Shown here in pieces: positions 1 through 40,939 of a DNA stretch of 40,939 bases. The notes under the pieces were generated by a model. The model made no database searches. It was not told where the DNA came from and saw only the letters and a program-made list of their open reading frames with translations. The stretch spans positions 1 to 40,939 of the forward strand of contig JAHECO010000034.1 of NCBI GenBank assembly GCA_024641705.1, in the 5' to 3' direction. A program made the position numbers and the translations under genes. Position 1 is the stretch's first letter, and each line of letters starts with the position of its first letter. This DNA is from Candidatus Kryptoniota bacterium. GTDB taxonomy: Bacteria; Bacteroidota; Ignavibacteria; Kryptoniales; JAKASW01.

Positions 1-216
1 GACTTCAAATCTCGACGGTACATCCCCCCGGTACAGTTGCACGCCGCGGCCGTTCTCAGCATACACAATCTCTTCGACCGAATTCCCTATCCTTACGAGA
101 AGTCTTCCCTCTTCCTCCCGCAGAACCTTGAATTCGATCCTTCTGCCGTCCGCAACGATCGCGTCTCCGTCAATCTTGAATGCGAATGTCCTGCCTTCAA
201 GAAGAATCGCCGGCAT
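1..216 (-). CDS. Biotin carboxyl carrier-like protein, N-terminal part (runs off the window)
   Basis: The reading frame starts at ATG 216-214, has a GGGAGG ribosome-binding site about 11 bases upstream, and stays open to the window edge; an in-frame stop at 225-223 fixes the start. The 72 visible residues (MPAILLEG..., then a beta-rich stretch with FAFKIDGDAI and VRIGNSVEEI) resemble the region that precedes the biotinyl domain in small acyl-CoA carboxylase carrier proteins. The biotinylation site (MKM motif) would lie outside the window, so the call rests on position, 45 bases downstream of the biotin carboxylase gene, and on weak sequence likeness. It would carry carboxybiotin between the carboxylase and a carboxyltransferase. 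Confidence 0.5.
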   Translation of the reverse strand, partial: MPAILLEGRTFAFKIDGDAIVADGRRIEFKVLREEEGRLLVRIGNSVEEIVYAENGRGVQLYRGDVPSRFEV

Positions 217-261
217 CAGTCTTCAAACCTCCCGTCGAGCCAGGGTGATCTTTCAGGCTTG

Positions 262-1719
262 CTATCCCGTGACTCTCCATTGTGATTCATTCCGGCTGAG
301 ACGCGCAGCAGCCACGATCAAAGCTCTGTCCAGCCTCTCAGTGGCCGCGCTCTCCCGCTGCAGATCATCGCTCTTCCAGAACTCATCTACAAAATGAGTG
401 GAGTACTTTCCCGAACGGAAGGATTCGCTTCTCATTACAAACGCACAGAATGGTACGGTGGTTTTGACGCCGACCACAAGATAGTCATTCAATGCCCGGA
501 GCATCTTCTCTATCGCCTGATCGCGCCGAAGATCCCATACGCTCAGCTTGGCAATCATCGGATCGTAGTATACCGATATATCGCTTCCTGCCTCGACACC
601 CGAGTCCACGCGCACGCCGTTGCCGGAGGGCTCGCGGAGAGCCTTGAGTACGCCCGAGTCGGGCAGAAAATTGTTGTGCACATCCTCGGCGTATATCCGG
701 CACTCTATCGAATGCCCTCTCCTCGTAATCTCTTCCTGAGTAAACGGGAGCTTCTCGCCTTCGGCGATCCTGATTTGTTCGCGCACGATATCCATGCCGG
801 TAGTCAGTTCGGTAATTGGATGTTCAACCTGCAGCCTGGTGTTCATCTCGAGGAAGTAATACTTGCCGTCTTCGCCGAGGATAAATTCCACAGTACCGGC
901 GTTCGTATAGCCGCACGCCCTTGCTGCGTTGACGGCGGCTTCTCCCATTTCCATGCGAAGCTGGGGCGTCAGCGCCATGGAAGGAGTTTCCTCCACAACT
1001 TTCTGGTGACGCCTCTGTATCGAGCATTCGCGCTCGAACAAGTGGACGACGCTGCCATGATGGTCGGCAAGTATCTGGAACTCTATATGCCGCGGACCGA
1101 GGACATATTTTTCTATGAAGATCCTGCCGTCCCCGAATGCGGATTTGGCTTCCGACCGAGCGCCGCGAAGGCTCGACTCGAGCTCGCTCTCTTCGTGCAC
1201 AAGCCTCATCCCTTTCCCACCGCCGCCCGCTGCTGCCTTCACGAGGATCGGATAGCCTATCCTCGCGGCGACGTCCCTGGCCTCGGTCAAATCGGTGATG
1301 GGCTCTTTCGTTCCGGGGACAACGGGCACTCCAAACCCGCTGACGATCTTCCTCGCCTCAGTTTTGTCCCCCATTGACTTTATGGCATCCGCTCCCGGCC
1401 CGATGAAAATCATTCCATGTTTAACGACTTCGTGCGCGAAGGCCGAATTCTCGGAGAGAAATCCGTAACCGGGATGAACTGCATCTGCACCCGACTCCTT
1501 GGCAACCGAAACAATCTTGCCGATGTCCAGGTAAGTCTCGCGGGCCTCTGCCCCACCGAGCGGGTATGCTTCATCCGCATACCGGACGAACGGCATCGCC
1601 ACATCCACGTCGGAATATACTGCAACCGTTCGTATCCCCATCTCCTTCAAAGTTCGCATTATCCTCAATGCAATCTCTCCGCGATTGGCAATCAGGACCT
1701 TCTCGATCTTCCTTTTCAT
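262..1719 (-). CDS. accC: Biotin carboxylase subunit of an acyl-CoA/acetyl-CoA carboxylase
   Basis: Catalyses ATP-dependent carboxylation of the biotin on a carrier protein, the first half-reaction of acetyl-CoA or propionyl-CoA carboxylase, in the cytoplasm. The 485-residue protein opens with the typical KVLIANRGEIALRI, has the ATP-grasp glycine loop GGGGKGM around residue 169, the RRHQKVVEETPS segment, and the biotin carboxylase signature EMNTRLQVEHP at about 291-301. It is some 35 residues longer than the E. coli enzyme (about 450), with a poorly conserved tail after residue 450. The next gene looks like its carrier protein. mutS2 ends 50 bases upstream on the same strand. Whether the complex acts on acetyl-CoA or propionyl-CoA cannot be told here because no carboxyltransferase is visible; the symbol therefore means the subunit type. 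Confidence 0.93.
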   Translation of the reverse strand: MKRKIEKVLIANRGEIALRIMRTLKEMGIRTVAVYSDVDVAMPFVRYADEAYPLGGAEARETYLDIGKIVSVAKESGADAVHPGYGFLSENSAFAHEVVKHGMIFIGPGADAIKSMGDKTEARKIVSGFGVPVVPGTKEPITDLTEARDVAARIGYPILVKAAAGGGGKGMRLVHEESELESSLRGARSEAKSAFGDGRIFIEKYVLGPRHIEFQILADHHGSVVHLFERECSIQRRHQKVVEETPSMALTPQLRMEMGEAAVNAARACGYTNAGTVEFILGEDGKYYFLEMNTRLQVEHPITELTTGMDIVREQIRIAEGEKLPFTQEEITRRGHSIECRIYAEDVHNNFLPDSGVLKALREPSGNGVRVDSGVEAGSDISVYYDPMIAKLSVWDLRRDQAIEKMLRALNDYLVVGVKTTVPFCAFVMRSESFRSGKYSTHFVDEFWKSDDLQRESAATERLDRALIVAAARLSRNESQWRVTG

Positions 1720-1769
1720 CTCAATGATCTTTTATTCAAGATACCACATACCGGCGCTTTTTCCCGTCC

Positions 1770-4130
1770 TCAGTCGGGTCTCAGCTCGACGATCGTCACA
1801 CCCTGCCCGCCTTCGCCCATCTCACCCGACCTGAAAGAGGTCACAAACGGATGGGTCTTCAGCAAGTCGCCCACCGCGCGGCGCAGGGAGCCGGTACCTG
1901 TTCCGTGCACGATCTCAACTTGCTTCAGGCCGGCGAGATAAGCCTCGTCCAGAAATTTCTCGACGGTCGCGTGTATCTCATAGGCCCTCATCCCGCGTAT
2001 GTCCAGTTTCGTCGATATTCCGGATTGGACAGCCACGGTCGCCGTACCTGTCTTTACCTTCTGGCGGGTAGTCACCTTTACCTCGCTTTCATGGACACGC
2101 ATCTTCAGCCCGTTGACCTCGATCAGCAATTCGCCCTTTTCTCTGGCTATCTCCCGTACTTCACCGGTGAGCAGCGTCCCCGTGACCATGACGGTGTCGC
2201 CGATGCCCAACTCCTTGCCGACCTCACGTGCCTCGGCGGCCTTCAAGCTGGAAACCTGTTCCTTCAGCTCGCCGATCTGTGAACGGACGTCCTTAATCTT
2301 CTCCTTCGACGCCCCCGATTCACGAATTTCCCGCACGAGATTCTCGATCTTCCTGTTGAGGTCGGCAACGAGCAACTCGGAAGCCTCGACCGCCTTTCTC
2401 TTTATATCCGCCGCTTCCTTCTTCGCCGAATGGACCTTATTCTCGTACTCCTGCCGCATACTTTCGGCAAGCTCCTGTTCTCTCTTTATCTCTGACACTC
2501 TGTCGCGAAGTTCGTTCTCCAGTTGTTCCACTCTGAGAAGAAGCTTCTCCAGCTTGTCCCTCCCCTCACCGACGTATTTCCTGGCCCTGGTGATAACGGG
2601 CTGCTTTATGCCCGTTCGCTGGGCGATCTCAAAAGCATAGCTGGAGCCGGGCCTTCCAAGAACAAGCTTATAGGTGGGGGTCAGAGTCTTCTGGTCGAAC
2701 TCCATCGCGGCGTTCAACATGCCGGGCGCTTCGCTTGCGAAGACCTTCAGTCCCGAATTGTGCGTCGTAACGAAGGTCATTGCCCCCGAATCCCGTAAAT
2801 CTTCGAGTATCGCGGATGCTAGGGCGGCACCCTCCGCCGGCTCGGTTTCTTCGCCGAACTCATCCACAAGAACCAGGCACTTGGCGTGTGATCTCTCGAG
2901 GACTGCGACGAAATGCTTGATGCGGGATGTGAACGTCGAAAGGTCGTTCTCTATCGACTGCTCATCGCCGATTTCCGTGAAGATGTCCTCGTAGAGCGGG
3001 AGTTCAGTACCGGGATCGGCTGTCAACGGAATTGCCGCAAGATTACAGAGGACGAAGAGGCCGATAGTCTTCAACGTGACCGTCTTTCCGCCCGAGTTGG
3101 GACCGCTCACCACCACGACCCTCGCCGCATCGTCGAGGGACATGTCGATGGGAGTAACCTTATCCCTTCCGATCTTGATAGCCAGGAGAGGGTGGCGCGC
3201 TTTTACGAGCCGGGGAACCACGACGGCCCCGACCTGCGGTACGATGGCACCGAACCTCATGGCGTAGGCGGCGCGGGCGTACAGGCTGTCGAGATGCGAG
3301 AGGACCTCCACATCCTGCACAAGCTTCGGTACAACGTCGCGAATCCTGCCCGTCAGTTCGTGCAGTATCTTTTCGATCTCACGTTGTTCTTCGAATTGGA
3401 GCGATATGACCTCGTTGTTCAGATCGACCGCTGCCGATGGTTCTATGAACACTGTTTGTCCCGTCGCGCTCGCACCGTGGATCAACCCGGGAAGTTGCCG
3501 TTTGAACTCGGCTTTCACGGGCAGGACGAGCCTTCCATCCCGCTGCGTGAAGATATCGTCCTCGGAATATTCAAGGTCGGAATATGACTTCGCGATCGTC
3601 ATGATCTTCTTCCGCAAGATACTCCTCGTGCGGTTGAGCCCCGTCCTGATGCGGTGCAATTCCTTGGTCGCGTCGTCGCGGATATTCCCTTCTTCGTCGA
3701 CCGCCCTGTTGATGTTGAACTCGAGTATTGAATCCGGAAACAGCTTGAATCCGACTTCCGAAATTTCAGGAAGTTCGCCCTTCTGCTTGAGAAGAGACTT
3801 GCGGACAGACTCCACCACATGGAGCAAAACGGCAATGGAGTGCAGCTCTTTCCCCTGGAGGAAGCTCCCCTCCTTGGCTGCGTGTGCGAGGTGGGGCCTG
3901 ACGTCCCGCGCGCCGGTGATGTCCGGAAAGATATTTCGGACCGCCAGGGAATGTGCCTGGTCGACCAGGGTGTACTCCCTGTCGAGCTCGATCTTGGAGA
4001 AGAAAACCGGGAGAGCGTCGAGGTACCTTTCTCCCAGCTCAGTTTGGCAAAGTCCCTTCAGGTAAGAGACAAGTTTCGGGAACTCGAGCTTCTCGAACGA
4101 CCGTACCAGTTCGGAATCGCGTTCAGTCAT
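1770..4130 (-). CDS. mutS2: MutS2 family ATPase/endonuclease
   Basis: MutS2 proteins bind branched DNA and, in other bacteria, suppress homologous recombination or rescue collided ribosomes; they lack the mismatch-recognition domain of MutS. This 786-residue protein has the usual length and order: helical core, the MutS-type ATPase with Walker A GPNSGGKT (343-350), a Walker B-like LVLVDEFGEETEP, a long charged coiled coil (about 510-640), and a C-terminal Smr nuclease domain with LDIRG (709-713) and HGTGTGSLR (from H742). The start codon directly abuts the stop codon of the upstream cvpA gene (no bases between), which implies translational coupling. cvpA-mutS2 adjacency is common in bacteria. 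Both Smr motifs are intact, so nuclease activity is likely. Confidence 0.95.
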   Translation of the reverse strand: MTERDSELVRSFEKLEFPKLVSYLKGLCQTELGERYLDALPVFFSKIELDREYTLVDQAHSLAVRNIFPDITGARDVRPHLAHAAKEGSFLQGKELHSIAVLLHVVESVRKSLLKQKGELPEISEVGFKLFPDSILEFNINRAVDEEGNIRDDATKELHRIRTGLNRTRSILRKKIMTIAKSYSDLEYSEDDIFTQRDGRLVLPVKAEFKRQLPGLIHGASATGQTVFIEPSAAVDLNNEVISLQFEEQREIEKILHELTGRIRDVVPKLVQDVEVLSHLDSLYARAAYAMRFGAIVPQVGAVVVPRLVKARHPLLAIKIGRDKVTPIDMSLDDAARVVVVSGPNSGGKTVTLKTIGLFVLCNLAAIPLTADPGTELPLYEDIFTEIGDEQSIENDLSTFTSRIKHFVAVLERSHAKCLVLVDEFGEETEPAEGAALASAILEDLRDSGAMTFVTTHNSGLKVFASEAPGMLNAAMEFDQKTLTPTYKLVLGRPGSSYAFEIAQRTGIKQPVITRARKYVGEGRDKLEKLLLRVEQLENELRDRVSEIKREQELAESMRQEYENKVHSAKKEAADIKRKAVEASELLVADLNRKIENLVREIRESGASKEKIKDVRSQIGELKEQVSSLKAAEAREVGKELGIGDTVMVTGTLLTGEVREIAREKGELLIEVNGLKMRVHESEVKVTTRQKVKTGTATVAVQSGISTKLDIRGMRAYEIHATVEKFLDEAYLAGLKQVEIVHGTGTGSLRRAVGDLLKTHPFVTSFRSGEMGEGGQGVTIVELRPD

Positions 4131-4640
4131 CTAGTGGGATGAAAAGAAGAATTTGTCCAGGTATTGTCCCGAGGATTTCTGCGATAAGAAGGACCTGTAA
4201 AGTGTGGGCGCGAAATTCTTCACCGGGTTGTACATGAATGACTTGTCCAGACTGGGGCCCTTCGCCGGAATGTCGAAGATACCGAGCATCAGGAGGAGCA
4301 GACTGAGTATCAGTGCTCCCTCAAGGAAGCCGAAGACCGCGCCGCCGAGTTTGTCCCAGATCTGCAGAATGGAGATTTTCTTGAACGACCTGGAAAGCAG
4401 ACCGGAAATTACGAAAAGTACGACGAAGATTGCCGTCACACCGACTACGCCGCAAAGAGTCTGTCCGAACCCGCTGAGATTGGCCAGAAATTCTGCGACG
4501 TCCTTCCCGTACTTTGCCGAAACAATTATGCCGCCCAAGAGTGCCGCAAGAGACAGTACCTTGGTTATCAAACCCTTGGTAAACCCGTTTACGGCGAATG
4601 CCGCAAGGGATACTATCAGAATAACATCAAATCCGCTCAT
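4131..4640 (-). CDS. CvpA family membrane protein
   Basis: A 169-residue integral membrane protein with about four hydrophobic segments: residues 3-20 (VILIVSLAAFAVNGFTKG), 26-45, 64-83 and 101-125. The pattern of a short N-terminal helix followed by a KGLI-type turn and a Gly-rich second helix is that of the CvpA family (colicin V production protein), whose role is still loosely defined: envelope homeostasis and effects on purine or septum functions have been reported. Its ATG overlaps the stop codon of the upstream YqeY gene by 4 bases and its stop touches mutS2, so it lies in the middle of a translationally coupled operon. The call is by hydropathy pattern and context. Confidence 0.82.
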   Translation of the reverse strand: MSGFDVILIVSLAAFAVNGFTKGLITKVLSLAALLGGIIVSAKYGKDVAEFLANLSGFGQTLCGVVGVTAIFVVLFVISGLLSRSFKKISILQIWDKLGGAVFGFLEGALILSLLLLMLGIFDIPAKGPSLDKSFMYNPVKNFAPTLYRSFLSQKSSGQYLDKFFFSSH

Positions 4641-5089
4641 CCTAATTTCGCCTTAACTATTTCCTGGACTATTTTACCGTCGGCTTTCCCGCGCAATTCT
4701 TTCATCGCGGCCCCCATCAGCTTGCCGAAATCCTTCTGGCCCTGGACGCCCATTTTCACTGCCAGCTCGTCGACATATTTCACGACATCCTCCCTGCTCA
4801 TCTGCTTGGGAAGGTATTCCTGGATGATCTCCAGTTCGCTCCTCTCCTTGTCGGCGAGGTCCTTCCGGCCCGCCTTGTCGAACTCTTCTATCGCCTCTTT
4901 CCTCATCTTCGCGGAGCTCATCAGTACCTGCATTTCGTCCTCCGGCGTCATGCCTTCCGGAGTCACGCGTTTCTCCACTTCCTTCTCGAGAAGTTTGGCC
5001 TTGATCATCCTGAGTGTTTCGAGACGCAGGGTCTCCCGCTTCAGCATCGCACTCTTTATGTCGCCGTCGATCTTTTCTTTAAAACTCAT
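4637..5089 (-). CDS. GatB/YqeY domain protein
   Basis: A 150-residue soluble helical protein of the YqeY family, similar to the C-terminal tail domain of the GatB subunit of the glutamyl-tRNA(Gln) amidotransferase. Visible family features are KRETLRLETLRMIKA near the start, ELEIIQEYLPKQMS in the middle (the LP-Q turn), and the closing pattern DFGKLMGAAMKELRGKADG...V. Its role as a stand-alone protein is not settled; tRNA binding is inferred from GatB. I chose ATG 5089 because AGGA lies 8 bases upstream; an in-frame GTG at 5095 would add two residues but would sit only 2 bases from that site. The preceding SDR gene stops 2 bases upstream and cvpA overlaps the end by 4 bases. Confidence 0.9.
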   Translation of the reverse strand: MSFKEKIDGDIKSAMLKRETLRLETLRMIKAKLLEKEVEKRVTPEGMTPEDEMQVLMSSAKMRKEAIEEFDKAGRKDLADKERSELEIIQEYLPKQMSREDVVKYVDELAVKMGVQGQKDFGKLMGAAMKELRGKADGKIVQEIVKAKLG

Positions 5090-5091
5090 GT

Positions 5092-5796
5092 TCACTTTCC
5101 TGGAAATTTTAATACAGTATCATTAAGAGAACCGCCGGCGCCGCAAAGGAAAAGTAGCGCCTCGACGATCTCGCTCGTCTGCACCCATCTCTGTCTGTCG
5201 GCATTCGGCATCGCTTTTCGATTATTCGGAGTGTCTATGGTCCCCGGCGCAACAGTGTGTACCGTGATTCCCAAATCCTTATACTCCTCGGCCGTTGCCC
5301 TGGAGAGCGCGAGTATCGCGGACTTCGACGCCGCGTAGACGGAATTCCCTGCCCCCGCGCCGAAAACGTGCATGGAGATAAAGTTTACTATTCTTCCAAA
5401 TCTCTGTTCGGACATCACTGGCAGTACCGCCGCCATTATGTTAAATGTAGGGATAAGGTCCATAGAAATCATTCTCTCAAATTCGGTGGCGGTATGCTCG
5501 TGCAACTTTTTTCCGCCGAGCCATCCGCCGAGCGAGTTGAGCAGGAAATCGACTCCTCCGAATCGTTCCTTTACCGAGGAGACGGCACGCACTGCCTGCG
5601 TTGCATCGGCGAGGTCGCATTGGACTGCCTGGAACACGCCGGAGAACCGATCGAATTCTCTTCGAAGCTCAGAGGCTCTCTCGGGATTCCTGTATATGAA
5701 CGCCGTGTCAGCCCCTGCATCGAGGAAACCTAGGGCGAGATCTTTTCCGACTGATCCCCCGGTGACCAAAGCGACTTTACCGGACAGGTTAACCAT
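5092..5796 (-). CDS. Short-chain dehydrogenase/reductase (SDR family)
   Basis: A 234-residue NAD(P)-dependent oxidoreductase of the classical SDR fold. Visible motifs are the N-terminal KVALVTGG nucleotide-binding strand, the CDLAD acidic turn, an NSLGG segment in the place of NNAG, a catalytic Ser in NFISMHVF, the YAASK catalytic pair (Tyr and Lys), and VAPGTIDTP. The glycine-rich loop is TGGSVGKDLA rather than the usual TGxxxGIG, so the third glycine is missing. The substrate cannot be predicted. No clear ribosome-binding site precedes the ATG. It appears to be the first gene of the operon that continues into yqeY, cvpA, mutS2 and accC. Confidence 0.87.
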   Translation of the reverse strand: MVNLSGKVALVTGGSVGKDLALGFLDAGADTAFIYRNPERASELRREFDRFSGVFQAVQCDLADATQAVRAVSSVKERFGGVDFLLNSLGGWLGGKKLHEHTATEFERMISMDLIPTFNIMAAVLPVMSEQRFGRIVNFISMHVFGAGAGNSVYAASKSAILALSRATAEEYKDLGITVHTVAPGTIDTPNNRKAMPNADRQRWVQTSEIVEALLFLCGAGGSLNDTVLKFPGK

Positions 5797-6147
5797 ATGG
5801 TGAATTTATTTCGATGTGGTCGAAAAAGCAATTTATCGCGGTTTTCGGGCGCCTAGTCGGATTTGCCTGAGAGCGGCGACCTCATCTTTTTCAAAGCGTG
5901 GGCAGATAAGCACGCCAAAGAATCATACACCGTAATCCCAAACAATTGTTATTCGGATCGCGTTTAGTAAATTAGATAATAAGGACAACATCAGAGTAGT
6001 ATTCAATCGTACCATTGAGTAGTAATATTTTAGTGGATCACGCCTCGCACGTTTGGCAGAATGAAATCGTTTTTGCCAAACGCTCACACATCCCATTCCG
6101 AGATGGACTACCAATATTCTCCACAACCAAAATAGGAAGGACAGCGC
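5797..6147. other. Divergent intergenic region (promoter zone)
   Basis: This stretch separates the SDR operon (leftward) from the M13 peptidase gene (rightward). It is AT-rich from about 5935 to 6035. A possible sigma-70-type promoter for the peptidase is TTGTTA at 5946-5951 and TAAATT at 5968-5973, 16 bases apart, but the match is mediocre. A perfect 9-base inverted repeat lies at 6050-6082. No reading frame here looks like a gene. Confidence 0.4.
6050..6082. repeat. Perfect 9-bp inverted repeat upstream of the M13 peptidase
   Basis: The arms CGTTTGGCA (6050-6058) and TGCCAAACG (6074-6082) are exact reverse complements separated by 15 bases, ending 65 bases before the peptidase ATG. It may be an operator for a dimeric regulator or a leader hairpin. 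There is no T-run after it, so it is not a standard terminator. Confidence 0.5.
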
Positions 6148-8214
6148 ATGGACAGAATTCGTGCACTCTTGCCGCTGGTAATGCTCGCCCTCGTCCTGGT
6201 TATGCCGATGAAACCTACTAAGGTTATGGCCCAGGAGAAGGCAACCACCCAGAATATTCCGCCGCTCGATCCGGCGAATATCGACACGTCAGTCAAACCC
6301 TGCCAGAACTTTTTCCTTTATGCCGACGGCGGCTGGCTGAAAAGCAACCCGATTCCCGCCGCGTACAGCAGGTGGGGAAGCTTCTCTGAGCTTTACGACC
6401 GGAACCTCAACATCCTCCACGGAATTGCGGAAAAGGCCGCCTCTGAGACTGCTGCCAAGAAAGGAAGCGACACCCAACTGGTCGGCGATTTCTTCTTCAG
6501 TGGCATGGATACGACCGCGATCGACAAAGATGGCGCCAAACCTCTGGAGCCCTTTTTCAAGCAGATTGATCAGATCAAGAATGTTAAGGACCTCGAAAGC
6601 GTTGTGGCAAAACTTCAGCGCCAGGGGGTAAACATCCTTTTTTACTTCACTTCCCAACAGGATCTGAAGAACAGTGAAATGATGATCGCCAGCGTGCATC
6701 AATCGGGACTCAGCCTGCCCGACCGTGACTACTACACCAAGACCGATAAACAGTCAAAGGAGATCCTCAAAGCGTACGATGCATATGTAACAAAGATGTT
6801 CACGCTGATCGGCGACGACCAGAAGACAGCATCGGCTGAGGCGGCGACAGTCATGAACATAGAGAGCAGGCTCGCCGAAGCTTCCATGACACGCGTTGAG
6901 AGAAGGGACCCAAAGGCGACCTACAACATGATGACAATCGCCAAGGTAAACGCTCTAACCCCGGGCTTCTCATGGGGCTCGTACATCAGGCACTTCGATC
7001 TCTCGGGAGTCAAGAAGCTGAACGTCGCACAGCCAAAATTCATAGCAGAAGCCGGCAAGATGCTCAAGGATGTCCCACTAAAAGACTGGAAGGTTTACCT
7101 CCGATGGCATCTCATAAATTCAATGGCGCCGTATCTTAGCCAGAAGTTTGTTGATGAACACTTTAACTTCTACGGAACCGTTCTTACCGGTGCCAAGGAA
7201 CTACAACCGAGATGGAAGCGGGTGCTTCAGAGAATTGACGAGTCGGTCGGCTTCGCGCTCGGCAAGCTGTACGTGAAGGAGCATTTCTCACCGAAGGCCA
7301 AAGCGCGCGCCGAACAGATGGTCCATAACCTCGAGGCAGCTTTTGCCGAGAGGATCAGGAACCTGGACTGGATGAGCGAGACGACAAAGAAGCAGGCTCT
7401 CATCAAGTTGAAGGCCATCGTAAACAAGATCGGCTATCCCGACAAATGGAAGAGCTATAAGGGGTTGAAGATCGACCGCGCCGCTTACGTCCTAAACGTT
7501 ATGCGGGCAAACGAATTCAACTTCAACTATGATGTCGACAAAGTCGGAAAACCAGTAGACCGTACCGAATGGGGAATGACGCCTCCGACCGTGAACGCAT
7601 ATTACGATCCTTCAATGAACGAGATTGTCTTCCCTGCCGGCATACTGCAACCCCCGTTCTTCAATCCCGATGCCGATGATGCTGTCAATTACGGCGGGAT
7701 GGGCGCGGTCATCGGACATGAGATGACACACGGCTTCGACGACCAGGGGAGCCAGTTCGACGCGAAAGGAAACCTGAAGGACTGGTGGACAAAGCAGGAC
7801 GCAGCAAACTTCAAGAAGAAAGCCGACGTACTGGTCAACCAGTTCGATTCTTACACAGTTCTGGATTCACTCCATGTCAACGGCAAGCTTACTGAGGGCG
7901 AGAACATCGCAGACCTCGGCGGTGTCTCGATCTCGTTCCAGGCATTCGAAAACACACTCAAAGGCAAACCGCGCCCGACAAAAATAGACGGGTTCACTCC
8001 GGAGCAGCGGTTCTTCCTGGCCTGGGCACAGATGTGGCGTGAGAACGACAGACCGCAGGCACTGAGACAGCGGTTGATCGTCGACCCGCACTCACCGAAC
8101 GAGTTCAGGTGCAATGGTCCCCTGTCCGATTTTCCGCCTTTCTACGAGGCGTTCGGATGCAAACCGGGAGACCCGATGTACAGAGCTGATAGTGTAAGAG
8201 CGAAAATCTGGTAA
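6148..8214 (+). CDS. Exported M13 family metallopeptidase (neprilysin/PepO type)
   Basis: A zinc endopeptidase expected to degrade peptides outside the cytoplasmic membrane. The 688-residue protein has the family's normal length. It begins with a signal peptide (positively charged MDRIR, a hydrophobic LLPLVMLALVLVM core, likely cut after VMA at about residue 28). The M13 hallmarks are all present: NAYYDPSMNEIVFPAG, the zinc site HEMTH (H524, E525, H528), the third ligand motif ENIADLGG (E585, D589), and the C-terminal RADSVRAKIW that closes the fold. The start is well supported by GGAAGGA seven bases upstream of the ATG. The gene stands alone and is followed ten bases later by a large palindromic element that could end transcription or protect the mRNA. 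Confidence 0.96.
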   Translation: MDRIRALLPLVMLALVLVMPMKPTKVMAQEKATTQNIPPLDPANIDTSVKPCQNFFLYADGGWLKSNPIPAAYSRWGSFSELYDRNLNILHGIAEKAASETAAKKGSDTQLVGDFFFSGMDTTAIDKDGAKPLEPFFKQIDQIKNVKDLESVVAKLQRQGVNILFYFTSQQDLKNSEMMIASVHQSGLSLPDRDYYTKTDKQSKEILKAYDAYVTKMFTLIGDDQKTASAEAATVMNIESRLAEASMTRVERRDPKATYNMMTIAKVNALTPGFSWGSYIRHFDLSGVKKLNVAQPKFIAEAGKMLKDVPLKDWKVYLRWHLINSMAPYLSQKFVDEHFNFYGTVLTGAKELQPRWKRVLQRIDESVGFALGKLYVKEHFSPKAKARAEQMVHNLEAAFAERIRNLDWMSETTKKQALIKLKAIVNKIGYPDKWKSYKGLKIDRAAYVLNVMRANEFNFNYDVDKVGKPVDRTEWGMTPPTVNAYYDPSMNEIVFPAGILQPPFFNPDADDAVNYGGMGAVIGHEMTHGFDDQGSQFDAKGNLKDWWTKQDAANFKKKADVLVNQFDSYTVLDSLHVNGKLTEGENIADLGGVSISFQAFENTLKGKPRPTKIDGFTPEQRFFLAWAQMWRENDRPQALRQRLIVDPHSPNEFRCNGPLSDFPPFYEAFGCKPGDPMYRADSVRAKIW

Positions 8215-8223
8215 GACTTATTC

Positions 8224-8360
8224 GTGTGAGGTTGTCCCAAAACAAGGAAAATGTCATTCTGAAGGAGCGGAGCGACTGAAGAATCCACTTATTCGTTCTG
8301 AAAAATGGATGCTTCACTTCGTTCAGCATGACAGACAAGACTTTCTGGACAGCCTCACAC
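8224..8360. repeat. Nested palindromic element, 137 bp
   Basis: The outer arms GTGTGAGGTTGTCC (8224-8237) and GGACAGCCTCACAC (8347-8360) match as reverse complements at 13 of 14 bases. Inside them, TGTCATTCTGAA (8252-8263) and TTCAGCATGACA (8322-8333) match at 11 of 12, and pairing continues inward with gaps. The whole can fold into one long hairpin. It has the look of a non-autonomous palindromic element and starts ten bases after the peptidase stop codon. Confidence 0.7.
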
Positions 8361-8403
8361 GGTTTCAAAGAAGGACCTAAAGTCCCTGCACAAGATCTCT
8401 CCC

Positions 8404-8539
8404 TTCATTCCGACCAAGTGAGTCCTGACAGAGTCGGCGCGAGCGCGCGGAGGAATCTTCTATCGATTATCTGCGCATTGACATTCGCGAATTCCCCCAG
8501 AAGATTTCTCGACCCGCAGGGCTCGCTCGAAATGACAGG
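8404..8539. repeat. Dispersed palindromic repeat, copy A
   Basis: About 136 bp, starting TTCATTCCGACC and ending CTCGAAATGACAGG, with partly complementary ends. It shares with copies B and C the middle segment GACATTCGCGAATTCC and the right-hand segment AGAAGATTTCTCGAC. It is the most diverged copy in its left half. Confidence 0.75.
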
Positions 8540-8547
8540 TGACGGTT

Positions 8548-8683
8548 TGTCATTCCGACCAAGTGAGTCCCGATGAAATCGGGACGAGCGAGTGGAGGAA
8601 TCTGCTGTGGATTATCTTCACATTGACATTCGTGAATTCCTTCAGAAGATTTCTCGACTCGCGGAGCTCGCTCGAAATGACAG
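8548..8683. repeat. Dispersed palindromic repeat, copy B
   Basis: About 136 bp, 8 bases after copy A and in the same orientation. It begins TGTCATTCCGACC and ends TCGAAATGACAG. It contains a perfect small hairpin TCCCGAT-GAA-ATCGGGA at 8568-8584. The end sequences are complementary (TGTCATTCCGA against TCGAAATGACA, with one mismatch). Confidence 0.8.
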
Positions 8684-8697
8684 GTGACACTCAGCCT

Positions 8698-9003
8698 TCA
8701 CTCGCCTTTTCCACATAATTCCTCATACAGATCATACCACCCAGGATTCACATTCTCAATCAGCGAGATCTTCTTCTCCCGTCTCCATTTCTTCAACTGC
8801 TTTTCCCTTCGTATCGCTTCCCACACATTGTTAGTCTCTTCATAATAGACCAGCTTGTCGACAGCATATCGCTTCGTGAACCCCTGGAAGATTTTGTGTT
8901 TGTGTTGGTAAACACGTTGACACAAATTACTCGTCATCCCTATGTAGAGAACACGAGAGTTGCTAGCGAGCATGTAGACATAATACGTCTTGTCCTGTAC
9001 CAT
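8698..9003 (-). CDS. Small GIY-YIG nuclease-domain protein
   Basis: A 101-residue single-domain protein of the GIY-YIG nuclease superfamily (UvrC N-terminal/Slx1/homing endonuclease fold). Visible are YYVYML (first core strand, GIY position), VLYIGMTSNLCQRVYQHK (the YIG strand and the helix with its catalytic-type Arg), and EAIRREKQLKKWRREKK with the metal-binding Glu region. I chose ATG 9003 because GGGAGG sits just upstream; an in-frame start at 9078 would add 25 residues unlike the family and derived from repeat sequence. The gene lies between repeat copies B (14 bases from its stop) and C. The cellular role of these small stand-alone proteins is unknown. Confidence 0.88.
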   Translation of the reverse strand: MVQDKTYYVYMLASNSRVLYIGMTSNLCQRVYQHKHKIFQGFTKRYAVDKLVYYEETNNVWEAIRREKQLKKWRREKKISLIENVNPGWYDLYEELCGKGE

Positions 9004-9056
9004 ACCACCTCCCGGACAATAATTGACGTAGCCGGCAACATTATAGTGCCAACTTA

Positions 9057-9190
9057 TCATTTCGCCCAAGCGAGTCACGACGAGGTCGGGACGAGCAAGC
9101 GGAGGAATCTGCTGTGCATTATCTTAACATTGACATTCGCGAATTCCCTCAGAAGATTTCTCGACTCGCGGAGCTCGCTCGAAATGACAG
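9057..9190. repeat. Dispersed palindromic repeat, copy C
   Basis: About 134 bp in the same orientation as copies A and B, on the other side of the GIY-YIG gene. Its right half, from GACATTCGCGAATTCC to GCTCGCTCGAAATGACAGG, is almost identical to copy B. The left end (TCATTTCGCCCAAGCGAG) is diverged. Confidence 0.78.
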
Positions 9191-9199
9191 GCATTCACC

Positions 9200-9246
9200 T
9201 GTCATTCCAACGAAGGGGGTCCCGACGAAGTCGGGACGAACGCACA
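9200..9246. repeat. Truncated palindromic repeat, copy D
   Basis: Only the left end of the repeat is present: TGTCATTCCAACG and the hairpin TCCCGAC-GAA-GTCGGGA, followed by ACGAACGC. It then runs into the short spacer before the end of purM. Confidence 0.65.
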
Positions 9247-9284
9247 GCTATCCCTTAACGTCCTACCTCTGACTTCTATCCCCT

Positions 9285-10280
9285 TTATCCGACCACTTCC
9301 CCGACGACGAAAGCCGCTTCCCCGTTCCTTTTGAGACTTGAAATCAACGCGTCGGACTCCTTAGCCGGTACGACGATTGTCAATCCCACTCCCATGTTCA
9401 AGGCGCGCCTCGCGTCCTCATCGGGTACGCCACCCATCGATTGGATCAGACGGAAAATCGGAGGTACCTCCCAATTATCCCAGAACACTTTGAACTTTCT
9501 CGGTTCCCTGATTACTCTCCTTGTATTTCCTTCTATTCCTCCACCCGTCACGTGTACCATGCCGTGGACATGAAACTTTTTGACGGCGGCTCGCATGACA
9601 TCCAAATAGGACCTGTGCGTTTTCAGAAGAGCTTCTCCGACCGTCTCGCCAAGTTCCTCCACATAGCTGTCGACTCTGTATTGTGAGAGGAGCGTCTTCC
9701 TTGCCAGCGAGTAGCCGTTGGTGTGCAACCCTGTCGAAGCCACACCGACAAGGACATCTCCTTTCCTGACCTTCTTCCCGTCGATCACCTTTGCCTTGTC
9801 GACCACGCCGACGATCGTTCCCGCCAGGTCGTAGTCCTTCTCCGCGTAAACTCCCGGCATCTCAGCGGTTTCTCCGCCCACCAGTGCAAGGCCGTTTTCC
9901 TTGCAGGCCTTCGCCAGGCCCTTCACAACCTCGCCCGCAACTTCTGCATCAAGCTTCCCACAGGCGTAATAGTCGAGGAAGAAGAGCGGAGTAGCTCCGC
10001 CGACCCCTATATCGTTGACGCAGTGGTTGACCAGATCCTGTCCGATAGTGTCGTGCTTTCCCATTTCGATTGCTATCTTGACCTTCGTTCCCACACCGTC
10101 GACGGATGATACGAGGACGGGATTTCGATACCCCGGGAACCGGGCGTTATAGAAGCCGCCGAAAAATCCAATCTCGGAAAGCACATTCTTGTTGAACGTC
10201 CCTTTCGCAAGCGGTTTTATTTTGCTGACGAGTTTCTCCGCTTCATCAATATTCACACCGCTTTGCTTGTAAGTAATCAT
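9285..10280 (-). CDS. purM: Phosphoribosylformylglycinamidine cyclo-ligase (AIR synthetase)
   Basis: Closes the imidazole ring in purine synthesis, converting FGAM plus ATP to AIR. The 331-residue length is normal. Family features in order: the N-terminal YKQSGVNIDEAEKLV, then VSSVDGVGTKVKIA (ATP/phosphate loop), the HCVNDIGVGGATPLFFLDYYA metal and nucleotide segment, GGETAEMPGVY, GVASTGLHTNGYSLAR, and HVTGGGIEGNTRRV. The ATG has GGAG eight bases upstream. It follows aroB by 18 bases and looks like the last gene of the CNNM-aroK-aroB-purM run, which is an unusual mix of pathways. No other purine gene is visible in the window. Confidence 0.97.
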   Translation of the reverse strand: MITYKQSGVNIDEAEKLVSKIKPLAKGTFNKNVLSEIGFFGGFYNARFPGYRNPVLVSSVDGVGTKVKIAIEMGKHDTIGQDLVNHCVNDIGVGGATPLFFLDYYACGKLDAEVAGEVVKGLAKACKENGLALVGGETAEMPGVYAEKDYDLAGTIVGVVDKAKVIDGKKVRKGDVLVGVASTGLHTNGYSLARKTLLSQYRVDSYVEELGETVGEALLKTHRSYLDVMRAAVKKFHVHGMVHVTGGGIEGNTRRVIREPRKFKVFWDNWEVPPIFRLIQSMGGVPDEDARRALNMGVGLTIVVPAKESDALISSLKRNGEAAFVVGEVVG

Positions 10281-10298
10281 GAAATATCTCCGAAAAAG

Positions 10299-11384
10299 CT
10301 AAGTTAAGCTAATCATACCGTCGGCTGCGACAAACCTCATGGCGTCGACCACGCTGTTAGTGGTGACATCGTCACGCAACACAACCTTCCCGATGCCGGT
10401 GGGAAGCACAAATCTGACTTTACCGGCTTTCATCTTCTTGTCATAGATGAATCGTCCCAGGGTGTCTTCGAGTGGGACCTTCTCATCCCTCTGGCGGGCA
10501 ATCCGTCTAACCATTTTCAGAATACGCTCGAAGCTCGACGCGCGGAGGAGTTTCATATGCATTGCGATATGCGCCTCCGCGACAAGGCCGATCAGCACGG
10601 CCTCACCGTGCTTGAAAGCGTTGTATCCCGTGGCCGCTTCGACTGCGTGCCCGATAGTATGGCCGAGGTTGAGGTGGGCGCGCACTCCAGATTCTCTCGG
10701 GTCTTTCTCGACGTACCGTTTCTTTGTTTCCACGGACATCCTGACGATCTTTTGCAGCGACTTTCTCTCCTTGTTCAGGAGCCTGACATGATTCTTCTCC
10801 AGAAAATCAAAAAACGCTTCGCCGCTTAGAACCGCGTATTTCACGATCTCTCCGAGGCCGCAGATAAGCTCTTCTTTCGGAAGAGTCTCGAGGAACCCGG
10901 TGTTAACGACAATGGAGTTCGGCTGGTGAAATGCGCCGATCATGTTTTTCCCGACACTGTGGTTCACCCCCACCTTCCCGCCAATCGAGCTGTCCACCAT
11001 GGCGAGAAGCGTAGTCGGCACATGCACATACTCTATACCCCGCTGGAAAACGGCGGCGACGAATCCTGCCAGATCGCCTGTGATGCCGCCCCCGATGGCG
11101 AACAGGACCGAATCTCGCCGGATGTTTCTTTCCAGGAAGAGTGTAAGTAGCTCCTCTACTTTGTCCAGGCTCTTATTCTCTTCGCTGGCGTGGAATAACG
11201 TAATCACCGATCCGTCGATGGAGTTTATCTCGTCCATCATGCTCCCGTAAAGCGCCGCTACGTTCGAGTCCACTACCACGGCGGCCCTCTGAGCCGAACG
11301 CAGCTGACTCATCATCGGTGAATCCGAGTCGCCGATGAAAACGGGAATCCTCGAAGAGTTTACCCTGTAAGTCAGAGGCTTCAT
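10299..11384 (-). CDS. aroB: 3-dehydroquinate synthase
   Basis: Converts DAHP to 3-dehydroquinate, the second step of the shikimate pathway, using NAD+ and a divalent metal. The 361-residue protein shows the NAD-binding GGGITGDLAGFVAAVFQRG, VPTTLLAMVDSSIGGKVGVNH with the substrate-binding SSIGGK and N, KNMIGAFHQP, CGLGEIVKYA with the metal-binding Glu, and NLGHTIGHAVE with the metal-binding His. All catalytic segments look intact. Its ATG overlaps the stop codon of aroK by 4 bases (ATGA), which makes coupled translation likely and gives enzymes of steps 2 and 5 together. The start is therefore well supported. Confidence 0.97.
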   Translation of the reverse strand: MKPLTYRVNSSRIPVFIGDSDSPMMSQLRSAQRAAVVVDSNVAALYGSMMDEINSIDGSVITLFHASEENKSLDKVEELLTLFLERNIRRDSVLFAIGGGITGDLAGFVAAVFQRGIEYVHVPTTLLAMVDSSIGGKVGVNHSVGKNMIGAFHQPNSIVVNTGFLETLPKEELICGLGEIVKYAVLSGEAFFDFLEKNHVRLLNKERKSLQKIVRMSVETKKRYVEKDPRESGVRAHLNLGHTIGHAVEAATGYNAFKHGEAVLIGLVAEAHIAMHMKLLRASSFERILKMVRRIARQRDEKVPLEDTLGRFIYDKKMKAGKVRFVLPTGIGKVVLRDDVTTNSVVDAMRFVAADGMISLT

Positions 11385-11932
11385 GCTATTCTTCCCTTCA
11401 ATTTCAGAATGATTTCCTCGACGCTCTTCGATACTGTCATTTCGGATGTGCTTACGACTATGCTTGCTTCCAAATAGTGCCGTTCTCTCTCTTCGAAAAG
11501 GGCCTTCAGCCGGGCGGAGAGATCGGCATCGTTCATCGGATTGCCATTGCGTGTGAGAAGCATGGGACGGTTCTTCTTCCTCTTTACACGCTCGAGGATC
11601 TTCTCGGGCTTCGCCTTCAGGTAAACGAGTACTCCGGTGGCCTTTGTCAGCTTCCTGCTCTCCTCGTCCGCCAGCGCGCCGCCGCCAAGCGCAACGACTA
11701 CTCTCCTGCCGCTGCCGGCCAGTTCGCTCAGGACCCTTTTCTCGAGGTTTCGGAAATATCGTTCGCCGCGGAGTCGAAAAATCTCCGTGATCGAGATTCC
11801 CTCGATGTCTTCCACCTTGGTATCGACATCGACAAAATCGTAGCCTAACCTGCGCGCCAGTTCCGGACCCACCGTACTCTTGCCGCTCCCCATGAATCCG
11901 GTCAGATACACAATGTGGTTCGGTTCAGTCAT
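11381..11932 (-). CDS. aroK: Shikimate kinase
   Basis: Phosphorylates shikimate at the 3-OH with ATP, step 5 of the shikimate pathway. The 183-residue length fits. The Walker A motif GFMGSGKST lies at residues 13-21, followed by FVDVDTKVEDIEG with the shikimate-binding acidic residue, the RLRGERYFRNLE segment, VALGGGALAD (GGG shikimate loop) and the RKKNRPML lid arginines. The gene overlaps the upstream CNNM gene by 8 bases and the downstream aroB by 4, so all are probably made from one transcript. The symbol aroK rather than aroL is by convention; the sequence does not separate the two. Confidence 0.96.
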   Translation of the reverse strand: MTEPNHIVYLTGFMGSGKSTVGPELARRLGYDFVDVDTKVEDIEGISITEIFRLRGERYFRNLEKRVLSELAGSGRRVVVALGGGALADEESRKLTKATGVLVYLKAKPEKILERVKRKKNRPMLLTRNGNPMNDADLSARLKALFEERERHYLEASIVVSTSEMTVSKSVEEIILKLKGRIA

Positions 11933-13181
11933 TGTCGGTTTCAGAGCCAGAATATAACTGTCTCAGCTTGACTTGCAAAATTGCTTTCGGCGAGGCCTGC
12001 ACAACCTCAAATTCAAAATTCCCGATCCGCATTTTGCTACCGACCTTCGGCACGGATCCCCTGACTCTTATGAGCAGCGAGGAAACCGAATCGCCGGCAT
12101 CGTATTCGAAGTCAAGAGACCCCAAATCCGGAGCCAGCTCTTCGAGTCTTGCGCTTCCCTTCGTGATCACGCTTCCATCAGGAAGTCTTATCATCCGTGT
12201 GCCCTCTCTCGGCTTTTCGGCACTCGAACCGAATATCTCCCTGACAACATCCGAAAGCGTAACGATTCCGGACAGGCCGCCGAATTCATCCACTACCACC
12301 GCGATATGCAGCTTGTGCGACCTGTAGGTCTCCAGTAGTTTTTCCAGAGATTGAGTCTCAGGCACGAACACGGGAACCCTCATGAGTGATCTGGCCGTAA
12401 ATCTCTTCTTACCTGATTTCTTTCTTACGAGAGGCAGAAAATCTCTGGCGTATATCATTCCAACAACGTTCTCCGCCGTGCCCGAGTAAACCGGCATCCT
12501 CGAATGTTCACTCTCCCTGAAGGCCTCCACAACATCATCAAATCCTGCGTCCTCCGAGACCGAGCGTATTTCCTCGCGCGGAGTCATCGTGTCCTTCACG
12601 CTTCGCTCGCCAAGAAAGGATATCTTCCTGAGCAGCTGCGCCTCGTGTTCTTCTATGACGCCGGCACTCCCCGCCACACTGGATAAAGTCTTCAGCCCCT
12701 CGCTGTCGATAGTAAGAGACTTCCTTCTCCTCCTGGCAGTTATCCTCGACAAGAACGAGTTGAGGGGATAAACAACCGGGCTTTCGATTACCAGGAGGAG
12801 CAGGAGAAGAGGAAGACTCAACCTTACTACGAGCCTCGAATTGCGCATCGCAACCAATTTCGGCACAGCATCGGCGAAGAATATCAGAAGCGCCGAAACC
12901 ACGACAATCTCTGACGCTACAGCGACGGCTTTGCTGACCGATGCCGCCTCGGCAAGATCAACCGCGACCGATGCACCGATCAGGGTGAATAGAAACACGG
13001 AGACTGTGTTGGAGACCAGAATTGTCGAAAGCAGAAGCTGCGGTGACTTGAAGAGCTTCGACATCAATTTACCGCGGACGGGTTCACCGGAGCCGGTAAT
13101 GCTGTAGAGAGCCACCTCAGCGGCCGAAAGGACAAAGGCCAGGGCCAGCAGAAATGTCAGGATAAAAACTCTCGTCGCCAC
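11925..13181 (-). CDS. CNNM/CorC-type membrane protein with CBS pair (hemolysin C family)
   Basis: A 418-residue inner-membrane protein. The first 150 residues form the CNNM (DUF21) domain with four hydrophobic segments: VFILTFLLALAFVLSAAEVA, LLSTILVSNTVSVFLFTLIG, EIVVVSALLIFFADAVPKLV and LPLLLLLLVIESPVVY. Two CBS motifs follow at about 190-320 (VKDTMTPREEI... and ARSLMRVPVFVPE...VVVDEFGGLSGIVT), and a CorC/HlyC transporter-associated domain ends the protein. Relatives have been linked to Mg2+ or Co2+ export, and some FCB versions are named gliding motility protein GldE-like; the substrate here is not determinable. The first codon is GTG with no clear ribosome-binding site. It appears to be the first gene of the aroK-aroB-purM operon. 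Confidence 0.88.
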   Translation of the reverse strand: MATRVFILTFLLALAFVLSAAEVALYSITGSGEPVRGKLMSKLFKSPQLLLSTILVSNTVSVFLFTLIGASVAVDLAEAASVSKAVAVASEIVVVSALLIFFADAVPKLVAMRNSRLVVRLSLPLLLLLLVIESPVVYPLNSFLSRITARRRRKSLTIDSEGLKTLSSVAGSAGVIEEHEAQLLRKISFLGERSVKDTMTPREEIRSVSEDAGFDDVVEAFRESEHSRMPVYSGTAENVVGMIYARDFLPLVRKKSGKKRFTARSLMRVPVFVPETQSLEKLLETYRSHKLHIAVVVDEFGGLSGIVTLSDVVREIFGSSAEKPREGTRMIRLPDGSVITKGSARLEELAPDLGSLDFEYDAGDSVSSLLIRVRGSVPKVGSKMRIGNFEFEVVQASPKAILQVKLRQLYSGSETDND

Positions 13182-13250
13182 GCTGCATTAAAGATTGTTG
13201 AAAAAAGAGAAAATTTCCACCGGCCGGACTGAATTTTTTGACCGCTGCAC

Positions 13251-13267
13251 GCCCGCGAGTCGCGGGC
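13251..13267. repeat. Perfect hairpin downstream of pdxH
   Basis: GCCCGCG (13251-13257) and CGCGGGC (13261-13267) pair around a 3-base loop seven bases after the pdxH stop. No T-run follows on the minus strand, so if it ends transcription it is not a standard intrinsic terminator. Confidence 0.45.
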
Positions 13268-13273
13268 ACAACC

Positions 13274-13921
13274 TTACGGCGCCAGCCTCTTTATCACCCA
13301 ACGGTCTTGCTCACGCACATAGAGTATCCGGTCATGAAGTCTGTTAGGTCTGCCCTGCCAGAACTCAATACTGCGCGGATACAACTTGAGGCCGCCCCAA
13401 TTCTCGGGTCTCGGGACAGGGAGGTCTTTGAACCTTGATTGGAATTCCGCAAATCTTTCCTCCAGCTCCTTCCTCCCGCCGAGTAACCCGCTCTGCTGCG
13501 AGGCCCATGCGGCTACCTGGCTCGGTCTCGGCCGAGAAGCGAAGTATCTGTCCGATCCGTCGCCATCTGTCTTCGCAACCGTGCCCTCAGCCCTGATCTG
13601 TCTGTCCAATTCCTGCCAGTAAAAGACGACTGCAGCCTTCGAGTTGGCGGAAAGTTCGCTCGCCTTCCGGCTGCCGTAGTTCGTGTAGAACGTGAAGCCG
13701 CCCGAATCGACACCACGGAGGAGGACGACGCGTGCCGATGGGTCTCCGCCTGCCGAAACCGTCGCAAGCACCATCGCATGCGGATCGGGCACCTCGGCTT
13801 TCACAGCTTCCTCGAACCAGATTTCAAATTGTTTCATCGGGTCCGGGTTTACACCGGATTCATTCAGCGCCTCCCCGGAGTAGTCCCTTCTGAGACTCTC
13901 CACCCGCTTCAGGATCGACAT
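13274..13921 (-). CDS. pdxH: Pyridoxamine 5'-phosphate oxidase
   Basis: An FMN-dependent oxidase that makes pyridoxal 5'-phosphate from PNP or PMP. The 215-residue length is standard. Recognisable segments are LRRDYSGEALNE near the N-terminus, DPHAMVLATVSAGGDPSARVVLLRG (FMN-binding Arg), FYTNYGSRKASEL, VVFYWQELDRQIRAEG, SRPRPSQVAAWASQQSGLLGG and the C-terminal WGGLKLYPRSIEFWQGRPNRLHDR with substrate-binding Arg and His. All expected residues are in place. It sits 54 bases after the symporter gene on the same strand and may share its transcript. A perfect hairpin lies just after its stop codon. Confidence 0.97.
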   Translation of the reverse strand: MSILKRVESLRRDYSGEALNESGVNPDPMKQFEIWFEEAVKAEVPDPHAMVLATVSAGGDPSARVVLLRGVDSGGFTFYTNYGSRKASELSANSKAAVVFYWQELDRQIRAEGTVAKTDGDGSDRYFASRPRPSQVAAWASQQSGLLGGRKELEERFAEFQSRFKDLPVPRPENWGGLKLYPRSIEFWQGRPNRLHDRILYVREQDRWVIKRLAP

Positions 13922-13975
13922 GACAGAAACCCGGGACCGATCTCGTGCCCGGCATGGATACTGCCGCGGCGCGTA

Positions 13976-15757
13976 CTACTCACCGATGGTCTCCCAACCT
14001 CGTTTGTTCAGGTCGAAATAGATCAGCGCACCGAAGGCTGCCCCGATGGCAATCATGACAATCCCGAGAATTGTGCGCCCGAAGATTATGTTCCCGGTTC
14101 CGAAAAGGAACAGGTAAATCATCACGACACCACTGAGCCAGTCTATCAGGTTGAATATCCCGTCCTTGTCCGGCTTGACGTCCGTGACTTCCTTGGCAAT
14201 CGGGCCCCACAACTTCGCGCTGGGGTGCACGCGATGGTAGAACGCGACGAGGGTCTCCTTCTTCTCCGGCGCCGTGAGGAAAGTGACGACGAGCCAGACG
14301 ACGGTAGTTATGATGACCGTGAGTAGCACGAGATACGCAAACTGTTTCGGCTGCGCGTCGCTAAGATGGAAATAAGATTGCAACGACAGCGAAACGATGA
14401 GCGCTGCGGCCATTGACGATACCTCGCTCCACGCGTTTATCCTCCACCAGAACCACCGCAGGATATAAACGAGGCCGGTGCCGGCACCGAGGGCTATGAG
14501 GAACTTCCACGCGTTTGCGATGGAGTTCATGTAGAAAGTCACGACGGCCGAGATGATCATCAACAAGACCGTCACCACCTGAGACATCTGCACGTAGTGC
14601 TTTTCGTTTCTGTTCTTGACGAGGAAGCGCCTGTAGAAGTCGTTCATCAGGTAGCTGGCGCCCCAGTTAAGTTGAGTAGAAATTGTGGACATGTACGCGG
14701 CAGCGAACGCAGCGAGCATAAGCCCTCTCATGTAGACCGGCAGATCCTGCATCAAAACCATGATATAGCCGGACTCGGGGTCTGCCTGAAAAGCCGGGTT
14801 ATGCTGGAACCTGACGACAGCGACGAGCGCGACGAGGATCCAGGGCCACGGACGGAGCGCGTAATGGGCGATGTTGAACCAGAGCGTGGCAAGTAGCGAG
14901 TGCTTCTCATTCTTCGCGGAGAAAATTCTCTGGGCTATGTAGCCGCCGCCGCCCGGCTCGGCGCCGGGGTACCATGATGCCCACCAGTTAACCGATATGT
15001 AAACCACGAATGTGATTACAGGCATCCATACAGAATTGAGGTCAGGAACAAACGCCGTTATGGAACCCGCCCCCGGCTTCGCGGCATCGATCGCCTGGAG
15101 TCCCTGCATCAGGTGTCCCATTCCTCCGGCAGCGGCGACTGCAAATACCGCGAGCAGTATGACCATCGTCATCATAAGCACGAACTGGAACAGATCCGTC
15201 ACGAGCACTCCCCAGAGTCCCGAGAGAGTCGAGATAGATGCCGTGAGTACCATGAGCACGACTGCAAGGACGAGGGCCTCGACCTTTCCGACGCCGAGCG
15301 TCATCATCATGATCTTCACTATGGCGAGGTTCACCCATCCCATTATGATAATGTTTACGGGAAGGCCGAGGTATATCGCCCTGAATCCCCTCAGGAATTT
15401 TGCGGGCCCGCCGCTGTAACGGATCTCGGCAAACTCGACATCTGTCAGTACCTCTGCCCTGCGCCAAAGCCGTGCATAGAAGAACACCGTGAGCATTCCA
15501 CTGAACAGCAGGCTCCACCATATCCAGTTGCCTGCGATCCCGTTGCGTGCAACAAGTCCGGTGACCGCCAGCGGTGTATCGGCAGAGAAAGTGGTTGCGA
15601 CCATCGACGTTCCGGCAAGCCACCACACTACCTTACGTCCGGAAATAAAGAAGTCGCTGACGCTACTGGTCGCCTTCTTCCGGTAGTAAACCCCGATCCC
15701 TATCGTGAAAATGAAATAGGCGGCTATAACCACCCAGTCGACGAGTTTGAGTTGCAT
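13976..15757 (-). CDS. Sodium:solute symporter (SSS family)
   Basis: A 593-residue integral membrane transporter with about 13-14 hydrophobic segments, expected to use the Na+ gradient to import a small solute. It starts with LVDWVVIAAYFIFTIGIGVYYRKKA and continues with SVSDFFISGRKVVWWLAGTSMVATTFSADTP, the usual SSS signature around helix 1-2. Others are MGWVNLAIVKIM, AFAAAYMSTISTQLNWGASYLMNDFYRRF (the helix 8 sodium-site region with Ser-Thr-Ser) and GTGLVYILRWFWWRINAWSE. AGGAG precedes the ATG by nine bases. The substrate is not determinable; its position 133 bases after a GH13 glucan enzyme makes a sugar one possibility. It is followed by pdxH. Confidence 0.92.
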   Translation of the reverse strand: MQLKLVDWVVIAAYFIFTIGIGVYYRKKATSSVSDFFISGRKVVWWLAGTSMVATTFSADTPLAVTGLVARNGIAGNWIWWSLLFSGMLTVFFYARLWRRAEVLTDVEFAEIRYSGGPAKFLRGFRAIYLGLPVNIIIMGWVNLAIVKIMMMTLGVGKVEALVLAVVLMVLTASISTLSGLWGVLVTDLFQFVLMMTMVILLAVFAVAAAGGMGHLMQGLQAIDAAKPGAGSITAFVPDLNSVWMPVITFVVYISVNWWASWYPGAEPGGGGYIAQRIFSAKNEKHSLLATLWFNIAHYALRPWPWILVALVAVVRFQHNPAFQADPESGYIMVLMQDLPVYMRGLMLAAFAAAYMSTISTQLNWGASYLMNDFYRRFLVKNRNEKHYVQMSQVVTVLLMIISAVVTFYMNSIANAWKFLIALGAGTGLVYILRWFWWRINAWSEVSSMAAALIVSLSLQSYFHLSDAQPKQFAYLVLLTVIITTVVWLVVTFLTAPEKKETLVAFYHRVHPSAKLWGPIAKEVTDVKPDKDGIFNLIDWLSGVVMIYLFLFGTGNIIFGRTILGIVMIAIGAAFGALIYFDLNKRGWETIGE

Positions 15758-15890
15758 TGAGATTGCTCCTAAGTGAGTGTGAACGTGCTGACACTAACAA
15801 GACTTGCCGGTGTTCCGCAATCGCGAACGTACATAAGATTTCATTCGGCGGCTGAAAAAACAAGAAATTCCTCAGCACCCAGAAGAATTC

Positions 15891-18800
15891 CTAAACGGTA
15901 TCCGCGCCGGTTCCTGCAGGAGACAAGTGCGCCAGCAGATCATCAAATCTGTAACCAGCCCGCGCGGTCCACTTTTCAAGCGAAGATGCAGACGTGACCA
16001 TCCGCTCCACTTGCAGCTCTGTCTCGTCGGGGGATAAACCGGAGGTTCGTTCTATCGCACCGGCAACCACGAAGTGACCGAGAAGATCCACGAAACGCTC
16101 CTTGTTAAACCAGCGGATCCCGTCGTACTCGTGTACTGCAAGAAATGACTGTGCAGAATCGGTTCTCAGGAAATCGGCAAATTGTGAGATGGCTTCCTCT
16201 TCTTTGACTCCTTTATCCAATGGGATTGACGCCAACGCCGCAGCCAGTGCCAGTTCATACTCTGAGGTCGCCCTGTCAACTCCAAGTTCCGCATAGCAGT
16301 TTCTCACCTGGTCGTGAAGACGCAGCTCACGCTCAAACGCAATCTCACCTTTCACACCAGGGACGACCTCACTGCTCAGCTCCCTCAGGAACAGCCAAAG
16401 GAACATAACCCTCCATCCTACAAGTGAGTTATCGGGCTCGCCCGGAAGGAGCCTGGCGATGTAATTTGCTGCTGTCTTGCTGCGGATGCCGTGTTGAAAC
16501 GACAACAGTCGTTCGTATCTGGGGTGTTTCGTTTCACTCGTATCGCGCTTGGCGAAATGAATATGCATGTATTTCGAAACGACGGACCGCAACTTATCAG
16601 CCTTTTCTTCATAGGCTTTTATCCTCTCGCTTTTCAATCTACCGCGCTGCAACCCGCCCATGAGGTACTTCATGCTTCCTGCATTGATTGCCTCGTAGAA
16701 GGCTGCGTGGACGTCTTTCAGCTTAATCCTGTAAAGCTCCTCTTCGATTGAAATAACCCCTCGCCCGTCAAGTGACCTGCAGAGTTCGTCATAAGGCATG
16801 TCCTTGGACGAATCGACCCATCGAAAGTCAATGAACACATTGAACTTATATGCTCCCAACTCAATGAATAATCCATCTTTTCTGATCGATTTTATCTCCC
16901 TTATGAACTCAAGACCTGCAAGTAAATCCCTGAAGAGGCAAAAAGCATGTCTCCCGGCCGGCATGGCGAGACCATCCGCAAGATCGCGTTGGATGAGTCT
17001 GCCACCGTATCCGCGGTACGCAACCGAAGTTCTCACCCAACCGACCGCCTGCGAATACCTGTTATTGTAGACGACAAGGCTTCTTTCTTCCCCGAAAAGG
17101 TTGCTGTACGCGAACACATCTTCGTTCACCGTCCCGTTGGAGGAGAAGAAATCATATAGGAGGAAATTGTCAACCTCGCTGAAAATGTGTCTTATGCGAA
17201 GCAGAGGAAAGATTTCATGTTCATGGCGGGTCACCAGTCCCTCATCGGGATGTTCGTCGCGGTACGCACGTTTGAATTCCATCCCGTACTTCTCGGTGAA
17301 GCCCTCAATTTGTCCGTGACCGAACATCGGAAGCCCCGGCATAGTCGACATCATTACGCAGACCCCGAAGTATTTGTCGTCCTTGCCGAACTGCGCTATC
17401 GCCGTATCCTCATCCGGATTATTGAGAAAATTAACGAAACGTTTGAGTATTTGAGGGTTATACTCGAGGACATTCTTAATTACCTGCCGGTAGTTTGCGT
17501 TCTCTTCCCTCTTGAGCATGTTCATGAAGGCGCTGTTGTAAACCCTGTGCATCCCCAGCGTCCGGACGAAGTAGCCCTCCATAAGCCAGAACGCTTCCGC
17601 GAGGAGGAGTGTGTCGGGTGCTTCTTTCTGAACCCGGTCGACAACTTCCCTCCAGAACTCGACGGGTATGACCGAGTCAAACTGCTCCTTCGTCATCGAG
17701 AAGCTGGACCTGGAAGGTATGGCGCCTCCCGTGCCCGGCTCAGGAAACCAGAGACGTTGGTAATGTTTCTTGCTCAAGACCATCGCCGCGTCAAATCTGA
17801 TAACGGAGAACATCCGCGCGACGTGGAGGATAGTCTGGATCACCGCTTCCCTGACTTCCGGTTTGGTAAAATCGAGCTGCGCCGTATCGTTCCACGGCAT
17901 ATGCGTTCCGTCGTTCCCGTGGTAAATGAACCTCACATCGCCGGTCCACCTGTCCAGTCTTTTGAAAACCACGGCGGCGTCCCTCTTGCTCCAGTACCCG
18001 TCCTCGATGAAAATCCCGACGCGCTCGTCCCCGCTAATGTCGGGTCCCGTGAACGAGTAATTCGGAAACGGAGGATAGTCCGATTTAAGAAACCAGTCGG
18101 GATGGTCGATCACCCACGTCGAATCGACTCCCATATGGTTGGGCACCATATCGCTGGCAAGACGTATTCCGAAACGTGACGCACGATCCTTGAGATTTCC
18201 ATAACCTTCTTCGCCGCCCAGATCGAGAGCAATGTCATAGGAGTTGAGCGAGTAGGCCGACGCGATGGCATCCCAGTTCCCGTTCAAGTGTTTAATCTTC
18301 TGCGATGCGTTGCTGCGCTGCCAGATGCCTATGAGCCAGAGCCCGGTGAAACCCCGTCTCGAGAGGATCTCCAGCTCCTCGTCCGGGATCTGATCCAGTC
18401 GCGTGATAGATCGCCGGTACTTTTTGCCCAGTTGGTCCAGCCAGACGAACGCGTTCTTGGCAATGAGGACAAGCCTCGGCATCCAGCTGAGGTCGGGGCT
18501 GAAGTTTTCCGTTTCAGCGTCTGCCGCGCTGCCGAACCTCAATACGGGCTGCGGCCCCTTCTCACCGAATCCTTCGAAGCCTGCCCTCCTGACATTCGGC
18601 ATCCTGGCTTTATCCGCCTGCGCCTGTGCCAGCATGAGGAAATACTTTCCCTCTTCTTTTATGAAATCTATTGCTCCCAGGAGACGCTTGAGAAACTGGG
18701 AGTCACCGATTATGTCCTTCCAGTTCTCCACGATGAACTGGAGCTGGTCGGTGATCGAATCGGGATGGGCCTCTATAGGTGTGAGCAGCATCTTGATCAG

Positions 18801-19439
18801 AGGTGAGCCAGCCGGGCCGAATCTGGGCTGTTCATGGAAAAAGGCGTCCGAGTGAGCGAGGAGAGTGCTGTAAGCGGACTTCTTTTCGAGCCCTGAATCG
18901 TCTATCAGTTCCGAGATACCCGAGAAGGCGGGGTTCCTGTTCTCAAGCCAGAGCAGGATGAGTTCCTTGAGGACGAGATGTCTTTTGAGAAGATCACCCT
19001 CCTGTCTGGCCATGAAATCTCTGGCCGACTCCTCTTTGCGGTATACGGACGTCGGAGGAAAGGTCTCGACGAAAACAGATTGAGCCGTAGAAAGCTTCTC
19101 TTCGCCAAGGTCCTTCTTCAGCCGGTCTTCAAGCATGAAAAACGCTTCGGGATTTGCCTTGCTCACATAGGTGTCGATAACGAAATGAAGAACTTCGTGA
19201 AACAATCCCATCGCATTGATTTCGCTCGCAGATACCTGCTGCGTCGCGGCGAGGCCGGCCCCTCCGCGGATGCGGCGTCTCTTCTCGTTCATCTTCTCGG
19301 CGAACATCTGAGCCGCACGGGAATTCGCAAATATCACGTCGCCGGTGAGGGAAAAAAACGTCTCCTCGAAAGAATATTTGTCACGCGACTTGCGTGATAT
19401 ATGGAACTCATACGTTGGGATCGCGGTCGACGAATGCAC
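15891..19439 (-). CDS. Very long cytoplasmic GH13 (alpha-amylase family) protein
   Basis: A 1182-residue protein with a central GH13 (alpha-amylase superfamily) barrel at about 330-800 and long flanking regions. The four GH13 regions are visible: DMVPNHMGVD (430-439), VIRFDAA with nucleophile D550, LLAEAFW with acid/base E615, and FLNNPDED with the stabiliser D676. Region IV has N-P-D where amylases have N-H-D, closer to the NTPD of GlgE maltosyltransferases. There is no signal peptide. The 330-residue N-terminal part and 380-residue C-terminal part are mostly helical and match no domain I recognise. The start is GTG, supported by GGAG nine bases upstream. It may act on intracellular alpha-glucan, as a hydrolase or transglycosylase; the activity is not assignable. 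A symporter gene follows. Confidence 0.85.
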   Translation of the reverse strand: MHSSTAIPTYEFHISRKSRDKYSFEETFFSLTGDVIFANSRAAQMFAEKMNEKRRRIRGGAGLAATQQVSASEINAMGLFHEVLHFVIDTYVSKANPEAFFMLEDRLKKDLGEEKLSTAQSVFVETFPPTSVYRKEESARDFMARQEGDLLKRHLVLKELILLWLENRNPAFSGISELIDDSGLEKKSAYSTLLAHSDAFFHEQPRFGPAGSPLIKMLLTPIEAHPDSITDQLQFIVENWKDIIGDSQFLKRLLGAIDFIKEEGKYFLMLAQAQADKARMPNVRRAGFEGFGEKGPQPVLRFGSAADAETENFSPDLSWMPRLVLIAKNAFVWLDQLGKKYRRSITRLDQIPDEELEILSRRGFTGLWLIGIWQRSNASQKIKHLNGNWDAIASAYSLNSYDIALDLGGEEGYGNLKDRASRFGIRLASDMVPNHMGVDSTWVIDHPDWFLKSDYPPFPNYSFTGPDISGDERVGIFIEDGYWSKRDAAVVFKRLDRWTGDVRFIYHGNDGTHMPWNDTAQLDFTKPEVREAVIQTILHVARMFSVIRFDAAMVLSKKHYQRLWFPEPGTGGAIPSRSSFSMTKEQFDSVIPVEFWREVVDRVQKEAPDTLLLAEAFWLMEGYFVRTLGMHRVYNSAFMNMLKREENANYRQVIKNVLEYNPQILKRFVNFLNNPDEDTAIAQFGKDDKYFGVCVMMSTMPGLPMFGHGQIEGFTEKYGMEFKRAYRDEHPDEGLVTRHEHEIFPLLRIRHIFSEVDNFLLYDFFSSNGTVNEDVFAYSNLFGEERSLVVYNNRYSQAVGWVRTSVAYRGYGGRLIQRDLADGLAMPAGRHAFCLFRDLLAGLEFIREIKSIRKDGLFIELGAYKFNVFIDFRWVDSSKDMPYDELCRSLDGRGVISIEEELYRIKLKDVHAAFYEAINAGSMKYLMGGLQRGRLKSERIKAYEEKADKLRSVVSKYMHIHFAKRDTSETKHPRYERLLSFQHGIRSKTAANYIARLLPGEPDNSLVGWRVMFLWLFLRELSSEVVPGVKGEIAFERELRLHDQVRNCYAELGVDRATSEYELALAAALASIPLDKGVKEEEAISQFADFLRTDSAQSFLAVHEYDGIRWFNKERFVDLLGHFVVAGAIERTSGLSPDETELQVERMVTSASSLEKWTARAGYRFDDLLAHLSPAGTGADTV

Positions 19440-19579
19440 AGGCAGTTACTCCATGGTTTTCAACTTCTTTCTGAATCTATTCAAACACGCGCAAATATGC
19501 TAATTTCGAACCGGTTTCAATCGGCTGGAGTCATCGATGCCTGAGGCGCATGGTGATAAGAATTCAGCGGGCGTTTTTC

Positions 19580-19608
19580 TTGACTTTTATGGTACGCTTG
19601 TCTAATTT
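19580..19608 (+). promoter_or_regulatory. Sigma-70-type promoter of the TPR lipoprotein gene
   Basis: TTGACT (19580-19585) and TAATTT (19603-19608) are separated by the optimal 17 bases. Transcription would start near 19615, giving a leader of about 33 bases that includes AGGAGGG at 19634-19640 before the ATG at 19648. Confidence 0.75.
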
Positions 19609-19647
19609 CATTCGAATTTTAACCAAAATACCCAGGAGGGAATCCTA

Positions 19648-20436
19648 ATGAAACGAGTACTGCATAGGGCATCATTTCTGTTGGTAGCATTGCTCTTCGC
19701 GACCAACCTCCTTCTTTCTGGATGCGGGACCAGTGAAGAAGCGACACAGGCTTCGAAGGCAAGCGCCGATTCCCTGAATGCGGCCTCCGAAGTTCAGAAA
19801 CTTCAGACTGAGAACGCTCAGCTCAAAAAGACAAACGCACAACTCGATCAGGATAAGAAAGCCCTGAATGCAAAAGTTGCGGATCTCACTTCGAAACTCG
19901 GTCAGAGCAGCCAGCAGTGGCAGGACCTTCAGGACCTGCAGGCGAGAGTCAACCAGCTGGATTCGGAGCTCACTGTCCAGAAGCAAATCAACAGGGATCT
20001 CAGTGCAAGAAGTGCCGATATGGAGAAGTCGTCCATGGGCATGGGACACAGCACCGTCACGACGCGCGCCCAGTTCAAGCAGAAGTATGATGCCAGCCTG
20101 AAACTTTTCAGGAGTCGCAGTTACAAGGACGCCCTATCGAACTTCCAGGACCTCAGCATGAGCACTGCCGACCCGTCGATGGTGAGTAACGCTTTCTATT
20201 GGATGGGAGAGTGTTACTACGCGACTCAGAAATACAGCGACGCGGTCAAGGCGTTTCAGAGCGTCCTGACATTCCACAAGAGCTACAAGGAAGGCGCCGC
20301 TTATATAATGCTCGGAATGTCTTACCTGCGGCTTGGCGACAAGCAACAGGCTAAGACGACATGGGAAACACTGATTCAGAAACACCCCAAGTCACAATAC
20401 GCCTCTAAAGCAAAAGAGTACTTAGGCCAGCTATAA
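19648..20436 (+). CDS. Lipoprotein with coiled coil and TPR domain (YbgF/CpoB-like)
   Basis: A 262-residue envelope lipoprotein. The signal peptide ends in the lipobox LLSGC, with C26 as the lipidated residue. Residues 50-125 form a Gln/Leu/Lys-rich heptad coiled coil, and the C-terminal 120 residues contain about three tetratricopeptide repeats (YDASLKLFRSRSYKDALSNF, AFYWMGECYYATQKYSDAVKAF, AAYIMLGMSYLRLGDKQQAK). Coiled coil followed by TPRs is the layout of YbgF/CpoB, the periplasmic partner of Tol-Pal, although CpoB itself is not a lipoprotein, so the match is one of architecture only. It is a single-gene unit with its own strong promoter, a strong ribosome-binding site (AGGAGGG) and a terminator lying inside the convergent gene. 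Confidence 0.88.
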   Translation: MKRVLHRASFLLVALLFATNLLLSGCGTSEEATQASKASADSLNAASEVQKLQTENAQLKKTNAQLDQDKKALNAKVADLTSKLGQSSQQWQDLQDLQARVNQLDSELTVQKQINRDLSARSADMEKSSMGMGHSTVTTRAQFKQKYDASLKLFRSRSYKDALSNFQDLSMSTADPSMVSNAFYWMGECYYATQKYSDAVKAFQSVLTFHKSYKEGAAYIMLGMSYLRLGDKQQAKTTWETLIQKHPKSQYASKAKEYLGQL

Positions 20437-20450
20437 CGCGGCTGATCCTT

Positions 20451-22118
20451 TCAGGACTTTCGACCGCCGTCCGGCGAGAAGCCGGCGGCGGTTTTTATTC
20501 TGGCGGCGAGTTCCGCCTCCGCGGCCTCACCATTCGCCCCAAGCACGAAAAATCCCGCATTGTTCTTCAACGCGTAGTTCAGAAGTATCCTCAGGGGAAC
20601 GAAGTCCGCAGCGATAACCTCGGACTCGTTGAGAAGAAAATTCACGCCCGGTTCGACCTCACCCTTCCCCGTCACAACAGGGCCGAACACGAGTCCTCTC
20701 GCCACGCGGTACATTTCCAGGCCTTTCTCCCCCGACCAGCCACAGATAAAATTCGCCTTTCCGATAGGGCCATTGATGAGCCTCAGCTTTGACGATGTCT
20801 TTTCAAGCATCAGGATAAGGTCCCGCGCGGCTGCCGCGTCTTCGAATTCCAGCTTCTTGGACAACTCGTCGAGACGGACGCGCAACTCTTCGGTTAGTTT
20901 TTCGAATGAGCCCGAAAGGAATTCTTCGACCGCCTTAACCTCCATGTTATATGCATCAGGGCTGATCCTTCCGGTGCACGGGGCCGCGCAGCGGTCGATG
21001 TAGAAATAAAGACACGGGTCGAAAGGCTCGGCAAAATCCTTCTCGCACTTCACAAGTTTGAAGTGCCTGTCCGCGGCAAAGAGGACCTGCTCCGCGACGT
21101 AGGAGCTTTCGAACGGCCCGTAATACCTCCCGTCCTCATCCAGCTCGTAAACCATGTCGAGACGCTCGTACTTCTTGTCCGTGGATAGCTTAATGAACGG
21201 GAACCGCCTCGTGTTGACGAGCTGCGAATTGAAACGCGGCTGGTACCGCCTTATCAGCTGGAGTTCCCGCAGCAGCGCGCTCACCTCGGAAGGAGTTATC
21301 TCCCACTCGAGCTTCCGCGCCTTGCCCAGCATCTTCCTCACCTTTTCCGCGTCCCGGGCATTCTCAGTGAGGTAAGAGGCCATTCGCAGTTTGAGGTTCT
21401 TTGCCTTTCCGACGTAGATGATTTCATCGTCCCCGTCGTAAACGCGGTAGACCCCCGGCGCATTCGGCGCGGCGGTCATGGCACGCTTGAAGACATTCTG
21501 ATTTCCGTGGCGGTCCACGCGGTGAGGTAAATTCTGAAAACGGAGCAGTTCCTCCAGGCTCACGACTTCGTGGCGCTCCCTGACAAGCTCCAGGAGTTCG
21601 ATGAGAAGATGGGCCGTGGCACGCGCGTCGCCGTATGCCCTGTGCCTCCCGCTGATCTTAATCCCCAGGTGGTGACATACCTGATCCAGCGCCTTCCTGG
21701 GAAGCTGCGGGAAAAGTCTTGAACTCAGCTTACGAGTGCAGAGCTGCGGCATTTCGAAGTCGTAGCCCGCTCTTTTCATTTCGGTACGAACAAATGAGTA
21801 ATCAAACTGGGAATTGTGTGCCACAAAAACGGTCCCCTCAAGAAAGCGCGTAATGTCCAATGCCGTGTCTTTGAACTGCGGAGCACTATACACCATCTCG
21901 TTGCTTATCCCGGTCATGTTCCTGATGAAATTCGGGATGTGCCTTCCAGGGTTAAGCAGCGTCACATACTGGTCGACGATCTTGCCTTTCCGGACCTTGT
22001 AGCCGGCAAACTCGATCATCCGCTCGTCTGCCGCGGCCGCGCCGGTGGTTTCGACATCCACAACGGCAAACGTAGCATCATTGAAGTCATCCGTCTGCTC
22101 GAAATCTGACAGGTACAT
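20451..22118 (-). CDS. DnaQ-like exonuclease fused to a UvrC/Cho-type GIY-YIG nuclease
   Basis: A 555-residue two-nuclease protein. Residues 14-175 are a DEDDh 3'-5' exonuclease domain: D21 and E23 in VDVETTG, VAHNSQFDYSF, and HRAYGDARATA with the final His-Asp. Residues 215-300 are a GIY-YIG domain (GVYRVY, IIYVGKAKNLKLRM, ELQLIRRYQPRFN with the catalytic Glu). The UvrC-type cysteine cluster follows (C358, C369, C377, C381), which in UvrC binds an iron-sulfur cluster, and a UVR-like motif (KLEFEDAAAARDL). It lacks the UvrC C-terminal endonuclease V and HhH domains. Such fusions occur in several phyla and may act in excision repair. It is 3 bases after the ATP-grasp gene and convergent with the lipoprotein gene. 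Confidence 0.9.
   Translation of the reverse strand: MYLSDFEQTDDFNDATFAVVDVETTGAAAADERMIEFAGYKVRKGKIVDQYVTLLNPGRHIPNFIRNMTGISNEMVYSAPQFKDTALDITRFLEGTVFVAHNSQFDYSFVRTEMKRAGYDFEMPQLCTRKLSSRLFPQLPRKALDQVCHHLGIKISGRHRAYGDARATAHLLIELLELVRERHEVVSLEELLRFQNLPHRVDRHGNQNVFKRAMTAAPNAPGVYRVYDGDDEIIYVGKAKNLKLRMASYLTENARDAEKVRKMLGKARKLEWEITPSEVSALLRELQLIRRYQPRFNSQLVNTRRFPFIKLSTDKKYERLDMVYELDEDGRYYGPFESSYVAEQVLFAADRHFKLVKCEKDFAEPFDPCLYFYIDRCAAPCTGRISPDAYNMEVKAVEEFLSGSFEKLTEELRVRLDELSKKLEFEDAAAARDLILMLEKTSSKLRLINGPIGKANFICGWSGEKGLEMYRVARGLVFGPVVTGKGEVEPGVNFLLNESEVIAADFVPLRILLNYALKNNAGFFVLGANGEAAEAELAARIKTAAGFSPDGGRKS
20463..20498 (+). terminator. Intrinsic terminator of the lipoprotein gene
   Basis: A GC-rich hairpin, ACCGCCG-TCCGGC with GCCGG-CGGCGGT around the loop GAGAA, is followed by TTTTTATT. 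It starts 26 bases after the lipoprotein stop codon. It lies within the last codons of the convergent DnaQ-UvrC fusion gene. Confidence 0.85.
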
Positions 22119-22121
22119 TCC

Positions 22122-23042
22122 CTATCTCGCCTGCCCTAACAGCCCAAGCACACCCGATGCAATCTGTTCTCCGACCGCATCCACCACGCTATCAGGGACT
22201 CCGTCGTAATGTTTTGACTTAATGCGCATATCGCACATCTCGTTGACGTAATCTATAACGACAAACTTACGGTCTACCGTGAGGGCAATTTCCGTCGAGA
22301 AGAAATCAAGCTTGCAGACAAGGTGAATCTTACGCACAATCTTTTCTATTTCATCCAGCTTGTAGCTCCTGATCTCGTCCTCAGTTGCCTCCAAATAGAG
22401 GTGCGTCTGGTCATCCCACCAGCAGATAAGCACTCTTCCAAATACATAAAAAGGTCTGAACCAGGCTCTTTTCCCGTCAAGATAGACGGGCTCTATCCGG
22501 GATTGCAGCAGGTACTTGTCGTCTTTGTTGTGCTGGCGTGTATCTATGACCTCCTGCAGTCCCTCCGCTCCCGTGACAACGCCGATCCCGCCGCCGGTCG
22601 TGTTTGCCGGTTTTATTATGAAGGGTCGTCCAAGGTTTGCCAGCTCACCGATGCTGAGTTTGACCTCCCGTACAGCGCTGTATGGCGAAATAATAATCGT
22701 GTACGGTACGAATATGCCGGCGGTAATGAACTCCAGATGCATCGATGCCTTGTCCGAAGCATGGCGGATATTTACCGGATCGTTCACGATGTACGCTCCA
22801 CGTTTCATGAGGATGCCGGTGATCGTCTCGCAGTTCTCGTCGACGTCGGAGGCACGGTCTATTACAACCTTGAAAGCGATCTCGCCTTCTCTCACCTCTT
22901 CGAGCAATCCCGGGAAGTCGGCGGCGTGGAATATCCGATTCGGAATGTTTTTCGAGCTCAGCTTGTTAGATACAAGCGATACGAAATCGTCGTCATATTC
23001 CCATTCATAAAATATTGCGCAGTCAATCTTTGCCATCTTCAT
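22122..23042 (-). CDS. ATP-grasp domain protein of unknown substrate
   Basis: A protein of 306 residues with the ATP-grasp fold, the family that joins a carboxylate to an amine or thiol through an acyl-phosphate. Visible are an N-terminal Rossmann-like domain, RPFIIKPANTTGGGIGVV (the nucleotide-binding loop with Lys), LQSRIEPV, the LDFFSTEIALT segment, and FVVIDYVNEMCDMR (metal-binding acidic residue and Asn). The substrate domain matches nothing I recognise. ATGs at 23042 and 23036 are both plausible and neither has a clear ribosome-binding site; TTG 23048 is also in frame. It is co-oriented with the DnaQ-UvrC fusion (3 bases apart) and divergent from uvrA, so a link with DNA repair or protein modification is possible but unproven. 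Confidence 0.8.
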   Translation of the reverse strand: MKMAKIDCAIFYEWEYDDDFVSLVSNKLSSKNIPNRIFHAADFPGLLEEVREGEIAFKVVIDRASDVDENCETITGILMKRGAYIVNDPVNIRHASDKASMHLEFITAGIFVPYTIIISPYSAVREVKLSIGELANLGRPFIIKPANTTGGGIGVVTGAEGLQEVIDTRQHNKDDKYLLQSRIEPVYLDGKRAWFRPFYVFGRVLICWWDDQTHLYLEATEDEIRSYKLDEIEKIVRKIHLVCKLDFFSTEIALTVDRKFVVIDYVNEMCDMRIKSKHYDGVPDSVVDAVGEQIASGVLGLLGQAR

Positions 23043-23155
23043 GCACAATTTAACAAGCTTTACCTACAGTTCGCCATTCCCGCGCTGCTCCGGTATGAGG
23101 AAATTCACTAACCTGGTAGCGTCCACGCTGACGACATTTCGGATGAGAGGCACTT

Positions 23156-23165
23156 CCTGTACAGG
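23156..23165. promoter_or_regulatory. Palindrome CCTGTACAGG between the divergent repair genes
   Basis: A perfect 10-bp palindrome lies in the gap between the ATP-grasp gene and uvrA, 47 bases before the preferred uvrA ATG. It contains CTGT and ACAG half-sites like those of LexA operators in other bacteria, but without the spacer those have. It is a candidate regulator site only. Confidence 0.3.
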
Positions 23166-23212
23166 TCTCTGGATTGAATGTAGTGCAGGCCAAGAGTAAA
23201 TTCCGGACTCAG

Positions 23213-26110
23213 ATGAAGAAGATATCCGACACGGCCAAAAACGGAAACCTGGACAAAATCATTATCCGGGGTGCGCGCCAGCACAACCTCAAGTCCATCG
23301 ACCTTGACTTACCCCGGGACAAGTTCATAGTCATTACAGGGTTGAGCGGGAGCGGCAAATCCTCTCTCGCATTCGACACCATCTATGCAGAAGGCCAGCG
23401 CCGCTATCTCGAGACAATGATGGCATATGCCAGGCAATTCCTGCAAATCCTCGAGCGACCCGATGTCGATCTGATCGAAGGCCTGAGTCCCTCAGTCGCG
23501 ATCGAGCAGAAGACGATAAGCACGAATCCACATTCTACCGTAGGGACGGTCACCGAGATTTACGACTACGTCAGGCTTCTGTTCGCCAAGGTCGGCACAC
23601 AGTTTTGCGTGAACTGCAACATCCCTGTCCAGCAGCAGACTCCAGATCAGATCGTTGAATCGATCCTTAGCGGTTTTGAGAACCGAAACGTCCTTCTCAT
23701 GGCTCCCGTCGTTATCGGGAGGAAAGGACACTACAGGGAAATGTTCCGTGAATTGATGGCGGAAGGTTTCGTTCAGGTAAGGGTCAACGGAACTGTCCGT
23801 GATCTCCAGGAAGGCATGGAGGTCTCCCGCTACGGCACGCACAATATCGAGCTGGTGGTGGACAAACTGAAGGTGCAGCGAAAGTCGGCTTCCAGGCTCA
23901 GAGATTCGCTGAAGCTCGGTCTCGAAAGAGGCGCTGGTACAATCGTGCTCCACGACCACGATCTCAAGAAAGACACGTTTTACAGCCGACTTCGTTCATG
24001 TCCCAAATGCGGCAGGAGCTACCCCGACCCCGCGCCCAATTCATTCTCCTTCAATTCGAAGTTCGGGATGTGCAGAACGTGCGGCGGTACCGGACTGAGC
24101 CGCGACGTGACTCCGGAGGCGATCCTCCTGGACAAGAAATTGTCGTTGACCGACGGCGCCCTCCTCTTCCCCAAGCGCGACGATTTCTTCATGATAAGCC
24201 TTCTGAACAGCCTTCTTGAACCCTACGGCGTCGACGCAAATACTCCCGTCGAACAATTCAGCGGAACCGTGAAGGACCTGATCTTTTACGGCAAGAACCA
24301 GAAAGACTCCCAGAAAGGGATAAAGTTCGCCGGCGTTTCCATCTCTAACCTGAAGAAGAAGTTTGAAGGACTCGTTCCAATGCTGAGCGAACTCGACTTC
24401 GAAGTTTATTTCGGCAAGGATTCAAAGGAGATCGAGGCTCATCTTCCGCTTGTCGAATGCGGGAGCTGCGGCGGGACGAGGCTCCGGCCGGAGAGCAGGA
24501 ACGTACGCGTCCTCGATTCTGCCGGGGACGAACTCGACATTACCTCGGTCGTCGGAAGGTCCATCGACAAGGTGAGCGCCTCCTTCGAGGATCTGAAGCT
24601 CGGGAAACGGAATCAGAAGATAGCGCAGCCGATACTCCACGAGATAAGAACCAGGCTGAAATTTCTTCTGAACGTCGGTCTTGATTACCTCACGCTGAAC
24701 CGCCCGTCGGGCACGCTCTCCGGGGGTGAGTCTCAGAGGATAAGGCTCGCTACCCAGATAGGATCGCAGCTGACTGGTGTCTTGTACGTCATAGACGAAC
24801 CTTCGATAGGGCTGCACCAGAGAGATAACATCAGGCTCATTAGCTCATTGAAAGCTCTGCGGGACCTCGGAAATACCGTAATAGTCGTGGAGCACGACCG
24901 GGAAACGATGGAGACGGCCGACTACATCGTCGACCTCGGCCCGGGCGCCGGCGAGCACGGGGGAAGAGTTGTAAAGGCCGGAACGCTCAAGGACATCTTG
25001 TCGGAGAAGAAGGAATCCCTTACTGCCGCATATCTTCGAGACGAAAGGTTCATTCCCGTCAGACCGAAGGATCAGCTCAGGAAGCCCAACGGCACATATC
25101 TCTCATTGCACGGCGCTTCCGGGAACAACCTCAAGAATCTCGACGTGAAATTCCCGCTTGGGCTCTTTATCTGCATAACCGGAGTAAGCGGCTCAGGCAA
25201 GTCGAGCCTGATAAACGACACGCTTTACAGAATACTCGGAAAGCATTACTACAGGTTGTCGGAGCAACCCCTTCCCTACAAGTCGATTTCCGGTATGGAG
25301 CTCATCGACAAAGTAGTGGACGTCGACCAGTCGCCCATAGGCCGCACGCCGCGGTCGAATCCTGCAACGTACGTCGGAGTCTTCACCCCGATCCGCGATC
25401 TCTTCGCGCAGCTCCCGGAATCGAAGCTGAGGGGCTACAGGCCCGGTAGGTTCTCGTTCAACGTCCAGGAAGGCCGCTGCCCTGCTTGCGAAGGGGACGG
25501 CATGAGGAAGATAGAGATGAGTTTCCTTCCGGATGTATACGTGAAATGCGAGGTCTGCAACGGAAAAAGGTACAGCGCTGCAACTTTGGATGTCAGGTAC
25601 AGGGGCAAGACGATCGCGGACGTGCTAGATATGACCGTAGAAGACGCGCTCGCTCTGTTCGAAGAGATCCCTTCAATAAAGCGCAAACTCCAGACGATGA
25701 ACGAAGTCGGCCTGGGGTACCTGCGCCTCGGCCAGTCTTCGACGACGCTCTCCGGAGGCGAGGCTCAAAGAGTGAAGCTGGCGACGGAACTTTCAAAAGT
25801 CGCGACGGGCAAGACGCTTTACATACTCGATGAACCCACTACGGGTTTACACTTCGAGGATATCAGGATACTCCTCGACCTGCTGCAAAGGCTCGTCGAC
25901 AAGGGGAACACCGTCATAATCGTCGAGCACAACCTTGACGTGATAAAGTGCGCCGATTGGTTAATAGATCTGGGCCCTGAAGGCGGCGACGCCGGCGGTG
26001 AGGTCGTTGCAGAGGGGCCGCCCGACAAAGTCCTGAAGTCGAAAGAATCTTACACGGCAAGATATCTTTCGGATTACCTGAAGAATGGGACGAACGGATC
26101 TACCGCCTGA
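23213..26110 (+). CDS. uvrA: Excinuclease ABC subunit A
   Basis: The damage-sensing ATPase of nucleotide excision repair; it binds UvrB and loads it on damaged DNA. The 965-residue protein has both ABC modules: Walker [10 protein letters not shown] (K49) and GVSGSGKSS (K663), two LSGGE signatures ([13 protein letters not shown] and [13 protein letters not shown]) and two Walker B segments ([10 protein letters not shown] and [10 protein letters not shown]). Two zinc modules are visible (CPKCGRSYP...CRTCGG from residue 263, and CPACEGDG...CEVCNG). I chose ATG 23213 because the conserved [13 protein letters not shown] follows closely; an in-frame TTG at 23174 would add 13 residues. Its 3' end overlaps the next small gene by 26 bases. 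Confidence 0.97.
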
Positions 26111-26417
26111 GATTTCTGCCGAGCTTGACCTAGCGATGAAGGCCGAGGCCGAAGGGAACGACGGCAAGGCTCGCGTCTGCGCAAGGAGAGCCGTCGGAAA
26201 GGCGTTCGCCCTCTCAACTTACTCCACCGGATATCCCGCTGTCCTGAGCGCCACTCAGATACTGAAAATCCTCGCAGAGCTCTGCGATCTGCCCGAAGAT
26301 GTGCGCGGCGCTGCACAAAGACTGGTTATGGGGGTTGCAGAAAAGGGGGAATCTTCCATTTCGCTCACGCCGATTGCCGACGCGGATCTGATCATTCGAC
26401 GGCTTCTTGCGAAATAA
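26085..26417 (+). CDS. Small conserved-looking helical protein of unknown function
   Basis: A 110-residue acidic-to-neutral protein that I do not recognise. It is predicted mostly helical, with [22 protein letters not shown], then ARRAVGKAFAL, and a C-terminal part ending LIIRRLLAK. The pattern of a helix pair with an ARRA/K segment is loosely like small HEPN-type proteins, but no catalytic motif is clear. It overlaps the 3' end of uvrA by 26 bases in another frame, so it probably depends on uvrA transcription and translation. Its codon use resembles that of its neighbours, which supports a real gene. Confidence 0.6.
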   Translation: MGRTDLPPEISAELDLAMKAEAEGNDGKARVCARRAVGKAFALSTYSTGYPAVLSATQILKILAELCDLPEDVRGAAQRLVMGVAEKGESSISLTPIADADLIIRRLLAK

Positions 26418-26478
26418 TCCGTTGGCCGTCGTTATCAGACTTCAGCCCATCAGAAGTGAACGGACATCCGCCTGAATC

Positions 26479-27387
26479 TCATTGAACGCTGACCTTGCGT
26501 TCCTTCGGCGCACTCGCGTCGATAAACTTCTGGTCGAGTTTCGCGCGAACTTTCTCCAGAGGCATTGCGACTCCGGTCCAGAGCTCAAATGCTTTGGCGG
26601 CCTGGTAATAGAGCATTTCAAGCCCGCTGACAATAATGGCATTCTTCTTCCTCGCCGTCTTGAGGAAGGCGGTGTGGACGGGGTTGTAAACCAGGTCGAA
26701 GAATATCTTGCCTTCGAGATCGACGGTGTCATCGATCATGATGCTCTCGCCGACGCCGGGGAACATTCCGACAGGAGTAGCGTTCACCACGAGCTTACTC
26801 TTCTTGATGGCCTCAGCCTCGTTGAGGTTGTGCAGCTCGTTTATCTTTATGTTCCTGTAGTTCTGCGAATCGGCGAAGAATTTCTTCAACAGTTCGGCGC
26901 GCGATGTATCCCGGTTGATTACGTAGATTTGCTCCGGGCGGAAATACGATATCAGCGAATACACCACAGCCCTTGCCCCGCCTCCCGCTCCGAACAAGGT
27001 CACCGACTGGTTTGAAATCTGTTCCCTGAATGGTTTCAGCGCCTCGACGACCCCGTCGACGTCCGTATTATGGCCGACAAGCATCTCGTTCTCGACATAA
27101 ATGGTGTTGACGGCGCCTACCAGCCTCGCATCGGCAGAGACCTCGTCCAGGAATTCGAGGACGGCCTCCTTGTGCGGCACAGTCACGTTGCAGCCGACTA
27201 TGCCGAGCGCAGTAAGACCCTTCAGGGCATCGCGAAGGTATTTCGGCAGGACATCGAAAGCCGCGTACTCGTAGTTCTGCTTCGTGAATTTGAAAGCCGT
27301 TTCATGAATTATGGGGGACCAGCTGTGGACAATCGGATGTCCGATTATTCCAACCAGTTTAGCGTGGGTCTTTATATTTTTTCTCAT
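26479..27387 (-). CDS. aroE: Shikimate dehydrogenase
   Basis: Reduces 3-dehydroshikimate to shikimate with NADPH, step 4 of the shikimate pathway. The 302-residue protein carries IIGHPIVHSWSPIIHE (substrate Ser residues), NVTVPHKEAV with the catalytic Lys, VGHNTDVDGV with the catalytic Asp, the dinucleotide loop GAGGGARAVVYSL, NATPVGMFPG, DLVYNPVHTAFL and GLEMLYYQAAKAFELW. All expected catalytic residues are in place. It is about 25 residues longer than E. coli AroE, mostly in the tail. Its start lies 29 bases inside the end of the upstream TPR gene, so the two are translationally linked. aroK and aroB are 15 kb away. Confidence 0.96.
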   Translation of the reverse strand: MRKNIKTHAKLVGIIGHPIVHSWSPIIHETAFKFTKQNYEYAAFDVLPKYLRDALKGLTALGIVGCNVTVPHKEAVLEFLDEVSADARLVGAVNTIYVENEMLVGHNTDVDGVVEALKPFREQISNQSVTLFGAGGGARAVVYSLISYFRPEQIYVINRDTSRAELLKKFFADSQNYRNIKINELHNLNEAEAIKKSKLVVNATPVGMFPGVGESIMIDDTVDLEGKIFFDLVYNPVHTAFLKTARKKNAIIVSGLEMLYYQAAKAFELWTGVAMPLEKVRAKLDQKFIDASAPKERKVSVQ

Positions 27388-28822
27388 TCACCAACCATTC
27401 GTAGACGGGAAAGACAAATTTGATCAGGATCTCCGGGTTGGAGTGTTGAATCTGCCCGAAGTCCTGGAAGAATGTACTTATTTTGTGGGGTTCCAGCTCC
27501 AAAGACTTCTTGGCGCTCTCTATAGCTTCCTCGAATGAACCGTTCTGCAGGCAACATTTACATTTTTGATAATACGCTTCGCTCCAGTCGGGCGAAATGC
27601 TGATTACCCGATTGTACGCCTCAAGAGCTTCTGCGTGCAGATCGCATTCGCTGAGCGCATCGCCGAGATCCAACCAGCCGTCGACGTTCTCCGGCTGGAT
27701 CTCGATAACTTTGCGATAGCTCGCGACCGAGGCCTCGAACAACTCCAGTGTAAACTCCACATCGCCCCTGGCGTGCCATACGTCGGGATCGGAAGGATTC
27801 AGGTCCGCCGCCTTGGCGAAATCGCCGAGGGCCTTGCGGTACATACTCATGGCGTCGTAGCAAACCGCTCTGCCGAATAGAGACTCGACATGGTTCGCGT
27901 CCGACTTGAGCGCCTCGGTGTAGCACCTGATGGCATCACGATATTCCCCGAGCTCCTCGTATGCGGTCGCCATATTGTGCCAGGTCGCGACGTCCTTGGG
28001 CTCGTACTTCAGCGTCGTCCTGTAACTGTCGATCGCCTCCCTGAGCTTCCCCATACTGAGAAGCGCGTTGCTTCTGTTATACCAGGCAGCACTGAATTTC
28101 TCATCGATGGCTATCGCCATCTCGTAACTCTCCACCGCGGTCTGGTACTTTCCCAGTGCGTTAAGCGAGATGCCGCGGTTGTACCACGCACGGTGGTTGT
28201 AAGGATCGAGCTCGATGACCTTGTCATAGCACTTCAATGACTTGTCAGGCTGATCCAGGTAATCGTAGCAATAGGCAAGCTCGAACCACGCGTCCTTGTC
28301 GGAAGGATCAAGCTCGGTCAGGTATTTGAAAACCTTCGACGCCTCCTCGTACCGAGTGAGCTTCTCGAGAATGACTCCCTTATTCATGAGTGCTTCGTAG
28401 CTGCCAGGATCTACGTCGAGGGCACGCTCGGTGCTGTCAAGCGCCTCTTCGAACCGGTCGAGCATCTGGAGACAGCTGGCGCGTCCGATGAGTGCATCGA
28501 CTTCTATGGGATTGAATTCCAGAGCCCTCGTGTAGTCTTCAAGGGCCTCTTCAAACTTCCCCAGAGTCTCGTTAATCTCTCCCCTGCGGAACCAGTTCTC
28601 GGAACTAACCGGCATCACGGAGATCAGTTTGTTTGCAAAGAAGAGAGCATCCTCGTACTTGTCCTGGCTCATGAAGTAGTCGATTATTTCCTCGAGAGCG
28701 GCGATGCTCGAAAAGGTAGGTTCTTCCCTGCGAAGGCGCTTTATCTCTTCGTTGATATTGCGCTTTTCGAATTCGTCATATTCGTCGTCGTCGAAACTGA
28801 AGTCAAAATCGTCATTCCGCAT
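27359..28822 (-). CDS. Tetratricopeptide repeat protein
   Basis: A 487-residue protein made almost entirely of TPRs, about 12 in tandem from residue 40 to 465. Typical repeats read W..RG......G.FEEALEDYTRALEFNP and AWYNRGISLNALGKYQTAVESYEMAIAID. It begins with a very acidic segment of Asp, Glu and Phe (FDFSFDDDEYDEFE). There is no signal peptide or membrane segment, so it is probably a cytoplasmic scaffold. The partner is unknown. A good promoter lies just upstream. Its 3' end overlaps aroE, though nothing in the TPR sequence hints at shikimate metabolism. Confidence 0.92.
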   Translation of the reverse strand: MRNDDFDFSFDDDEYDEFEKRNINEEIKRLRREEPTFSSIAALEEIIDYFMSQDKYEDALFFANKLISVMPVSSENWFRRGEINETLGKFEEALEDYTRALEFNPIEVDALIGRASCLQMLDRFEEALDSTERALDVDPGSYEALMNKGVILEKLTRYEEASKVFKYLTELDPSDKDAWFELAYCYDYLDQPDKSLKCYDKVIELDPYNHRAWYNRGISLNALGKYQTAVESYEMAIAIDEKFSAAWYNRSNALLSMGKLREAIDSYRTTLKYEPKDVATWHNMATAYEELGEYRDAIRCYTEALKSDANHVESLFGRAVCYDAMSMYRKALGDFAKAADLNPSDPDVWHARGDVEFTLELFEASVASYRKVIEIQPENVDGWLDLGDALSECDLHAEALEAYNRVISISPDWSEAYYQKCKCCLQNGSFEEAIESAKKSLELEPHKISTFFQDFGQIQHSNPEILIKFVFPVYEWLVNEKKYKDPR

Positions 28823-29159
28823 GGAAGTCTCTTAGCTCGCCTCAAGATATTCCGGCCGGAAGTAAAAATCAAGAATTCGCTTTTTGCATATATTGGCTGC
28901 CACTGTCGACGTGCGGCAAGGACCCCCCTTTAAATTAGGCCTGAAATCAGTCCAATTCCGACAATAGCGCAGGCGAATTTGGAAGCTTGCCAGCGAGCCC
29001 CCGATCCCGTCGAGTCCAACCCGGAGCCGCCATGGACATACCACTATTAGACTTAAGTGCCTGAGGGCAACATCGTCAAAATCGGATGGTTACAGCTTTC
29101 CCCTAGCGTTGCATTTCCGGTTTTAAAATCTCAACGCGCCGCTACTGTTTGTCATGGGG
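28823..29159. other. Intergenic region between the TPR gene and the tRNA/GIY-YIG locus
   Basis: Only the TPR promoter at 28844-28872 is clear. I looked for small RNA signatures (tmRNA, SRP RNA, 6S RNA) on both strands and saw none. The stretch from 28880 to 29150 has no convincing gene. Confidence 0.4.
28844..28872 (-). promoter_or_regulatory. Sigma-70-type promoter of the TPR-aroE unit
   Basis: On the minus strand TTGATT (28872-28867) and TATCTT (28849-28844) are 17 bases apart. Transcription would start near 28837, leaving a leader of only about 15 bases before the ATG at 28822. Confidence 0.65.
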
Positions 29160-29294
29160 TCACCTGTACAGTCCGATCGATTGCAGATACCCTCGATCAT
29201 GCTCGAAAGGCCTTCGGTTCAAATCGTTGGTGAAACCCACGTAAATGAAATCCCTGATCAAGCTTCTGAGAACGTAGACACACCACCACGACAT
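29160..29294 (-). pseudogene. Truncated duplicate of the GIY-YIG gene
   Basis: The frame starts MSWWCVYVLRSLIRDFIYVG, nearly identical to the intact gene 439 bases away, and keeps the same ribosome-binding site (AGGAGG). After 44 residues it meets TGA just after LYR, where the intact copy continues YRPLELVAY. The sequence after that point no longer matches, so this is a 3'-truncated copy, not a point mutation. It lacks the metal-binding Glu region and cannot be an active nuclease. Confidence 0.8.
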
Positions 29295-29431
29295 AACCCC
29301 CTCCTGGCTTCCGTTTCAACTAATATCCTATCCCTTCAAAACTCCGCCGGCATCTGCGGACACGAGACGAGACTTCAACGTAGTGTGGGCCTGCCACACG
29401 AAGCCTTGGCGCAGTGTGGCGGAGAGGGAGG
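29178..29431. repeat. Left copy of a tandem duplication (GIY-YIG start, spacer, tRNA 3' end)
   Basis: This segment is about 95% identical over its best part to 29617-29901. From CACCACGACATAACCCC onward the two run in parallel through the gene start, a shared spacer, and the last 15 bases of tRNA-Ser (TGGCGGAGAGGGAGG). The right copy has about 31 extra bases in the spacer, which look like a local repeat. Confidence 0.85.
29393..29420. repeat. Palindrome at the tRNA remnant (left copy)
   Basis: GCCACAC (29393-29399) and GTGTGGC (29414-29420) flank the inner GCC-TT-GGC. It is the same palindrome that overlaps the 3' end of the intact tRNA-Ser at 29862-29891. Confidence 0.65.
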
Positions 29432-29480
29432 CAGACTACGCTCCTTCGGAGCTTCGTCTGCCAGGGCATTCGAACCTTCC
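29417..29480 (-). pseudogene. tRNA-Ser 3' remnant interrupted by a palindrome
   Basis: The plus strand reads TGGCGGAGAGGGAGG, identical to the 3' end of the intact tRNA-Ser, then a hairpin insertion, then CATTCGAACC, which resembles the T-loop of the same tRNA. The hairpin at 29430-29462 has arms GGCAGACTACGCTCC and GGAGCTTCGTCTGCC, 13 of 15 paired, around TTC. The rest of the tRNA is missing, so it is not a functional gene. Confidence 0.6.
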
Positions 29481-29481
29481 T

Positions 29482-29733
29482 TCAATCTCCAATGATCCTT
29501 CTCTTAAGAATCGCCTTCCCTGAGCCCCGTTTGAAGTACTTTTCCAGAGTGCGGGCCCTTGCCTCAGTTGTAACAGCAACATACGCCACCAACTCTAACG
29601 GTCTATAAGCTTTCGTGGATTGTACATACCCTCGGTCATGCTGGAGAGATCTTCGGTTTAAATCGTTCGTAGAACCCACATAGATGAAATCCCTGACCAA
29701 GCTTCTCAAAACGTAAACATACCACCACGACAT
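29482..29733 (-). CDS. Small GIY-YIG nuclease-domain protein (intact copy)
   Basis: An 83-residue stand-alone GIY-YIG protein of the usual length for this family. The motifs are WYVYVLRSL (GIY position), DFIYVGSTNDLNRRSLQHDRG (YVG with the Asn-Asp-Leu-xx-Arg helix), YRPLELVAYVAV, and ARTLEKYFKRGSGKAILKR with the metal-binding Glu. AGGAGG lies five bases before the ATG. It belongs to a different subgroup from the GIY-YIG protein at 8.7-9.0 kb (they share the fold but little sequence). It starts 153 bases downstream of tRNA-Ser(CGA) on the same strand, and its stop abuts the tRNA remnant of the duplicated copy. Its cellular role is unknown. Confidence 0.9.
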   Translation of the reverse strand: MSWWYVYVLRSLVRDFIYVGSTNDLNRRSLQHDRGYVQSTKAYRPLELVAYVAVTTEARARTLEKYFKRGSGKAILKRRIIGD

Positions 29734-29901
29734 AACCCCCTCCTGGCTTCCGTTTCAACTAATATCCTATCCCTTCAAAACTCTGCCGGCATCTGCGGAC
29801 ACGAGACGAGACTTCAACGTAGTGTGGGCCTACCACACGAAGCCCTAGCGTAATATCGGCCCGCCACACGAAGCCTTGGCGCAGTGTGGCGGAGAGGGAG
29901 G
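29617..29901. repeat. Right copy of the tandem duplication
   Basis: The counterpart of the segment at 29178-29431. It covers the first half of the intact GIY-YIG gene, the spacer and the 3' end of the intact tRNA-Ser(CGA), where the match ends inside the T arm. Equivalent points are 439 bases apart in the gene and 470 apart at the tRNA, because of about 31 extra bases in the spacer here. Confidence 0.85.
29862..29891. repeat. Palindrome overlapping the 3' end of tRNA-Ser(CGA)
   Basis: CGCCACAC (29862-29869) and GTGTGGCG (29884-29891) are exact reverse complements, with an inner GCC-TT-GGC. The last five bases belong to the tRNA (its discriminator, CCA and last stem base). A further small hairpin, GTGTGG-GCCTA-CCACAC, lies at 29822-29838. 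Confidence 0.7.
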
Positions 29902-29976
29902 GATTCGAACCCTCGATACCCCGAAGGGTATTCCGGTTTTCGAGACCGGCCGATTCAACCACTCTCGCACCTCTCC
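29887..29976 (-). tRNA. tRNA-Ser (anticodon CGA)
   Basis: A 90-base class II tRNA that reads UCG codons. The acceptor arms GGAGAGG and CCTCTCC pair fully. The anticodon stem is CCGGT/ACCGG around loop CTCGAAA, giving anticodon CGA. The long variable arm ATACCC-TTCG-GGGTAT is typical of serine tRNAs, and the T arm is GAGGG-TTCGAAT-CCCTC. The 3' CCA is encoded, unlike in its neighbour. Confidence 0.95.
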
Positions 29977-30013
29977 AATATCACGGCCCAGCCGGCGAAA
30001 TGGTTTGCGTCAG

Positions 30014-30101
30014 CGGAGAGGGTGGGATTCGAACCCACGTACCGCTTGTGACGGTAACTCGCTCTCCAGGCGAGCCGATTCAACCACTCTCGCACCTCTC
30101 C
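30014..30101 (-). tRNA. tRNA-Ser (anticodon GGA)
   Basis: An 88-base class II tRNA that reads UCC and UCU. The anticodon stem is CTCGC/GCGAG around loop CTGGAGA, giving anticodon GGA. The variable arm TACCG-TCACAAG-CGGTA and T arm GTGGG-TTCGAAT-CCCAC are both well formed. The acceptor stem and first 26 bases match those of the CGA tRNA. CCA is not encoded; the genome reads CTG after the discriminator G. The two tRNAs are 37 bases apart and probably co-transcribed. Confidence 0.95.
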
Positions 30102-30225
30102 ATGGCACTTGAAATGCCGCGCAATTCCGCTCGAATGGACGTGTAAATTTAACACTTCCGCGGGAGGTGTCCAAGCAAAAAGCTCTCCGTGCGCGTGGAA
30201 ATGGTACTATCACCGTTCCTTGAAG

Positions 30226-30918
30226 ATGACCGCAGAACGGGCTATCTTGAACGGAATGAGAGGAGCCGTTGCAATATTCAGCAAGGATCTATATAGCGAG
30301 CTTCGCACCCGCTATGCCCTCAATTCCCTGCTGATGTTCGTGGTTGTCACGCTTTCTATAATCCTTTTCTCTACTGCCGGCGAGACCGTCTCCCCGAGCC
30401 TTTCTGCGGGCATTCTCTGGATTATCATTTTCTTTGCCGCCATGAGCGGCCTTTCTCGCTCCTTCGTCAGTGAAGAGGAGCGCGGCACCTCGATGACGCT
30501 GCAGCTCTGGGTCACACCGTCATCCGTGCTGGTTGGGAAGCTCCTATTCAACTCGCTGCTGATCTACATCCTCAACGTGATGATTATACTCGCCTACATG
30601 TTGACTATGCCGTCTTTCGTCGTCAAGACCCCTCTCATCTTCTTCACGACGATCCTCATAGGCACGTTCGGCCTTTCGGCTGCCTCGACCTTCATAGCTG
30701 CCATTATTTCGAAGGCAAACTCGAAAGGAACTCTGTATCCTGTCCTTTCGTTCCCTATTTTGTTACCACTTCTTATGAGCGTTATTGATGCAACTAGATT
30801 GTCGGTAGACGGGGCAGCTTTTGGGGAAGCTATCGGTGACTTCAAGATCATGTTCTCCTACTGCGTCGTCGTGACTACGGTTGCCATTGTTTTGTTCGAC
30901 TTTGTCTGGAGAGATTAA
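30226..30918 (+). CDS. ccmB: Heme exporter/cytochrome c maturation permease CcmB
   Basis: The membrane subunit of the CcmAB(C) ABC complex that releases holo-CcmE after heme loading. The 230-residue protein has about six membrane segments, starting after AIFSKDLYSELRTRYALNS, a stretch typical of CcmB. FAAMSGLSRSFVSEEERGTS and LWVTPSSVLVGKLLFN follow, both close to the family pattern. I chose ATG 30226; the frame is open further upstream but that part does not resemble the family, and ATG 30256 is a second candidate. The next gene starts directly after its stop codon. The gene for the ATPase partner is not next to it but may be the one at 37.2-37.8 kb. Confidence 0.88.
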   Translation: MTAERAILNGMRGAVAIFSKDLYSELRTRYALNSLLMFVVVTLSIILFSTAGETVSPSLSAGILWIIIFFAAMSGLSRSFVSEEERGTSMTLQLWVTPSSVLVGKLLFNSLLIYILNVMIILAYMLTMPSFVVKTPLIFFTTILIGTFGLSAASTFIAAIISKANSKGTLYPVLSFPILLPLLMSVIDATRLSVDGAAFGEAIGDFKIMFSYCVVVTTVAIVLFDFVWRD

Positions 30919-31596
30919 GTGAAAAATTGGATGAAAATCGGAATCGGTGTCTGGATCGCCGCCGTTGTCGCCATAGGTCTCGCTATGCCGATAGGATATA
31001 TCCCCGGGTTGGGCGCCAAAGCGCGCATAATTTTCTTTCATGTGCCGATGTCGTGGCTCGCGGTGCTGGCCTTCTTCATGTCGATGTGGTACGGTATTGC
31101 GTACCTCAGGAAGAAGGACATGACGCTCGACATCAAGTCCGCCACTGCCGCGGAGCTCGGCTTCATATTCAGCATCCTCGCGACCATAACCGGGTCGATA
31201 TGGGCGAAGTTCAACTGGGGAAGCTTCTGGAACTGGGACCCGAGAGAGACATCGATCTTCGTTCTCCTCTTGATCTACGGCGCATATTTCTCGCTTCGCA
31301 GCGCACTGGAAATCGAAGAGAGGCGAGCGACCCTGTCTGCCGTGTACTCGATCGTCGCTTTCGTAACGGTGCCCTTCTTTGTCTTCATTATGCCCAGAAT
31401 GATGACGGGACTTCACCCCGGCGAGGGTTCCCCCGCCCCGATCGTGAACGCAAGCGGGAAGATGTATATGGATGCCAACATGCGCTACGTGTTCTACGCT
31501 TCCCTCCTTGGATTCAGCTTCCTCTACGTCTGGCTGTTTCAGCTGAGGTCAAAGATCGGCATACTGTCATACAATAACCACACGGAGATTGAATAA
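30919..31596 (+). CDS. ccmC: Heme-handling protein CcmC
   Basis: An inner-membrane protein that presents heme to CcmE. The 225-residue length and six hydrophobic segments fit. The tryptophan-rich WWD-type motif WGSFWNWDPRETS is present, with one heme-ligand His before it (FFHVPMSWLAV) and one after (TGLHPGEGSPAP). The gene starts with GTG immediately after the ccmB stop codon; an ATG four codons later is the alternative. The ccmD start codon touches its stop, so translation is coupled through the whole operon. Confidence 0.93.
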   Translation: MKNWMKIGIGVWIAAVVAIGLAMPIGYIPGLGAKARIIFFHVPMSWLAVLAFFMSMWYGIAYLRKKDMTLDIKSATAAELGFIFSILATITGSIWAKFNWGSFWNWDPRETSIFVLLLIYGAYFSLRSALEIEERRATLSAVYSIVAFVTVPFFVFIMPRMMTGLHPGEGSPAPIVNASGKMYMDANMRYVFYASLLGFSFLYVWLFQLRSKIGILSYNNHTEIE

Positions 31597-31758
31597 ATGG
31601 GTTCCCTCTATAATTTCCTCAACGCGCACTCCCTGTACGTAGTGCTGGCAATAGTTTTGGTCATCTGGCTGGGAATTTTTATCTATTTGTATCGTTTAGA
31701 CAAGAAGGTGAACAAGTTGTTTGAGAAGAATGCTGTGGAAAAGGAGAATATGAAATGA
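31597..31758 (+). CDS. ccmD: CcmD family small membrane protein
   Basis: A 53-residue protein with one membrane helix (LYVVLAIVLVIWLGIFIYLYRL) followed by a charged tail (DKKVNKLFEKN...). CcmD helps release holo-CcmE from the CcmABC complex. Small size, single helix, basic tail and position between ccmC and ccmE are all as expected, although the sequence itself is too short for certainty. The ATG directly follows the ccmC stop codon and the TGA overlaps the ccmE ATG by 4 bases. Confidence 0.82.
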   Translation: MGSLYNFLNAHSLYVVLAIVLVIWLGIFIYLYRLDKKVNKLFEKNAVEKENMK

Positions 31759-32165
31759 AGGCCAAATACATTGTTGCCGGCGTTGTAGTGGTCGCTTTCG
31801 TCGTGTTCGGCGCGATTTCTTTCATGCAGAATAACATAGCCTACGTCTCTGCGAAAACTGCGGAACAGACTCACAGGACGGTGCAGGTAAAGGGATCGTG
31901 GGTAAAGGACATGAAAACGTACTACGACCCGAACACGAATACATTCCACTTCTATATGATGGATGACGAGAAGACTATCCTGCCGGTAGTGCTCGCAGGC
32001 GCAAAGCCGAACAACTTCGAGATCGCAAACGATGTCGTCGCGAAAGGCCGGTACGAGAACGGAGTCTTCCAGGCCAGCGAAGTTTTGACCAAGTGTCCCT
32101 CCAAATACCAATCCAAAACAGGACCCCAGGCCTCCGCGCAAGAGGCGTCAAGCAGCTATAACTAA
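31755..32165 (+). CDS. ccmE: Periplasmic heme chaperone CcmE with CxxxY motif
   Basis: A 136-residue protein with an N-terminal membrane anchor (YIVAGVVVVAFVVFGAISF) and a periplasmic beta-barrel domain, which receives heme from CcmC and hands it to CcmF. Most bacterial CcmE proteins bind heme through His in HxxxY. Here the position reads VLTKCPSKYQSK, so C114 stands in for His with Y118 in place. The tail after it is short and Ser/Ala-rich. The Cys form is known from archaea and some Desulfovibrio-like bacteria as part of 'System I*'. Whether heme is held covalently by Cys here is inference. The start overlaps ccmD and ccmF follows 12 bases after the stop. Confidence 0.92.
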   Translation: MKAKYIVAGVVVVAFVVFGAISFMQNNIAYVSAKTAEQTHRTVQVKGSWVKDMKTYYDPNTNTFHFYMMDDEKTILPVVLAGAKPNNFEIANDVVAKGRYENGVFQASEVLTKCPSKYQSKTGPQASAQEASSSYN

Positions 32166-32177
32166 GAAGGGTACATA

Positions 32178-34556
32178 ATGCTGGGCCAAGCGTTGATATA
32201 CGTGGCATTCGGCGGAATGCTGACTGCCACCTTTGCATATACATACAATTTTTTCAGCAAAGATGAGAAATATCTAAAGGTAGCGAGGATCGGGTTCCAT
32301 GTCGGTGCCGTCTTCATAATTCTGACCGCCGGCTATCTGATGAACCTCGTCCTCACCCACCAGTTCCAATACACTTACGTCTGGAGCTACAGCTCATACG
32401 CGCTTCACCCTCCCCTGCTGATATCATCTTTCTACGTCGGACAGGAAGGGAGCTTCATGCTGTGGACGATGTACACTGCCATAATAGGTCTGATCCTCAT
32501 GGTGTACGCGAGAAAGCACCATTACGAGGCATCGGTAATGGGAATATTCTCCGCGATAGCGGCGTTCCTTGTGCTCATGACGATGGCAAAGAACCCGTTC
32601 GAGCACGTGTGGCAGACCTGGCCTCAGACGGTACAGAAGGGGTTCATGCCGGACGACGGCCGGGGACTTAATCCGCTTCTCGAGAACCTCTGGATAGTCA
32701 TTCATCCTCCGATCTTGTTCCTCGGTTTCGCGTCTACCGCCGTGCCCTTCGCCCACGCGTTCTCCGGCCTGCTCAGGAAAGACCACGACAGTTGGATAAA
32801 GGTCGCGGTGCCCTGGACGCTTTTCACATCGGCAGTGCTCGGATTCGGAATAACGCTCGGCGGATTCTGGGCCTACGAGACTCTCGGCTGGGGAGGCTTC
32901 TGGGGCTGGGATCCGGTCGAAAATTCCTCGTTTATTCCCTGGTTGTTTGCCGTAGCCTCGATCCACACGCTCCTCGTGCAGCGGCGGACCGGCGGCTTCA
33001 AGAGAGCCAACTTCATCATGGGAATGATGCCATTCCTGCTGGTTCTCTACAGCACGTTCCTGACGCGGTCCGGCGTGTTGGGCGATACCTCCGTCCACAG
33101 CTTCGTCACACCCGGCATGTGGGTATACGTCCTCCTGGTAATATTCATCGCTTTCTTCTCGATACTCGGCTTCGGCTTATACCTGCTCCGCGTCAAGGAT
33201 ATCCCCAGAGAAAGAATCAACTACACTCTCACCTCGAGAGAGTTCGCCCTATTTCTGGGCGCATCGGCTCTTGTCGTCATTGCCGGGTTCACGCTCATAG
33301 GAACGAGCGCACCGCTAATCAGCAACATCATAAAAGGAAAGCCGAGCGCCATCGACACGAGTTATTACGTAAAGACCAATCTGCCGCTTGCGATCTTCAT
33401 GGCAGCCATGATCGGCCTCGGCCAGCTGTTCTGGTGGAAGAAATCCAACTCGCAGACGCTCCTGAGGACGATCCAGATGCCTCTCACCGCCGCGACGATT
33501 GTGACTGCAATAGTGATAATAGCGGGAATGCGAGACATCGGGATGATCCTCTTCTTCATCACAAGCGCATTCGCTTTTTTCGTGAACCTGGAAATCGCGT
33601 ACAAGATAGCCAAGGGTAATCCGAAATTTCTCGGGGCTTCCCTTTCGCATATAGGCGTCGCGGTGCTATTCGTGGGGATAATCGCGTCCACACATTACGA
33701 CAAACACATTACACTTGCCCTTCCGCAGAATCAGCCGGCCCAGGCGTTCGGGTACGAACTCACATATGTCGGCCCCCAGCAGCTCGACAACGAGAAGACT
33801 GCTTACAACGTCATAGTTCAGAGCGGTCAGAGCAAGTTCAATGCACCGCTTATCATGTACGCAAGCTCGTATAACGACGGCGCCATCATGCGCCACCCTT
33901 ACATCTTCAGCCTGGTTAACTATGACGCCTTCACCCATCCGCACCTCCTGGCCTTCATCGCGGGCAACATGCTCACGCGCGACCTCTACCTGTCCCCGCA
34001 GTCGCTGGAACAGGAAGGCGGCAGCGGTCTGCAGTCTTCACAATACGGAATTGCAGTCCCTCTGACTTTGAACGAACCCGCGACCGTCGGCAGGTACACT
34101 TTCACGTTCCAGGGGTTCCAGGTCCCCGCTAACGAAAGACAGGCAATGATAGGCGGGAAAGCATTCCAGCTCGGCTCGATCGTGAAACTGACGACTTCGG
34201 ACGGCAAGACGGAGATGATCATGCCGTCAAACAGGATAGACCCGACCGGTACCTCGGAGCTTCATACGGTCACCACCAAGTCCGGCGATGCGTTTACCGT
34301 TACAGACGTGCATGTCGATGATAAGACCAAGCTGGCCTCTATCGATCTCGCCTACATGCCTGCCAAGCGGTCGCCGGATATCTCCCTTTTGAAGCAGGCT
34401 CAGCAGCAGTCTCAGAATACGAAGCAGGTGCTTGTAATTGAAGCCACCATCAAACCTTTCATAAACCTCGTGTGGGGTGGAGTGATAATCATGGTCATCG
34501 GCTTCATCGTCACATGGAGAAGGCGCCGCGAGGATCTCTTGAGAGAATCGATCTAG
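32178..34556 (+). CDS. ccmF: Cytochrome c heme lyase subunit CcmF
   Basis: A large polytopic membrane protein (792 residues) that ligates heme from CcmE to apocytochrome c. It shows the CcmF core: MLWTMYTAIIGLILM, IHPPILFLGFAS (heme-ligand His), the WWD motif LGWGGFWGWDPVENSSFIPWLFA, HTLLVQRRTGGFKRANF, and TRSGVLGDTSVHSF. A periplasmic C-terminal region of about 240 residues follows, and a last helix near the end (LVWGGVIIMVIGFIVTWRRR). It is 120-150 residues longer than typical proteobacterial CcmF, mostly in that region. AGAAGGG precedes the ATG. No ccmG, ccmH or ccmI follows; the next gene is convergent. Confidence 0.95.
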   Translation: MLGQALIYVAFGGMLTATFAYTYNFFSKDEKYLKVARIGFHVGAVFIILTAGYLMNLVLTHQFQYTYVWSYSSYALHPPLLISSFYVGQEGSFMLWTMYTAIIGLILMVYARKHHYEASVMGIFSAIAAFLVLMTMAKNPFEHVWQTWPQTVQKGFMPDDGRGLNPLLENLWIVIHPPILFLGFASTAVPFAHAFSGLLRKDHDSWIKVAVPWTLFTSAVLGFGITLGGFWAYETLGWGGFWGWDPVENSSFIPWLFAVASIHTLLVQRRTGGFKRANFIMGMMPFLLVLYSTFLTRSGVLGDTSVHSFVTPGMWVYVLLVIFIAFFSILGFGLYLLRVKDIPRERINYTLTSREFALFLGASALVVIAGFTLIGTSAPLISNIIKGKPSAIDTSYYVKTNLPLAIFMAAMIGLGQLFWWKKSNSQTLLRTIQMPLTAATIVTAIVIIAGMRDIGMILFFITSAFAFFVNLEIAYKIAKGNPKFLGASLSHIGVAVLFVGIIASTHYDKHITLALPQNQPAQAFGYELTYVGPQQLDNEKTAYNVIVQSGQSKFNAPLIMYASSYNDGAIMRHPYIFSLVNYDAFTHPHLLAFIAGNMLTRDLYLSPQSLEQEGGSGLQSSQYGIAVPLTLNEPATVGRYTFTFQGFQVPANERQAMIGGKAFQLGSIVKLTTSDGKTEMIMPSNRIDPTGTSELHTVTTKSGDAFTVTDVHVDDKTKLASIDLAYMPAKRSPDISLLKQAQQQSQNTKQVLVIEATIKPFINLVWGGVIIMVIGFIVTWRRRREDLLRESI

Positions 34557-34627
34557 GCGACTGCGACAAACAGCTTACATTAATCGGGCGGCCTTTTCTC
34601 TTTCGTTGCAGAATCAGGATTAGTAAA

Positions 34628-34855
34628 TCAATTCGATGAAATAAACTTGTAGCCAGCCTTCTCTATTTTGTCCTTCACCTGACCCAGATCCAGTTCTTTT
34701 CTGAATTCCAATTCCACCCGTTTCGCTGCATGGTCCGCCTTCGCAGACTTCACGCCTTCGACTTCCATCAGGGCCTTCTCCACAGTCATCTCACAGTGAT
34801 GGCATGTCATTCCGTCTACTGTCAATGTTGCCTTCTTCGAGCCGAAACCAAACAC
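34628..34855 (-). CDS. copZ: Copper chaperone (heavy-metal-associated domain)
   Basis: A 75-residue single HMA-domain protein that should carry Cu+ to the ATPase. GMTCHHC has the metal-binding cysteines C18 and C21, followed by the usual EMTVEKALMEVEGVKSAKADHAAKRVELEF pattern. The first codon is GTG, strongly supported by AGGAGG five bases before it. It lies 33 bases after the copper ATPase gene, on the same strand, as copZ often does. CopZ is the best-fitting name, though metal specificity is inferred from the neighbour. Confidence 0.92.
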   Translation of the reverse strand: MFGFGSKKATLTVDGMTCHHCEMTVEKALMEVEGVKSAKADHAAKRVELEFRKELDLGQVKDKIEKAGYKFISSN

Positions 34856-34888
34856 CGTCGCCTCCTTTTGATTCTTCGTTGTTGAAAT

Positions 34889-37195
34889 CTATGATCGAAT
34901 TTTGATTCTCTTCAGCCTCAACGAATTGCTGACGACACTCACCGAACTCAGCGCCATAGCTACCGAGGCGATCATCGGGTTAAGCTGCCAGCCTGTTAAC
35001 GGGTACAATGCGCCTGCCGCGAGAGGAATTAATATAACGTTGTAGAAGAACGCCCAGAACAAGTTCTCTTTTATTACCCTGAGCGTTCGTTTGGAAAGGC
35101 CGATCGATAGCGGCACGAGTCTGAGGTCGTTTCTCACGAGCGTAATGTCTGCCGCCTCAACCGCGATATCGGTCCCCGTCGCCATGGCAATTCCGAGGTC
35201 GGCCTGCGCAAGCGCCGGCGCATCGTTAATGCCGTCCCCGACGAATGCCACAACCTCTCCGGTTTCCTGAAGCTCTTTGATCGCCTTATATTTTCCGTCC
35301 GGAAGTATGTTGGCAAAATACTTATCGATCCCCACCTGAGCGGCGATCCTCCTTGCCGCTGCCTCACCGTCTCCGGTGAGGAGCCTCACTTTCAAACCAA
35401 GTTTGCGGACACTGTTTATGGTTTCGACTGCGCTGTCCCTTACGAAATCACTGACAAGGATCGCCCCAAGTATACTATCGCGGCGGGAGACATAGAGAAC
35501 GGTTGCCGCAAGTTCCGTCGATCTACCGTCCACTCTTTCAGCTGCCGACCTTCTTGCTTCACCGTTCGCGTTTTCAGCAACGAACTCGAGTTTCCCGACC
35601 CGGACCTCCGCCGCATCTGCGGAATCCGTAACGTTAATCTGCACACCCCTGCCTGCGAAATTCTTGAAGCCCGAACTGATATTCGAGCCTATGGTGAGCC
35701 CGCGATGTTTCGCCTCGTCTACCACTGCCCTTGCGATGGGGTGTTCTGAATTCGCCTCTGCCAACGCGGCGAGGCCGATCAACTCGTTCTCGGCAATCCC
35801 GTTCAGCGGAATTGTCTCGACGACCCTCATCTCACCTACCGTAACCGTTCCGGTTTTGTCGAAGACAACGCTCGTGATCTTGCGAGCCTGCTCAAGGGCT
35901 TCACTGCTTCGCACAAGTATCCCCATCTCCGCGCCTCGTCCCGTTCCTACCATGATTGCAGTCGGCGTGGCAAGGCCCAGCGCACACGGACAGGCAATGA
36001 TCAACACCGCAACAAATGCCATCAGAGAATGAACCAGGACAGGTGACGGCCCAAGGAGCGCCCATGCTGTCGCCGCCACAAGTGCTGCGACAATCACCGC
36101 CGGAACAAAAACGGACGCGACCTTATCCGCCAGTCTCTGTACGGGCGGTTTGGAAGTCTGGGCTTCTTCCACCAGGCCTGCGATACGCGTTATGAAACTG
36201 TCCTTCCCTATCTTCTCCGCTTTGACTGTCAGGACCCCGTCCAGGCAGACCGTACCACCAAGGACAGGAGTTCCCAGCGTCCTCTCAACAGGAATGCTTT
36301 CCCCGGTCAGCATCGATTCATCCACCATCGAGAACCCGTCGATCACCTGCCCGTCGACCGGAATCCTTTCGCCGGGTCTGACCCGAAGGATGCTGCCGAC
36401 CTGGACGGCAGTGAGCGGAACGTCAACTTCGTCACCGTTTAGCAGGAGATGCGCTATAGCGGGCTGAAGCGCCAGCAGCTTCCTTACGGCCTCAGAAGAC
36501 TTCCATTTCGCTTTCGCTTCAAGGATCTTCCCGAGCAGTATCAGAACTATTATCACGGCACTCGTGTCGAAGTAGACCTGGACCGGTTTGCCAGACGAAG
36601 CGAACACAGCCGGCCAAAGCGTAGCGACGGCACTATACAAAAATGCAGACGCTGTACCTACGGCAACCAGAGTGTTCATATCCGCTGTCTTGTGCCGCAG
36701 GGCCGTCCAGAATCCTTTGAAGAATTGCCCGCCCACATACAACATGACCGGAACGGTCAACAGCATCATAACGACATCCCTCAACCTGTCCCCGATCCCT
36801 CTGACAAACGGGAACACTTCAGGCATGCTTCCGATGAGTATGGGAACTGCCAGAACGACTCCAACAACGAACTTCTGCCAGAGCTTCCTGTATTCCCGTT
36901 CCCTCGCTTTCGATTCAGCCTTAAGGGCGTCCACCTCGTCGGCCGTGTCGATGATCTTGTAACCGGCGTCTTCCACCGCCGACTTCAGCAGGTCGACATT
37001 TACCCGCTCGGGCTCAATCTCGACGGTAGCCGATTCGGTGGCAAGGTTCACGACAGCCTCATCAACCCCGTCAACTTTCTTCAGTGCGGTTTCAACTCTC
37101 AATACGCAGCTTGCGCAAGTCATCCCCTGAACGGGAAGAGTCAATCTAATCTTGTTCTTCGCGCCATTTCGCGGTGTATTGGAATCACTTTCCAT
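34889..37195 (-). CDS. copA: Copper-exporting P-type ATPase (P1B-1)
   Basis: Exports Cu+ from the cytoplasm using ATP. The 768-residue protein has an N-terminal HMA domain (GMTCASC, C27 and C30), eight predicted membrane helices, the CPC motif (402-404), the phosphorylation site DKTGT (D446), an HP motif (SEHPIARA) and [14 protein letters not shown]. The membrane residues YN (FFYNVIL) and MALSS mark it as Cu+ type. I chose ATG 37195 because AGGTG lies six bases upstream; GTG 37204 and ATG 37201 are in frame too. It overlaps the upstream ATPase gene by 11 bases, so the two are coupled, and copZ follows 33 bases downstream. No copper regulator gene is visible. Confidence 0.96.
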
Positions 37196-37826
37196 TACCA
37201 TCACCTAAGCTCTTGCGTAACACGACCTTCACATCCCCAAGCGCAGCTTCATCGCTGTCGTTGGTTGCAAGGACAACTACTTTGTCCTTCCTGTACTGTT
37301 CGATGATTGAGAACACCATATCGGTTCCCGCCAGGTCCAGGTTCGCAGTCGGCTCATCCAGAACGAGTATGTCCGGCTCGTGAATCAATGCGGCTGCGTA
37401 CTTAAGCCTTTGTTTCATGCCGGACGAGAATCCTCGAAGCTCATCGTTCCTTCTATTAAACAATCCCACGAGATTAAGAATTTCCAGGGCGCGATTCTCG
37501 ACTGATTTTGGGAGTTTTCGTGCCCGGATGGCAATCTGCAGATTCTCAAGCGCGGTGAATTCACCGTAAAGCTCAAGATAAGGGGAAACAAGGCCCACGT
37601 GCCTGTGAACATTATCCCTGTCGACTTTTGCACCCCCGTTCGTCATGATGACCTCTCCGGAAGTAGGCGTGAGCACGCCACAAATTATCTTGGAGGCGGT
37701 CGATTTTCCGCTCCCGTTAGGACCGGTTATGGAGAGTACTTCCCCCGATTTCACCTCGAATGAGAGATTGCTGAAAACGACGCGTCTATTGAAAACCTTC
37801 TTGAGATTCTTACCTGTCAGGATCAT
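37185..37826 (-). CDS. ccmA: ABC transporter ATP-binding protein, CcmA-like
   Basis: A 213-residue ABC ATPase. The Walker A motif is GPNGSGKST (35-43), the signature is the unusual FSSGMKQRL (133-141) and Walker B is ILVLDEP (153-159). [17 protein letters not shown] and the SSGMKQ signature are like the CcmA-type ATPases of the FCB group. CcmA powers release of holo-CcmE with CcmB. No permease gene adjoins it, and ccmB, on the other strand about 6 kb away, is the only candidate partner seen, which supports the name; other ABC roles cannot be excluded. Its ATG overlaps the stop of the metalloprotease gene by 4 bases and its end overlaps copA by 11. Confidence 0.68.
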
Positions 37827-39496
37827 TGTCTCCTCACGACGGCGATCTTGCCGACTGCGCTTTTACTGCCATCACTTACTACATAAATATAAACACCGCT
37901 TGCGACATTTCTCCCCGCGCTGTTTCTTCCATCCCAAACAAAATATGTTCCGCGAAGATAACGCATCACATTGACGTCACCCTGTAATTTATTAACCAGG
38001 TCGCCCGACATATCATAAACTGAAAGAGTTGCCCCACTTGTCTCAGTGAACGGATAGGGAATCTTGACTTGCTGCACAGATGGATCGAAGGGTTGCGGGA
38101 AGACCAGATTTGTCTGCTCTACGAGTGCATTTCCGGAGATAAAGGGCACCAGCGACCAGTTTGGATAGTCTGGAACGTCGAAGAAAAGGCAGTTCCCTCC
38201 AGAAAGCTGCCTTACGCAATCCACGCTTCCGTTTGAGATTCCCAGCGAGAATGGATATGTGGAGGTATCGTAAGCGGCTGCGGCGGTGAGATTGTTGTTT
38301 GACACTGCTACCCCGACCGTATCCGGTCCTGCGTAGACCTGAAAAAAATGTTCCGTCATGTGAAGTGCCCGGGCCGAGAAAGTAACTCCACTTTCTGACA
38401 GCGTTCCTGCACCATCCAAAGCGGCGAGCGGATAGTACACCGCAAGCGGGTAAGTCGTGACGTTGAACTGGCTTGCAAGAAGAGTACGATAGCCGGTAAA
38501 ATAGTTCGACTCAGAAAACAATTGAAACGCTGACGGAGCAGAGGTACCAGCGGATTTAAACGCGTCCTCTATCGAGGGTATTGCAGGTTCGCTGGCCATA
38601 TTCTGCCAAATCGACTTCATCAATCCCGCTCCGTATTCATTCTGGACAAAAATTCCGAAGATACATCTCTCGTAGCCGGCATATTCACTTGGCTCGTAAG
38701 TATTAAATGACTTCTGGTTCAGTTCCGAAAAGAAGAGCGGAAGGTACTGGTAATAATCCTTCACGCCGGGATAAACCATCTGTTCCATCCATGTCGATGT
38801 CAGTTCATAGAACCAGAGATCATTTTGCCAGAGCCCGTAGTTCCCGACCTGTATTCCATGATTGAATTCGTGAGCTATCGTGACCTCCATCGCCGGTATG
38901 CCCTGTGTGTAAGTCGACTCAAACTCACTCCTTATCACAGTCCATGTCGCGTAAGCCGGATTTACACGGCTCGTAATTGGGCTCGAAGCATCCCAGTCGG
39001 TATAGCCGTACTCGCCTGTCGGCAGTGCCTCGATATATACATCGTACTCGTTTCCTCCTCCCGCACCGTTATCGGAGGCAGGCGGAGGAAAACCGAGGGA
39101 ATCGACCTCGACCGCATAAACATGATCACAAATATCCGCCACGCTGTCGGCAAAGTCGTACAGGCTTCCCGGAATCTGCTGTCCGTTTGAGTCGTAGAGA
39201 AAAGGTTGGTTGACACCGGAGGTATCGAAGTGAATCCTGAACTTCCCCGATGGGCTCACGATGCTGGTATCACTTGACGGTCTGACCTGAAGGAGCGCTT
39301 TTATCTGAGGGTCGGCGCCCGGTAAACCGAAGAAGTGGGCAATTATATGGAAGCCGCATTTGTTGTACTCCTTCGTGTTGTACGATTCAAAGAGCGCGTT
39401 CATTTGAGTCCGGCGGTCGGAAGTGGCAGCAGATGCACCCATCGGCATTGCGAGAAGTATTGCAAGCGCAATTCTAGAAAGCATGAACTGAGACAT
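37823..39496 (-). CDS. Secreted metalloprotease (MXAN_6640-like) with C-terminal sorting domain
   Basis: A 557-residue exported protein. The signal peptide (LSRIALAILLAMPMGASA) is followed by a domain with the zinc motif HEFNH (H209, E210, H213) and a downstream ELTSTWMEQMVYP that may hold the third ligand. This is the pattern of the MXAN_6640 family of putative metalloproteases. The last 90 residues (LSVYDMSGDLVNKL... GTYFVWDGRNSAGRNVASGVYIYVV) form a FlgD/T9SS type A-like sorting domain, suggesting export through a type IX system and attachment to the surface. ATG 39496 has AGGA six bases upstream. It overlaps the previous gene by 23 bases and the next by 4. The substrate is unknown. Confidence 0.85.
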   Translation of the reverse strand: MSQFMLSRIALAILLAMPMGASAATSDRRTQMNALFESYNTKEYNKCGFHIIAHFFGLPGADPQIKALLQVRPSSDTSIVSPSGKFRIHFDTSGVNQPFLYDSNGQQIPGSLYDFADSVADICDHVYAVEVDSLGFPPPASDNGAGGGNEYDVYIEALPTGEYGYTDWDASSPITSRVNPAYATWTVIRSEFESTYTQGIPAMEVTIAHEFNHGIQVGNYGLWQNDLWFYELTSTWMEQMVYPGVKDYYQYLPLFFSELNQKSFNTYEPSEYAGYERCIFGIFVQNEYGAGLMKSIWQNMASEPAIPSIEDAFKSAGTSAPSAFQLFSESNYFTGYRTLLASQFNVTTYPLAVYYPLAALDGAGTLSESGVTFSARALHMTEHFFQVYAGPDTVGVAVSNNNLTAAAAYDTSTYPFSLGISNGSVDCVRQLSGGNCLFFDVPDYPNWSLVPFISGNALVEQTNLVFPQPFDPSVQQVKIPYPFTETSGATLSVYDMSGDLVNKLQGDVNVMRYLRGTYFVWDGRNSAGRNVASGVYIYVVSDGSKSAVGKIAVVRRQ

Positions 39497-40939
39497 AAGC
39501 TTCCTGGCCGTTGAGGAAGTAGATCGTCCTCATGAAAGGTGATATCACTATATCTGCGGGCTCGTCCCTCACGTACCAGGCTTTGATAAACCGAGTCCTC
39601 TCATTTTCGATGGAATAAAGGAAGACGGTTCTGTCGGAACGGTTCACGTAAGTCATGTAAAACGTCGAGTCCTTCAGTGTGAGCCTCACCGTCGAGAAAT
39701 TCGCCGAGTCGAACGGGATGCTGCAGAGTGAGTCGATGGAAAGCCCTCCCGTGGCCCCGGGGTGAACGGACAGGATCGTCAATGAGTCTGCGCCCTGTAC
39801 CGCGATGACCGGCACCGCAGTGCCAGGGACGTCCAGGAACCTCGCATCGGAAGCCCGCAGCGCCATATGTGTTGTCCCGTTCACAACCAGAGAACTACTG
39901 GCAAGTTGCAGGGTATCGGGTGACGATCTCCATATCCTCAAAAACGACAATGCTGGAGATACAGCCAATCCCGCCGAGATGTATCGCTGGGTATCGCTCA
40001 CCGAATAATCCTTCTCGAGAAATTCGGTCTTGCCTCTGATTGTTGTGAACGTCGAAACGCCGACCGTGCTGTCAGGTTGAGTCCGATAGGCGGCGGCTAC
40101 AGTAGCCGAGTCGCCCTCCGCCGTACCGTTCACGGTAAAAGGCGGGAAAGCGGTCTCCGCGCTGAGCGGAGTGACACCGGCGCACTTCGGCAGGACCTCA
40201 TAGAGGCTCAACACGTCAGTGTTCTCGTAGGACGAGAGTACGCAAGGGAAACCACCGGAGAGGAGCAGTGAGTTTGAAGGTGTCCCCTCTGCCTGCCAGT
40301 CGACTGCCGAGTGCACATCCGCCGGGTCGACGCCGTCCGAGTACCTCGCAACGAACTGTCCCGCTTTATTCCCGACAAGGAGAAAATTGGACGTGTCGCT
40401 CCCTGAAACTGCCAGGAAGTTTGGGTATGGACAAACCGGAAGAAATATATCGGTAAACTTTCCGAACGGCACTGCGCTCTTGAACACTTTGACGAACTTC
40501 TCCTTCGGACTTGACGCGACCAAATCTGCCCTGATTCGATTCGAGAAATAGAAGGGCGTGATGTCGTCGTACGTATCGCCGACACCTATAATTCCGGAAT
40601 ATTCGAACCGTCTCGAGAGAGGATCGTATGCAAATGCCATTATTTCTCTCGAGGACCGGCTCAGCGCAGTAATGTCCATCGTGCCGTCGCCTGTAAAATC
40701 GGCTATGGCAAATTTCGACACAGGAGCTGCTGCGGCTATTGTCTGACGGAGAAAAAACCTTCCGAACCCGTCGCCTCCGAAAATATCAATCTCGGGGAGC
40801 CGAGTATAACCGACCACGATATCCGGGTAACCGTTGCCGTTCAGGTCGGCCACGGAAAGCGCCGATGGTTCTGCTTTGAGGGGGAACGAGACAGGTTGGG
40901 CAAGGACGACTTCGCGGATTCCGGCGCTGGTTTGCATCC
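39474..40939 (-). CDS. FG-GAP/VCBS-repeat protein, 5' end outside the window
   Basis: At least 487 residues of a beta-rich protein; the frame is open to the window edge and the first Met seen (40937) is probably internal. FG-GAP-like repeats are visible at LSVADLNGNGYPDIVVGYT and FAIADFTGDGTMDITALS, with the Asp-rich D-x-x-G-D/N-G calcium-type loops of beta-propellers. Further repeats are degenerate. There is no anchoring or sorting domain in its C-terminus, which ends YFLNGQEAYVSVHAF. The gene overlaps the metalloprotease gene by 23 bases, so the two are made together. Such repeats usually belong to extracellular or surface proteins. No enzyme function can be assigned. Confidence 0.8.
   Translation of the reverse strand, partial: MQTSAGIREVVLAQPVSFPLKAEPSALSVADLNGNGYPDIVVGYTRLPEIDIFGGDGFGRFFLRQTIAAAAPVSKFAIADFTGDGTMDITALSRSSREIMAFAYDPLSRRFEYSGIIGVGDTYDDITPFYFSNRIRADLVASSPKEKFVKVFKSAVPFGKFTDIFLPVCPYPNFLAVSGSDTSNFLLVGNKAGQFVARYSDGVDPADVHSAVDWQAEGTPSNSLLLSGGFPCVLSSYENTDVLSLYEVLPKCAGVTPLSAETAFPPFTVNGTAEGDSATVAAAYRTQPDSTVGVSTFTTIRGKTEFLEKDYSVSDTQRYISAGLAVSPALSFLRIWRSSPDTLQLASSSLVVNGTTHMALRASDARFLDVPGTAVPVIAVQGADSLTILSVHPGATGGLSIDSLCSIPFDSANFSTVRLTLKDSTFYMTYVNRSDRTVFLYSIENERTRFIKAWYVRDEPADIVISPFMRTIYFLNGQEAYVSVHAF

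Follow-up and report, generated by a model that had tools for sequence, protein, structure and literature searches.

The window, by which is meant the whole 40,939 nt stretch of Candidatus Kryptoniota DNA analyzed here, carries a cytochrome c maturation operon of the standard Cys type (System I*), and the probability that this reading as a whole is the best explanation is put at about 93%. It rests on the family of the CcmE protein and the position of its cysteine, on this being the sole CcmE of the genome, on the lack of CcmH, ResB and CcmI, on the presence of CcdA, thioredoxins and cytochromes c, and on a conserved gene order. CcmH is absent, and System I* is the right name for the operon.

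The ccmE gene (31755–32165, + strand) encodes a heme chaperone of 136 aa that matches PF03100 with 63.2 bits (cut-off 24.6), and it is the single CcmE in the whole 4.62 Mb genome. Its CPSKY motif (32094–32108, +) places Cys114 (codon TGT, 32094–32096) at the heme-attachment position and, four residues downstream, Tyr118 as the probable axial ligand, so that the protein has the CXXXY (usually CPSKY) form of System I* in place of the HXXXY of classical System I. For comparison with solved structures, a profile was built from the CcmE proteins of 26 relatives, among which C114 and Y118 are invariant columns. C114 aligned with the Cys of Desulfovibrio vulgaris CcmE (2kct), a construct that reaches its tag just after KCP and is comparable in the motif only that far, with the His of the ..VLAKHD sequence of Escherichia coli CcmE (1sr3 and 8ce8, the chain of the latter having this His as residue 130), and also with the His of 1j6q, a His-type CcmE. 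In this alignment the position of E. coli H130 is occupied by C114, and chance and misalignment are excluded. An AlphaFold2 model (mean pLDDT 86) showed an N-terminal helix followed by a beta-barrel. The three solved structures that matched it best were all CcmE proteins; other OB-fold proteins came next, as is expected for this fold. A sequence-only reading of the window had proposed that Cys replaces the heme-binding His, with C114 and Y118 as the two key residues, and this was confirmed: the alignment with Cys- and His-type homologs places C114 at the heme-binding position, and a second CcmE with HxxxY, another finding that would have spoken against the proposal, does not occur in the genome.

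Around ccmE, the genes ccmBCDEF all lie on the + strand, either overlapping slightly or separated by short gaps. The membrane subunit of the heme-handling ABC complex is encoded by ccmB (30259–30918; PF03379, 60.9 bits, cut-off 24.9), the start of which was set at the ATG of MRGAVAIF within an open frame that extends to 30109. It is followed by ccmC (30919–31596), whose product loads heme onto CcmE; it has a WWD-type motif, WGSFWNWDPRETS, and matches PF01578 (94.1 bits), TIGR01191 (110 bits, under the cut-off) and the CcmC structure 7f02_C (E 1.8e-11). A ccmD-like gene of 53 aa (31597–31758) is above the cut-offs of both PF20077 (33.3 bits, cut-off 23.5) and TIGR04391 (30.3 bits, cut-off 24), and its product has, by eye, a single membrane-spanning stretch. 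Downstream of ccmE is the gene for the heme lyase, ccmF (32178–34556, 792 aa), with a WWD motif and matches to PF01578, PF16327 and Thermus CcmF (6zmq). These family matches bear out the earlier assignment of ccmB, ccmC, a CcmD-like gene and ccmF, which had made no mention of ccmA. The latter, the ATPase of the CcmAB complex (37185–37826, − strand; ABC_tran PF00005, 101.9 bits), lies 2.6 kb downstream of ccmBCDEF on the opposite strand, behind copA and copZ. Its TIGR01189 score of 109.8 bits is below the cut-off of 131.6; it is nonetheless a homolog of the ccmA that relatives carry within the operon, being mostly 35–52% identical to the copies located before ccmB, and the CcmA, B, C and F components of System I* are therefore all present.

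Relatives keep the gene order ccmA-B-C-E-F, and in most of those with enough sequence ccmA precedes ccmB. The nearest named relative (L062, CcmE 83% identical) has the ccmA-copA-copZ order of the window. The nearest named relatives are mostly Ignavibacteria, and the window is placed in this group, in agreement with the earlier suggestion of an FCB-group genome. Two neighbors between ccmF and the far end of ccmA are not Ccm genes: a copZ-like copper chaperone (34628–34855, −; PF00403, 62.9 bits; top NCBIfam model CopZ, 64.9 bits, under the cut-off) and a copA-like P1B-type ATPase (34889–37204, −; TIGR01511, 581 bits, above the cut-off), which overlaps ccmA. The three genes ccmA, copA and copZ (34628–37826, −) converge on ccmF.

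The remainder of the genome, a draft of 95 contigs rated 100% complete and 1.2% contaminated, was searched for the other parts of known maturation systems. No match to the CcmH model PF03918 was found genome-wide at E 0.001, while control genomes were positive, with the limit that the two models used, one from Pfam and a second profile, could miss a very diverged stand-in in a 95-contig draft. CcmI (TIGR03142) gave no match in the genome and was detected in control genomes, and System II ResB (PF05140) likewise gave none, with five control genomes positive; the marker of System II (CcsBA/ResBC) is thus lacking, as is the CcmH of classical System I, and the absence of CcmH agrees with System I*, where it is frequent and not obligatory (PMC3601427). 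The view that the operon lacks CcmH and CcmI therefore holds for the whole genome. Two DsbD/CcdA-type proteins are encoded, one of them of the stand-alone CcdA type, and the CcmG model TIGR00385 picks up five stretches with a thioredoxin fold, all well below its cut-off. Two of the five are TlpA/ResA-like with an apparent N-terminal membrane or lipoprotein anchor, and one of the two is encoded 9 kb away from the gene for CcdA; thioredoxins of this type could stand in for CcmG. The recommended search for ccmH, ccmI and ccmG accordingly returned the first two as absent and the third only as matches below the model cut-off. The related proposal that thiol handling departs from the classical pathway is correct only in part: a thiol-reducing arm is present elsewhere in the genome in the form of CcdA and TlpA/ResA-like thioredoxins. 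Class-I cytochrome c (PF13442) gave seven matches that exceed the cut-off, of which two fall within a single gene, and the frames read there contain CXXCH, so that the Ccm operon has substrates.

One elaboration would add to the System I* reading and not replace it, namely that the CcmF of this clade now does the job of CcmH by means of a longer C-terminal periplasmic part. The window CcmF matches Thermus CcmF (6zmq, 660 aa; E 1.3e-52) across residues 25–540, and about 200 of its 792 residues lie between the end of this match and the last helix, in a genome with no CcmH match. The role is putative, and a substitute need not exist, as Desulfovibrio desulfuricans and archaea are reported to work without CcmH; the idea is considered unlikely.

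Far less probable is that the operon is one half of an ordinary System I, with the classical arm of CcmH, CcmG and CcmI, or else a CcmE of the His type, encoded elsewhere. The genome is a draft in 95 contigs, and CcdA and CcmG-like thioredoxins were indeed found outside the operon, but neither CcmH nor CcmI was detected, there is one CcmE, and the genome is rated complete. A protein with TPR repeats (27359–28822, −; 487 residues) exceeds the Pfam cut-off of TPR_CcmH_CycH and was considered as CcmI; it also exceeds the cut-offs of many general TPR models, which fit it far better, has no TIGR03142 match, and begins with an acidic, soluble segment without the N-terminal membrane helices of CcmI, and the candidate was rejected. 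Across the phylum, canonical CcmH was not seen in 296 genomes: PF03918 matched in seven, two of these above the cut-off, and the four matches that were read (L031–L034) are membrane-anchored proteins that combine a zinc ribbon with a pair of CcmH-like repeats. The seven matches had at first looked like counter-examples; the window genome has none of these tandem proteins. The genes for these tandem proteins adjoin FtrD-like genes, and in L033 and L034 permease genes as well, while the short flank of L031 shows neither.

The Cys form had also been described as associated with the loss of CcmH, and this part of the proposal was not supported. In a Calditrichota genome (G331), a single gene run (L294, contig G331:C460, 4267–9822) encodes a true CcmH (76.8 bits), a CPSKY CcmE and CcmF, so the Cys does not require the loss of CcmH, and about one third of the Cys-type genomes surveyed in 2011 have CcmH (PMC3601427). 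The same Calditrichota genome has a further CPSKY CcmE elsewhere (L130, G331:C298), giving two Cys-type Ccm sets.

Nor is the Cys form rare, as had been implied. The 296 phylum genomes were drawn evenly and CcmE was chosen by Pfam match, not by motif; the search found it in 193. Cys was present in 149/149 of the CcmE genes read, each from a different genome (147 CPSKY, two CPSRY); 146 of these were scored by script and three by eye (the two CPSRY and one CPSKY), and the 44 left out were mostly lower-scoring matches. In Calditrichota, CcmE was found in 35 of 40 genomes and CPSKY in all 30 genes read. A scan of genome contigs with the pattern KCPSKY (80 loci) is uninformative on the frequency of His-type proteins, and frequencies were taken from the Pfam-selected sets alone; a search of plasmid records for His-type CcmE comparators gave no match. 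The Cys-type CcmE is no oddity of the window genome, and is the sole form seen in the sampled Bacteroidota (in the broad sense, including Ignavibacteria) and Calditrichota. That C114 is not used for heme, the CcmE having decayed or been repurposed, is the least credible alternative, with nothing found in its favor, given the invariance of C114 and Y118 in 26 relatives, the Cys in every sampled gene, the intact ccmE frame within a conserved operon and the c-type cytochrome genes of the genome.

By analogy with published relatives, CcmA and CcmB, with CcmC and CcmD, would load membrane heme onto the periplasmic CcmE, where a heme vinyl group would become covalently bonded to Cys114, as a thioether if the protein resembles the CcmE of D. 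desulfuricans; Tyr118 is the probable ligand of the heme iron. CcmF would then receive the heme and, with neither CcmH nor CcmI involved, join it to apocytochromes of the CXXCH type. From elsewhere in the genome, CcdA together with a thioredoxin of the TlpA/ResA-like kind probably maintains the cysteines of the apocytochromes in the reduced state; the choice of one such thioredoxin as the partner of the Ccm pathway would be a guess.

Both the variant and the chemistry it probably uses are in the literature. Cys-type CcmE has been in print since 2006, and tests of it appeared in 2010 and in 2022. The review of Stevens et al. (2011) found CPSKY in 25 of 36 Cys-type genomes and named delta-proteobacteria, Chloroflexi and Firmicutes as holders; it also reports that the system of D. 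desulfuricans is functional in E. coli when CcmG and CcmH are both lacking, and that the Cys binds heme covalently there (PMC3601427). In Methanosarcina acetivorans, the CcmE C120A mutation abolished heme staining and no holocytochrome was formed (PMC9084895). No paper linking CcmE, CcmH and Bacteroidetes with His/Cys was found in the open-access literature.

The closest counterpart is the System I* of D. desulfuricans and D. vulgaris, a system with no CcmG, which shares the Cys at the heme position, CcmABCDEF and the lack of CcmH, as well as the CcmE fold, 2kct of D. vulgaris being matched by sequence and structure. It differs in the place of ccmA, which in the window is detached from the other ccm genes and lies on the opposite strand beyond copA and copZ. 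The M. acetivorans system (CcmABCEF, CXXXY; PMC9084895) is similar in its Cys-type CcmE and in having neither CcmH nor CcmI, but archaeal systems lack CcmD, and CcmF is split in two in Methanosarcina, whereas the window has a CcmD-like gene and a one-chain CcmF. With classical System I of E. coli (HXXXY, CcmABCDEFGH) the window shares CcmA–F homologs and the WWD motifs of CcmC and CcmF; it differs in the change of His130 to Cys and in the absence from the genome of CcmH and a canonical CcmG.

By itself the window genome adds one lineage to a published variant and matters little. The census is a useful by-product, with Bacteroidota and Calditrichota all Cys-type in the sample and canonical CcmH nearly absent from Bacteroidota, and culturable members of the phylum would be convenient for studying heme attachment without CcmH. 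A broader proposal, which is tentative and more doubtful than probable, is that throughout Bacteroidota–Calditrichota the Cys-type CcmE is fixed and inherited, canonical CcmH is absent or rare, and an enlarged periplasmic domain of CcmF does the work of CcmH. If this were true, System I* would count among the main lineages of System I instead of being a variant of scattered occurrence. The CcmE protein has too few residues to resolve a deep tree well.

The oddest feature lies outside the window, a second CcmF near a tandem CcmH-like and an FtrD-like protein in some relatives. In a Calditrichota genome (L295, 4400–10375; G317) and an Ignavibacteria-class genome (L296, 552–6320; G066), that is, in two phyla, CcmF is clustered with a tandem protein that has a zinc ribbon and two CcmH-like repeats (CxCGxC..CxC..), together with an FtrD-like PF10080 protein, an FtsX-type permease and an ABC ATPase. 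This CcmF is on a contig apart from ccmE and is therefore probably a second one. In the 296 genomes the tandem protein occurs at full length eight times, two more matches being broken, and the window genome has no copy. The cluster may form a module of its own, distinct from the main ccm operon, that handles metal or heme.

Other features of the window are of minor note. A 557-residue, secreted-looking protein (37823–39496, −) has a HEFNH metalloprotease-like motif and an apparent C-terminal sorting domain. Two similar small ORFs (29160–29294 and 29482–29733, −) begin with MSWWxVYVLRSLxRDFIYVG and are GIY-YIG-like by eye; they adjoin tRNA genes at 29890–29976 and 30014–30101 (−), in what looks like a local duplication.
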